DNA from: Lysobacterales bacterium
GTDB taxonomy: Bacteria; Pseudomonadota; Gammaproteobacteria; Xanthomonadales; Xanthomonadaceae
Reading direction: 5' to 3'
Length of the DNA: 48,442 bases
Assembly: GCA_019510195.1 (NCBI GenBank)
Contig: JAEKKW010000061.1
Location: 1 to 48,442, forward strand
The notes below the pieces were generated by a model, which made no database searches, had not been told where the DNA came from, and saw only the letters and a program-made list of their open reading frames with translations. Both the position numbers and the translations under genes were made by a program. Shown one piece after another: positions 1 through 48,442 of the stretch (its first letter is position 1; each line of letters starts with the position of its first letter).

Positions 1-1
1 G

Positions 2-172
2 GCGACAAAGAAAGTGGCAACGAAAAAAGTCGCGGCGAAGAAAGTAGCAACGAAGAAAGTAGCAACGAAGAAAGTAGCAACGAAGAAAGTTGCGACAAAG
101 AAAGCGGCGACGAAGAAGACCGTGAAGAAAACCGCCCGCAAGGCCGTCGCGAAAAAAACCGCGGCAAGCTGA
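2..172 (+). CDS. Histone H1-like Lys/Ala-rich protein, C-terminal fragment
   Basis: The open frame enters from the left edge and ends at TGA 170-172, giving 56 residues made almost only of Lys, Ala, Val and Thr in KKVAT-type pentads. This composition is that of bacterial histone H1-like (AlgP/HC-type) DNA-binding proteins, whose basic, disordered tails bind the nucleoid. The N-terminus lies outside the window, so no folded domain can be judged. It sits 46 bp upstream of the NrdJb-type gene on the same strand. Identification rests on composition only; another repetitive basic protein is possible. Confidence 0.7.
   Translation, partial: ATKKVATKKVAAKKVATKKVATKKVATKKVATKKAATKKTVKKTARKAVAKKTAAS
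8..112 (+). repeat. Seven in-frame 15-bp coding repeats (KKVAT units)
   Basis: Seven consecutive 15-bp units encode KK(V/A)A(T/A). Units at 38-52, 53-67 and 68-82 are identical (AAGAAAGTAGCAACG); the flanking units differ by a few bases. Identity at the DNA level suggests recent slippage or duplication, so copy number may vary between strains. Confidence 0.85.
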
Positions 173-218
173 TCCATTCCCGAAACAGACACGACAACAC
201 GAACACCGGAACGCGCAC

Positions 219-995
219 ATGGCCGTCAAGATCGACAAGAAAATCAAGGGTTACAACGTAGTCACGCCGGAAGACAAGGCACGCGATGCGATGCCCGCGC
301 AAGCGGGCGGCAGCGTGGCCCGCGAGAAGGCGGAAGCCGAATTGCCGATGGCGGACGTCATCCAGATGCACGAGAAGATCGAGCGTCCGGAAATCCTGAT
401 CGGCAGCACCTACAAGATCAAGTCGCCGCTGGTCGAGCACGCGATGTACGTGACCATCAACGACATCGTGCTCAACGCCGGCACCGAACACGAGCTGCGC
501 CGCCCATTCGAAGTTTTCATCAACTCGAAGTCGATGGAGCATTTCCAGTGGATCGTCGCGCTGACCCGCATCATGTCGGCGGTGTTCCGCAAGGGCGGCG
601 ACGTCACCTTCATCGTCGACGAAATGAAGGCGGTGTTCGATCCCAAGGGCGGTTACTACAAGGCTGGCGGCGTCTACATGCCGTCGCTGGTGGCCGAACT
701 CGGCAGCATCGTCGAAGACCACCTCAAGACCATCGGCATGATGCACGACCCCGAGATGGACGAGCACCAGCGCGCGCTGATCGCCGAGAAGCGCCGCGCC
801 TACGAGCAGCACAGCTCAAAAAAAAACACTGACGCCGCGCCGATAGTCGTGATCGAGGAAGACATCGCCGTCACCGGCGAAGGCACCAGCTTCCCGCCCA
901 GCGCCACCATGTGCCACAAGTGCAACAACAAGGCCGTGGTGATCATGGACGGTTGCGCGACCTGCCTGAATTGCGGATACAGCAAGTGCGGGTGA
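219..995 (+). CDS. nrdJb: NrdJb-type class II ribonucleotide reductase C-terminal protein (TSCPD domain)
   Basis: The 258-residue product resembles the small partner of split, adenosylcobalamin-dependent class II ribonucleotide reductases (NrdJb of Pseudomonas). It ends in a Cys-rich tail with C232-x2-C235, C246-x2-C249, C252 and C257, the type of C-terminal cysteines that re-reduce the active site or bind zinc. The middle (about residues 55-190) carries the conserved TSCPD-like domain. The catalytic large chain (NrdJa) is not in the window and should lie further left. A class I operon under a B12 riboswitch lies 7 kb downstream, so the two RNR systems are physically close. The ATG at 219 gives the full family N-terminus. 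Confidence 0.8.
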   Translation: MAVKIDKKIKGYNVVTPEDKARDAMPAQAGGSVAREKAEAELPMADVIQMHEKIERPEILIGSTYKIKSPLVEHAMYVTINDIVLNAGTEHELRRPFEVFINSKSMEHFQWIVALTRIMSAVFRKGGDVTFIVDEMKAVFDPKGGYYKAGGVYMPSLVAELGSIVEDHLKTIGMMHDPEMDEHQRALIAEKRRAYEQHSSKKNTDAAPIVVIEEDIAVTGEGTSFPPSATMCHKCNNKAVVIMDGCATCLNCGYSKCG

Positions 996-1028
996 TCCAC
1001 TGGCGCGCGTGCAAGCGTGCCGGGAACC

Positions 1029-1619
1029 CTATTTGGCAAGACCCACTTGCTTCATGAAGGCCTGGTTGTCCCAGAACAGCCACTCCTCCTCCATCAAGCC
1101 GTTCTCCCAGCGACCGATGGTGGTCATCGGAAGCGAGAAGTGCTTGTTTGTCGGCGGAATGGTTTTCCCGTCCCCGATCGGCATCGGCCTGCTGAAGGTC
1201 CCCTCCATGATGCCCATGACGGCCGTGTAGTTGCCATCGGCGATCCTGATCGGATGCGATTTGATCTTCGTATCCGGGGCGAACACGAATTGCGGCTTCA
1301 ATTCGGCGAAGTGGGCCTCGAGGCCCTTGGTGGTGTGCCCGTCCGGATAGTGGACGAGGATGTCGTTGGCGTGGCTCTTGTGGAACCCTTCCCAATCCTG
1401 GTTGCTGTACCTGTTGAAGTCGAGGTCGTCGAAGGTCGCCAGGTTTTTCTGTCCCTGGGCCTGCGTGGCCTTGATGCTCGCCAACTCTTTTTCAGCAGCG
1501 GACTGCGCGGATGGTTGCGTTGCGGCGGTTTGCGCAGGCTGGGTGCATGCGGCGAGGCCCAAGGCGCTGGCGCAGAAAACCGCCAGGACGGACAGCCATT
1601 GCGTCGTGGTGTTCATCAT
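1029..1619 (-). CDS. SnoaL-like (NTF2-fold) lipoprotein
   Basis: About 196 residues: a signal peptide with lipobox L-A-A-C near residues 21-24, a Gln/Ala/Thr-rich linker, then an NTF2-like fold of the SnoaL/ester-cyclase type (residues about 60-195, with the NRYSNQDWEGFHKSHANDI pattern and the terminal WLFWDNQAFMKQVG signature). It is probably anchored to a membrane after lipidation. The start is chosen because AGGAG lies just upstream of the tandem ATGs at 1617-1619 and 1614-1616; a longer in-frame start at 1664 would place unrelated residues before the signal peptide. Substrate unknown. It is transcribed alone, after the broken esterase. Confidence 0.75.
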   Translation of the reverse strand: MMNTTTQWLSVLAVFCASALGLAACTQPAQTAATQPSAQSAAEKELASIKATQAQGQKNLATFDDLDFNRYSNQDWEGFHKSHANDILVHYPDGHTTKGLEAHFAELKPQFVFAPDTKIKSHPIRIADGNYTAVMGIMEGTFSRPMPIGDGKTIPPTNKHFSLPMTTIGRWENGLMEEEWLFWDNQAFMKQVGLAK

Positions 1620-1703
1620 CACTCTCCTGTTTGCGGGCTCCGGCCCGTGTCGTGGAACAGTCAATTCGAACCAGTTGCCGGGACCGGTGATGTCGCCTGG
1701 CGG

Positions 1704-2272
1704 TCACCGATGCCCGGCAACGAGGGCGTGCCGAAACTCCAGGTTCGCGAACCAGTCGTGGAATCCCGACAGCATCGCGGCATCCAGCACGTGCCCGGTC
1801 GGATACAGGCGCGTCTCGTGGGCGACGCCGAGTCGCGTCAGCCAGTCGTCGGCGCGATGCGCCCAATCCACCGGCAACTTGTCATCGTGCCGTCCATGCG
1901 CAATGAAGCCCTGCAGGTTCGACAGGCTGGATCGATCGGCAAGATACGGCTCGAGTTCGGGGAGGATCCGGCGAATGCAATCAGCGACAGCCGGCTTGCA
2001 TTCGCCGCATCTGCTTCGATGCGCGGGCCATTCGCGGTGAACGCCACCCGGAACCACGCGTACTGGTCGAAGCCGAGCTGGATCGGCCCGCGTGGCAGGA
2101 CGACGAGGGTGTCGTCCGGCACGCCGGCCGCGAGCCCCGCGAGATTGGTCTCGTTGCCACCCACGCCATGCAGCAGCACCAGCAACCTGGAGGGCTGTTT
2201 CGGTGCCGGCAGGCACTGGCGGTAGGTCAGCGCGAAGCCGTCATTCGTGATGGGGGGTGACACGCTGTTCAT
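1704..2272 (-). pseudogene. Carboxylesterase/phospholipase family hydrolase, broken by internal deletion and frameshift
   Basis: The N-terminal part (2272 down to about 1985) reads as a YpfH/phospholipase-carboxylesterase hydrolase: LLVLLHGVGGNETN oxyanion region, then LPRGP and FDQYAWFRV. The C-terminal part, in another frame from about 1985 to TGA at 1704, gives RILPELEPYLADRSSL, the HGRHDDKLPVDWA acid region and the YPTGHVLDA His region. The block that should lie between, with the GFSQGG nucleophile, is absent. Total length is about 190 codons against roughly 220-230 in the family, so about 35-40 codons were lost with a frame change. Without the catalytic Ser no active enzyme is expected. 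A perfect inverted repeat sits on the junction. An assembly error remains possible. Confidence 0.8.
1971..2005. repeat. 10-bp perfect inverted repeat at the esterase deletion junction
   Basis: GCGAATGCAA (1971-1980) and TTGCATTCGC (1996-2005) are exact reverse complements with a 15-nt loop. They bracket the point where the esterase reading frame changes and the nucleophile segment is missing, as expected if a hairpin promoted the deletion in vivo or a polymerase/assembly skip. Confidence 0.7.
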
Positions 2273-2293
2273 GGCGGGCTCTCGGGTGGTGGA

Positions 2294-2926
2294 TCAGCCG
2301 CGGCTGATCCAGGTGGGCGCAATGGCAGTGCCTTGGCCGGCACCGTAGCCAAACCAGATGTTGAGCCCGGCCAGCGGTTCCAGGTAACGCGCATTCTTCA
2401 ACGGGCCGGCGTCGACCGCCGTGAAGCCGATGCTCTCGATCAGCGCCTGCGCGGTGGACTTGGCACGTTCCGAATCACCGGCATAGAAGGCAGTCGCGGT
2501 CTTGCCGTCAGCGAACGCCGGGCCATCGGTCAGCACCTGCGCAAACAGCGTGTTGAAGGCCTTCGCGACCTCGGCATCAGGCACTGCCTTGGCAATTTCT
2601 TCGGCCGCGGACGTGTCGTGGCCAATCGTCAGGCCCATGTAATCGGGCGTGAGCGGATTGGTGATGTCGATGACGATCTTGCCGGCGAGCGGACCTGCGG
2701 CGCGCAATGCAGTCGCGGCCTGTTCGTACGGCGTGGCGACGACGATGGCGTCGCTGGCGGCGGCGCTGCCCGCGGCGTCCACCGCAGTGGCGCCCGGAAT
2801 CCCCGCGGCGACACTGGTCGCCTTCTCGAGCGTGGTGGCGGCGATGCGCACGGCATGGCCGGCCTTCGTGAATTGGCGGGCCAGCGCGGAGCCCATGTTG
2901 CCTGCGCCAAGAATGAGGATGTTCAT
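2294..2926 (-). CDS. NADPH-dependent F420 reductase-like oxidoreductase (Rossmann fold)
   Basis: 210 residues. The N-terminus has the dinucleotide-binding signature NILILGAGNMGSALA (residues 2-16), followed by VVATPYEQ and VIDITNPL, as in the F420-dependent NADP reductase / YqeC-related family. In organisms lacking F420 such proteins are generic NAD(P)H reductases of unknown substrate. The start at 2926 directly precedes the fold and has AAGGGA about 7 nt upstream; a longer frame to 2998 has no family support. It is divergent from the pseudouridine synthase gene, with a possible operator between them. Confidence 0.75.
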   Translation of the reverse strand: MNILILGAGNMGSALARQFTKAGHAVRIAATTLEKATSVAAGIPGATAVDAAGSAAASDAIVVATPYEQAATALRAAGPLAGKIVIDITNPLTPDYMGLTIGHDTSAAEEIAKAVPDAEVAKAFNTLFAQVLTDGPAFADGKTATAFYAGDSERAKSTAQALIESIGFTAVDAGPLKNARYLEPLAGLNIWFGYGAGQGTAIAPTWISRG

Positions 2927-3004
2927 TTGGGTTCCCTTGCGAATCGCCTTGATCGGCGTGGAACCACTGTATTCACTCAAATTCCGCGGATAAACCACCT
3001 TTGG

Positions 3005-3035
3005 ATAGATATATTGTCTCTATTTTCATGACAAT
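3005..3035. promoter_or_regulatory. AT-rich overlapping inverted repeats, possible operator
   Basis: In the 194-bp divergent gap, ATAGA (3005-3009) and TCTAT (3019-3023) form an inverted repeat with a 9-bp spacer, and ATTGTC (3013-3018) pairs with GACAAT (3030-3035). The stretch is unusually AT-rich for this GC-rich window. HxlR/MarR-type regulators often control such reductase genes from sites like this, but no regulator gene is adjacent, so this is only suggestive. Confidence 0.3.
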
Positions 3036-3120
3036 CTCCAGGGCCGGGATGGGCCACGACGCCAGATGCAGGATGCGAGCGGCCTGCCACTGGCCAAGCT
3101 TGCGCGTGCCAAACTGCCCC

Positions 3121-4011
3121 ATGCGCAGACGCCCGCCGAATATCAATGGCTTGGCCGCGAGCACGCTGCAACTTCCGTCGGGACCGTGGCTGACAGTGCT
3201 CGAGTGCCTGTGCGAGCGGTTTCCATCGGTATCGCACGCACAATGGCTGGAACGCATGGCGCGCGGACGCGTGATCGACCAGGAAGGACGACGCCTGGCG
3301 CCGGAAACGCCGCATCGGGTCGGGCTCGAAGTCCATTACTACCGCGAAGTCGCCGACGAAACACCGATTCCGTTCGCCGAAACCGTGCTGCATGACGACC
3401 CCGACCTGCTGGTCGCGGACAAGCCGCATTTCCTGCCGGTCACGCCTGCCGGCCCGCATGTCCATGAAACCCTGCTCGGCCGCTTGATTCGCCGCACTGG
3501 CAACCAGGACCTGGTGCCACTGCACCGGATCGATCGCGAGACCGCCGGGCTGGTGCTGTTCTCGGCCAATCCGCGCAGTCGCGCGTGCTATCAGGCACTG
3601 TTTCGCGAGCGCCGGATCCACAAGAGTTACGAAGCGATTGCCCCGGCATTGCCGGGCACCGGGTTTCCATGCGTCCGCAGCAGCCGGATCGTCGCCGGCG
3701 AGCCGTTTTTCCGCATGCGGGAAATCGCTGGCCAGCCGAACAGCGAAACCAGGATCGAGGTGATCGAGCGCGGCAACAGGGACTGGCGCTATGCATTGAC
3801 GCCGATCACCGGTCGCAAGCACCAGTTGCGCGTGCACATGGCCGCGCTGGGTGCTCCGATCATCGGCGACGGCATGTATCCGTCATTGCATCAAAGCGCG
3901 GCCGGAGATTATTCGGCGCCGTTGCAATTGCTGGCCAGGCGACTCGCCTTCATCGACCCGGTCAGCGGCGCAGAGCGAAGTTTCTCCAGCGGATTTATGC
4001 TGTCGCCATGA
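3121..4011 (+). CDS. RluA-family RNA pseudouridine synthase
   Basis: About 296 residues. The catalytic motif HRIDRETAGLVLF contains the Asp that isomerises uridine to pseudouridine in rRNA or tRNA, and the C-terminal RKHQLRVHMAALGAPIIGD motif is typical of RluA/RluC/RluD. The N-terminal part (SGPWLTVLECLCERFP) is the short S4-like lead-in seen in a xanthomonad subgroup; the exact target base cannot be told. The ATG at 3121 is preferred because homologous sequence begins there; an upstream ATG at 3049 with a weak GGG-rich site is possible. It overlaps the next gene by ATGA, so the two are translationally coupled. Confidence 0.8.
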   Translation: MRRRPPNINGLAASTLQLPSGPWLTVLECLCERFPSVSHAQWLERMARGRVIDQEGRRLAPETPHRVGLEVHYYREVADETPIPFAETVLHDDPDLLVADKPHFLPVTPAGPHVHETLLGRLIRRTGNQDLVPLHRIDRETAGLVLFSANPRSRACYQALFRERRIHKSYEAIAPALPGTGFPCVRSSRIVAGEPFFRMREIAGQPNSETRIEVIERGNRDWRYALTPITGRKHQLRVHMAALGAPIIGDGMYPSLHQSAAGDYSAPLQLLARRLAFIDPVSGAERSFSSGFMLSP

Positions 4012-4499
4012 ACGACACCCTGGCCATCCGCGAGTACAGCGACGAGCTGGCACCGCATTTCCGCGACATCAACGCCGAATGGATCAGTTCCATGTTCCGG
4101 CTCGAGGACACCGATCGCGAAGTCCTCGACAATCCGGGGACGAAGATCATCGCGCCGGGCGGCGTCATCCTGTTCGTCGAACACAAGGATCTCGGCATCG
4201 TCGGTGCCTGCGCCCTCCAGAAGACCGGCCCGACCAGCTACGAACTCACGAAGATGGGCGTGCTGGAATCGGTACGCGGCCAGAAGGCGGGCGAGTTCCT
4301 GCTGTCCGCCATCATCGAACGTGCGGCAACCCTGAAAGCCGATCCCCTGTACCTGCTCACGAGCTCCAAGTGCGCGCCCGCCATCCATCTTTACGAAAAA
4401 TTCGGTTTCCGGCATGACGTGGAAATCATGGAACGCCATGGCGCCCGTTACCAACGCTGCGACGTGGCGATGCGCTATTTCGCGGGCTTTTCGACGTGA
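4008..4499 (+). CDS. GNAT-family N-acetyltransferase
   Basis: 163 residues of GNAT fold. The acetyl-CoA loop is seen as the [17 protein letters not shown] region (about residues 84-100), and [19 protein letters not shown] is the usual beta-5/alpha-4/beta-6 end. Substrate unknown. The start overlaps the pseudouridine synthase stop by 4 bp, indicating one transcript. Its 3' end overlaps the convergent gnd gene by 25 bp. Confidence 0.8.
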
Positions 4500-5491
4500 C
4501 CGCCGAATCCGTGGCGCATCGCGGACAACAGTCTGTCGGCGAAGTCCGCGTTGCCACGCGAACTGAAACGTTCGTACAGCGCGGATGACAGTACATGTGC
4601 GGGCACGCCTTCGTCGATGGCGGCCTTGAGTGTCCAGCGGCCCTCACCGGAATCCGAAACACGGCCCGCGAAGTCCGACAGTGCAGGATCCTTCATTAGC
4701 GCGGTCGCCGACAGATCGAGCAACCATGACGTGATGACGCTGCCGCGGCGCCAGACTTCGGTGATGTCCGCGAGGTTCAGGTCGTAGCGATAGTGTTCGG
4801 GATCGCGCAGCGGCGTCGTCTCGGCATCGACCGTGTCATTCGAGTTGCCGATGTTGGCGTTCTTGAGGATGGCGAGGCCTTCGGCATAGGCCGCCATCAA
4901 TCCGTATTCGATGCCGTTGTGCACCATCTTGACGAAGTGACCAGCACCATTGCCACCGCAACGCAGATAACCGTTTTCGGCAGTGCTGCCCGCGTGTTCG
5001 CGCCCCGGAGTGGGCGGGATATCACCACGCCCGGGCGCCAGTGTTGCGAAGATCGGATCGAGATGCTTCACCACGTCCGCTTCGCCACCGATCATCAGGC
5101 AATAGCCGCGCTCCAATCCCCAGACGCCGCCACTGGTGCCGGCATCGACGTAGTGGATGCCCTGCGCCGTGAGTGTATTCGCGCGCCGGATATCGTCGAT
5201 GTACCAGGAATTTCCGCCGTCGATTAAGATGTCGCCCGCTTCTAGATGGGGCAGCAAAGCGGCAATGGTCTCGTCGACCACGCCCGCCGGCACCATCAAC
5301 CAGATCGCGCGTGGAGTTGCCAGCGACTGCACGAATTCCGCGAGCGAGGCACTGCCGACGGCGCCTTCCTTGACGAGCGACTGCACCGCTTCGGGCGAAC
5401 GATCGTAGACGACGCATTGATGGTCGCCGGCCATGAGGCGGCGGACCATGTTCGCTCCCATCCGGCCGAGGCCGATCATTCCAAGTTGCAT
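4475..5491 (-). CDS. gnd: 6-phosphogluconate dehydrogenase, decarboxylating, short NAD-type
   Basis: 338 residues: GLGRMGANM cofactor loop, DGGNS substrate motif (about residues 93-97), [14 protein letters not shown], and the catalytic Lys region [16 protein letters not shown]. It oxidises 6-phosphogluconate to ribulose 5-phosphate plus CO2 in the cytosol. The length matches the short (YqeC-like, NAD-preferring) class, not the 470-residue GndA class. The start is decided by AAGGAG, which lies 8 nt before ATG 5489-5491 but only 2 nt before the in-frame ATG at 5495-5497. Transcribed alone; rpiA, the next pentose-phosphate step, is elsewhere in the window. Confidence 0.88.
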
Positions 5492-5700
5492 GCGCATGCC
5501 CTCCTTCCCCGAAATCGTACTTCGATGCCCATGATCCTGCATCGTCCACGCACATTGCATTCACGGCAGAGGGCGCGACCCTGCTTGCCTATGGCCGTAG
5601 GCGCCGGCGCCCGATTCCCGGTGATCGCACATGCGGCGATCGCGGTCGCGGAATTCGGATCGCTGGGTTTGGCCGCATTCGTTTCGCCCTGAGCGATGGC

Positions 5701-5750
5701 TTGACAATTCCGGCCCGGAGGGCAAATACTTTCCATATACGGAAAGTATT
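5701..5750 (+). promoter_or_regulatory. Sigma-70-type promoter overlapped by a perfect palindromic operator
   Basis: TTGACA at 5701-5706 is an exact -35 box; AATACT at 5725-5730, 18 bp on, is a plausible -10. The -10 is the first half of a perfect palindrome, AATACTTTCC (5725-5734) and GGAAAGTATT (5741-5750) with a 6-bp spacer. A dimeric repressor bound here would block the promoter. The operon it drives encodes an ArsR-type regulator, the obvious candidate for autoregulation. The GST start codon is only 9 bp further on. Confidence 0.75.
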
Positions 5751-5759
5751 GGAACCGCC

Positions 5760-6449
5760 ATGTCCGGTCTCGTCTTGCACTACCACCCGCTGTCGTCCTA
5801 TTGCTGGAAGGTCACGATCGCGATCGACGCACTCGGGATCGATGTCCGCAAGCAGTTGCTCGATCTCGCCGATCCCGCGCAACGCGATGCCTATTACGCA
5901 CTCTGGCCGATCGGCAAGATGCCGCTGCTCGTGGACGGCGACCGCACGATTCCCGAAACCAGCATCATCATCGAATACCTGCAGCGCCACCGTGCACGGC
6001 CAGGCAGGCCACTCATCCCCGATGATTCCGGTCCCGCGCTCGACGTGCGCCTGTGGGATCGCTTCTTCGACCACTACGTGATGACGCCGATGCAGGCGCA
6101 CACCGCCGATCTGCTGAAACCGGAAGACCAGCGCGATCCGGACAGCGTCGCCCGCGCACGGGATCTCCTGACGCGCAGCTACGGAATCCTCGAGCGCCAT
6201 CTTGAAGGGCGCGAATGGGTTGCCGGCGATGCTTTCAGCATGGCCGATTGCGCGGCGGCTCCGGCCCTGTTCTATGCCGTCACCTATGTCCCGCCAGCGC
6301 CGGAACACGCCAACCTGTCGGCCTACATCGAGCGGCTGATGGCTCATCCCGCGGTCGCTGCCACCATCGATCACTCGCGCGACTGGTTCAAGTTCTATCC
6401 GGGCCGCGCCGGATTGTCGCGCCGCTACTTCGATCCGGCGGGAGCCTGA
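5760..6449 (+). CDS. Glutathione S-transferase family protein
   Basis: 229 residues: thioredoxin-like N-domain (LHYHPLSSYCWKVTIAIDALG, with the Ser/Cys-type active region at about 12-15, and the cis-Pro/ETSIIIEYL glutathione motif near 60-68), then the all-alpha C-domain (residues about 90-215, with DAFSMADCAAAPALFY). It conjugates or reduces electrophiles with glutathione; substrate unknown. First gene of a three-gene operon with ArsR and SRPBCC genes, 1-bp and 2-bp gaps. The start at 5760 gives the canonical N-terminus. Confidence 0.85.
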   Translation: MSGLVLHYHPLSSYCWKVTIAIDALGIDVRKQLLDLADPAQRDAYYALWPIGKMPLLVDGDRTIPETSIIIEYLQRHRARPGRPLIPDDSGPALDVRLWDRFFDHYVMTPMQAHTADLLKPEDQRDPDSVARARDLLTRSYGILERHLEGREWVAGDAFSMADCAAAPALFYAVTYVPPAPEHANLSAYIERLMAHPAVAATIDHSRDWFKFYPGRAGLSRRYFDPAGA

Positions 6450-6450
6450 G

Positions 6451-6792
6451 ATGCAGCAAGCTGGCCAGGCGTTGCAACTTGATCGCATGTTCTTCGCGCT
6501 CGCGGATGGCCACCGCCGCGGCATGCTCGACCGCCTTGGTCGCGGCACGGCATCGGCATCGGAACTGGCGGAGCCGCTCGGCATCGCACTGCCCTCGGCC
6601 GTCAAGCACCTCGCCGTGCTGGAACAAAGCGGATTCGTCGTTTCCGAGAAAACCGGCCGCGTCCGCATCTACGCGATCGAACCGAAGGCGATCCGGAAGA
6701 TGGACGCATGGCTGGCGCGGCACAAGAAGATGCTGAACGCGCAATTCGACCGGCTGGAACTGCATCTTGCCGGAAAATCGAGGAAATCCTGA
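6451..6792 (+). CDS. ArsR-family winged-helix transcriptional regulator
   Basis: 113 residues with the ArsR/SmtB winged helix: ALADGHRRGMLDRLGRGTASASELAEPLGIALPSAVKHLAVLEQSGFV, recognition helix near residues 45-60, wing at VVSEKTGRVRIYAI. No metal-binding CxC motif is visible, so it belongs to the metal-independent ArsR group commonly paired with SRPBCC (AHSA1) proteins. It lies between the GST and SRPBCC genes and is inferred to bind the palindrome at 5725-5750. Confidence 0.88.
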   Translation: MQQAGQALQLDRMFFALADGHRRGMLDRLGRGTASASELAEPLGIALPSAVKHLAVLEQSGFVVSEKTGRVRIYAIEPKAIRKMDAWLARHKKMLNAQFDRLELHLAGKSRKS

Positions 6793-6794
6793 TC

Positions 6795-7253
6795 ATGGCC
6801 ATGATCCCGACGATGCATACCGACTTCGTGATCGAACGCGAGTTCGATGCCATGCCCGGCGATGTCTTCGCAGCCTGGGCCGATCCCGGGGCGAGGATGG
6901 AATGGTCGAATTGCCACCCCGGGAACACCCGCGAGCATCGCCTGGATTTCCGCGTCCATGGTCACGAGGTCTATGAAGCCTCCGGCGAGAATGGCGACAT
7001 CGAGCGGGTCGACCGTTTCTTCTTCGATATCGTCGATGGGCAACGCATCGTTTTCGCCTACGACATCCGCCTTGGTGAGCGAAAACTGTCGGTATCGCTG
7101 GTGACGGTCGAGTTCCTGCCGGCCAAGCACGGCACGCGCATGGTCTATACCGAACAGCTCGCCTATCTCGATGGCCATGAGGACTGCGCCGAACGCCGGC
7201 GGGGTACCGAAGAAGGGTTCGATCGGCTTGGACGGAGATTCGCGCGGAAATGA
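6795..7253 (+). CDS. SRPBCC (AHSA1/START-like) domain protein
   Basis: 152 residues with a ligand-binding START-like fold: FVIEREFDAMPGDVFAAWADP at the start, the TRMVYTEQLAYLDG strand, and a C-terminal helix with RRGTEEGFDRLGRRF. ArsR-SRPBCC pairs are common; the SRPBCC member probably binds a hydrophobic ligand or signal. ATG 6795 is chosen because AGGAAA is 8-9 nt upstream; a second in-frame ATG lies at 6801. No function beyond the fold can be assigned. Confidence 0.82.
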   Translation: MAMIPTMHTDFVIEREFDAMPGDVFAAWADPGARMEWSNCHPGNTREHRLDFRVHGHEVYEASGENGDIERVDRFFFDIVDGQRIVFAYDIRLGERKLSVSLVTVEFLPAKHGTRMVYTEQLAYLDGHEDCAERRRGTEEGFDRLGRRFARK

Positions 7254-7260
7254 TCGCGGC

Positions 7261-7291
7261 TTGACGTTACGCGCGCCGGTCGCGGCATACT
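7261..7291 (+). promoter_or_regulatory. Possible promoter of the DsbA-like gene
   Basis: TTGACG (7261-7266) and CATACT (7286-7291) are separated by 19 bp and end 20 bp before the DsbA-family start codon. Both boxes match the consensus reasonably, but the spacing is long. Confidence 0.35.
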
Positions 7292-7311
7292 GGGGCATCC
7301 GAGGAAATCCC

Positions 7312-7968
7312 ATGACCAATACCCCCACTCCACTCCGCATCGATTTCGTCTCCGACGTGGTCTGCCCGTGGTGCGCGATCGGATTGGCTTCGCTGTCGCA
7401 GGCATTGGCGCGGCTCGACGGCGTGGTGCGTGCGGACCTGCATTTCCAGCCATTCGAACTCAATCCGCAGCTCGGCCCGGAAGGCGAGGACATTGCCGGA
7501 CACTTGCAGCGCAAATACGGGATGTCGCGCGCCCAGTTCACGGAAAGCCAGGACGCGATCCGCCAGCGCGGTGCGGCGCTGGGATTCGTCTTCGACATGA
7601 ACAAGCGCAACCGCATCTGGAACACTTTCGATGCGCACCGCCTGCTGCACTGGGCCGGGCAGGAAGGTCCCCAGCTTCCGCTCAAACTGGCACTGCAGCG
7701 CGCGTATTTCAGCGATGGCCTGAACATTTCCGACCACGATGTCCTTGCGCGCATCGCGGCAGGCGTCGGGCTCGCGGAAGATCGCGCCCGCGCCATCCTC
7801 GCCTCGGACGAATTCGCCGGGGAAGTGCGCATGGACGAACAGTATTGGCTGCAGGCCGGCATCCAGGGCGTACCGGCCGTCATCGTCGATCGCACGCACC
7901 TGATCTCCGGCGGACAGCCGGTGGACGTGTTCGAGCAGGCCCTGCGCCAGATTGCCGCGGAAAAGTGA
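7312..7968 (+). CDS. DsbA-family oxidoreductase (FrnE-like)
   Basis: 218 residues: thioredoxin fold with CPWC at residues 19-22, a helical insertion (about 60-165), then GVPAVIVD with the cis-proline and a final helix. No signal peptide, so a cytoplasmic FrnE-type disulfide isomerase or polyketide-associated oxidoreductase is more likely than periplasmic DsbA. GAGGAAA precedes ATG 7312. It lies immediately upstream of the B12 riboswitch leader but with its own probable promoter. Confidence 0.85.
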   Translation: MTNTPTPLRIDFVSDVVCPWCAIGLASLSQALARLDGVVRADLHFQPFELNPQLGPEGEDIAGHLQRKYGMSRAQFTESQDAIRQRGAALGFVFDMNKRNRIWNTFDAHRLLHWAGQEGPQLPLKLALQRAYFSDGLNISDHDVLARIAAGVGLAEDRARAILASDEFAGEVRMDEQYWLQAGIQGVPAVIVDRTHLISGGQPVDVFEQALRQIAAEK

Positions 7969-7985
7969 CACCACCACAAATCGTG

Positions 7986-8014
7986 TTGACAGAGCCTCGG
8001 CAACCCAATATGTT
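7986..8014 (+). promoter_or_regulatory. Promoter of the riboswitch-nrdAB transcript
   Basis: TTGACA (7986-7991), 17-bp spacer, TATGTT (8009-8014). Transcription would start near 8020-8022, at the 5' edge of the cobalamin riboswitch. The position and consensus fit strongly support this. Confidence 0.7.
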
Positions 8015-8017
8015 GTG

Positions 8018-8212
8018 GTTGTCGGTTCCGGTGGTGGATTTGATCGCCGGATGAAAAGGGAAGCCGGTGCGGCCTTGCGAGGCCAATTCCGGCACTGCCC
8101 CGCAGCGGTAATCGGGAACGAACCCGCCACATGCACTGGAGCGATCCGGGAAGCGGCGGTTAGGAGAAGGATCCGTCCTTCGTGCCCGTAAGTCCGAAGA
8201 CCTGCCGACAGC
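8018..8212 (+). promoter_or_regulatory. Cobalamin (B12) riboswitch
   Basis: The aptamer contains the conserved blocks in order: AAAAGGGAAGCCGGTG (8054-8069), TTCCGGCACTGCCCCGCAGC (8087-8106) followed by GGTAA, a CACTGG-type stem near 8134-8140, and GTAAGTCCGAAGACCTGCC (8188-8206). The ends GTTGTCGG (8018-8025) and CCGACAGC (8205-8212) can pair to close it. Adenosylcobalamin binding should lower expression of the downstream class I RNR genes, an arrangement known from Streptomyces nrdABS. Only nrdAB lie downstream in the same orientation within reach. Confidence 0.92.
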
Positions 8213-8236
8213 CGCGCGCCTTGCACGCACGCGCGG
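8212..8236 (+). promoter_or_regulatory. GC hairpin after the aptamer, possible expression platform
   Basis: CCGCGCG (8212-8218) and CGCGCGG (8230-8236) form a perfect 7-bp stem right after the closing stem of the riboswitch. No T-run follows, so it is not an obvious intrinsic terminator. The remaining leader, 8237-8381, shows no clear terminator or anti-SD helix; control could be Rho-dependent or translational. Confidence 0.4.
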
Positions 8237-8381
8237 TGCCGGCATGCGGAGCGATCCGCCGCCCGAGGGGGCGTCGCCGCGAATGGTGGCGCCGTCCGTG
8301 GCCCACGTTCCGTCGATCCCTTTCGCCGCCTGGCTGCGCGGGACAGCCATGCGATCCGTGCGTCCTGAGCGAGACGACGCC

Positions 8382-10634
8382 ATGTCCACTTCCCTGCTGT
8401 CCGAGCCGGCCATCGAAGGCCATGCCTCCCATGATCCGCAATTCGCACTGACCCCACCGCACAACGCACTGGCGATGATGGTGACCAAGCGCAACGGCGC
8501 GCGCCAATCGGTTGATCTCAACAAGATCGTGTTCGCCATCCAGCGTTGCAGCGAAGGCCTGTACGCGATCGATCCGATGCGGGTGGCGACGCGCACGATT
8601 TCCGGCCTGTACGACGGCGCCACCACCCGCGAACTCGACGAACTGTCGATCCGCACCGCGGCGTTGCTGACCGGCGAGGAACCGGAATACGGCAAGCTGG
8701 CCGCGCGCCTGCTCGCCGGCGCGATTGCCAAGGAAGTGGCGGGACAGGAAATCCACGCGTTCTCGCAATCGGTGGCGCGTGGACACGAGGTCGGATTGAT
8801 CAACGATCGCCTGCTCGACTTCGTGCAGGCCAATGCGCGCAAGCTCAACGACGCGATCGATCCCGCGCGGGATCTGCACTTCGATTACTTCGGGCTGCGC
8901 ACGCTCTACGACCGCTACCTGCTGCGCCATCCGCACAGCCGCAAGGTGATCGAGACGCCGCAGCAGTTCTTCCTGCGCATTGCCTGCGCCCTCAGTGAGG
9001 ACGTGACCGAAGCGCTGGCGCTGTACGCGACGATGAGCGCGCTGGAATATTTGCCGAGTTCGCCGACGCTGTTCAATTCCGGCACCCGCCACGAGCAGCT
9101 GTCGTCGTGCTTCCTGCTCGACTCGCCGCGGGACACGCTGGAGTCGATCTATGCGCGCTATGGCGAGATCGCGCAGCTGTCGAAGTTCAGCGGCGGGATC
9201 GGCGTGAGTTACAGCCGGGTGCGGGCGCGCGGCGCGCTGATCCGTTCCACCAACGGCCATTCCAACGGGATCGTGCCCTGGCTCAAGACGCTGGATTCCT
9301 CGGTGATGGCGGTGAACCAGGGCGGCAAGCGCAAGGGCGCGGCCTGCGTCTACCTGGAAACCTGGCACGCCGACATCGAGGATTTCCTCGAACTGCGCGA
9401 CAACACCGGCGACGAGGCGCGCCGCACCCACAACCTGAATCTCGCCAACTGGGTACCGGATCTCTTCATGCAGCGCGTGGAAGCCGATTTGGAGTGGTCG
9501 CTGTTCGATCCCGGCGCGGTGCCGGAGCTGGTCGATCTGCACAACGACGCCTTCAACGACGCCTACCTGCAGGCCGAGGCGCAGGGCAAGGCGGTGAAGG
9601 CGATTCCGGCGCGCAAGCTCTACGCGCGGATGATGCGCACGCTGGCCGAGACTGGCAACGGCTGGATGACCTTCAAGGACAAGTGCAATCGCGCCAGCAA
9701 CCAGACCCAGGCGGTGACGCAGCTCGATCGCGTGATCGATCTCAACTTCTACCCGATCGAACCGGCGCGGCGCGGCAACCTGCGCTGGCGCCCGGTCGGG
9801 CTCGGCTGCATGGGCCTGCAGGACGTGTTTTTCCGCAAGCGCCTGCCCTTCGACAGCGACGAGGCGCGCAAGCTGTCGCGCGAGATCGCCGAGACGATCT
9901 ACTTCCATGCGCTGGATGCGTCATGCGAACTGGCGATGGCCAAGGGCGCGCACGCCGCATTCGCCGACACCCGCGCGTCGCTGGGCGAGCTGCAGTTCGA
10001 TGCCTGGGACACAAAACCCGAGAACATCGAAGGCTGGGACGCCCTGCGCGACCGCATCCGCGAACACGGCCTGCGCAATTCGCTGCTGGTCGCGATCGCG
10101 CCGACCGCGACCATCGCCTCGATCGCCGGCTGCTACGAATGCGTGGAGCCGCAGGTCAGCAACCTGTTCAAGCGCGAGACGTTGTCCGGCGACTTCCTGC
10201 AGGTGAACCGTTACCTGATCGACGAGCTGAAGAGACTCGGGATGTGGACGCCGGAAATGCGCGACACCATCAAGCTGGCGGAAGGATCGATCCAGGGCAT
10301 TGCGGCGATCCCGGAAACGCTGCGACAGGTCTATCGCACGGCGTGGGAACTGCCGATGCGCAGCCTGATCGACATGGCCGCCGATCGCGGCGCCTACATC
10401 GACCAGTCGGCGTCGCTCAACCTGTTCATGGAAAGCCCGAACATCGGCGCGCTGTCGTCGATGTACATGCACGCATGGAAGCGCGGCATCAAGACCACCT
10501 ACTACCTGCGTTCGCGCCCGGCAACGCGCATCGCCAAGACCACGGTGGGAACTGCGCCGGAAAAAGCGTTCACGCCAGACGAAGCGATCGCGTGTTCGCT
10601 CGAAAATCCGGAAAGCTGCGGAGCCTGCCAATGA
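8382..10634 (+). CDS. nrdA: Class I ribonucleotide reductase alpha subunit, lacking the radical-cysteine segment
   Basis: 750 residues: N-terminal ATP-cone (VTKRNGARQSVDLNKIVFAI, about 30-120), the barrel with SSC near residue 244 (one redox-active Cys), the PTATIASIAG loop, the YY pair in KTTYYLRSRP that carries the radical from NrdB, and the C-terminal CGAC tail. However, GWMTFKDKCNRASNQT runs straight into QAVTQLDRVIDLNFYP at residues 440-446 (bases 9699-9719). Family members have about 60 residues here, including NLCxEI (catalytic Asn, thiyl Cys, Glu; E. coli 437-441) and the second redox Cys (E. coli 462). The loss is in frame. Without them no ribonucleotide reduction is expected. Start at 8382 follows homologs; an ATG at 8244 would add residues without family support. 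Overlaps nrdB by ATGA. Confidence 0.85.
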   Translation: MSTSLLSEPAIEGHASHDPQFALTPPHNALAMMVTKRNGARQSVDLNKIVFAIQRCSEGLYAIDPMRVATRTISGLYDGATTRELDELSIRTAALLTGEEPEYGKLAARLLAGAIAKEVAGQEIHAFSQSVARGHEVGLINDRLLDFVQANARKLNDAIDPARDLHFDYFGLRTLYDRYLLRHPHSRKVIETPQQFFLRIACALSEDVTEALALYATMSALEYLPSSPTLFNSGTRHEQLSSCFLLDSPRDTLESIYARYGEIAQLSKFSGGIGVSYSRVRARGALIRSTNGHSNGIVPWLKTLDSSVMAVNQGGKRKGAACVYLETWHADIEDFLELRDNTGDEARRTHNLNLANWVPDLFMQRVEADLEWSLFDPGAVPELVDLHNDAFNDAYLQAEAQGKAVKAIPARKLYARMMRTLAETGNGWMTFKDKCNRASNQTQAVTQLDRVIDLNFYPIEPARRGNLRWRPVGLGCMGLQDVFFRKRLPFDSDEARKLSREIAETIYFHALDASCELAMAKGAHAAFADTRASLGELQFDAWDTKPENIEGWDALRDRIREHGLRNSLLVAIAPTATIASIAGCYECVEPQVSNLFKRETLSGDFLQVNRYLIDELKRLGMWTPEMRDTIKLAEGSIQGIAAIPETLRQVYRTAWELPMRSLIDMAADRGAYIDQSASLNLFMESPNIGALSSMYMHAWKRGIKTTYYLRSRPATRIAKTTVGTAPEKAFTPDEAIACSLENPESCGACQ

Positions 10635-11647
10635 ATGCCCTCGTGACCCGCCTGCTCGATCCCGGCTTCGAGCTCACCCTGCGGCCGATGCGCCATCCGC
10701 AGTTCTACGAGATGTATCGCAACGCCGTGCGCAACACCTGGACCGTGGAGGAGATCGATTTCCAGATCGACATCGCCGACCTCCACGCCAGGATGTCGCC
10801 GGCCGACCGCCACCTGATCCACCGGCTGGTGGCCTTCTTCGCCACCGGTGATTCGATCGTCGCCAACAACCTGGTGCTCAATCTCTACAGGCACCTCAAC
10901 GCGCCGGAAGCGCGTATGTACCTGTCGCGCCAGCTGTACGAGGAAGCGCTGCACGTGCAGTTCTACCTGACCCTGCTCGACAATTACCTGCCCGACCCGG
11001 CGGAGCGCACGCGCGCCTTCGCCGCGATCGAGAACATCCCGTCGATCCGCAAGAAGGCCGAGTTCTGCTTCAAGTGGATCGACTCGATCCAGCAGATCGA
11101 TCGCATCGAAACGCGCGAACAGCGCCGGCAATTCCTCCTCAACCAGATCTGTTTTGCCGCGTGCATCGAAGGCCTGTTCTTCTTCGCCGCCTTTGCCTAC
11201 GTCTACCACTTCCGTTCGCGCGGACTGCTGCCGGGACTGGCCTCGGGCACCAATTGGGTGTTCCGTGACGAATCCTGCCACATGGAATTCGCCTTCGAGG
11301 CGGTGCGTACCGTGCACGAGGAAGAGCCCGACCTGTTCGACGACGGGATGAAGCAGCAGGTCTACGCCATGCTGGAGGACGCGATCGAATGCGAGATGCA
11401 ATTCGCGTCAGACGTGCTGTCGGGCGGCGTGGCCGGCATTTCCGAACGCGACATGCGCCAGTACCTGCAGCATTGCGCCGACGGCCACTTCGCCAAGCTG
11501 GGGATGGAGAAGTGCTACCACGTGCGCAATCCGCTGCCGTTCATGGAATTGCAGGACGTGCAGGAGCTGACCAACTTCTTCGAGCGCCGCGTCAGCGCCT
11601 ACCAGCTGGGGGTGACCGGGGAGGTCGGCTTCGATCACGCCTTCTGA
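10631..11647 (+). CDS. nrdB: Class I ribonucleotide reductase beta (radical-generating) subunit
   Basis: 338 residues, ferritin-like di-metal protein. All expected ligands are visible: D74, E105, H108, E180, E214 and H217, with Tyr112 at the E-x2-H-x3-Y radical position. It generates and stores the tyrosyl radical passed to NrdA. It starts 4 bp inside the nrdA stop (ATGA), so it is co-translated. Unlike nrdA, this gene looks intact, which makes the nrdA lesion stand out: either decay is recent or NrdB serves another alpha chain. Confidence 0.92.
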   Translation: MNALVTRLLDPGFELTLRPMRHPQFYEMYRNAVRNTWTVEEIDFQIDIADLHARMSPADRHLIHRLVAFFATGDSIVANNLVLNLYRHLNAPEARMYLSRQLYEEALHVQFYLTLLDNYLPDPAERTRAFAAIENIPSIRKKAEFCFKWIDSIQQIDRIETREQRRQFLLNQICFAACIEGLFFFAAFAYVYHFRSRGLLPGLASGTNWVFRDESCHMEFAFEAVRTVHEEEPDLFDDGMKQQVYAMLEDAIECEMQFASDVLSGGVAGISERDMRQYLQHCADGHFAKLGMEKCYHVRNPLPFMELQDVQELTNFFERRVSAYQLGVTGEVGFDHAF

Positions 11648-11698
11648 GAAAGTCGCCGGCGCGAAAGCTTCACTTAACACGCGATCGGGACGACCACT

Positions 11699-11728
11699 GC
11701 ACCATGGCGGCTTTCCACCCCATGGTGC
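11699..11728 (+). promoter_or_regulatory. 9-bp perfect hairpin just before the membrane-protein start codon
   Basis: GCACCATGG (11699-11707) and CCATGGTGC (11720-11728) are exact reverse complements with a 12-nt loop, ending 4 bp before ATG 11733. It would occlude the ribosome site in RNA, or serve as a palindromic operator in DNA. No T-run follows, so it is not a standard terminator for nrdAB. Confidence 0.5.
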
Positions 11729-11732
11729 CGGC

Positions 11733-12506
11733 ATGACCGATTCCTCCCGCCAGAACAGCCTCGCCGATTGGGTGGCCAAGGTGCCCGCGATCACCCTCGG
11801 CTTCTGGATCATCAAGATCCTGGCGACGACGCTCGGCGAGATCGGTGGGGATGCGGTCACCATGTCGATGGGTCTTGGTTACCTGGTCGGCACGGCCATC
11901 TTCGCGGTGGTGTTCGCGGCAGCGGTGGCATTGCAGATCCGCGCGCCACGCTTCAACAAATGGTTGTACTGGTTCGCGATCGTCGCCAGCACCACGGTCG
12001 GCACCACGCTGGCCGATTTCGCCGACCGCTCGCTCGGCATCGGCTACACCGGCGGTTCGACACTGCTGCTCGCACTGCTGCTCGCCATGCTGTTCACGTG
12101 GTATCGCAGCACCGGCACCATTGCCGTCGACAGCGTGCGCGATACCCGCTCGGAACTGTTCTACTGGCTCACCATCACCTTCTCGCAAACGCTGGGCACT
12201 GCGCTCGGCGATTGGGTGGCGGATACGCAGGGCCTCGGTTACACCGGCGGAATGGCGATCTTCGGTGGCCTGTTGCTGCTGGTCGCATTCCTGTACTTCA
12301 CCACGAAGATTTCGCGTACCGCGCTGTTCTGGTCTGCGTTTGTGCTGACGCGCCCACTCGGCGCCGTGGTCGGCGACTTCCTCGACAAGCCGCATGCCAA
12401 GGGCGGCCTGGAACTCAGTCGCTACAGTGGCTCGCTGGTGCTGCTCGGCGCGATCGTGCTGTGCATCCTGATCTTCCCGCAACGGGCCGCGACCAAAGCA
12501 CATTGA
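11733..12506 (+). CDS. COG4705-type integral membrane protein with four internal repeats
   Basis: 257 residues, about eight hydrophobic segments. The motif TLGE/D..(A)D followed by GLGYxxG recurs four times: near residues 32-52 (TTLGEIGGDAV...GLGY), 92-108 (TTLADFADRSLGIGYTGG), 154-174 (TALGDWVADTQGLGYTGG) and 209-232 (AVVGDFLDKP). Such acidic-Gly repeats in membrane helices suggest a cation or small-ion transport role, but the family has no assigned function I can confirm. The next gene starts on its stop codon (TGATG overlap), and a two-component system follows, which probably controls or is part of the same unit. Confidence 0.75.
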   Translation: MTDSSRQNSLADWVAKVPAITLGFWIIKILATTLGEIGGDAVTMSMGLGYLVGTAIFAVVFAAAVALQIRAPRFNKWLYWFAIVASTTVGTTLADFADRSLGIGYTGGSTLLLALLLAMLFTWYRSTGTIAVDSVRDTRSELFYWLTITFSQTLGTALGDWVADTQGLGYTGGMAIFGGLLLLVAFLYFTTKISRTALFWSAFVLTRPLGAVVGDFLDKPHAKGGLELSRYSGSLVLLGAIVLCILIFPQRAATKAH

Positions 12507-13270
12507 TGAGGATGTCGCTTCGCCGCAGCCGGAGCTGGATCGCCACCGTACTGATCGCCTGCGCCTGTCTTCCGCAGGCGGCCTTCGCGCAGGCCGGCCC
12601 GCCGCTGATCACCAACGATACCGGCACGCCCGGCGATGGTCATTGGGAAATCAATCTCGCCGCGACCGGTGACCGCAGCGGCGGCGACTGGAACGTGATC
12701 GCGCCCGATGCCGACATCAATTACGGGCTGGGCGAACGCATCCAGCTGACGGTCCATCCCGGCTGGGCGCATCGCAGTGCGCGCGATTCGGCATTGGCAT
12801 CGGGCATCACCGGCAGCGAATTCGCCCTGCGCTGGCGCTTCCTCGACGAGGACAAGGCCGGCGTCAGCATGGCCATCCAGCCGCACTGGATCCTGTCCGG
12901 TCCGAGCGCGGCACGGCGCAAGGACCTGAGCCCGGCGACGCAGGAATTCGTGTTGCCGCTGCAGGCAGTCAAGACCTTCGGCAAATCATCGGCGGGTGTC
13001 GAGGTGATGCGCCATTTCATCGAAAAGGGCGATGACGCCTGGCAGGCCGGGATGTTCTGGGCGCGCCCGTGCCCCCACGCCTGGCAATGCCTGGCCGAGA
13101 TCAACAGCAGCCGCGACGACCACGGGGCGATTCAGACCATCGTCAACCTCGGCACCCGCCACCCGCTTGGCGAACATCTGGTCTTCCTCGCCTCGCTGGG
13201 CCGGCAAATCTCCGGCGAACAACCGCGCTCAAGCCCGGTGTTCTATCTCGGCATCCAGGTACTAAAGTAG
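12506..13270 (+). CDS. Secreted beta-barrel-like protein (transporter/MetA-pathway type)
   Basis: 254 residues with a signal peptide (SWIATVLIACACLPQAAFAQA, cleavage near residue 30) and then alternating strands beginning PPLITNDTGTPGDGHWEINLA, the opening found in outer-membrane proteins of the phenol-degradation (MetA-pathway) superfamily, and ending in FYLGIQVLK. Predicted location is the outer membrane. The ATG overlaps the stop of the preceding membrane-protein gene; an ATG at 12512 is also possible. Function unknown. Confidence 0.7.
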   Translation: MRMSLRRSRSWIATVLIACACLPQAAFAQAGPPLITNDTGTPGDGHWEINLAATGDRSGGDWNVIAPDADINYGLGERIQLTVHPGWAHRSARDSALASGITGSEFALRWRFLDEDKAGVSMAIQPHWILSGPSAARRKDLSPATQEFVLPLQAVKTFGKSSAGVEVMRHFIEKGDDAWQAGMFWARPCPHAWQCLAEINSSRDDHGAIQTIVNLGTRHPLGEHLVFLASLGRQISGEQPRSSPVFYLGIQVLK

Positions 13271-13274
13271 CGCC

Positions 13275-13949
13275 ATGCGCATATTGATCGCGGAAGACGA
13301 CGAGCACATCGCCGCCGGCATGCAGAACCTGCTGGTCGCGCGCGGCCATGCGGTGGATCGCGTGGGTGACGGCAAGCAGGCCGAGGAAGCCGGCAAGAGC
13401 GGCGTCTACCAGTTGCTGATCGTCGACATCGGCCTGCCCTCGCTGGAAGGGGGCGAGGTGATCCGCCGGTTGCGCGCGGCGCGCATCGACACCCCGATCC
13501 TGGTGGTCAGCGCCGGCGAAGCCTTGAACGAACGCGTGCGCATCCTCGATCTCGGCGCCGACGACTATCTGGTCAAGCCCTTTGCGATCGCCGAATTCGA
13601 TGCACGCGTGCGTGCGCATCTGCGTCGCGGTTCGGCGCAGGGCGCGACCGAACTGGAGATCGGCGGACTGGCGATCGATCCCGGCGACCAGCGTGCACGC
13701 GGCCCCAATGGCCCGATCGAACTCACTGCGCGCGAATTCGCGCTGGTGTCGCTGCTGGCGGCCCGCGCCGGCCGCATCGTCAGCCGCGTGCAGATGATGG
13801 AAACGATCTGCGCCTGGGACAACGAGCTGACCGACAACGGTCTCGACATCGCCCTGCATCGCCTGCGCCGCAAGATCCAGGACTGTGGCGTGCGCCTGCG
13901 CACCGTGCGCGGCCTCGGCTATCTGCTGGAATCCGTCGCCGATGAGTGA
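13275..13949 (+). CDS. OmpR/PhoB-family response regulator
   Basis: 224 residues: receiver domain with acidic pair D8/D9, phospho-acceptor D51 (LLIVDIGLPSLEG) and K101 (YLVKPF), then a winged-helix DNA-binding domain (about 125-222: LTAREFALVSLLAARAGRIVSR, LHRLRRKI, VRGLGYLLE). It would be phosphorylated by the downstream kinase, with which it overlaps by 8 bp. The four-gene run suggests it controls the preceding membrane and outer-membrane genes, or the following hydrolase operon. Confidence 0.92.
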   Translation: MRILIAEDDEHIAAGMQNLLVARGHAVDRVGDGKQAEEAGKSGVYQLLIVDIGLPSLEGGEVIRRLRAARIDTPILVVSAGEALNERVRILDLGADDYLVKPFAIAEFDARVRAHLRRGSAQGATELEIGGLAIDPGDQRARGPNGPIELTAREFALVSLLAARAGRIVSRVQMMETICAWDNELTDNGLDIALHRLRRKIQDCGVRLRTVRGLGYLLESVADE

Positions 13950-15357
13950 GCACGAGCGCGCGCCCCGGCGCAGCAGCCTGTATCGCAGCCTGCTGTTGTA
14001 TCTCAGCGTTCCCCTGATCGTGCTGGCGCTGCTTGCCGGACTGGTGACCTACGAGATGGCACGCTACTACGCCAATCGCGCCCATGACGCCGAACTCGTG
14101 GAGCAGGTCGACTCCGTCGTCAACCTGATGGACACGCAACCGGAAACCTTCCGCGCGTTCTCGCCGCAAGCGCTGTTCCTGATCCAGTACGACCCCGACG
14201 GCTTCCAGTTCTATGCCATCACCAGCGCCCACAAGGGCGTGATCGCCGCCAACTTCCAGCCGCCTGCGACATCGTTGCCGGCGCGGGTCGGCGATCCGGT
14301 AATGTTGTCGTCGATCCGCAGCGGTCATCACCTGCGACTGGCATCACGGTCGTTCCGTCCCAGGTCCGATCCTTCCGATACGGTGATGGTCACGGTCGGC
14401 GAAAGCTTCACCGATCGCCGACGCTGGGCGCAACGCATCCTGCTGCTCACCATTCCGACCTTGTTGCTGATGGTGGTGGGCCTGCTCTTCGTGGTGCGCA
14501 GCGGCATCGATACCGGCCTGAAACATCTGGATCCGCTGATCGCGCGCCTGCGTCGCGGCGACGCCCTGCACAAGCCATTGCTGGATGCCGATGTTCCCTC
14601 GGAGGTGGCGCCGCTCGCCAGCACCATCGACACCCTGGTCTCCAGCCTGCGCGAAGCGCTGGCGGTGCAATCGCGCTTCATCGCCGATGCCGCCCACCAG
14701 TTGCGCACGCCGCTGGCGGGCCTGCGCCTGCATTCCGAACGCGCGCTCGCCGATCCGCGCCCGGAAGTCCTGGCGGACGCGCTCGGCCACGTCGCGCGAC
14801 TGACGGATCGCACTTCGCGCATCGCCGAGCAATTGTTGTCGCTGGCACGCGTGCAGTCGGTGCAGGCAACGCCGCCGCAACGCGTCGATCTCGCCGCCGT
14901 GATCCCGCAACTGGTGGGCGAGCGCGTGCCCGACGCCTTGCGGGCCGGCGTCGATCTCGGATACGAGTCGTCGCAACAAGGCGCGCTGTTCGCGATGATC
15001 GATATCGCGGTGTTGCACGAGGCGCTCGACAACCTGATCGACAACGCGTTGCGCCATGCCGGCAGCGGCCATGTGGCGACGGTCAGCCTGTCGCAACACG
15101 ACGGCACCATCGAACTGGCGATGGAAGACGACGGTCCGGGGGTCGACGACGAATTGCTGGCGCGACTCGGCGAACGCTTCTTCCAGATCGCCGGCGGCAA
15201 CGGCGGCAGTGGCCTGGGGTTGGCGATCGTCGAGGAAGTGCTGTCGCGCTACGGTGGTCGCGTGCGCTACACGCGCGCTGCCATGGGCGGCCTGCGGGTG
15301 GAATTGCTGCTGCCTGCCGCCGATGCCTCCGGAAAGGTGGATGAAACCGCCAACTGA
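13942..15357 (+). CDS. Two-component sensor histidine kinase, TctE/QseC-like
   Basis: 471 residues: TM1 at about 17-38, a periplasmic sensor region of TctE type (about 45-162), TM2 at about 164-186, a HAMP-like linker, H-box FIADAAHQLRTPLAG with phospho-His H252, N-box EALDNLIDNALRHA, and G-boxes EDDGPGVDD and GGSGLGLAIVEEV. The stimulus is unknown. The following hydrolase begins 12 bp after its stop, so it may be co-transcribed with the biosynthetic locus. Confidence 0.92.
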   Translation: MSEHERAPRRSSLYRSLLLYLSVPLIVLALLAGLVTYEMARYYANRAHDAELVEQVDSVVNLMDTQPETFRAFSPQALFLIQYDPDGFQFYAITSAHKGVIAANFQPPATSLPARVGDPVMLSSIRSGHHLRLASRSFRPRSDPSDTVMVTVGESFTDRRRWAQRILLLTIPTLLLMVVGLLFVVRSGIDTGLKHLDPLIARLRRGDALHKPLLDADVPSEVAPLASTIDTLVSSLREALAVQSRFIADAAHQLRTPLAGLRLHSERALADPRPEVLADALGHVARLTDRTSRIAEQLLSLARVQSVQATPPQRVDLAAVIPQLVGERVPDALRAGVDLGYESSQQGALFAMIDIAVLHEALDNLIDNALRHAGSGHVATVSLSQHDGTIELAMEDDGPGVDDELLARLGERFFQIAGGNGGSGLGLAIVEEVLSRYGGRVRYTRAAMGGLRVELLLPAADASGKVDETAN

Positions 15358-15369
15358 CAAGCTGGCGGC

Positions 15370-16212
15370 GTGAACGAAGCACCCTTCCCGCTGCAGCCGG
15401 CCGAATTCTTCTATGCAGGCGGTCCCAATGCCGTCCTGCTGACCCACGGACTCACCGGCACGCCCAACGAAATGCGCTTGCTGGCGCGCGGCCTCAACCG
15501 TCGCGGCTTCACCGTGTTCGGCGTGCAGCTGGCCGGACACTGCGGCGACATGGACGACCTGCTGGCGACGCGCTGGCAGGACTGGGCGACGAGCGTGCAG
15601 ACCGCTGCCGAGCGCTTGCGCGAACACTGCGATCGCCTGTTCGTGGGCGGCCTGTCGATGGGCGCGTTGCTCGCGCTCAATCTCGCCGCCGATCGCCCCG
15701 ACCTGGTCGATGGCGTCGGCGTTTACGGCGCGACCTTCCGCTACGATGGCTGGAGCGTGCCGCGCATCGCACGATTGTCCGGACTGTTGCCGCTGCTCAA
15801 GAAATTCAACATCGGCCGCGATCGCGTCTTCATGGAACAACCGCCCTACGGCATCCGCGACGAACGCCTGCGCGCGCAGATCAGCACCGCCATGCACGGT
15901 GGCGACAGCAGCATTGCCGGATTGCCCGGCAATCCCTGGCATTCGCTGGCGGAACTCCATCAGCTGGCGAAGCGCGTGCGCCGCCAGTTGTCGCAGGTCA
16001 GCGCACCGTGCCTGGTCGCGCATGCCAGCGATGACGACATCGCCAGCCTCGACAATGCCGATGTGGTGTTGCGCCGTGTTTCCGGGCCGACCGAATTGCT
16101 GCTGCTCGACAACAGCTACCACATGATCACCATCGATCGCGAACATCGCCTGCTGATCGATCGCAGCGCCGCCTTTTTCGATCGCATCGCCGCCAACCCG
16201 CCACACGCATGA
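15370..16212 (+). CDS. Alpha/beta hydrolase (Est30-like carboxylesterase)
   Basis: 280 residues from a GTG start. LLTHGLTGTPNEM gives the oxyanion HG (residues 26-27); GLSMG (94-98) holds the nucleophile S96; HASDDD supplies the acid and NSYHMITID the His. The size and motifs match monoglyceride-lipase/Est30 carboxylesterases. In the context of the ACP/ketosynthase locus it could release or edit an acyl product, but it could also be a housekeeping esterase. Its stop overlaps the next gene by ATGA. Confidence 0.82.
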   Translation: MNEAPFPLQPAEFFYAGGPNAVLLTHGLTGTPNEMRLLARGLNRRGFTVFGVQLAGHCGDMDDLLATRWQDWATSVQTAAERLREHCDRLFVGGLSMGALLALNLAADRPDLVDGVGVYGATFRYDGWSVPRIARLSGLLPLLKKFNIGRDRVFMEQPPYGIRDERLRAQISTAMHGGDSSIAGLPGNPWHSLAELHQLAKRVRRQLSQVSAPCLVAHASDDDIASLDNADVVLRRVSGPTELLLLDNSYHMITIDREHRLLIDRSAAFFDRIAANPPHA

Positions 16213-16553
16213 CGCCACTGGCCACCGCCCTCTGGCTCGCCAATGCCGCGCTCGATACCGGCGGACAACTCTGTTTCAAATCGGCAGCAGGCCATGGCGG
16301 CAACGGCTGGCGCGCACTGGCCCGGCGACCGATGCTGTGGCTCGGCCTGCTGTGCTATCTCGGTGAATTCCTGGTGTGGATCGCCTTCCTGTCACAGGTG
16401 CCGCTGTCGCTGGGCGTACTGCTGGGATCGATCAACATCGTCGTGGTGATGATCTGCGGACGGCTGTTCTTCCGCGAGAAACTCACGCCGTTGCGCGTCG
16501 GTGGCATCCTGCTGGTCTGCATCGGCGTGGCGTTGGTGGGGGTCGGCGCGTGA
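16209..16553 (+). CDS. Small EamA/SMR-like membrane protein, subunit 1 (ArnE-sized)
   Basis: 114 residues, four hydrophobic helices in the SMR/half-EamA pattern, with DTGGQLCFKSA in helix 1 and LGVLLGSINIVVVMICGRLFFREKLTPLRVGGILLVCIGV at the end. The size matches ArnE, one half of the heterodimeric undecaprenyl-phosphate-aminoarabinose flippase; homology to the wider EamA fold is clear, specificity is not. It pairs with a second small gene at once (GTGA overlap) and a DegT aminotransferase, the same grouping of gene types as the arn operon. Confidence 0.75.
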   Translation: MTPLATALWLANAALDTGGQLCFKSAAGHGGNGWRALARRPMLWLGLLCYLGEFLVWIAFLSQVPLSLGVLLGSINIVVVMICGRLFFREKLTPLRVGGILLVCIGVALVGVGA

Positions 16554-16939
16554 GGAAGCTCTATGCGATCGGTTTTCCCACACTGATGGCGTTCGACACG
16601 CTGGCGCAGACCTGCTTCAAGATCGCCGGCAACCATGCCCTGCCGTTCACGGCGGATCCCGCGTGGCTCCTGCGCGTGGCGGAACAGCCGTGGACCTGGG
16701 TCGCGCTGTGCGGCTATCTCGGCGCCTTCCTGACCTGGATGCGTCTGCTGCGCGATGCCCCGATCGGCCCCGCCTTCGCGGCTTCGCATCTGGAGGTGGT
16801 GAGTGTGCTGTTGGTCTCCGCCTGGTGGTTGCACGAACGCATCACCCTGCTGCAACTGTTCGGCGCGCTGGTGATCGTGCTCGGGATAGGATTGCTGGCG
16901 ATATCGGAATCGCGGGAAACCGTCGATGCGCCTCACTGA
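16550..16939 (+). CDS. Small EamA/SMR-like membrane protein, subunit 2 (ArnF-sized)
   Basis: 129 residues from a GTG overlapping the previous stop. Four helices; DTLAQTCFKIAG in helix 1 mirrors DTGGQLCFKSA of its partner, and WWLHERITLLQLFGALVIVLGIGLL mirrors the other C-terminus. The two are best read as a heterodimeric transporter or flippase. Overlaps the DegT aminotransferase gene by 14 bp. Confidence 0.72.
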   Translation: MRKLYAIGFPTLMAFDTLAQTCFKIAGNHALPFTADPAWLLRVAEQPWTWVALCGYLGAFLTWMRLLRDAPIGPAFAASHLEVVSVLLVSAWWLHERITLLQLFGALVIVLGIGLLAISESRETVDAPH

Positions 16940-18119
16940 GATTCCGCCGACCGCCGGACTGCCGCCACGGCTCGCCGACCTGCTCGCGCCACGGCGTGAT
17001 CTCGCAAGCGCGATGTCCGCGCAACTCGGCACCCCCACCGCACTCGTGACCTGCTCCGGCACCGCGGCATTGATGCTGGCATTGCGCGTTGCGCGGCAGC
17101 GCCAACCACGCCGCGATACGGTCGTCGTGCCGGCGTTCACCTGCCCCCTGGTGGCGGTCGCCGTGCATGCACTGGGCCTGCGCCTGCGCATTGTCGATCT
17201 CGCGCACGGCAGCTTCGATCTTGATCCCGATGCGTTGCGCGCGCAACTCGACGATCGCGTGCTGGCAGTGGTGCCGACGCATCTCGGCGGACGCGTGACC
17301 GATGTCGACGCCGTCAATCGCATGGTTGCGGATTCCGGCATCGTCGTGATCGAAGACGCCGCGCAATCGCTGGGCGCGACCAGCGGCGGCCGCAGCATCG
17401 GATTGGCGGGCGATGTCGGTTTCTTCAGCCTCGCTGCTGGCAAGGGCCTGTCGACCTGGGAAGGCGGCGTGGCGATCGCGCGCGATCCGGCATGGCTCGA
17501 GGCGATGCAGGCACTGCAAAATTCGTTGCCGGCGCTGGCGGCATTCGAACGCCGTCGCTGCATCGAATTGGTCGGTTACACGCTGTTTTACCGGCCATTG
17601 CCGATGCGCTGGGCATACGGTACGCCGTTGCGTCGGGCATTGAAACGCGGTGATCTCGTCGGTGCGATCGGCGACCGCTTTCCGCCCGACGTGCCGTTGC
17701 ATCGCATGGGCGACTGGCGGCAGGGCGTCGGCGCCACCGCATCGCGGCGCCTGCCGGAATTCCTCGACGAACGTCGCGCCTGCGCGTTGGCGCGGATCGA
17801 ACGCTTGCGCGCGATTCCCGGTGTCGAGGCTTATTCCGATCGTCCTGGCGAACGTGGCGTCTGGCCGGTCTTGCTGGTACGGATGGACAGCGAACGCCAG
17901 CGCGATGCCGTTCTCGATCGATTGTGGACTTCCGGGCTCGGCGTGAGCCGGATGTTCATCCATGCCCTGCCCGATTACTCCGAGCTGCGCGACATCGTCC
18001 CGCGCCAGCATTGCCCGAATGCGGTTGATCTCGCTGCGCGCAGTCTCACCATCAGCAACAGTCCGTGGCTGGGCAATGGCGATTTCGAGGTGATTTGTCG
18101 GGTGATCGAAACAAGCTAG
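16926..18119 (+). CDS. DegT/DnrJ/EryC1-family PLP aminotransferase
   Basis: 397 residues. The PLP site is visible: CSGTAALMLAL (43-53), IEDAAQSLGA with D144, and the Schiff-base Lys K173 in FSLAAGKGLSTWEGG. Family members transaminate nucleotide-linked keto sugars or other aldehydes/ketones. The usual sugar-nucleotide neighbours (dehydratases, glycosyltransferases) are absent, so the substrate may not be a sugar. It ends on a CTAG that is also the stop of the convergent ureohydrolase-like gene. Confidence 0.85.
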   Translation: MRLTEIPPTAGLPPRLADLLAPRRDLASAMSAQLGTPTALVTCSGTAALMLALRVARQRQPRRDTVVVPAFTCPLVAVAVHALGLRLRIVDLAHGSFDLDPDALRAQLDDRVLAVVPTHLGGRVTDVDAVNRMVADSGIVVIEDAAQSLGATSGGRSIGLAGDVGFFSLAAGKGLSTWEGGVAIARDPAWLEAMQALQNSLPALAAFERRRCIELVGYTLFYRPLPMRWAYGTPLRRALKRGDLVGAIGDRFPPDVPLHRMGDWRQGVGATASRRLPEFLDERRACALARIERLRAIPGVEAYSDRPGERGVWPVLLVRMDSERQRDAVLDRLWTSGLGVSRMFIHALPDYSELRDIVPRQHCPNAVDLAARSLTISNSPWLGNGDFEVICRVIETS

Positions 18120-18985
18120 CCCAACGCTGGAATCAACGCACGGTTAACTGCCGCCTGCTCGAGCTGCCAGGCATCGATCTCCGCCGGCGACGGATCCGAT
18201 TGCTGGTCGAGCCGGCTCAGCAGCCGTTTGAACAGGCTGCGGTAATGATGGATCGAAACCTCGCCGGTGATGTCGCTGGCGACGATATGCGGTTTCAGCG
18301 CAGAGATGATCGCCAATGCATCGTCGAGCAGGAATCGACCCTGGTCCCAGTTGGTGCGCACTACTTCGGGCGCGAACACGTCCTTGTCGATCGAGAAATA
18401 GACCGGCACCGGATCGTTCGCCATCGCGGCGACGAATTCGGCGACCAACTCTTGCGGCGAATCGAAACTGCTCAACGTCGTGATGCCGCGTTGCGCAGTC
18501 CATGAGGTATCGATACCGACGCACCAGTAATGCACGCGCCTGTTGCGCAACACGCCGAGCTGGTTTTCCCAGGCGTGGCTGCGGCCCGCATCCGGTGATG
18601 AAATGCCCAGCACGTGCACATCGACCACCCCCGGCAAGATCGCCGCGCGTCCGACCCAGGAGCCGCAATGCACGCCGAACGGGAAGCGCATGTTGTCCGG
18701 ATGGTTGTCGAGCACTACAACCCGCAAAGAGTGGCCGCGCAACCGTCGCCGGCCTGCCTCGCGTTCGACCAGCGGCAGGCTGAGATGATGGAAATCGCCG
18801 CTGCCCAGCAGCACCGTGCCATGCGGCGCCGATAATGCAGGTGCAATCGCATCGCCAAAACGTCGCAAATCCCTGCGACTGCAGGAAAACCTCAATCGCT
18901 CCTGCCAGTCCTGCAGCGGCAGGCGTTCGGCCGCGCCGATGTCACGCACGGAACCGTCGAGATCAAGAATCAATGGCGCGTTCAC
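18116..18985 (-). CDS. Ureohydrolase (arginase/agmatinase)-fold protein, UPF0489-like
   Basis: 289 residues. Metal-site motifs of the arginase/deacetylase fold are present: GSGDFHH (61-67), VVVLDNHPDN with D93, H95 and D97, and YFSIDKDVFAP with D200 and D202. This is five clear ligands of a di-manganese site plus a candidate His at 66/67. Overall sequence is far from true arginases and nearer the poorly known UPF0489 group, so the substrate could be a guanidino, amidino or acyl-amide compound. Start GTG 18983-18985 overlaps the FemAB-like stop (GTGA); it is the last gene of the six-gene leftward operon. Confidence 0.7.
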   Translation of the reverse strand: MNAPLILDLDGSVRDIGAAERLPLQDWQERLRFSCSRRDLRRFGDAIAPALSAPHGTVLLGSGDFHHLSLPLVEREAGRRRLRGHSLRVVVLDNHPDNMRFPFGVHCGSWVGRAAILPGVVDVHVLGISSPDAGRSHAWENQLGVLRNRRVHYWCVGIDTSWTAQRGITTLSSFDSPQELVAEFVAAMANDPVPVYFSIDKDVFAPEVVRTNWDQGRFLLDDALAIISALKPHIVASDITGEVSIHHYRSLFKRLLSRLDQQSDPSPAEIDAWQLEQAAVNRALIPALG

Positions 18986-20052
18986 GCCGGCGCGCCTTCG
19001 AACAGGCCGCGCATCCGCCCAAGCAACCAGCGCAGCACGGGATTGCGCGGGCGCACCGCGTGCCAGGTCATCGTGAACTGCGCACCGAGCTGGCGTTTGG
19101 CTTCTGCGTCGGTCCAACCGGCGATGTAGCGTTTCAGCCCAAGCAACCGCGCGAATTCCAGGTTGTGCATCCAGCTCAGCGCATAGAGATTGTGCTCGCG
19201 CGACTGCGGATAGGCGAAACCGACGTATTTGTCGACCAGGGCATCGCGCCAGAGATAGCACAGGTTCCAACCGATCATCCGGCCATCGCGGCGGTAGACG
19301 AACACGACGCCATCGCCTTCGGGCTGGCGCAGCAATGCCGCGAGATAGTCGCGCGTCAATTCGTCGAAATGCACCTCGCTCTGCGCATGGACGTTGGCGA
19401 ACAGCTGGTGGAAGGCATCGATTGTCGCCTCGTCGCCGAAACAGGGATCGCCACAGGCGATTTCCTCGATCTCCACGTTCTTGCGTGAACGCAGCTTGCG
19501 GCGGATGTTCCTGCGCCGTGATGACGACAGCCGCGCCAGGCATTCATCCTCGCTGGTGAAATCGATCGGCAGCCATGCCAGCGGCAGCCCTTCCAGCAGC
19601 ACGAAACCATGCGCTTCCAGCCCCGCGATCAGTGCATCGCAAGCCGCATTCTCGTCATCGTCCAGCAACGGCGAATTCCGCGCCAGATCCTTGACGATCA
19701 GCAGGCGCGCATCAGGATCGGCACCACGCACGATGGCGTCGGCGAATGCGCGCATATCCGCATCAACCGGCAGCAGCGCATATTCGCTGGACGTGCAACC
19801 AATGAATTGCGTGTCCCAGTTCAGCCACCGTGACCAGCGGCGATAACCCGGCCACCGCTGCAATCGTTTCAACATCGACGGTTCGAGCGTGGTGAGGATG
19901 TCGTACTTCGCGCGGAACCGCGGCGCGCCGGTCGCGGTATCGGCAACGAAATCCCGGGGCGGATGCGCCAGCCACGCACGGATCACCGCTTCGGGTTCGA
20001 GCTGGGCGATCCAGCGCGTATCGTTGTCGGTCGCGCGGACCGCGGCATTCAC
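18982..20052 (-). CDS. FemAB/GNAT-type N-acyltransferase (Acetyltransf_6-like)
   Basis: 356 residues. The C-terminal half (about 150-330) has the FemAB/BioF2-type GNAT pattern: RLSSSRRRNIRRKLRSRK, FHQLFANVHAQSEVHF, GVVFVYRRDGRMIGWNLCYLW and the terminal LGLKRYIAGWTDAEAKRQLG. Relatives attach amino acids or acyl groups to amines, including in some exopolysaccharide and lipid pathways. Beside an ACP and ketosynthase, an acyl-ACP-dependent amide-forming role is a reasonable inference. No signal peptide or membrane helix. Overlaps the ketosynthase stop by ATGA. Confidence 0.72.
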   Translation of the reverse strand: MNAAVRATDNDTRWIAQLEPEAVIRAWLAHPPRDFVADTATGAPRFRAKYDILTTLEPSMLKRLQRWPGYRRWSRWLNWDTQFIGCTSSEYALLPVDADMRAFADAIVRGADPDARLLIVKDLARNSPLLDDDENAACDALIAGLEAHGFVLLEGLPLAWLPIDFTSEDECLARLSSSRRRNIRRKLRSRKNVEIEEIACGDPCFGDEATIDAFHQLFANVHAQSEVHFDELTRDYLAALLRQPEGDGVVFVYRRDGRMIGWNLCYLWRDALVDKYVGFAYPQSREHNLYALSWMHNLEFARLLGLKRYIAGWTDAEAKRQLGAQFTMTWHAVRPRNPVLRWLLGRMRGLFEGAPA

Positions 20053-21263
20053 GCCTGGCCTACCGCCAGCACCGCGTTCAAGCCGCCGAACGCGAACGAA
20101 TTGCTGAGCGCCGCGCGGATCTTCGCCGGGCGCCCGGTGTTGGGCACGATGTCGAGATCGCAGGCGGGATCGGCCTGTTCGAAATTGGCGGTCGGCGGCA
20201 CGAACTGATCGTTCAATGCCGACACCATCGCGGCGAGTTCGAGTGCACCGGCTGCACCCAGCGCGTGTCCGTGCATCGACTTGGTCGAAGTCACCGGAAT
20301 GCCTTGCGCATGCGTGCCCAATGCCAGACGGATCGCCCGGGTTTCGGTGGCGTCATTGGCCAGCGTGCCGGTGCCGTGCGCGTTGATGTAGCCGATATCG
20401 GCGGCTTCCAGTTCGGCATCCTGCAGCGCACGCGTAATCGACAGCGCCGCGCCTTCCGCCGACGGTGCGACGATATCACCGGCGTCCGCGCTCATGCCGG
20501 CACCGGCAAGTTCGGCGAGGATGGTCGCGCCGCGGGCTTTCGCGTGCTCCATTTCTTCCAGCACGAAGACCGCCGCGCCTTCACCCAGCACCAGGCCGCG
20601 ACGATTGGCGCTGAACGGACGACAGGTGTCGTCGGCGATCACGCGCATCGCATCCCACGCCTTCAACAGGCCAAAGGTGAGGCAGGCTTCGGTGCCGCCG
20701 GTGAGCATCACGTCGGCCGCTCCCGAACGGATCGCCGCCAGCGCCTGCGCCACCGCGTGGTTGGCGGATGCACACGCGCTCGACACCGTGAACACCGGGC
20801 CGCGCAAGCCATGCGTCATGCTGACGTGGCTGGCCGGTGCGTTGGCCATGGTGCGAACGATGGTGAGCGGATGCATGCGCTCTGCGCCCTCGCCGTAAAG
20901 GCGCTTGCTCTGTTCGTCGTGCGAGGTCACGCCGCCGATGCCGGTACCGATGATGGCGCCGATGCGATCGCCTTCGGCACGGACATCGAGCCCGCACTGC
21001 CTGACCGCTTCGTTCGACGCGGCGACCACGAATTGCGAGCAGCGATCGAGCAGCGGCAGCATCGACTCGCTCATCAATGCGGCGAGATCGACGTCTTCCG
21101 GCAACTGCGCGGCGACTTTCATCCGGACGCGCGCAGCCTCCGGATGACGCAGCGGCGCGATCGCCGAGCGCCCTTCGCGCAAGCCCTGCCACAGCGGAGC
21201 AACGCCCACGCCGTAAGGACTCACCGCACCCATGCCGGTGATGACGATCCGCCGCTTGATCAT
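20049..21263 (-). CDS. Beta-ketoacyl-ACP synthase, FabF-like
   Basis: 404 residues with the complete condensing triad: C164 (VSSACASANHA), H296 (NAHGTGT) and H333 (KSMHGHALGAAG). It would condense malonyl-ACP with an acyl starter. It is unlikely to be housekeeping FabF because it is embedded in an aminotransferase/acyltransferase operon without fabG, fabD or acpP and has its own divergent ACP 4 bp upstream. Confidence 0.88.
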   Translation of the reverse strand: MIKRRIVITGMGAVSPYGVGVAPLWQGLREGRSAIAPLRHPEAARVRMKVAAQLPEDVDLAALMSESMLPLLDRCSQFVVAASNEAVRQCGLDVRAEGDRIGAIIGTGIGGVTSHDEQSKRLYGEGAERMHPLTIVRTMANAPASHVSMTHGLRGPVFTVSSACASANHAVAQALAAIRSGAADVMLTGGTEACLTFGLLKAWDAMRVIADDTCRPFSANRRGLVLGEGAAVFVLEEMEHAKARGATILAELAGAGMSADAGDIVAPSAEGAALSITRALQDAELEAADIGYINAHGTGTLANDATETRAIRLALGTHAQGIPVTSTKSMHGHALGAAGALELAAMVSALNDQFVPPTANFEQADPACDLDIVPNTGRPAKIRAALSNSFAFGGLNAVLAVGQA

Positions 21264-21267
21264 GGAA

Positions 21268-21537
21268 TCAGCCCTGCGCCTTCGCCGCCAGCGCGTCCTT
21301 CACCACGTCGACCAGCTGCTGCACGGTGTCGCTGCCGAAGTTCGGGCCCTGGTCGGGGAAGGTGATGCCGTAGTGCTCCTCGATGTCGAACAGCAGTTCG
21401 ATCGCGTCCAGCGAACTGACGCCGATGTCCTTCAGCGTCGATTCGGGCTGGATCGTCGCGAGATCGATCTTGGCTTTCGCTGCGATCTGCGATGCGATCT
21501 CTTCGAAGATCGCTTTCTCGTCCGGTGTGTCGCTCAT
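21268..21537 (-). CDS. Acyl carrier protein with variant attachment motif
   Basis: 89 residues, acidic four-helix ACP. The phosphopantetheine site reads GVSSLDAIEL, so the modified serine is S42 and the usual Asp before it is replaced by S41. A Gly-Pro-Asn insertion (DQGPNFGSDT) lies before helix 3. The pairing with the adjacent ketosynthase suggests a dedicated carrier and not the fatty-acid AcpP. Confidence 0.88.
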   Translation of the reverse strand: MSDTPDEKAIFEEIASQIAAKAKIDLATIQPESTLKDIGVSSLDAIELLFDIEEHYGITFPDQGPNFGSDTVQQLVDVVKDALAAKAQG

Positions 21538-21561
21538 GGTTACTCCCTCGAAAGTGATGCG

Positions 21562-22983
21562 TCAGGCGGTCGCCTTGGCCCTGGTCAGCAACTGGTCGAG
21601 CAGCGCGATCGCGAGATCGATCTCCTCGTGCGTGATGTCGAGCGACGGCGCCAGCGTGATCACGTTCTTGTACCAGCCACCAACATCGAGCACGAGGCCG
21701 ATCGGCTGGCCGTTGTGGCGCAGGTCGCCGGCCAGGCCGATGTCGACCATGCGATCGAGCAGCGCGCGATTCGGCGTGAAGCCGTCGGCCTCGCAGATTT
21801 CCGCGCGCAACGCCAGGCCGAGACCATCGACGTCGCCGATTTCCGGATGGCGCTTCTGCAGGTCACGCAGTCCGTCGAGGAAATGCGCGCCCTTCAGCGG
21901 CACCGTGCGCTCGTAGTCCATGTCCTTGCCGAGGCGCATCACTTCCAAGCCGAGCGCGGTGCCCAGCGGATTGGAGTTGAACGTCGAGTGGGTCGAACCG
22001 GCCGGGAATACCGTCGGATTGATCAGCTCCTCGCGCGCCCACAGGCCCGACAGTGGATTGAGCCCGTTGGTCAGCGCCTTGCCGAACACCAGCACGTCGG
22101 GCTCGACGCCGAAGTGTTCGATCGACCACAGCTTGCCGGTGCGCCAGAATCCCATCTGGATTTCATCGACCACCAGCAGGATGCCGTACTTGTCCAGCAC
22201 CTTCTTGAGGTCGCGGAAGAAATGGCGCGGCGGAATCACGTAGCCGCCGGTGCCCTGGATCGGCTCGACGTAGAAAGCCGCGTATTCGGCCTGGTTGACC
22301 TTGGGGTCCCACACGCCGTTGTATTCGGTTTCGAACAGGCGCTCGAAGCGCTGCACGCAGGCATCGGAGTATTCGTCCGGCGTCATGCCCTTGGGGCGGC
22401 GGAATGGATACGGGAACGGGATGAACATCGCGCGCTCGCCGAAGTGGCCGAAGCGGCGGCGATAGCGGTAGCTCGACGTGATCGACGACGCGCCGAGCGT
22501 GCGGCCGTGGTAGCCGCCTTCGAAGGCGAACATCAGGCTCTTGCCGTTGCTGGCATTGCGGACGATCTTGAGCGAATCCTCGATGGCCTGCGCGCCGCCG
22601 ACATTGAAATGCACGCGACCCTTGCGGCCGAACTTGGCCTGCGCATCAAGCGCGATGGTCTTGGCGAGCTCAATGCGGGTCGGGTGCAGGTACTGGCTGG
22701 CGACCTGCGGCAAGGTGTCGATCTGGCGCTTCAGTGCATCGTTGAGGCGCGGATTGGCGTAACCGAAGTTGCACGCCGAATACCACATCTGCAGGTCGAG
22801 ATAGGGAACGCCGGCGCCGTCATACATGTAACTGCCGTTACAGCCGTGGAAAATCTTCGGCGGATCGACGTAATGGACGGTATCGCCATGCGAGCTGTAG
22901 AGATTTTCGTCGGCGAGAAGCTGGGCGTCGTCGATCCCGTCGCCGGGACGGATGGACTGGATCGCGGCGAGGTTAGCCGGCAT
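21562..22983 (-). CDS. Class III PLP-dependent aminotransferase
   Basis: 473 residues. Motifs: GGAQAIEDSLKIVRNAS, FEGGYHGRTLGASSITSSY, VVDEIQMGFWRTGK with D273 contacting PLP, and the Schiff-base Lys K302 in FGKALTNG. Family members handle omega-amino groups (ornithine, GABA, diaminobutyrate, diamines). The N-terminal extension (YVDPPKIFHGCNGSYMYD) has no specific meaning to me. The first codons overlap the HAD phosphatase gene by 11 bp, so the two steps are probably coupled. Confidence 0.85.
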   Translation of the reverse strand: MPANLAAIQSIRPGDGIDDAQLLADENLYSSHGDTVHYVDPPKIFHGCNGSYMYDGAGVPYLDLQMWYSACNFGYANPRLNDALKRQIDTLPQVASQYLHPTRIELAKTIALDAQAKFGRKGRVHFNVGGAQAIEDSLKIVRNASNGKSLMFAFEGGYHGRTLGASSITSSYRYRRRFGHFGERAMFIPFPYPFRRPKGMTPDEYSDACVQRFERLFETEYNGVWDPKVNQAEYAAFYVEPIQGTGGYVIPPRHFFRDLKKVLDKYGILLVVDEIQMGFWRTGKLWSIEHFGVEPDVLVFGKALTNGLNPLSGLWAREELINPTVFPAGSTHSTFNSNPLGTALGLEVMRLGKDMDYERTVPLKGAHFLDGLRDLQKRHPEIGDVDGLGLALRAEICEADGFTPNRALLDRMVDIGLAGDLRHNGQPIGLVLDVGGWYKNVITLAPSLDITHEEIDLAIALLDQLLTRAKATA

Positions 22984-23668
22984 GTGAAGTCTCCAGGTAT
23001 TCGGTGGTGTGTTCGAGTTCGCCGCTCAGCAATCGCGGCAGCCATTCCAGCGCCTCCGCGAAACCGGTGATCGGGACATAGGGAATGCCGGCGGCGCGGC
23101 AGTGTTCGATCAGGCGATGCTTGGCGAACACGAAATCGGCACGATCGGCGACGCAGAAATCGGAGACGCCATCGCCGATCAGCAAGGTCTTGCGGCCTTG
23201 CCCGCGCGCCATCCGCGCGATCGCGCACTTGCAGGTGCCGCTGGCGCAACCGTCGGCGCTGAACGGCGACTCCAGTCGCCAATGCTTCGGATCGGCGCTC
23301 GGCTGCAGCGAATTGGCGACGATATCGAGATCGTCCATGCCGAAACGCGCGAGGATGTTGTGGATCGCGTAGTCGAGGCCATCGCTGACCACGCGGATCT
23401 GGATGCCTTGCGCACGCAGCGCGGCGTGGAAGGCCGGGAAGGCGGGATCGATCCACAACTCGCCGAGATGCGCATCGAGCTCCTCGCGACGCATCTGCAG
23501 CAGCCTGATCTGTCCGCGCAGGCATTCGCGCGAACCGATGCGTCCCGCACGCCAATCGCGCTCCAGCGTTTCCCAGCCGGGTTCGCCGAAACGCACCAGC
23601 AGCGAATCGATCACGTCCTCGACGCTAATGGTGCCGTCGAAATCGCACAGCACTGTCCAGTTGCTCAC
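22973..23668 (-). CDS. HAD-IB phosphatase, MtnX/SerB-like
   Basis: 231 residues from GTG 23666-23668 with AAGG 7-8 nt upstream. HAD motifs: nucleophile and acid in LCDFDGTIS (D9, D11), motif II VVSDG, and the metal site GDGVSDFCVADRAD. A four-Cys patch (DGCASGTCKC) sits in the middle. Relatives dephosphorylate phosphoserine, phosphoethanolamine-like or methylthioribulose intermediates. First gene of the leftward six-gene operon, so it may act early or set the amount of a phosphorylated precursor. Confidence 0.82.
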   Translation of the reverse strand: MSNWTVLCDFDGTISVEDVIDSLLVRFGEPGWETLERDWRAGRIGSRECLRGQIRLLQMRREELDAHLGELWIDPAFPAFHAALRAQGIQIRVVSDGLDYAIHNILARFGMDDLDIVANSLQPSADPKHWRLESPFSADGCASGTCKCAIARMARGQGRKTLLIGDGVSDFCVADRADFVFAKHRLIEHCRAAGIPYVPITGFAEALEWLPRLLSGELEHTTEYLETSHAG

Positions 23669-23807
23669 AGCGATGACCTTTGACTTTGAATCACGCGGCC
23701 AGCATGGTCAGCGGCCCTTTCGCATGCCTTTCAGGTGCGATTCGGCGATTTAATGTTCAGTAACGCATGGCTGGGCTAGAGTCTGCGGACCTCGACAGTT
23801 CGCCGCC

Positions 23808-24599
23808 ATGACTCAGTCTTTCCGTCCCATCGTGCTCGCCATCACGCTTGCCGCCTGCGCCACGGCCGCACAGGCGCAGGAATCTCCGGAAGCATCGGAT
23901 GCGCCGGTTTACGCCATCGGCGCCGGCGTGCAGCGACTGCCGGCCTGGCTGGGCGCGAAGCAGCAACGGACGCAGCCGATTCCGTTTTTCGACATCGAAT
24001 TGCCCGGCAAGGCCGAGCTGTCATCGGTCGATGGTTTGACCGTCGACATCATCCGCGGCAAACGCTGGCATGGCGGGCTGTATGCCGACATCGTCTGGGG
24101 CCGTTCACGCGGCGACCTCGGCCCGCAACTTTCGCCGACGGTCAAGCGCATCAATGATCGCCTGGCCGCCGGCGGCTATCTCGAAAACGAGATCAACAAG
24201 ACGGTGACGGTCGGTGCCCGTGCGATGCGCGAACTCGGCGGCAACGGCGCCTATGCCGACCTCTACACCGACATCACCCTGCCGAAGATGTTCAAGCACG
24301 TCGAGCACGGCATCGAGTTTTCCGTGCGCGCCGCCAACGCCGCCTCCAATCGCGAACGTTTCGGGCTGGATGCCGCGCAGGCCACGTGGCTGGGTCTTGC
24401 ACCGACGCGTCCCGCCGCCAGCTGGCAGCAGGCGGCGTTGCAGTACCAGGTCTTCGTGCCGACCAGCCGGCACACCGGCATCGCCGCCAATATCGAATAC
24501 GCGCGGCTGCTCGGCGATCCCGCGCGCAGTCCGCTGGTGAAAAACTTCGGGCAACGCACGCAGTTGAGCGAAGGGATCGCCTTCGTCTATCACTTCTAG
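23808..24599 (+). CDS. MipA/OmpV-family outer-membrane protein
   Basis: 263 residues: signal peptide to about residue 25 (ITLAACATAAQAQ), then a beta-barrel with the family opening YAIGAGVQRLPAWLGAKQQRTQPIPFFDIELPGK and final strand LSEGIAFVYHF ending in Phe, as expected for barrel insertion. Relatives scaffold peptidoglycan enzymes or are stress-induced porins. It shares a CTAG stop with the convergent LysR gene. The 139-bp divergent gap to the HAD operon holds an AT-rich patch near 23749-23755 but no clear promoter. Confidence 0.82.
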   Translation: MTQSFRPIVLAITLAACATAAQAQESPEASDAPVYAIGAGVQRLPAWLGAKQQRTQPIPFFDIELPGKAELSSVDGLTVDIIRGKRWHGGLYADIVWGRSRGDLGPQLSPTVKRINDRLAAGGYLENEINKTVTVGARAMRELGGNGAYADLYTDITLPKMFKHVEHGIEFSVRAANAASNRERFGLDAAQATWLGLAPTRPAASWQQAALQYQVFVPTSRHTGIAANIEYARLLGDPARSPLVKNFGQRTQLSEGIAFVYHF

Positions 24600-25501
24600 T
24601 CGTTGTCGATCGCCGCGAAGCGTTCGGCCAGGAAATCGATCAACGCGCGCACCGACGGCAGCAGGCCGCGTCGCGACGGGAACACCGCGTGGACGATTTC
24701 CGCGCGTGGCGCCCAGCCTTCCAGCACATGCTGCAAACGACCCTGCGCGACCAGTTCCTGCGTCACCATCTTCGGCAGTTGCACGATGCCGACGCCGGCA
24801 ATCGCGGCATCGCGCAGCGCCAACATCCCGCGGGTGACAAAACGCGGCTGGTGATGAATCGCAACGTGTTCGCCATCGGGGCCGTGCAGGTCCCAGACGT
24901 GCAGGTTCTGCGGCAGGCCGAGATCCATGCTCGGATAGTTCATCAATTCGCCGGGCGACGCCGGCTGGCCGAGGCGCGCCAGCAACACCGGGCTCGCGAC
25001 CAGGCATTGCGTGCGCGTCGCCAGCACGCGCAGCACCAGATCGGAATCCTCCAGTGGCGGCGGCCGCACCCGAATCGCGATGTCGACGCCTTCACCGATC
25101 ACGTCGACGCGGCGATTGGTGGCATCGAGATGCAGTTCGACCTGCGGATACAGGCGCAGGAAATCGGACACCATCGCCCCGACCTGGGCATCGAGCAATG
25201 TCGTCGGGCAACTCATGCGCACCACGCCGCGCGGTTCGGCCTGGTCGCGCTGGATCGCCTCCTCGGCGGCACGCGCTTCCACCAGCGCCGCACGGGCGTG
25301 CCCGTAATAGGTCTGGCCCGGTTCGGTCACCGCGAACTTGCGGCTCGAGCGCTGGATCAGGCGCACGCCCAGCCGCGATTCCAGCAGGGCGACGCGCCGG
25401 CTCAGCTTGGACTTGGGGATGCCCAGCGCCCGGCCGGCCGGGGCGAAGCCACCGTGGTCGACCACCTGGACGAAGTAGTAGAGGTCGTTGAGGTCCTGCA
25501 T
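24596..25501 (-). CDS. LysR-family transcriptional regulator
   Basis: 301 residues: N-terminal winged helix (LNDLYYFVQVVDHGGFAPAGRALGIPKSKLSRRVALLESRLG), then the two-lobed effector domain. The MxDLNDLYYF start fits ATG 25499-25501, though an ATG at 25511-25513 is in frame. It is divergent from the pirin gene, the usual position for a LysR protein that controls its neighbour. Confidence 0.88.
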   Translation of the reverse strand: MQDLNDLYYFVQVVDHGGFAPAGRALGIPKSKLSRRVALLESRLGVRLIQRSSRKFAVTEPGQTYYGHARAALVEARAAEEAIQRDQAEPRGVVRMSCPTTLLDAQVGAMVSDFLRLYPQVELHLDATNRRVDVIGEGVDIAIRVRPPPLEDSDLVLRVLATRTQCLVASPVLLARLGQPASPGELMNYPSMDLGLPQNLHVWDLHGPDGEHVAIHHQPRFVTRGMLALRDAAIAGVGIVQLPKMVTQELVAQGRLQHVLEGWAPRAEIVHAVFPSRRGLLPSVRALIDFLAERFAAIDND

Positions 25502-25612
25502 CGTTCCAATCATAGGACGATATGGGCGAATTATGGCGACTATTCACCGGATCGTTGCGGGATTAGCCTGTGCTCAATCGGTGATCCCGCCGAATCCAAT
25601 ACGGAGCATTCC

Positions 25613-26488
25613 ATGAACATGAAGAAGATCCTCGGCACCAGCAGCGCCCCCGGCCGGCATTGGGTCGGCGACGGCTTCCCCGTCCACGGCATGTTCGGCT
25701 ACAGCGGTCCGGGCGTCGCCCAGCGCAGCCCGTTCCTGATGCTGGACTACGCCGCCCCCACCGAATTCCCGCCCAACAACGGCTATCGCCGTGGCGTCGG
25801 CCAGCATCCGCATCGCGGGTTCGAAACCGTCACCATCGTCTACGAAGGCGAAGTCGAACATCGCGACTCCACCGGCAAGGGTGGCGTGATCGGCCGCGGC
25901 GACGTGCAGTGGATGACCGCCGGCGGCGGCATCCTCCACGAGGAATTCCACTCGCACGATTACAGCCGCACCGGTGGCCCGTTCGAGATGGTGCAGTTGT
26001 GGGTGAACCTGCCGGCGCGCGACAAGATGACACCAGGCGGTTACCAGGCCGTCACCGATGCACAGATTCCCGCGCGTGCATTGCCGGACGACGCCGGAAC
26101 ATTGCGCGTGATCGCCGGCGAGTTCGCTGGTGCGAAGGGACCGGCGCGCACCTTCACCCCGATGAATGTCTGGGACGTGCGCATCGGCGCCGGCAAGACC
26201 GTCGAGCTGCCGCAGCCGGAAGGCTGGACCACGTTGATCGTGGTGCTGGCCGGCACCGTGCAGGTGAACGGCGAATCGATGTTGCGCGAAGCGCAGATGG
26301 CGACATTGTCGACCGAAGGCAGCGGTCTGACGATCGAAGCCAACAGCGACGCCAAGGTGTTGCTGCTCGCCGGCGAACCGATCGACGAGCCGGTGGTCGG
26401 CTACGGTCCGTTCGTGATGAACACCGAAGCGCAGATCGCCGAAGCCATCCGCGATTTCAACAGCGGCAAGTTCGGCCAGATGCACTGA
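25613..26488 (+). CDS. Pirin family protein
   Basis: 291 residues, bicupin. The metal ligands of the N-terminal cupin are seen: H65 and H67 (GQHPHRGFETV), H109 and E111 (GGGILHEEFH). Bacterial pirins have quercetinase or redox-sensing roles. ACGGAG lies 8 nt before ATG 25613. The divergent LysR gene probably regulates it; LysR-pirin pairs of this kind are common in proteobacteria. Confidence 0.9.
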   Translation: MNMKKILGTSSAPGRHWVGDGFPVHGMFGYSGPGVAQRSPFLMLDYAAPTEFPPNNGYRRGVGQHPHRGFETVTIVYEGEVEHRDSTGKGGVIGRGDVQWMTAGGGILHEEFHSHDYSRTGGPFEMVQLWVNLPARDKMTPGGYQAVTDAQIPARALPDDAGTLRVIAGEFAGAKGPARTFTPMNVWDVRIGAGKTVELPQPEGWTTLIVVLAGTVQVNGESMLREAQMATLSTEGSGLTIEANSDAKVLLLAGEPIDEPVVGYGPFVMNTEAQIAEAIRDFNSGKFGQMH

Positions 26489-26562
26489 TTGCAATGCATT
26501 GAAGGCATCCCCGTTGCCCATGGCGCGCAGTAGACTTGCGGCCTGGGCAATGGGGAGAGCCG

Positions 26563-28728
26563 ATGATGTCGAAACGTGTTCGTGCCAGCGCGCTGCTGGT
26601 TCTTGGTCTGCTTGCAGCAAGCACGCAGGCACATGCCAGCGGCGATTCCGGTTGCGACATGCAGCCTGGCCTGCGCCACCGCAGTTATGCCTCCTGCAGC
26701 GACCTCGTGCTGATCAGCCCGGGCAACGACACCCGACTCAACATGCTGTTGCTGCTCGCCGATCGCGGTCGCCTGCAGCCGGCGGTGACCAGGAAGGAAA
26801 CGTCGGATTCCGGATCTCCGGTTCCCGCGGCGATGCTGTCGTGGTCGGCACTGTCCGCCGCGACCGGCAATGATGCGGTCAAGGCCGATGACGATGGTTC
26901 GGCGAGTTCCAGTCCCGACAGTTCCAGTGGCCGTTGCGTCAGCAACGGCGTCGGCGCCGATCGTTTCCGCCAGGCCCTGCAGGCGGATACCGGCCTGGGC
27001 GCCGACGAACGCAAGCTGCTGGTCGACGCCCGCGCGAAAGTCTCCGCCGCCTGCGGCGATCCCGGCAAAACCGCAACATTGCTCGATTCCCTGCCTGGCA
27101 AGATGCAGGGCGCATCGGGCAAGGCCTTCGCCGCCTACCTGATGAGCGCCTCGGTGTTCTACGGCCCCGATCCTGGCAGCGCGCGCGCCGCCTTCGAAAC
27201 GCTGGCCGGCGTCCGCCAGCCGTGGGTGCGTGAAGCCGCGACCTACATGCTGGCGCGCACCGATCTCAACGTCGCCCAGCTCAATGCCTTCGGCGACTAC
27301 GGAAATTTCGATGTCGCCAAGGTCGACCAGGCGGCGCTCGCGCGCGCCCGCAGCGGCATGCAGCGTTATCTCAAGGCATATCCCGACGGCGCCTATGCCG
27401 TTTCCGCCGATGGCCTGATGCGCCGCGTCGAATGGCTGGGCGGCAACGACAGCGCTGCCGCGGATGTCTATGGCAAGGCACTCGCACAACGCGGGAACGG
27501 CGCAGCCTTCGTCGATCTGCTGAACGAAATCGACACCCGCTTGCTGCTCACCACGCAGAACGGCGCGACCAAACCGCTGGCCACGCGCGATCCGCTGCTG
27601 CTGGCGGTCGATGACCTCTGGCGCATGCGCCTCGATCGCAAGACCGATCCCAAACTCGCCCTGTCGGCCGACGAACTGGCCGCGCAACAGGCGGCGTTCT
27701 CCGGCGATCCCGCGCTGTTTCGCTACCTGCAGGCCGTGCATGCCTATCACGTGCAACGGCAACCGGCGCAGGCATTGAAATTGCTGCCTGCCAGCGCGTC
27801 GCGCAAGGACATGGGCTATGTCGATTTCAGCGCGCAATTGCTGCGGCTGATGGCGATGGATGATCTCGGCCAGCCCGGCGTGCGCGAAGGCCTGTTGAAA
27901 CTGCTGCCCGCCGCGACCCGTCCCTATCAGCGGCAAACGCTGGAACTGGCGCTGGCGATCCACGACGAACGCCATCAGGCACTGGACAAGGTGTTCGCCG
28001 CCGACAGCCAGGTGCGCGATCCGGCGATCCGCCGCATCCTGCTGGAAAACATCGCCGGGCCGGAATTGCTGCAGCAACAAGCCGCGAATGACGGGACGCC
28101 ACTTGCCGAACGCAACGTCGCGCTGTTCGTCCTGCTCTATCGCAACCTGATCGGTGGCCGCTACGCCGAGTTCAATACATGGCTGCCCCGCGTTCCCGTC
28201 GATGCCAAGCCGCAAGCCGAGAGCTACCAGCTGCTGTATCCGGCGCCGTCGCTTGGCGTATACCGCTGGACCGGCAACGACAAGGGGTATGCCTGCCCGG
28301 CGCTGTCCGCGATCACGACCACGCTCGCACGCGCACCCGATGACGGGCATGCCAGCCTATGCCTCGGCGAGTTCCTGCGCCTCAACGGCTTCGACCACAT
28401 CCCGCTGGCCGCGCCCAACAAGCAGGAACGCGAATGGCGCAAAACGTTGTCGCTTTCGCAGCAACAACTCGGCACCACGCCGCTGCTGTTTCCCGGCGGG
28501 CAAGGCAATCGCCAGGCGGTCTATCGCCGGGTGATGGCCGATGCCAACGTCAGCGGCGACGATCGCGCCTACGCCCTGGTGCGCGCGATCCGTTGCTATG
28601 CGCCCAGTGGCAACAACGACTGCGGCGGCGATGACGTGCCGACATCGGAGCGCAAGCACTGGTTCACCACGCTCAAGACCACTTACAGGACGTCGCACTG
28701 GGCATCTTCGGTGGATCACTATTGGTAA
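26563..28728 (+). CDS. Large secreted protein of unknown function, helical-repeat-like
   Basis: 721 residues with a signal peptide (ALLVLGLLAASTQAHA, cleavage near 25). After a low-complexity Ser/Asp stretch (about 105-128) the rest is rich in Ala/Leu helices with spaced pairs, similar to TPR/Sel1-type solenoids, though no exact repeat unit is clear. Several Cys suggest periplasmic disulfides. GGGGAGAG precedes the tandem ATGs at 26563 and 26566. It precedes the DUF3142 lipoprotein gene by only a few bases, so the two likely form a pair. I do not recognise a specific family. Confidence 0.7.
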   Translation: MMSKRVRASALLVLGLLAASTQAHASGDSGCDMQPGLRHRSYASCSDLVLISPGNDTRLNMLLLLADRGRLQPAVTRKETSDSGSPVPAAMLSWSALSAATGNDAVKADDDGSASSSPDSSSGRCVSNGVGADRFRQALQADTGLGADERKLLVDARAKVSAACGDPGKTATLLDSLPGKMQGASGKAFAAYLMSASVFYGPDPGSARAAFETLAGVRQPWVREAATYMLARTDLNVAQLNAFGDYGNFDVAKVDQAALARARSGMQRYLKAYPDGAYAVSADGLMRRVEWLGGNDSAAADVYGKALAQRGNGAAFVDLLNEIDTRLLLTTQNGATKPLATRDPLLLAVDDLWRMRLDRKTDPKLALSADELAAQQAAFSGDPALFRYLQAVHAYHVQRQPAQALKLLPASASRKDMGYVDFSAQLLRLMAMDDLGQPGVREGLLKLLPAATRPYQRQTLELALAIHDERHQALDKVFAADSQVRDPAIRRILLENIAGPELLQQQAANDGTPLAERNVALFVLLYRNLIGGRYAEFNTWLPRVPVDAKPQAESYQLLYPAPSLGVYRWTGNDKGYACPALSAITTTLARAPDDGHASLCLGEFLRLNGFDHIPLAAPNKQEREWRKTLSLSQQQLGTTPLLFPGGQGNRQAVYRRVMADANVSGDDRAYALVRAIRCYAPSGNNDCGGDDVPTSERKHWFTTLKTTYRTSHWASSVDHYW

Positions 28729-28730
28729 GG

Positions 28731-29462
28731 ATGATGAAGCTCCACGCGATGGCTGCGGTCGTTGCCGTCAGCGCGCTGTGCCTGGCGCTGGTTTCCTGCG
28801 CGCGCACGGACGACGCCGTGGTGCGCGCGGAGGACTTCGACGCGTTCTGGCTGTGGGCCAGCGTGCAACCGCAGCCGGTGCTCCACCATGCCCACGCGCT
28901 CTACCTGCTGGAAGGCGAGATCACCGGCGGCGAGCCCGCACACCTGCAACGACGCCTGGCCGCGACGCCGCGCATCGCCCGCGCCGATGTCTGGATCGTC
29001 TATCGCGCCGATACCCTGGCGTGGTCGGACGAAGTCGTTCCCGCCATCCGCGGCGACATCGCACGCTGGCGCGGCAACGGCAATCGTGTCGTCGGCGTGC
29101 AGCTGGATTTCGATGCCCGCACCCGCCATCTCGATCGTTACGCCAGCTTCCTCCGCGACCTGCACGCGCGGCTCCCACCCGAAACAAAACTCGGCATCAC
29201 CGGGCTGATGGACTGGAGCGCCAACGGCGATCCCGCGCAACTGGCGCAACTGGCCGGCGTCGTCGATGAAGTGGTGGTGCAGACCTACCAGGGTCGCGCC
29301 ACCATTCCCGGCTACGGGCAATACCTCGAACGCATGCACGGCTTCCCGATCCCGTTCCGCGTCGGACTGGTACAGGGCGGCGAATGGCGTGCACCGCCCG
29401 AGTTGCCGGCAAATCCGCACTTTCGCGGCTACGTGGTGTTCCTGGTCAATCCGCCGCGGTGA
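28731..29462 (+). CDS. DUF3142-family lipoprotein
   Basis: About 243 residues with lipobox LVSC (Cys near residue 22). The fold reads like a TIM barrel related to glycosyl hydrolases: VVGVQLDFDARTRHLDRYASFL, GITGLMDW, VDEVVVQTYQGR, FRVGLVQGG, all typical of DUF3142. Start choice is uncertain among TTG 28722, ATG 28731 and ATG 28734; the lipoprotein signal needs only the later ones. Envelope-located; function unknown. Confidence 0.7.
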   Translation: MMKLHAMAAVVAVSALCLALVSCARTDDAVVRAEDFDAFWLWASVQPQPVLHHAHALYLLEGEITGGEPAHLQRRLAATPRIARADVWIVYRADTLAWSDEVVPAIRGDIARWRGNGNRVVGVQLDFDARTRHLDRYASFLRDLHARLPPETKLGITGLMDWSANGDPAQLAQLAGVVDEVVVQTYQGRATIPGYGQYLERMHGFPIPFRVGLVQGGEWRAPPELPANPHFRGYVVFLVNPPR

Positions 29463-29465
29463 TGC

Positions 29466-30515
29466 TCACGCCATCGTCGCGTTGTCGATCACGAAGCGAT
29501 ATTTCACGTCGCTCTTGAGCATGCGCTCGTAAGCCTTGTCGATGTCCCGCGCGGCGACCATCTCGATGTCGGAGACGATGCCGTGCTCGGCGCAGAAATC
29601 GAGCATCTCCTGCGTCTCGGCGATACCGCCGATCAGCGATCCGGCGATCGCACGGCGCTTGAAGATCAGGTTGCCGATGTTCGGCGATGGGTGCGGGTGC
29701 TCGGGCACGCCGACCAGCACCATGGTGCCGTCGCGCTTCAGCAGCGAAGTAAAGGCGTCGAGATCGTGGCTGGCGGCGACGGTATTGAGGATGAAATCGA
29801 AACTGTTGGCATGCGCCTTCATCTCGTCGGCATTGCGTGACACCACCACTTCATCCGCGCCCAGCGCCTTGGCGTCGGCGCGCTTGCTTTCCGAGGTGGT
29901 GAACGCGACCACGTGCGCGCCCATCGCGTGCGCCAGCTTCACGCCCATGTGGCCGAGGCCGCCGATGCCGACGACCCCGACCTTGCTCCCCGGGCCGACC
30001 TTCCAGTGGCGCAACGGCGAATACGTGGTGATGCCGGCGCACAGCAACGGCGCGACCGCAGCCAGCTGTTCGCGCGGATGGCGCACCTGCAGCACGAACT
30101 TCTCATCAACGGCGATCCGTTGCGAATAGCCACCCAGCGTGTACCCGGGCGCGTCGCGGGTCGGGCCGTTGTAGGTGCCGACGAAACCGTTCTCGCAATA
30201 CTGCTCCAGGCCTTCGTCGCAGGCCGCGCAATGCTGGCAGCTGTCGACCATGCAACCGACGCCGACGGTATCGCCGACCTTGAACTTGCCGACCTCGCTG
30301 CCCACCGCGCTGACCGTGCCGACGATCTCGTGGCCGGGCACGCAGGGATAACGCGTTCCGCCCCATTCCGAACGCGCGGTGTGCAGGTCGGAATGGCAGA
30401 TGCCGCAATACGCGATCTCGATCTGCACGTCGTGCGGGCCGGGTTCGCGACGCGCGATGTCCATCGCTTCGAAAGACTTGTCGGCGGCGTGGACGCCGTA
30501 GGCGCGGGTTGTCAT
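29466..30515 (-). CDS. Zinc-dependent NAD(P)H alcohol dehydrogenase (CAD/YahK type)
   Basis: 349 residues: catalytic zinc ligands C37, H39 (CGICHSDLH) and H62 (GHE), structural zinc Cys cluster (CQHCAACDEGLEQYC), Rossmann GIGGLGHMGVKLA (about 180-192). Reduces broad aldehydes such as cinnamaldehyde. GAGGAGG lies 5 nt before ATG 30513-30515, and fis ends 10 bp upstream, so it may be read through from the fis operon. Confidence 0.92.
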   Translation of the reverse strand: MTTRAYGVHAADKSFEAMDIARREPGPHDVQIEIAYCGICHSDLHTARSEWGGTRYPCVPGHEIVGTVSAVGSEVGKFKVGDTVGVGCMVDSCQHCAACDEGLEQYCENGFVGTYNGPTRDAPGYTLGGYSQRIAVDEKFVLQVRHPREQLAAVAPLLCAGITTYSPLRHWKVGPGSKVGVVGIGGLGHMGVKLAHAMGAHVVAFTTSESKRADAKALGADEVVVSRNADEMKAHANSFDFILNTVAASHDLDAFTSLLKRDGTMVLVGVPEHPHPSPNIGNLIFKRRAIAGSLIGGIAETQEMLDFCAEHGIVSDIEMVAARDIDKAYERMLKSDVKYRFVIDNATMA

Positions 30516-30525
30516 GCAAACCTCC

Positions 30526-30792
30526 TCAGCTGTTGTCGATCCCGTATTCGCGCAGCTTCTTGCGCAGGGTCGCGCGGTGGATGCCGAGCATCTCGGCGGC
30601 GCGGCTCTGGTTGCCGTCGCAATGGCTCAGCACTTCGACGAACAATGGCACCTCGACTTCGCGCATCACCACCGCGTGCAGATCGCTCACGCCACAGCCA
30701 TCCAGATCGCGCAGGTAGCGGCTGATCGAGGAAGCGACGTGGTCGCGCAACGGCGTGCGCGGATGGCGGGATTGTTCTTGGCGGTCGGACAC
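30526..30792 (-). CDS. fis: Fis nucleoid-associated regulator
   Basis: About 88 residues. [20 protein letters not shown], then [44 protein letters not shown], the Fis dimer region and helix-turn-helix. Binds DNA, bends it and tunes rRNA and growth-phase genes. A GTG start at 30790-30792 fits the usual family N-terminus; a GTG at 30820-30822 gives 98 residues. No strong ribosome site is visible for either. It follows the DUF3426 and prmA genes, as in other xanthomonads. Confidence 0.88.
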
Positions 30793-30844
30793 GGGGGTTG
30801 TCGGATCAGGGCGCCGACGCACGGCGCACCAGCGGCTGATGAGT

Positions 30845-31420
30845 CTAGCGCGTGTTTGCGCCCGCGGCCACGCCGTCGGTCGGCGGCAACAAGGCGAAAT
30901 CGAACGACACCGCTTTTTGCGGCGGATCCGTCACATTCAGCTGGACGGTCGCGGTCTGTCCGCTGCCGATCGTCGCGCCATGCGTGCCCGCCAGATACTG
31001 CGTCGCGGCATAGCGCCCTTGCGCGACTGGCACGCCGTTGATGTCGGAAAGCGTGAGCTGCAGCAGCGGCCACGCCTGCGGCCAGCGCGCGTCATTGCGG
31101 AAGCTCGCCTCGACCACCAGCACGCCGGGACGATCGGGCGCGGCATGGATGCGATGGTCGACGATCTTCAGGCTCGCCGGATCACTCCATGCAGGCACAT
31201 TGCAGGCGAGCACCCGGCACGCGGTGACGGCCAACGGGCGGGTCGATGCATCGTTCGCCAATGTGGCACGGCCGCCGACCAGAATCTGCACCAGCAGCAG
31301 GACGAACAACACGAACAGCAGCGGCCACGCCCAACGCGGCACCGGCAAGGATTGCGGCGCTTCGTCGACGGCCTCGCGGGCGAAACGCGGGGTTGCGGAT
31401 TCTTCAACCATGCCCGTCAT
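30845..31420 (-). CDS. DUF3426-domain membrane protein without zinc ribbon
   Basis: 191 residues: short cytoplasmic N-terminus, one TM helix ([20 protein letters not shown], about 30-49), then the DUF3426 periplasmic beta domain (about 70-180) with CRVLACNVP and [18 protein letters not shown]. Many homologs begin with a four-Cys MJ0042 zinc ribbon; here the ATG overlaps the prmA stop (ATGA) and no such ribbon is encoded upstream, so the short form seems real. Function unknown. Confidence 0.75.
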
Positions 31421-32337
31421 CCTGCACGACGCACGCCGTCGATGCGGATCCAGTCGTCCTGGCGTGCAACCTTCAGTTCATCGAACCACGCGGCATAACG
31501 CTGCAGCAATTCATCTTCCTGTCCGGCGAGGATGCCGGACAAGGCGATGCGCGTCCCGGGTTCGCAATGACCGACCAGCGTTTCCGCCAGCGCGTCGAGC
31601 GCGGAGGCGAGGATGTTCGCCACCACCACCGGATAGCGCCGCGACGATGCCTGATCCGGCAATACCGCGTGGAGTTGCGATGCCACGCCGTTGCGTTCGG
31701 CATTGTCATGCGTGGCGATGATCGCCTGCGGATCATTGTCGATGCCGTCGGCACGGGTGGCACCGAGCTTGATCGCCGCCAGCGCGAGGATGCCGCTGCC
31801 GCAGCCGAAGTCGAGGACATCGTGGCCCTGCAGCACGCCTTGCGCGGCCAGCGTGTCCAGCCATTCCAGGCACAGTGCGGTGGTCGGATGGGTGCCGGAG
31901 CCGAAGGCGAGTCCGGGATCGAGGCGGATGATCGCGGCGTCCGCACCCGCTTCGACGGGAATGTCGTGGTTCCACGGCACCACCCAGGTGCGCGCACCGA
32001 AACGCATCGGCTTGAACTGGTCGAGCCAGGCGCGTTCCCAGTCCTGGTCCTCGACCTTGCGGAACGCCGCCTGGTCCCAGTGCAGGCCGGGATCGAAACT
32101 CTCGAGCGCGGCGAGCAGCGCCAGTGCATCGGTGTCGGCGTCGAACAATGCGGTCAGCGTCATCTGCTTCCACAGTGGCGTTTCGCCGACGCCGGGTTCG
32201 AAGATCGCCTGTTCATCGGCGGTTTCGGCATCGGCGTCCTGCATCGTCATCGACAACGCGCCGAGGTCTTCCAGCGCGCGTTCGCAACGCGGCTGTTCGG
32301 CCAGGGTGCAGGGCAATGTGAGTTCGAGCCAGGGCAT
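31417..32337 (-). CDS. prmA: Ribosomal protein L11 methyltransferase
   Basis: 306 residues: N-terminal L11-binding domain ([26 protein letters not shown]), then the SAM fold with [33 protein letters not shown] and VVANILA. Trimethylates L11. ATG 32335-32337 matches the family start (MPWLEL). Coupled to the DUF3426 gene by ATGA and preceded 4 bp by the PAP2 gene. Confidence 0.93.
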
Positions 32338-32341
32338 CGTC

Positions 32342-33520
32342 TTATTCTGCCGCGTCTTCGACCTGGACGTGGATTTGCGCCGCACGCAAGGTCGCCAAAT
32401 CGGATGGATCGCCCGTCAGATGCACCGAACCGCGCGCGATCTCCACGCGCAACAGCGGCACCGCTTCCGGACGCACGCTCAGCACCATCGGCGCGAAGAT
32501 CTCGCGCGCCTGACCGCTGTGGCGAATGACGCGGCCCTGGGTGGTTTCGCTGCTTTCCTCGTCTTCGTGGACGCGGACATTGGGAAACCCGACGCCCTTG
32601 ACCTCGCCTTGCAGGCGCACGGCATCGGCTTGCGCGGGGTCGACGCGCACGTCGAGGTTGGCGTTCTCCAGTTTCAGCACGTAATGCGTCAGCGGATCGG
32701 TCATCGTCATGCGCACGTCGATGCGCTTGTGGAACGGCCGCACGAACAGCAATCCGGCCATGACCACGACGATCAGCGCTGCGAGCAAGGCATAGCCCAG
32801 CCACGGTGGCCAGCGCGCGGTCCACGCACGCACGCGCTGGCCCGAGATCAATGCATGCGAGGTCAATGCCGCGGCCCAGGTGAGGATGCCCGACCACAGC
32901 ACGTCGGAGAGGAAATGCGCGCCCGCGGCCATGCGCGCGGCACCGACGGCGCCACCGAGCAGGAACGATCCGATGATGATCGCGACGCCAAGCGTCGGCC
33001 GCACCGCGATCACCGTGAGTCCGATCGCGCCGACCGCGAATCCGACCGAGCAATGCCCGCACGGGAACGACTTGCCGACGCCGGGCGTGCCGAGATCAAG
33101 CGGTGGGCGATATTGCGCCTGGCCGCCGAATTCCTGCAACGTGCGCGGACGCGGACGGCCGGTGTAGTCCTTGCCGATGCCGTTCACCAGCAATCCGGTG
33201 CCGAGCGCGACCGTCGCCAGCGAGGTCAGTGCCATCCTGCGCACCAGCGGATGCCGGCGCCAGCGCGGTACCGCGAAGGCGAGGATCGACGCCAGCACGA
33301 TCAGCCACGACAGCGCCGAACCGAAGGCATAGAGCGCCTTGTACGGCTGCCGGTTGCCCATCGGCCACGAGGCGTCGTAGCCGAGCTCGAACGGCGCGCG
33401 ATGATGGAAATGCGCGGCGGCGCGGATGTCGAGATCGCTCATCCAGAACGGCAAGGTGCACGCGACAGCGGCGATCGCCAGCAGGATCCACGGCAGCCAT
33501 GCGCGCAGGCGCGGCGTCAC
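32342..33520 (-). CDS. PAP2 phosphatase with extra C-terminal soluble domain
   Basis: 392 residues. Residues 1-265 are a multi-helix PAP2 phosphatase with all three motifs: K117-x6-R124-P, P153-C-G-H156 (Cys replaces the usual Ser of PSGH) and R196-x5-H202-x3-D206. Residues about 270-392 form an added beta-rich domain. PAP2 enzymes dephosphorylate undecaprenyl-PP, phosphatidylglycerol-P or lipid A. GTG start overlaps the GT39 stop (GTGA), suggesting a joint role in lipid or LPS modification. Confidence 0.82.
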
Positions 33521-35037
33521 GGCAGCGCCTCGGTGGTGATGCGGCGACGCACGCGCACCACCTGGACCGCGCGCGGCGGTGCATCCATGCGTTGCACGCG
33601 GATCACGCCGAGTTCGGCAACGTGTTCATAGGCTTTCGTCAACACCGCCGGTTCGGCGACCACGCTGTCGTTTGCGACGGCATGCGATCCATCCTGGCCA
33701 CCGACGAATTCCACCCACAACGCTTCCTGCGGCAGGCCGCGGCGCGCGGTGTCCATCTCGAACTGGTTGGTGATGCGGCCGTCGACATCGAGTGCCGCCA
33801 CCGGATAGGGATGCGGCTGCACGTAGTAGGTCAGTTCCGCCAGCAACATGCGATCCGACGACAAAATCGGTAATCCGCCCTGCTCCTGCGTGATCGGCTG
33901 CAGCGCGTGGCCAAGCTCGCGCCAGCCGAGCACGCGCGCGTAGAGGTCGTTGCCGCTGCGCGACGGCGGATGGCCGAGTTTCGTGCCGATGTCGCGGTAA
34001 TGGAGGATTCCAAGTTGCAGCACGAAGTTGAGCAGGATCACCCCCCACATCCATGCCGGCTTGCGCCCGTCCAGCCACAGCGCCAGCCATACGCTGCCGG
34101 CGGCATAGGCGGTCACCGCCCAATTGGCGTTCGCTGCGGTCACCAGCGACAGCGCCAGCATCACCCCCAGATAGGGAATGGTGAACGGCGCAAGGAAACG
34201 CGCGTTGTCGCCGCGGTCGCGCACCATCAACATCGCCAGCAACGGAAGCGACAGCAGGCCGAAGATGCCCCATTGCGCGCCAAGGAACTGGCCGAAATGG
34301 CCGAAGTGCAAGCCGGCCTGGCTGGCGTTGGTGAGATCGGCGGTGTGACGCACCGTCTCGAAGTGGTGCTGAATGTTCCAGGCGATGTTCGGCGAAACCA
34401 GCGCCAGCACGATCGCCAGCGCGACCCACGGCCCCTTGCCGCGCACCGGAATGGAATCGCGGCCCCGCCACAACACCCACGCCGTCATCGGCACGAACAC
34501 CAGCATGGTGTATTTCGCCAGCGCACCGAGACCGATCGCCACACCCAGGCCGATCCACCACTTCGGTTGCGCCTGCGTGCGCGCCATCCACAGCAGCCAC
34601 AACGCCCATGACCATGCCAGCAACAGCAGCGCATCCGGCGACAGCACCCAGCCGCCCAGCGCCTGCCCCGGCATGGACAGGAACAACGCCGCGGCGATCA
34701 GGCCGGTGCGCGCATTCTTCATCGCCGCGCCGAGCCGATAGAGACCGAGCGCGGCCAGCGGATAGCCGAGAATCGCCGGCAGCTTGACGCCCAGTTCGCC
34801 ATCGCCGATCAGCGCGGTGCTGGCGCGCACCAGCCACGCCACCAGCGGTGGCTTGGAGTAGTAGCCGAAGGCAAGATCGCGCGACCACAGCCAGTACTGC
34901 GCCTCGTCGACGAACAGGCTGTAGTCGTGGGCCCAGACAAAGGCGATGCGGTACAGCAGGGTGCCGATCACCAGCAGGATCAGCCACGGCGCGATGCGCG
35001 CCTCGTCCTGGTCGAATGGAGAAGCAGGAACGCTCAC
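33517..35037 (-). CDS. GT39/ArnT-like membrane glycosyltransferase
   Basis: About 506 residues, some 11-12 TM segments. The first loop has VDEAQYWLWSRDLAFGYYSKPPLVAWL, the acidic DEAxY(W) signature of GT39/PMT/ArnT enzymes that use polyprenyl-phosphate sugars. The target (lipid A, protein or glycan) is unknown. GTG 35035-35037 is the best start; no clear ribosome site is seen. It overlaps the PAP2 gene. Confidence 0.82.
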   Translation of the reverse strand: MSVPASPFDQDEARIAPWLILLVIGTLLYRIAFVWAHDYSLFVDEAQYWLWSRDLAFGYYSKPPLVAWLVRASTALIGDGELGVKLPAILGYPLAALGLYRLGAAMKNARTGLIAAALFLSMPGQALGGWVLSPDALLLLAWSWALWLLWMARTQAQPKWWIGLGVAIGLGALAKYTMLVFVPMTAWVLWRGRDSIPVRGKGPWVALAIVLALVSPNIAWNIQHHFETVRHTADLTNASQAGLHFGHFGQFLGAQWGIFGLLSLPLLAMLMVRDRGDNARFLAPFTIPYLGVMLALSLVTAANANWAVTAYAAGSVWLALWLDGRKPAWMWGVILLNFVLQLGILHYRDIGTKLGHPPSRSGNDLYARVLGWRELGHALQPITQEQGGLPILSSDRMLLAELTYYVQPHPYPVAALDVDGRITNQFEMDTARRGLPQEALWVEFVGGQDGSHAVANDSVVAEPAVLTKAYEHVAELGVIRVQRMDAPPRAVQVVRVRRRITTEALP

Positions 35038-35080
35038 GTGGACGGGCGCCGTTGGAAAGGCGCAAGGATACCGCAGCCGC

Positions 35081-36532
35081 TCAGAACCCCAGCCCGAGCT
35101 GCGGCGATGATGGCAGCGATCGCAGCGGCATCCGCACCCGGGTCGTCGCGCCCGAGGGTTTGGACATGGCCGGGGATCGCTGCACTTGCGCCTTCTTGTG
35201 CGCAGCCTCGGCCAGCACCTTGAACTGGCGTTCGCGCAAGCGCACCAGTTCCTCGGCATGGGCCTGGGTGCGGAAGTCTTCCTCCAGCCTGACATCGGGC
35301 AGGTGCGAGAACGGGATGCGCATCGGCGCCGCATCATGCCTGATCGCCGTCTGCATCGCCGCGACATAAAGCGCGTTGTTGCCGAAATGGTTGTTGACCT
35401 TGTCGAGCACCGCCGTCACCGACTGCCGCCTGCGTGTCGTCGCGATCAGTTCACCGCTGCGCTCACTGCGCAATTCGATCCCGACCAGGGTCGCCGCGAC
35501 CGACAACGGCGGATTGCGCCTGACGTTCCAGCGCCCGCTCGCCGCCGCGCGCTCCAGCGGCTCCAGCATCTTCGCCAGCTGCTGCAGCAGGCTCGGCGTG
35601 TCATCGATCGGCGCGAATTCGACCGACGGGCTGAAGCGGTCATCGAGGCCGACGAAACGCACATGCAATTGCAGCCCGCGCGCGAGATAGCCGTCATCCT
35701 CGTGGCGCAGGCGCATGGCCGCCTTCGCCAGCAACTTGAACAGCACCGCGCGCATGCCATCGAGATTGCGCAGTTTCGGATCGAGCACATGCGAATGGCC
35801 GATCGAGCCACGCTGCGTCCTGCGGTCCGGCACCTCGATGCCGCGCAGCTGCATCCAGAAGCGCTCGCCCTCGACGCTGCCCCAGGCCGCGCGCAGGCGA
35901 TCCTTCGGCGCCGCGCACAGTTCCTCCACGCTATCGATGCCCGCCGCGAGCAGGCGCGCCTCCATCGACGACCCGATCCCGCACAGGTCGCGCAGTTCCA
36001 ATCCATGCAGGGCATGGGGAAGATCGTGCTTCTCCAGCACCACCAGGCCATCCGGCTTCTGCATGTCGGACGCGGTCTTGGCCAGGAACCGGTTGGGCGC
36101 GATGCCGATGGAACAGCGGATCGCCGCGAATTCGTCGGCGATGCGACGCTTGATCGCCTGCGCGATCGCGACTGCGTTAACGCGCTGGCGTTCGCGCCCG
36201 ATCAGCCAGCACGGCACTTCATCGATCGATCCCGGCGTGCCGTGCGGAATGCAGTCGGCAATGGCCGCCATCAGCCGTGTATGGGCTTGCATGTAGCGCG
36301 CCGGGCGCGCCGGCACCACCAGTAATTCCGGGCAGCGTTCACGCGCCTCGCGCACCAGGGTTCCGGTGCGGATGCCGAATCGCTTGGCCTCGATGCTGGC
36401 GGCGATGCAGCAGGTGCTGTCGGTCATCACCGGCGCGACGGCAACCGGGCGCCCGCGCAATTCCGCAGCGTCCTCCTGTTCAACGGAGGCGAAATAGGAA
36501 TTGAAATCGACGAAGAGGCAACGCAGCGTCAT
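35081..36532 (-). CDS. Y-family DNA polymerase (UmuC/DinB/ImuB-like)
   Basis: 483 residues: LFVDFNSYFASVEQED (first catalytic Asp), the GSIDEVPCWL palm motif with D-E, then SIGIAPNRFLAKTASDMQKPDG and the helix-hairpin-helix LCGIGSSMEARLLAAGI. The acidic residues are kept, so it may be an active translesion polymerase, unlike ImuB. No imuA, umuD or dnaE2 is adjacent. A CTACTAA half-site (36601-36607) resembles half of a Xanthomonas LexA box, but the second half is missing. ATG 36530-36532 matches the family start. Confidence 0.85.
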   Translation of the reverse strand: MTLRCLFVDFNSYFASVEQEDAAELRGRPVAVAPVMTDSTCCIAASIEAKRFGIRTGTLVREARERCPELLVVPARPARYMQAHTRLMAAIADCIPHGTPGSIDEVPCWLIGRERQRVNAVAIAQAIKRRIADEFAAIRCSIGIAPNRFLAKTASDMQKPDGLVVLEKHDLPHALHGLELRDLCGIGSSMEARLLAAGIDSVEELCAAPKDRLRAAWGSVEGERFWMQLRGIEVPDRRTQRGSIGHSHVLDPKLRNLDGMRAVLFKLLAKAAMRLRHEDDGYLARGLQLHVRFVGLDDRFSPSVEFAPIDDTPSLLQQLAKMLEPLERAAASGRWNVRRNPPLSVAATLVGIELRSERSGELIATTRRRQSVTAVLDKVNNHFGNNALYVAAMQTAIRHDAAPMRIPFSHLPDVRLEEDFRTQAHAEELVRLRERQFKVLAEAAHKKAQVQRSPAMSKPSGATTRVRMPLRSLPSSPQLGLGF

Positions 36533-36966
36533 GACAGCATCCGTCTGGCTTCGCAGTATCCGCGGCACGCGTCTCCGCGATCACTGCGAATTTCACGAAT
36601 CTACTAACGGATGAGGTTGCGCGGCGCGCGTCGCACGGTTCGCGACAAAGCATCGCACGCGCTGGCTTGGCAGGTGACCAGCTCCGGTGCGCGGGACGCC
36701 GTGAATCCGTCCATGGAGGCTCATGCGCCGCATCCATGCGGCGCAATGCCCGCTCCCCGGACTGGCGCACCCGCCGCCGCGCGCGTGTTGTTGCTTTCAA
36801 GAGAGCAAAAGACTCGCCACCGGCGGCGCCGTGCGGTTCGTCCGCAGGGGCCGACCATGCGAGGCATGGATGCCGAGTCGAGCCCCCATGGATGGGTTCA
36901 CGGCGTGTCGGCCACTGCGGATAACCGCTAAAGGCGCGCAGCCGGGCGATTGCTTTCCGCGCGAAG
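36533..36966. other. 434-bp intergenic region without a gene
   Basis: No credible coding sequence was found between the polymerase and rpiA. The region holds a REP-like inverted repeat element and several small hairpins (for example GCCGCA...TGCGGC at 36728-36742). It would include the polymerase promoter at its left end. Confidence 0.6.
36696..36906. repeat. REP-like intergenic element with 27-bp inverted arms
   Basis: The arm 36696-36722 (starting ACGCCGTGAATCC, centre CCATGG) and the arm 36880-36906 match as reverse complements at 24 of 27 positions. Beyond them both sides continue with a weaker match around GCATCCATGC. Inside are the hairpins and a CTTTCAAGAGAGCAAAAG patch (36794-36811). 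The design recalls the dispersed intergenic repeats of Xanthomonas and Lysobacter; no transposase is present. Confidence 0.65.
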
Positions 36967-37632
36967 TTACAACACCCGCGGCGGTTCACCGCCAACAATC
37001 ACGACATCCGCCGGCCGGCGCGCAAACAGCCCGACGCTGATCACGCCGGGAATCTGGTTCAGGCGCTCCTCGACCGCGACCGGATCGGTGATCCGCAGAT
37101 TGTGCAGATCGAGGATGTGGCCGCCGTTGTCGGTCACGACCGGACGCTCCATCGCGTCCATGCGGAACACCGGCTGGCCGCCGGTCAGCGCCACCAGCTC
37201 GCGCGCCACCATGCTGCGCGCCATCGGCACCACCTCCACCGGCAACGGGAAGCGGCCGAGCACGTCGACCTGCTTGCTGGCATCGATGATGCAGACGAAC
37301 TTCCTGCTCGCCTGGGCGATGATCTTCTCGCGCGTCAGCGCAGCGCCGCCGCCCTTGATCAGGTTCTTGCGCGGATCGCATTCGTCGGCGCCATCGACAT
37401 ACAGCTCGAGCTCGCCGGCGGCGTTGAGGTCGAACACTTGGATGCCGAGTGCGCGCAGCTTTTCCGTGCTCTGCTCGGAACTCGAGACCGCGCCGCGGAT
37501 GCGATGTTTCTCGCGACCGAGCGCATCGATGAAGAACGCCACCGTCGAGCCGGTGCCGACGCCGACCATCATGCCGTCCTCGACCCAGTCCATGGCCTTC
37601 TCGGCGGCCAGCCGCTTGCCTTCGTTGCTCAT
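36967..37632 (-). CDS. rpiA: Ribose-5-phosphate isomerase A
   Basis: 221 residues with [13 protein letters not shown] (phosphate loop), VDGADECDP (catalytic Asp) and [12 protein letters not shown]. Interconverts ribose and ribulose 5-phosphates. Full length for RpiA; ends in [14 protein letters not shown] as normal. 22 bp after the EVE-domain gene on the same strand. Confidence 0.94.
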
Positions 37633-37654
37633 TTCTTGGTGTTCCCGCGTGTGA

Positions 37655-38128
37655 TCATTTCTTTTCGAGAGCGAGCAGCAGCTTCCACTGCGCCGCGGTC
37701 ACCGGCAGCACCGACAATCGCGAACCGGTGCGCGTCAATGCGAATTCCTCGCCAAGTGCGTCGCGGTGTTCGCGGATCTCGGCCAGCGACAGCAGCCGCT
37801 TCAGGTGCCGCACGTAGCCGATGTCGACCAGGTCCCAGCGCGGTTGTTCCTGCGTCGACTTGGGATCGAAGTATTTCGACTTCCTGTTGAACTGGGTGGG
37901 ATCCGGATAGGGCGTTCCCACCACTTCGCCGATGCCGTAGATGCCCGGCACTTCGCAGTTGGAGTGGTAGATGAAAACCTGGTCGCCCGGGGTCATCTGG
38001 CGCATGAAATTGCGCGCCTGGTAATTGCGCACGCCGGTCCAGGGCTCGCGCCCGACTTTCTGCAGGGTGTCGATGGAAAAATCGGTCGGCTCCGTCTTCA
38101 TCAACCAATAGTGGGCACGCGCGCTCAT
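37655..38128 (-). CDS. EVE-domain protein (YdcG-like)
   Basis: 157 residues: [15 protein letters not shown] at the start, [29 protein letters not shown] and GIYGIGEVV are the hallmarks of the EVE (PUA-like) fold, which binds modified bases in RNA or DNA. ATG 38126-38128 overlaps the end of the cyclo-ligase gene (ATGA). Intact. Confidence 0.88.
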
Positions 38129-38680
38129 GGCTTCTCCCGCAAATAAGTGGTGGATTCGGTGACGATGGCATCGCAGGGCACGTCCCATTCGCGTGGCTGC
38201 AACGCATCGACACGCTGGCAGTCGAAGCCGACGCCGACAAGATGTGGCGGCGCGGCGCGATGATCGCGCAGGCTGCGGTCGTACCAGCCGCCACCCATGC
38301 CAAGGCGATGGCAATTCGAATCGAAGCCGGTCAGCGGCAGCACGATCAGCGCCATGTCGGCCACCCGCAGCAGTGACGACGCTTCCAGCGCCGGCTCGGG
38401 GATGCCGAAGCGATTCGGACGCGTCTCGTCTCCCGCGCGGAACGGCGCGAAGCGCAAGGTGTTGTCGCCTTCATCGAGCACGGGCAGGCAGTAGACGCAG
38501 TGCGGCGGCAGTCGCAACTGCCAGGCGTGCAATGGCATTTCGCCATCCACCGCCCAGTAACCGGCGACGTAAGCGCGCCACCGCATCGGCGGCGGCCAGG
38601 CGATCGCCCGCGCTCACGCTGCGGCGGGCATCGCGCAGGCGGTGGCGGAGATCGAGGACGGGATCGCGGGTGGCGGGCAT
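38125..38680 (-). pseudogene. fau: 5-formyltetrahydrofolate cyclo-ligase, frameshifted
   Basis: The N-terminal part from ATG 38678-38680 (MPATRDPVLDLRHRLRDAR) and the C-terminal part (YVAGYWAVDGE, VLPLTGFDSNCHRLGMGGGWYDR, DVPCDAIVTE, ending at 38125) are both clearly of this family but lie in different frames. They meet near 38565-38600, where about a dozen residues that normally link AVAxRL to the YVAGYWAVDGE strand are missing. The enzyme returns 5-formyl-THF to the folate pool. It lies in the usual zapA-6S RNA-fau order. The frame change is clear from the sequence; whether it is a natural mutation or an assembly error cannot be told here. Confidence 0.78.
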
Positions 38681-38710
38681 CCGCACATTATCCGCGAACG
38701 CAAAGAATAA

Positions 38711-38891
38711 GGTTCCTCCGCCGTGCCGATGCGGCGGAACGGCCTTGAACCCAGGGTTCAAGTGGAAGCGCTTGGCGGCCTTCGGGCTTTCCGAACGTGG
38801 CGGACATGCACGCCCGGCCGCTTCACATTCCCGATGTCGTTCTTAAGGGACAAGGCGAATGTTTGCACGCTGTCGAGCACAGCAGAGGAAG
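38711..38891 (-). ncRNA. ssrS: 6S RNA
   Basis: Between zapA and the cyclo-ligase gene, the canonical place. Read on the minus strand the segment begins TTCCTCTGCTGTG and ends CGGCGGAGGAACC, so the ends pair as the closing stem. Near the 3' side the conserved TTGAACCCTGGGTTCAAG hairpin (38742-38759) matches the corresponding block of E. coli 6S RNA, followed by a GCCGCATCGGCACGGCGG stem. The RNA binds sigma-70 RNA polymerase and mimics an open promoter. Length about 181 nt is typical. Ends are approximate. Confidence 0.9.
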
Positions 38892-38898
38892 CGACGCC

Positions 38899-38904
38899 AG
38901 TATA
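38899..38904 (-). promoter_or_regulatory. -10 box of the 6S RNA promoter
   Basis: TATACT on the minus strand, preceded by TTGGC, ends 7-8 nt before the inferred 6S RNA 5' end. No good -35 box is seen 16-18 bp upstream. Confidence 0.55.
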
Positions 38905-38944
38905 GCCAACCACGATCGGCGCGCACACTTTTTTCTGCGCGCAT

Positions 38945-39256
38945 TCAGCGCGCGTCCGGCTCTCGATCGGGATTTCCAACCAATGAATTGAGCTTGCGCT
39001 CGAGATCACCCAGGGTGCGATCGAATTCATCCCCCAGCACGCCGCCCTGATGGCGCGTCTGCTGCAATTCGTGGGCGAGATTGAGCGCAGCCAGCACCGC
39101 GATGCGCTCGATCGCGGCCATGCGGTTGTTGCCGCGGATGTCGCGCATGCGCTGGTCGAGCATGCGGGCGGCGGCAACCAGGTCGTCGCGTTCTTGCGGC
39201 TCGCAGCCGACGCTGTAGTCGCGATCCATCACGCGAACATTGACGACTTCGCTCAC
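38945..39256 (-). CDS. zapA: Cell division protein ZapA
   Basis: 103 residues. The beta-hairpin NVRVMDRDYSVGCEPQERDDLVAAARMLDQRM is the conserved ZapA head that contacts FtsZ; the rest is a coiled coil (about 45-100). Stabilises the Z-ring. Overlaps the zapB-like gene by 4 bp, and is followed by 6S RNA. Confidence 0.9.
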   Translation of the reverse strand: MSEVVNVRVMDRDYSVGCEPQERDDLVAAARMLDQRMRDIRGNNRMAAIERIAVLAALNLAHELQQTRHQGGVLGDEFDRTLGDLERKLNSLVGNPDREPDAR

Positions 39257-39474
39257 GGCTGGTCCTCAAGCGTGCGGATGCGGTGGATCAGCGCCTCGAC
39301 GCGAACCCGCGCCTGTTCGTTGCGGGCGATCAGGTCGGCGCGCTCGTTCATCAATTGCTGCTGCTCGGCGCGCAGGGCGCGGTTCTCGTCACTCAGCCGG
39401 TGCAGTCGCGCGGACAGCCCTTCGGCGCGCTCCACCAGCGCCTGCAGTCGATCGATCGCATCCTGCCCGTTCAT
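39253..39474 (-). CDS. Small coiled-coil protein (TIGR02449, ZapB-like)
   Basis: 73 residues, almost entirely heptad coiled coil with LxxLVERAEGLSARLHRLSDENRALRAEQQ. Such a gene directly upstream of zapA is common in gammaproteobacteria and probably acts in division-ring assembly. It starts the operon; the divergent UPF0149 gene begins 59 bp away. Confidence 0.8.
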   Translation of the reverse strand: MNGQDAIDRLQALVERAEGLSARLHRLSDENRALRAEQQQLMNERADLIARNEQARVRVEALIHRIRTLEDQP

Positions 39475-39532
39475 GGCGAAACATTAGCATGGGGTCGATG
39501 CCGGGCGGCGTCGCCTGATTTACACTTCCTGC

Positions 39533-40075
39533 ATGTCCGAACCCCTGCCCGACGCGTCCACCCTGCAAGCCGAACTGGACCAGCTCGGACTGGCGACCAC
39601 GCCCTGGGAACTGCAGGGCGCGTTGATCGGCTGGATCGCCGGCGGTGGCGACACCGACCGCGAGTGGCTGGGCAAAGTGATGGCCGATCCCGCATTGCCC
39701 GCCTTGATGGACGGCAGCGCGATCGGGCACTTCGGCCGCGGCACTCAGGCGCAGATCGAAGACAACGACCTCGGCCTGACGCTGCTGCTGCCCGACGAGG
39801 ACGCCACCTTGCAGGAACGCAGCGCCGCCCTGTTCGACTGGTGCCGGCATTTCCTCGGCGCCTTCGGCCTCGCCGCCGGCGGCGAACCGCCACTGTCCGA
39901 TGAGGGCGAGGAAGCGCTGCAGGACCTGGCGCGACTGGCGACCGCCACCGCCGAACCCGACGGCGACGAGGAAGACGAAGCCGCGCTGGCCGAGATCGAG
40001 GAATTCGTGCGGGTCGCGGCCCTGCTGCTGCATGGCGACGTCGCCATCGCGCGGCGGCGCCGCCAACTGCACTGA
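39533..40075 (+). CDS. UPF0149 (YgfB/YecA-like) protein
   Basis: 180 residues, helical. LATTPWELQGALIGWIAGGG near the start and ALFDWCRHFLGAFGLAAG in the middle are UPF0149 hallmarks, with the LSDEGEEALQDLARLA motif and acidic EDEAALAEIEEFVRVAALLLHGD end. Function little known. Immediately upstream of pepP (2-bp gap), the typical gene order. Confidence 0.88.
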   Translation: MSEPLPDASTLQAELDQLGLATTPWELQGALIGWIAGGGDTDREWLGKVMADPALPALMDGSAIGHFGRGTQAQIEDNDLGLTLLLPDEDATLQERSAALFDWCRHFLGAFGLAAGGEPPLSDEGEEALQDLARLATATAEPDGDEEDEAALAEIEEFVRVAALLLHGDVAIARRRRQLH

Positions 40076-40077
40076 TC

Positions 40078-41400
40078 GTGGCCACCGGCCTGTCCGCGGC
40101 CACCTACGCCCGCCGCCGCCGGCAGCTGATGCGACAGGTCGGCGACGACGGCATCGTCATCGTCCCGAGCGCGCCGGAACGCATCCGCAGCCGCGACACC
40201 CACTACCCCTATCGCCCCGATTCCGATCTCTGGTACCTGACCGGATTCGCCGAACCGCACACCGTCCTGGTGCTGATCCCGGGACGCGCGCACGCCGAAT
40301 CCATCCTGTTCTGCCGCGAACGCGATCCCGAGCGCGAGGGCTGGGACGGTGCGCGGGTCGGGCCGGAAGACGCGGTGCACGCGCTCGGGTTCGACGACGC
40401 CTATCCCATCGACGATCTCGACGAGATCCTGCCCGGGCTGCTGGAAGGTCGCGGCCGTGTCCATTACCACCTCGGCCGCGACAGCGAATTCGACCTGAAA
40501 CTGATCGGTTGGCTCAACCGCGCGCGCGCGCGCGGCCGCCACGGTGCGCAATCTCCCAACGAATTCATCGAACTCGGCCATCTCCTCGACGAAATGCGCC
40601 TGTTCAAGAGCGCCGAGGAATTGCGGGTGATGCAGCGCGCGGTCGACATCAGCATCGAGGCGCACCAGGCGGCGATGCGTGCGGCGAAACCCGGCATCGC
40701 CGAATACGAATTGCAGGCCGAGCTCGAGCGCGTGTTCCGCCGCCATGATGCCGTTCCCGCCTACGGCAGCATCGTCGGCGCGGGCGCCAACGCCTGCGTG
40801 CTGCACTACATCGCCAATGGCGCCAAATCCGCCAGGAACGACCTGATCCTGATCGATGCCGGCGCCGAATACCGCGGCTACGCCTCCGACATCACCCGCA
40901 CGTTTCCGGTCAATGGCCGTTTCAGCGATGAACAACGCGCCCTCCACGATCTCGTCGGCACGGCGCAGCAGGCGGCGCTGGCGCAGGCGCAACCGGGCCG
41001 GCCATGGGCGGCGATGCACGAGGCCGCGATCGAAACCCTGACCGACGGCCTGCTTGCGCTCGGCCTGCTCAAGGGCACGCTGAAGCAGCACCTGAAGGAC
41101 GAAAGCCACAAGCGTTTCACCCGCCACAAGACCGGCCACTGGCTTGGCCTCGACGTCCACGACGTCGGCGAATACCGCATTGACGGCGAATCGCGGGTGC
41201 TGGAACAGGGGATGGCCTTCACCGTCGAACCGGGCCTCTACGTCAACCCGGACGACCGCAGCGTCGCGGCGAAATGGCGCGGCATCGGCATCCGCACCGA
41301 AGACGACGTGGTGATGACCGCCAACGGCCATCGCATCCTCAGCGATGCGCTGGTCCGCGACGCCGACGCCATCGAGGCCTTCATGGCCGACGGCCTATAA
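40078..41400 (+). CDS. pepP: Xaa-Pro aminopeptidase
   Basis: 440 residues from GTG 40078. Di-manganese ligands of the pita-bread fold are visible: [35 protein letters not shown] and RTEDDVV. Cleaves N-terminal residues before Pro. It is followed by purH, not by ubiH as in many relatives. Confidence 0.92.
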
Positions 41401-41429
41401 TTCCGCATCCTCCGCACCACCTTCCGAAC

Positions 41430-43019
41430 ATGCCCACGAATACCGTGACTGGCGACGCCATCGCCATCCGCCGCGCCCTGTTGTCCGTGTCCGACAAGAC
41501 CGGGTTGATCGATCTCGCCCAGGCGCTGGCTGCACGCAACGTGGAACTGCTGTCGACCGGCGGCACCGCCAAGGAAATCCGCGAAGCCGGACTGGCGGTG
41601 CAGGATGTCAGCGACGTCACCGGGTTCCCGGAAATGATGGACGGGCGCGTCAAGACCCTGCATCCGGTCGTGCATGGCGGCCTGCTCGGGCGCGCCGGCA
41701 CCGACGATGCGGTGATGGCCGAACACGGCATCGACCCGATCGACCTGCTGGTGCTGAATCTCTATCCGTTCGAACAGGTCAGCGCCGACCCGGACAGCAC
41801 GTTCGCCGACATCATCGAAAACATCGACATCGGCGGCCCGGCGATGCTGCGCTCGGCAGCGAAGAATTTCGCGCGCGTCGCGGTCGCCACCGATCCTTCG
41901 CAATACGCCGCGCTGTTGTCGGAACTCGATGCGAACAGCGGCACGCTGTCGGCGAAGACGCGCTTCGAACTTTCCGTCGCCGCGTTCAATCGCGTCGCGC
42001 AGTACGACGCCGCGATCAGCAATTACCTGTCGTCGATCCAGGCCGATGGCACGCGCTCGGCGTTCTCCGGACAAGCCAACGGCAGCTTCGTCAAGGTGAT
42101 GGACCTGCGCTATGGCGAGAACCCGCACCAGCAGGCCGCGTTCTACCGCGACCTGTACCCGGCGCCGGGCTCGCTGGCAACGTTCACGCAGTTGCAGGGC
42201 AAGGAACTCAGCTACAACAACATCGCCGACAGCGATGCCGCGTGGGAATGCGTGCGCCAGTTCGACGCGCCGGCCTGCGTGATCGTCAAGCACGCCAATC
42301 CCTGCGGCGTGGCCGTCGGCAGCGGCCCGGCCGACACCTACGAAAAAGCCTACGCCACCGATCCGACTTCGGCCTTCGGCGGCATCCTCGCCTTCAACCG
42401 CAAGCTCGATGGCGCCACCGCGAAGACCATCCTCGACCGCCAGTTCGTCGAGGTGCTGATCGCCCCCGATTACGACGACGACGCCCTGGCCTACGCGAAG
42501 AAGAAGGCCAACGTCCGCGTGCTGCGCATCCCGCTGGCGCCGGTATCGAAGGGCTTCATCGACACCAAGCGCGTCAATTCCGGGATGCTGATGCAGACCG
42601 CCGACGATCGCGTCGTCACCCGCGACGAACTGAAGGTGGTGACGAAGATCGCGCCGACCGAAGCGCAATTCTCCGACCTGCTGTTCGCGTGGAAGGTCGC
42701 CAAGTTCGTCAAGTCGAATGCCATCGTCTATGCCAGGGATCAGCACACCATCGGCGTCGGCGCCGGCCAGATGAGCCGCGTCTATTCCGCGCGCATCGCC
42801 GGCATCAAGGCGGTCGACGCCGGTCTTGTCGTGCCCGGTTCGGTGATGGCGAGCGACGCCTTCTTCCCGTTCCGCGACGGCATCGACGCAGCGGCGGAAG
42901 CCGGCATCAAGGCGGTGATCCAGCCCGGCGGTTCGATGCGCGACAACGAGGTGATCGCGGCTGCCGACGAACACGGCATCGCCATGGTGTTCACCGGCAT
43001 CCGCCACTTCAGGCACTGA
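41430..43019 (+). CDS. purH: Bifunctional AICAR transformylase/IMP cyclohydrolase
   Basis: 529 residues: N-terminal MGS-type cyclohydrolase domain ([44 protein letters not shown]), then AICAR transformylase with [26 protein letters not shown] and the [14 protein letters not shown] end. Last two steps of purine synthesis. Full length. 10 bp before purD. Confidence 0.95.
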
Positions 43020-43029
43020 GGACGCAGCG

Positions 43030-44313
43030 ATGAAACTCCTCGTCATCGGTTCCGGTGGTCGCGAACACGCGCTGGCCTGGCGTCTCGCGCAATCGTCGCG
43101 CATCGCCGAAGTCCTGGTCGCACCGGGCAATGCCGGCAGCGCGAAGGAAGCGAAGTGTCGCAATGTCGCCGTTTCCGCAACCGATCTCGATGGCCTGATC
43201 GCACTCGCCCGCGATGAAGGCGTCGCCTTCACCGTGGTCGGCCCGGAAGCACCGCTGGTCGCCGGCATTGTCGATCGCTTCCGCGAAGCCGGGTTGAAAA
43301 TCTTCGGCCCCACGGCTGCTGCCGCACAGCTGGAAGGCAGCAAGGCCTACGCCAAGGATTTCCTCGCGCGCCACGGCATACCGACCGCGTTCTACGCCGT
43401 CCACACGGATGTCGACGCCGCGCTCGCCTACGTGCGCGAGAAGGGCGCGCCGATCGTGATCAAGGCCGACGGGCTTGCCGCCGGCAAGGGCGTGATCGTG
43501 GCGATGACGCTCAATGAAGCCGAAGCCGCCGTGCGCGACATGCTGCAGGGGAATGCCTTCGGCAGCGCCGGTTCGCGCGTGGTGATCGAGGAATTCCTCG
43601 ACGGCGAGGAAGCCAGCTTCATCTCGATGGTCGATGGCAAGACCGCATTGCCGATGGCGACCTCGCAGGATCACAAGCGCGTCGGCGATGGCGACACCGG
43701 CCCCAATACCGGCGGCATGGGCGCGTATTCGCCGGCACCGGTGGTCACGCCGGAGGTGCACGCGCGGGTGATGCGCGAAGTGGTCAATCCGACCGTCGCC
43801 GGCATGATCAGGGATGGAATTCCGTTCACCGGCTTCCTCTACGCCGGATTGATGATCGACGCCGCGGGTGCGCCCAAGGTGATCGAATTCAACGTGCGCT
43901 TCGGCGACCCGGAAACCCAGCCGGTGATGCTGCGGCTGCAGTCCGATCTCTCCGAACTGATCGAAGCCGCGATCGACGGCCGTCTCGACGAGGTCGAAGC
44001 GCACTGGAATCCCCAGGTCTCGCTGGGCGTGGTGATGGCCGCGGAACATTACCCGGACGCGCCGCGCACCGGCGACATCATCCACGGACTTGATGCCGCC
44101 AGCGATCCCGATTGCAAGGTGTTCCAGGCCGGCACCGCCTTGGACGCCGACGGCAACACCGTCACCGCCGGCGGCCGGGTGCTTTGCGTGTGCGCACTCG
44201 GAAACTCGGTCGCCGATGCGCAGCGCAAGGCCTATGCGGAAGTCGATCGCATCCATTGGGACGGTGAGTTCCACCGCAGCGACATCGGCTGGCGGGCGAT
44301 CGCGCGCGGATAA
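43030..44313 (+). CDS. purD: Phosphoribosylamine-glycine ligase
   Basis: 427 residues: [15 protein letters not shown] at the start, ATP-grasp core ([43 protein letters not shown]) and the C-terminal VLCVCALG domain. Second step of purine synthesis, operonic with purH. Confidence 0.95.
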
Positions 44314-44378
44314 CCGGCAGGTCCACGCCAGGAAGGGCGGCACCGGTAGCGTAACCAGGCTGGAATCCACTCGATTCC

Positions 44379-44397
44379 CGATGCGATACTCGCATCG
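44379..44397. promoter_or_regulatory. 8-bp palindrome over a -10-like box upstream of the DoxX gene
   Basis: CGATGCGA (44379-44386) and TCGCATCG (44390-44397) are perfect reverse complements with a 3-nt loop. GATACT lies within. It could be an operator for the DoxX gene or a structured end of the purHD transcript; no T-run follows. Confidence 0.4.
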
Positions 44398-44445
44398 TCA
44401 ACTGCGCAATCGCACTCCCCATTCCTTGGCATCAGGACAAACACC

Positions 44446-44841
44446 ATGAACGACAAAACCATGACCGATCTCGGCAAGCTGGTCCTGCGCCTCGCGCTCG
44501 GCTGCCTGATCCTGCTGCACGGCATCGCCAAACTGAAGGGCGGCATCGGCCAGATCACCGGACTGGTCGAAGCGCACGGACTGCCCGGCTTCGTCGCCTA
44601 CGGCGTGCTGATCGGCGAAGTGGTCGCGCCGATCATGGTGCTGTTCGGCTTCTTCGCGCGCTTCGGCGGCCTGATCATCGCCGTCAACATGCTGGTCGCG
44701 TTCGTGCTGGTGCAAACGGGGCAGCTGTGGCATCTCAACAACCAGGGCGGCTGGGACCTGGAACTGCAGGGCATGTATCTCGCCGCCGCCGTCGCGATTG
44801 CCTTGCTGGGACCGGGGTCGTACAGCGCCAACGGGAAGTAA
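44446..44841 (+). CDS. DoxX-family membrane protein
   Basis: 131 residues, four TM helices. LGKLVLRLALGCLILLHGIAKLKGGI and GVLIGEVVAPIMVLFGFFARFGGLIIAVNMLVAFVLV are DoxX signatures. Possible redox or envelope-stress role. Single gene, separated from purD by 132 bp. Confidence 0.85.
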   Translation: MNDKTMTDLGKLVLRLALGCLILLHGIAKLKGGIGQITGLVEAHGLPGFVAYGVLIGEVVAPIMVLFGFFARFGGLIIAVNMLVAFVLVQTGQLWHLNNQGGWDLELQGMYLAAAVAIALLGPGSYSANGK

Positions 44842-44868
44842 GTCCCGCTGAAACCTGACCGGGCGCGA

Positions 44869-45153
44869 CTAATGCGTCGTGCCCGGCGTTGCGTCCTCCG
44901 GCGCCGGCTGCAACTCCACCGCCAACTCTTCCAGTTCGGCGATCTCGGCCTCCAGCGCGTCATGCAATTCGCCCTGACTCGTCATCAAGGCCTCGATTTG
45001 ATTCGCCTGCTTGAGTTTCCTCAACTCGCCGTCGAACAACAGCCATTGTGCCGTCAAGCGCTCGACATTGCTCTTCGAGTAATGACGCATCCCCTTGAGC
45101 TGCGCCAGCGTGTCGTTGACATGATCGAGCGGCGTCTTGGTATCCGCGGACAT
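44869..45153 (-). CDS. Small hypothetical coiled-coil protein
   Basis: 94 residues with two predicted coiled helices (NVERLTAQWLLFDGELRKLKQANQIEAL and ALEAEIAELEELAVEL). AGGAG is 6 nt before ATG 45151-45153, supporting translation. No family recognised. Confidence 0.55.
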   Translation of the reverse strand: MSADTKTPLDHVNDTLAQLKGMRHYSKSNVERLTAQWLLFDGELRKLKQANQIEALMTSQGELHDALEAEIAELEELAVELQPAPEDATPGTTH

Positions 45154-45269
45154 GGTGATCTCCTGTGCGGGGTTCCGAGCGCAGGGTAGTCGGGTGAAGC
45201 TGGCTGGGAGCGGAATGGGACTTCACCCCGAAGTACACTGCCCAATCGTCCGGCATGGGGAAGCCTCGC

Positions 45270-47141
45270 GTGATCGTCTATCAATCGACCCGACAGGGAT
45301 TTCTGGACGACAGCGAACGCAACGCGATCGAGGACGTCATCAATCGTGCGTGGGTCCGACGTACCGGCCGCTACGCCACCACCGGTGAATATCGTGCATG
45401 GCAGCATTCGCTGATGCAGATGGCCGAAGTGTTGCGGGACGATGAATTGCCCGAGACGATGGGCGTTGGCGTCGAATTCGGGATACCGCAGACGGCCAAG
45501 CGCATCGACTTCATTCTCTCGGGTGAAACCGAAGACCGCGCGCCTCGCATCATCATTATCGAATTGAAACAATGGTCGACGTCACGGGTTTCCGAGAAGG
45601 ACGGCATCGTCATCGCCCAACGCGGCGGATACGCAGAACGCGAAGGCATCCATCCCAGCTACCAGGCATGGTCGTATGCGGCACTGCTCGAGGGCTTCAA
45701 CGAAGCTGTGCATGAAGGCGGCATCGGCCTGCAGCCTTGCGCCTATCTCCACAACTACCAGCGAGATGGCGTGATCGATTCACCGCGCTACGCACCCTAC
45801 ATGGAGAAGGCGCCACTATTCCTGCGCGGAAATGGCGAACGCCGGAAACTCCGCGAATTCATCAGGCAACACGTCAGGCACGGCGACAACGGCCAGTTGC
45901 TCTACGAAATCGATCAGGCACGCATCCGTCCTTCCAGAATGCTCGCCGACAGCCTCGCCGGGATGTTGAAGGGCAATCGCGAGTTCGTGCTGGTCGACGA
46001 CCAGAAACTAGTCTACGAAGCCTGCATCGCCAAGTCGGCGGAGGGTTCACCCGAGCGGAAACAGGTTGTCATCGTCCAGGGTGGGCCGGGGACCGGAAAG
46101 TCGGTGGTCGCGATCAACCTTATGGTCGAACTGACCCGGAAAGGGCTGCTCGCCAAATATGTTTCCAAGAACGCCGCGCCTCGCGCGGTCTACCAGCAGA
46201 AACTGAAGGGGCAGCGCACCCAGGCGCAAATTTCCTCCATGTTCGGCGGCTCCGGCAACTTTCATGAATCCGAAGCCGATGTCTTCGACACATTGATCGT
46301 CGACGAGGCACATCGCCTCAACGCCAAGAGCGGACTGTATGGCAATCTCGGCGAAAACCAGATCAAGGAAATCATCGCTGCCGCGAAATCGACGATTTTG
46401 TTCGTCGACGACGACCAGATCGTCACGTTGAACGACATTGGCCAATCGAAAGAAATCGAACGCTGGGCAAACCAACTCGGCGCCGAAATCACCCGCCTGG
46501 AACTGGCCTCGCAATTCCGCTGCTCCGGATCGGACGGCTATCTCGCATGGCTCGACGACGTCCTCGGCATCCGGCCAACCGCGAATCCGGGCCTCGATAC
46601 CGCTACTTTCGATTTCCGCGTCATCGACTCCCCGACGGAGCTGTTCGACCTGATCGTCGAACGCAACCGTCGCAATAACAAGTCGCGGATGGTGGCTGGC
46701 TATTGCTGGGACTGGAAGAGCAAGAAGAATCCTGATTCCTGCGACATCGTCCTCGCGGAATCCGGCTTCGCCAAGCAGTGGAATCTCGGCAGTGACGGAA
46801 GCCTGTGGATCACGGCTCCGGATTCCGTCGAGCAAATCGGCTGCATCCATACCTGCCAGGGTCTCGAACTCGATTATGTCGGGGTGATCATCGGCCCCGA
46901 CCTGATCGTTCGCGACGGAACACTGGTCTCCGTGCCCGAAGGGCGCTCCTCGATGGATCGTTCGATTCGGGGCTGGAAATCAATGCTTCGCCAGGATCGC
47001 GAAGGAACCCTGCAGCGCGTCGACCGCATTATTCGCAATACCTATCGCACCTTGATGACGCGCGGGATGAAGGGCTGCTACATCCATTGCACCGATGCGG
47101 GAACACAGGAATATTTTCGCGAACGCTTGCACGCGAGCTGA
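45270..47141 (+). CDS. DUF2075 nuclease-helicase protein (Schlafen-like ATPase)
   Basis: About 623 residues. The N-terminus has a PD-(D/E)xK-like pattern (VEFGIPQTAKRIDFILSG, then RIIIIELKQW; candidate residues D80, E98, K100), followed by an SF1-type ATPase: Walker A GGPGTGKS (271-278), Walker B LIVDEAH (D345-E346), LASQFRCSGSDG and the CQGLELDYVGV motif. GTG 45270 is chosen because GGGGAAG lies 6 nt upstream and homologs begin near MIVY; ATG 45255 is the alternative. Such proteins occur in defence and mobile contexts, but none is adjacent here. Base composition appears slightly less GC than neighbours by eye. Confidence 0.8.
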   Translation: MIVYQSTRQGFLDDSERNAIEDVINRAWVRRTGRYATTGEYRAWQHSLMQMAEVLRDDELPETMGVGVEFGIPQTAKRIDFILSGETEDRAPRIIIIELKQWSTSRVSEKDGIVIAQRGGYAEREGIHPSYQAWSYAALLEGFNEAVHEGGIGLQPCAYLHNYQRDGVIDSPRYAPYMEKAPLFLRGNGERRKLREFIRQHVRHGDNGQLLYEIDQARIRPSRMLADSLAGMLKGNREFVLVDDQKLVYEACIAKSAEGSPERKQVVIVQGGPGTGKSVVAINLMVELTRKGLLAKYVSKNAAPRAVYQQKLKGQRTQAQISSMFGGSGNFHESEADVFDTLIVDEAHRLNAKSGLYGNLGENQIKEIIAAAKSTILFVDDDQIVTLNDIGQSKEIERWANQLGAEITRLELASQFRCSGSDGYLAWLDDVLGIRPTANPGLDTATFDFRVIDSPTELFDLIVERNRRNNKSRMVAGYCWDWKSKKNPDSCDIVLAESGFAKQWNLGSDGSLWITAPDSVEQIGCIHTCQGLELDYVGVIIGPDLIVRDGTLVSVPEGRSSMDRSIRGWKSMLRQDREGTLQRVDRIIRNTYRTLMTRGMKGCYIHCTDAGTQEYFRERLHAS

Positions 47142-47181
47142 CTTCACCCGCTATCCTCCCCCAAACCCCGGGGAACCCTGC

Positions 47182-48442
47182 ATGTCGTCCCATTCCCAGT
47201 TCGCCCTGCTGCGCCAGCGCCGCTTCGCACCGTTCTTCACGGTGCAATGCCTCAACGCCTTCAACGACAACGTGTTCCGCCAGGGCATCATCGGCCTGCT
47301 GTTCTGGTTGAACGTGCCGGAATCCGAACGCGGCCTGTACACGCAGCTGGCGCCGGCGATCTTCATCCTCCCCTACTTCCTGTTCTCGGCGACCGCGGGC
47401 CAGATCGCCGAGAAGATGGAGAAGGCGAAGCTGATTCGCCTGGCGATGCTGCTGGGCGTGCTGATCATGCTGGTCGCGGCGCTCGGCTTCGTCACCCACC
47501 ACCTGCCGTTGCTGCTGATCGCGCTGTTCGCGACCGGCGTGCATTCGACGCTGTTCGGGCCAGTGAAGTATTCGATCCTGCCGGCGGTGCTGCATCCGCG
47601 CGAGCTCACCGGCGGCAACGGGCTGGTGGAGATGGGGACGTCGGTGTCGATCCTGGTCGGCATGATCGTCGGCGGCCTGATCTTCAGCATCGGCGGCGCC
47701 TATTCGCCATGGCTGGCCGCTGCCGCAGTGCTGGCGATCGCGACTGCGGCATGGATCGCGGCGAAACTGATTCCCGTCGTCGGCGCCAGCGCGCCCGATC
47801 TCCGCATCAACTGGAATCCGGTGACGGAAACCGTCGGCGTGATGAAGCTGGCGCGCAAGCAACTGGCCGTGCGCAATGCCGTGCTCGGCGTGTCGTGGTT
47901 CTGGTTCGTCGGCACGGTGTTCGCGGCGGAACTGCCGGACTACGCGCCGCTCAACCTCGGCGGCGGCAACACGCTCTATGTCTTTGTGCTGGCACTGTTC
48001 TCGGTCGGCACCGGACTCGGCGCAGTGCTGTGCGAAAAACTCTCGGCGCGCACGGTTGAAATCGGCCTGGTGCCGCTCGGCGCCTTCGGCATCAGCGTCT
48101 TCCTGTTCGATCTGTACTTCGCGCGCAGCGGCGCCGCCCCGGTGCATGGCCTCGACATCGCCGGTTTCATGCACCAGCCCGGCAGCTGGCGCATCGCCAT
48201 CGATCTCGTCGGCATCGGCCTGTTCACCGGCTTCTTCGTGGTTCCGCTGTTTGCGCTGATCCAGAGCCGCACGCCGAAGGGCGAGTTGTCGCGGGTGATC
48301 GGCGCGCTCAACATCCAGAACTCCGGCTTCGTGGTCGCGGCATCGCTGCTCTGCCTTGCGCTGCGCTCGTACGCGCACTGGACCATCCCGCAGATCTTCC
48401 TCGCGCTCGCCATCGCCAACACCCTGGTCGCGATCTGGATCT
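47182..48442 (+). CDS. MFS transporter, LplT-like, 3' truncated by window edge
   Basis: 420 codons are visible before the right edge, about 12 TM segments. FFTVQCLNAFNDNVFRQG at the start and GVHSTLFGPVKYSILPAVLHPRELTGGNGLVE are LplT (lysophospholipid flippase) signatures. In many gammaproteobacteria this domain continues into a 1-acylglycerol-phosphate acyltransferase and acyl-ACP synthetase (Aas); that part would be to the right. GGGGAA precedes ATG 47182. Confidence 0.85.
   Translation, partial: MSSHSQFALLRQRRFAPFFTVQCLNAFNDNVFRQGIIGLLFWLNVPESERGLYTQLAPAIFILPYFLFSATAGQIAEKMEKAKLIRLAMLLGVLIMLVAALGFVTHHLPLLLIALFATGVHSTLFGPVKYSILPAVLHPRELTGGNGLVEMGTSVSILVGMIVGGLIFSIGGAYSPWLAAAAVLAIATAAWIAAKLIPVVGASAPDLRINWNPVTETVGVMKLARKQLAVRNAVLGVSWFWFVGTVFAAELPDYAPLNLGGGNTLYVFVLALFSVGTGLGAVLCEKLSARTVEIGLVPLGAFGISVFLFDLYFARSGAAPVHGLDIAGFMHQPGSWRIAIDLVGIGLFTGFFVVPLFALIQSRTPKGELSRVIGALNIQNSGFVVAASLLCLALRSYAHWTIPQIFLALAIANTLVAIWI

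Follow-up and report, generated by a model that had tools for sequence, protein, structure and literature searches.

The window that we analysed is a stretch of 48,442 nucleotides, contig C120 of a draft genome of 2.19 Mb in 149 contigs that is 90.4% complete and 0.12% contaminated, is presumably metagenome-assembled and has Lysobacteraceae as its relatives. It carries on its forward strand the genes for both subunits of a class I ribonucleotide reductase. The alpha-subunit gene nrdA (8382..10634, with 8382 as the probable start codon) has 750 codons without an internal segment of 55 codons, and was assigned from PF03477, PF00317 and PF02867, from NCBIfam NrdE_NrdA and from alignment to E. coli and relatives. 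The beta-subunit gene nrdB (10631..11647), whose start overlaps the end of nrdA by 4 nt, is intact, as indicated by PF00268 and by conserved metal-ligand and radical-Tyr positions. Just upstream, in the nrdA leader, lies a cobalamin (B12) riboswitch aptamer at 8006..8223 on the same strand, which the preliminary description of this DNA did not contain. It matches the Rfam model RF00174 over its full length (1-189) with 119.6 bits, against a gathering score of 31.5.

Compared with its relatives, NrdA has an in-frame gap of exactly 165 nt, or 55 codons, at the junction 9706/9707. The reading frame runs across this junction as KDKCNRASNQT followed directly by QAVTQLDRVIDLNFYP with no stop codon, while the nearest relative continues across the same site as ETVRQAV, with the segment present. 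The ATP cone (PF03477), the N-terminal helical domain (PF00317) and the barrel (PF02867) are all found above cut-off, the barrel being split in two: the model is matched in two pieces, 1-202 and 256-523, showing that positions 203-255 are absent. The frame, the split Pfam match and the alignments thus confirm the earlier observation that NRASNQT runs straight into QAVTQLDRVID and that the radical-cysteine segment is missing; its size, then put at about 60 residues or 180 bp, is slightly smaller.

The alignment places the counterparts of E. coli K-12 NrdA N437, C439, E441 and C462 all inside the missing segment. The NLCxE motif expected of a catalytic class I NrdA (the thiyl-radical Cys with its Asn and Glu) is therefore lost together with the second redox Cys, in agreement with the preliminary description: in the active-site redox pair (C225/C462 in E. 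coli), the C225 counterpart is kept as C243 and the C462 counterpart is missing. Because these four counterparts are absent, NrdA as written would not be able to carry out ribonucleotide reduction. The remainder of the protein is in frame, as had been described, and retains the Tyr-Tyr radical relay (Y707/Y708, corresponding to E. coli Y730/Y731). At the C-terminus, the counterpart of C759 is kept as C749 and the C754 position aligns to a Glu; the tail nonetheless ends in CGAC (746-749, with C746 and C749). The description of nrdB was equally accurate, since all ten checked positions are conserved (the counterparts of D84, E115, H118, Y122, E204, E238, H241, W48, D237 and Y356), with the diiron ligands and the radical Tyr at D74, E105, H108, Y112, E180, E214 and H217 in its own numbering. 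We take the mapped NrdA and NrdB residues to have the roles given here.

The comparison with relatives, named beforehand as the refuting test, showed that relatives do have the missing segment. In a survey of 201 loci in total, NLCxE was kept at 80 of 80 loci on genome contigs (those kept from the 499 relatives found) and at 27 of 29 loci of a separate set of relatives, which overlaps the first; the remaining two loci have no alignment over the site, one being a gene cut by its contig (L029) and the other a remnant in the genus-mate G002 (L032), described below. The gapped form was thus present in none of the 107 site-covering relatives' loci, counted over overlapping sets. The four nearest relatives all keep the segment, with a protein identity of 93-97% before the gap and 87-92% after it. 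Among viral loci, NLCxE was kept in 67 of 72, two being partial and three interrupted. A gap characteristic of the clade or of phage NrdA is ruled out by these 80 genomic and 67 viral loci, and outside this assembly nothing supports a natural NrdA that lacks the radical cysteine. In the three interrupted viral genes (L163, L184 and L186), roughly 1-1.2 kb is inserted at the NLC site, and the insertions look like inteins.

We then consider where the segment could have gone. A 211-base query spanning it gave no match longer than 34 bases in the organism's own assembly, so that no second copy was found there; at a cut-off of E 10 the search returned 42 matches, with 40 scored out of 68 candidates from a first look, and the two best matches were the two flanks of the gap, 9684-9706 and 9707-9729. 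Relocation of the segment or a split gene finds no support in this search of the assembly. Collapse at a repeat is ruled out, there being no direct repeat at the junction (9706..9707, forward strand) and, by alignment to relatives, a microhomology of about 2 nt, if the relatives stand for the ancestor. Nor is there support for a collapse of DNA common to co-resident species, as the DNA of the deleted block is of average conservation (identity 0.904 vs a window mean of 0.900). Within the window, nrdA is the one gene with a gap of at least 30 residues against all three relatives compared. A deletion confined to nrdA is therefore true of the window, but further gapped genes appear in a larger sample of the same draft.

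This sample consisted of parts of 22 contigs (584 kb), compared with 1.66 Mb of the relative G007, of which 410 kb could be aligned. Defining a clean gap as one whose short side retains at most 40 nt, the nucleotide comparison found 26 clean gaps in this genome versus 8 in G007. An automatic coding test placed 4 of the 26 inside genes and missed those in coxB and in a comM-like gene. At the protein level, a scan of 254 gene matches detected 12 internal-gap events in this genome, 8 of them with strongly conserved flanks and the other four being nrdA, which BLAST divided into two events, the comM-like gene and a further event on contig C144. The reverse scan of G007 gave two events in 257 gene matches, both weak and neither strong, and the other controls, which were small, gave no strong events either (0 of 39 with one weak event in G008, 0 of 37 in G005 and 0 of 30 in G002). 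Together with nrdA, the strong events amount to 9 of 254 against 0 of 257 (Fisher p = 0.0017). Of the eight strong events, three (48, 48 and 78 nt) fall in linkers or in what are probably upstream extensions and could be of natural origin; leaving out these doubtful cases, six conserved-core cases remain (6/254 vs 0/257, p = 0.015).

The gaps differ in size and in frame. Those in frame affect topA (C138:24190, 519 nt, in the C-terminal repeats), coxB (C81:49469, 210 nt, within the periplasmic domain) and a YkuD L,D-transpeptidase gene (C139:42276, 96 nt, removing HGC). Out of frame are those in rsgA (C81:94550, 53 nt) and in a large histidine kinase gene (C2:69432, 161 nt), as well as two found by eye in the nucleotide comparison, in genes which we presume to be glutaredoxin-like (C81:90210, net 130 nt) and comM-like (C81:8047, about 104 nt, with a 7-nt repeat). 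Six junctions were read: homology is 0-3 nt in nrdA, topA, coxB and the kinase gene and 7 nt in the comM-like gene, and the glutaredoxin-like gene has a 4-nt insert. Six lost stretches sought in the 584-kb sample were not found elsewhere in it, and the lost topA stretch returned a single match in the whole assembly, of 54 bases at 81%. No unusual GC was seen in the six lost stretches measured. Other marks of degeneration are at background level: frameshifted genes are not in excess (3 of 221 here vs 5 of 219 in reverse), internal stops occur in 25 genes here vs 23 in reverse, and the pairwise dN/dS values of ten gap-bearing genes fall between percentiles 26 and 89 of 269 genes, none standing out. 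From natural gene decay we would expect frameshifts and stops before many mid-sized deletions, and the spectrum of gaps without an excess of frameshifts would be unlike this. Clean, recent-looking gaps of mixed frame without other decay fit a technical cause, although they could alternatively reflect a burst of real recent deletions.

To assess decay in nrdA itself, we fitted a codon model to six taxa and 729 codons, with the tree from iqtree2. The branch leading to this nrdA has an omega of 0.052, compared to 0.044 in the background (p = 0.58), and the share of this branch evolving neutrally is at most 4.3%; for nrdB, with four taxa, the upper bound is 13%. NrdA shows no private changes at columns otherwise invariant among 92 NrdA sequences, and NrdB shows two among 47 sequences, where the highest count is five. 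Over the whole of NrdA, four residues are unique to this sequence, compared with 1, 2, 2 and 6 such residues in four relatives and a median of 3. After the gap there is somewhat more amino-acid change, with a pairwise dN of about 0.037-0.043 vs 0.019-0.026 among three sisters; these changes are mostly at variable sites, and the branch model is not significant (p = 0.53). The codon model, the invariant-column counts and the pairwise counts thus show no relaxed selection in nrdA or nrdB, and a decayed pseudogene is rejected on the omega values and the lack of private changes.

We investigated the riboswitch and the B12-dependent class II reductase NrdJ across 17 genomes of the genus, whose relatedness means that cases of co-occurrence are not independent. 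An above-cut-off riboswitch precedes nrdA in nine of them (G000, G003, G004, G005, G007, G008, G012, G015 and G016), and eight of these nine also have nrdJ, G000 its first part only; the ninth, G015 (86% complete), did not show nrdJ. Five genomes (G001, G006, G009, G010 and G013) have a whole nrdA without such a riboswitch, apart from a sub-threshold match in G009, and in these five the nrdJ search matched nothing beyond nrdA itself. In the other three (G002, G011 and G014), a complete or partial nrdJ is present and a complete nrdA is lacking. Such a distribution would be expected if B12 turned the B12-independent enzyme off whenever NrdJ is able to function; that B12 represses nrdAB is predicted from other bacteria. 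In the present genome, nrdJ starts at C65:12863 and is matched over 280 of 717 residues with 97% identity up to the contig end; its remainder was not found in the assembly, and no class III reductase gene nrdD was found in this genome. A second cobalamin riboswitch precedes btuB, and CbiC, the one marker of B12 synthesis that was searched, is absent in all 17 genomes. In three fragmented genomes of the genus nrdJ is cut off, at the end of L034, at the start of C107 in G002 and on C132 in G011 (280, 197 and 399 of 717 residues, respectively), the cut coinciding with a contig end in the first two.

Loss of nrdAB is real in some members of the genus. G002 holds a decayed remnant (L032 1501-2240; L226 3118-4514) with several deletions, flanked by genes which we take to be dsbA-like and COG4705-like: the dsbA-like gene leads into part of nrdA, the frame is disrupted by another deletion, and after this come the last ~130 residues of nrdB. 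Its nrdA piece has four never-seen residues in 85, compared to 0.24 on average and at most 5 in the others at the same columns, and three of these four fall at columns where all 92 NrdA agree; its nrdB piece has seven in 128 (mean of the others 1.2, maximum 9). No nrdA or nrdB was found in G014, a single contig with 100% completeness, or in G011, which is 83% complete, and both have nrdJ. This remnant and these absences therefore establish the loss firmly for G002, for G014 and, within an incomplete genome, for G011.

Given these results, we consider, with a probability of about 0.6, that the nrdA gap is an assembly-specific deletion with a technical cause. We infer a technical source and favour an assembly fault because no examined relative shares the gap and because the same draft has similar clean gaps in conserved genes. 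The nrdA gap would belong to a group of clean internal deletions, ~50-520 nt long, that are particular to this draft, and the likeliest source would be the assembly step, through a join across a short unassembled stretch or through a chimeric or minority molecule; since plain repeat collapse is excluded, some such molecule or gap-closing join is needed. The earlier proposal of an assembly collapse is thus the best supported of those made at the time, by the similar gaps in other conserved genes, except that the ~2 nt of homology excludes collapse at a repeat. The nrdA actually carried by the organism would then encode a normal class Ia NrdA that has the NLCxE segment and acts together with NrdB; the pair would be the B12-independent reductase under the B12 riboswitch, produced during B12 shortage and repressed when B12 is available and NrdJ is able to function. 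Against an assembly fault, the automatic test flagged only 4 of the 26 clean gaps as inside genes, and an excess outside genes would fit real deletions; it could also be argued that most of the affected genes are dispensable in part. The larger number of clean gaps in this genome than in G007 (26 vs 8 in the sample) speaks for a possible though less probable explanation, a real and very recent loss-of-function deletion: 165 nt of an nrdA silenced by its riboswitch wherever B12 is available would have been lost by illegitimate deletion and gone unselected while NrdJ supplied deoxyribonucleotides, as the beginning of a loss already complete in other lineages of the genus. The riboswitch before nrdA, the nrdJ start (97% identity, 280/717) without a detected class III nrdD, btuB behind a second riboswitch with CbiC absent in 17 of 17 genomes, and the genus-mates G014 and G011 with nrdJ and no nrdA or nrdB, beside the G002 remnant with its several deletions, one out of frame, are all consistent with it. 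Selection is nevertheless not relaxed in either gene, so the deletion must date from the final few percent of the branch; equally recent deletions would be needed in several other conserved genes; frameshifts are not in excess; and nrdJ itself is seen only as 280 of 717 residues up to a contig end. Accordingly, the earlier suggestion of a dead enzyme backed by a class II reductase is permitted by the nrdJ start, the riboswitch and the losses in genus-mates, but finds no decay in nrdA or nrdB. We hold it only tentatively that the gap is real and catches the lineage just as it begins to lose its B12-independent reductase, in parallel with the nrdAB losses in the genus. Part of the same tentative reading is a loss series from intact (G005, G007 and G008) through freshly broken (here) and remnant (G002) to gone (G014 and apparently G011).

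Two further explanations are improbable. Intact and deleted nrdA alleles might coexist in the population, the assembler having kept the short path; bubble removal would leave no contig holding the segment, as is the case, and an nrdA under purifying selection fits too, but polymorphism alone does not explain the other gaps, and we consider it unlikely. Still less likely is that the NrdA-like protein is functional and has taken on a new role outside catalysis, for example nucleotide sensing through the intact ATP cone together with NrdB. The open frame, the low omega and the retention of ATP cone, barrel ends, YY pair, tail and NrdB would be compatible with such a role; the gap, however, removes part of the core of the barrel domain, gaps of this kind also occur in other genes of the draft, and the form is found at none of the 107 site-covering loci (overlapping sets). 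The idea of another role for the protein, raised in the preliminary description, is therefore left without support. If the gap were real, it would represent a dated first step in losing a B12-independent enzyme under riboswitch silencing, and the bacterium's DNA synthesis would depend on imported B12. If it is technical, which we think likelier, it is a warning that a draft of ~90% completeness and 0.1% contamination can carry clean in-frame losses of catalytic segments, and that such losses hit several conserved genes and mimic dead or new enzymes when a single gene is read alone. The biology that survives is ordinary: a class Ia reductase that follows a B12 riboswitch, coexists with NrdJ and has been lost repeatedly within one genus.

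The class Ia NrdAB of Lysobacteraceae shares with the present locus the gene order, the ATP cone, the barrel, the radical-relay Tyr pair, the C-terminal cysteines and the NrdB ligands; among the genomes examined, the 55-residue catalytic segment is absent only from this assembly. In the portions of the literature on RNR, metE loss, Lysobacteraceae NrdJ and assembly errors that were consulted, no report of this nrdA gap was found. The arrangement itself has a precedent in Streptomyces coelicolor, where, according to PMC4991794, which cites Borovok 2006, a B12 riboswitch controls nrdABS and NrdJ is also present. Both cases place a cobalamin riboswitch before class Ia nrdAB in genomes holding NrdJ, whereas here the host belongs to Lysobacteraceae and riboswitch control is predicted from sequence. 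For delta-proteobacteria, PMC545781 places the B12-independent isozyme NrdDG under B12 elements and predicts it to be silent in the presence of B12, with NrdJ in use; the predicted shut-off of a B12-independent reductase by B12 is common to both, with NrdDG there and class Ia here. In B12-using microalgae, as PMC8123684 reports, metE was lost through lasting repression by B12. The loss of a repressed B12-independent isozyme is shared with that case, which concerns a methionine synthase in eukaryotes; here the loss is firm for G002, G014 and G011 (incomplete), and not for this genome.

Elsewhere in the window, a gene at 11873, presumably for a COG4705-like membrane protein, lacks 12-13 residues compared with G005 and G007, with no such gap listed against G008. 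At 24597-24606, about 4 kb of G005 and G008 (3.3 kb in G002) is missing both here and in G007. A 6S RNA is encoded on the reverse strand at 38711-38891 (RF00013, 83.4 bits).
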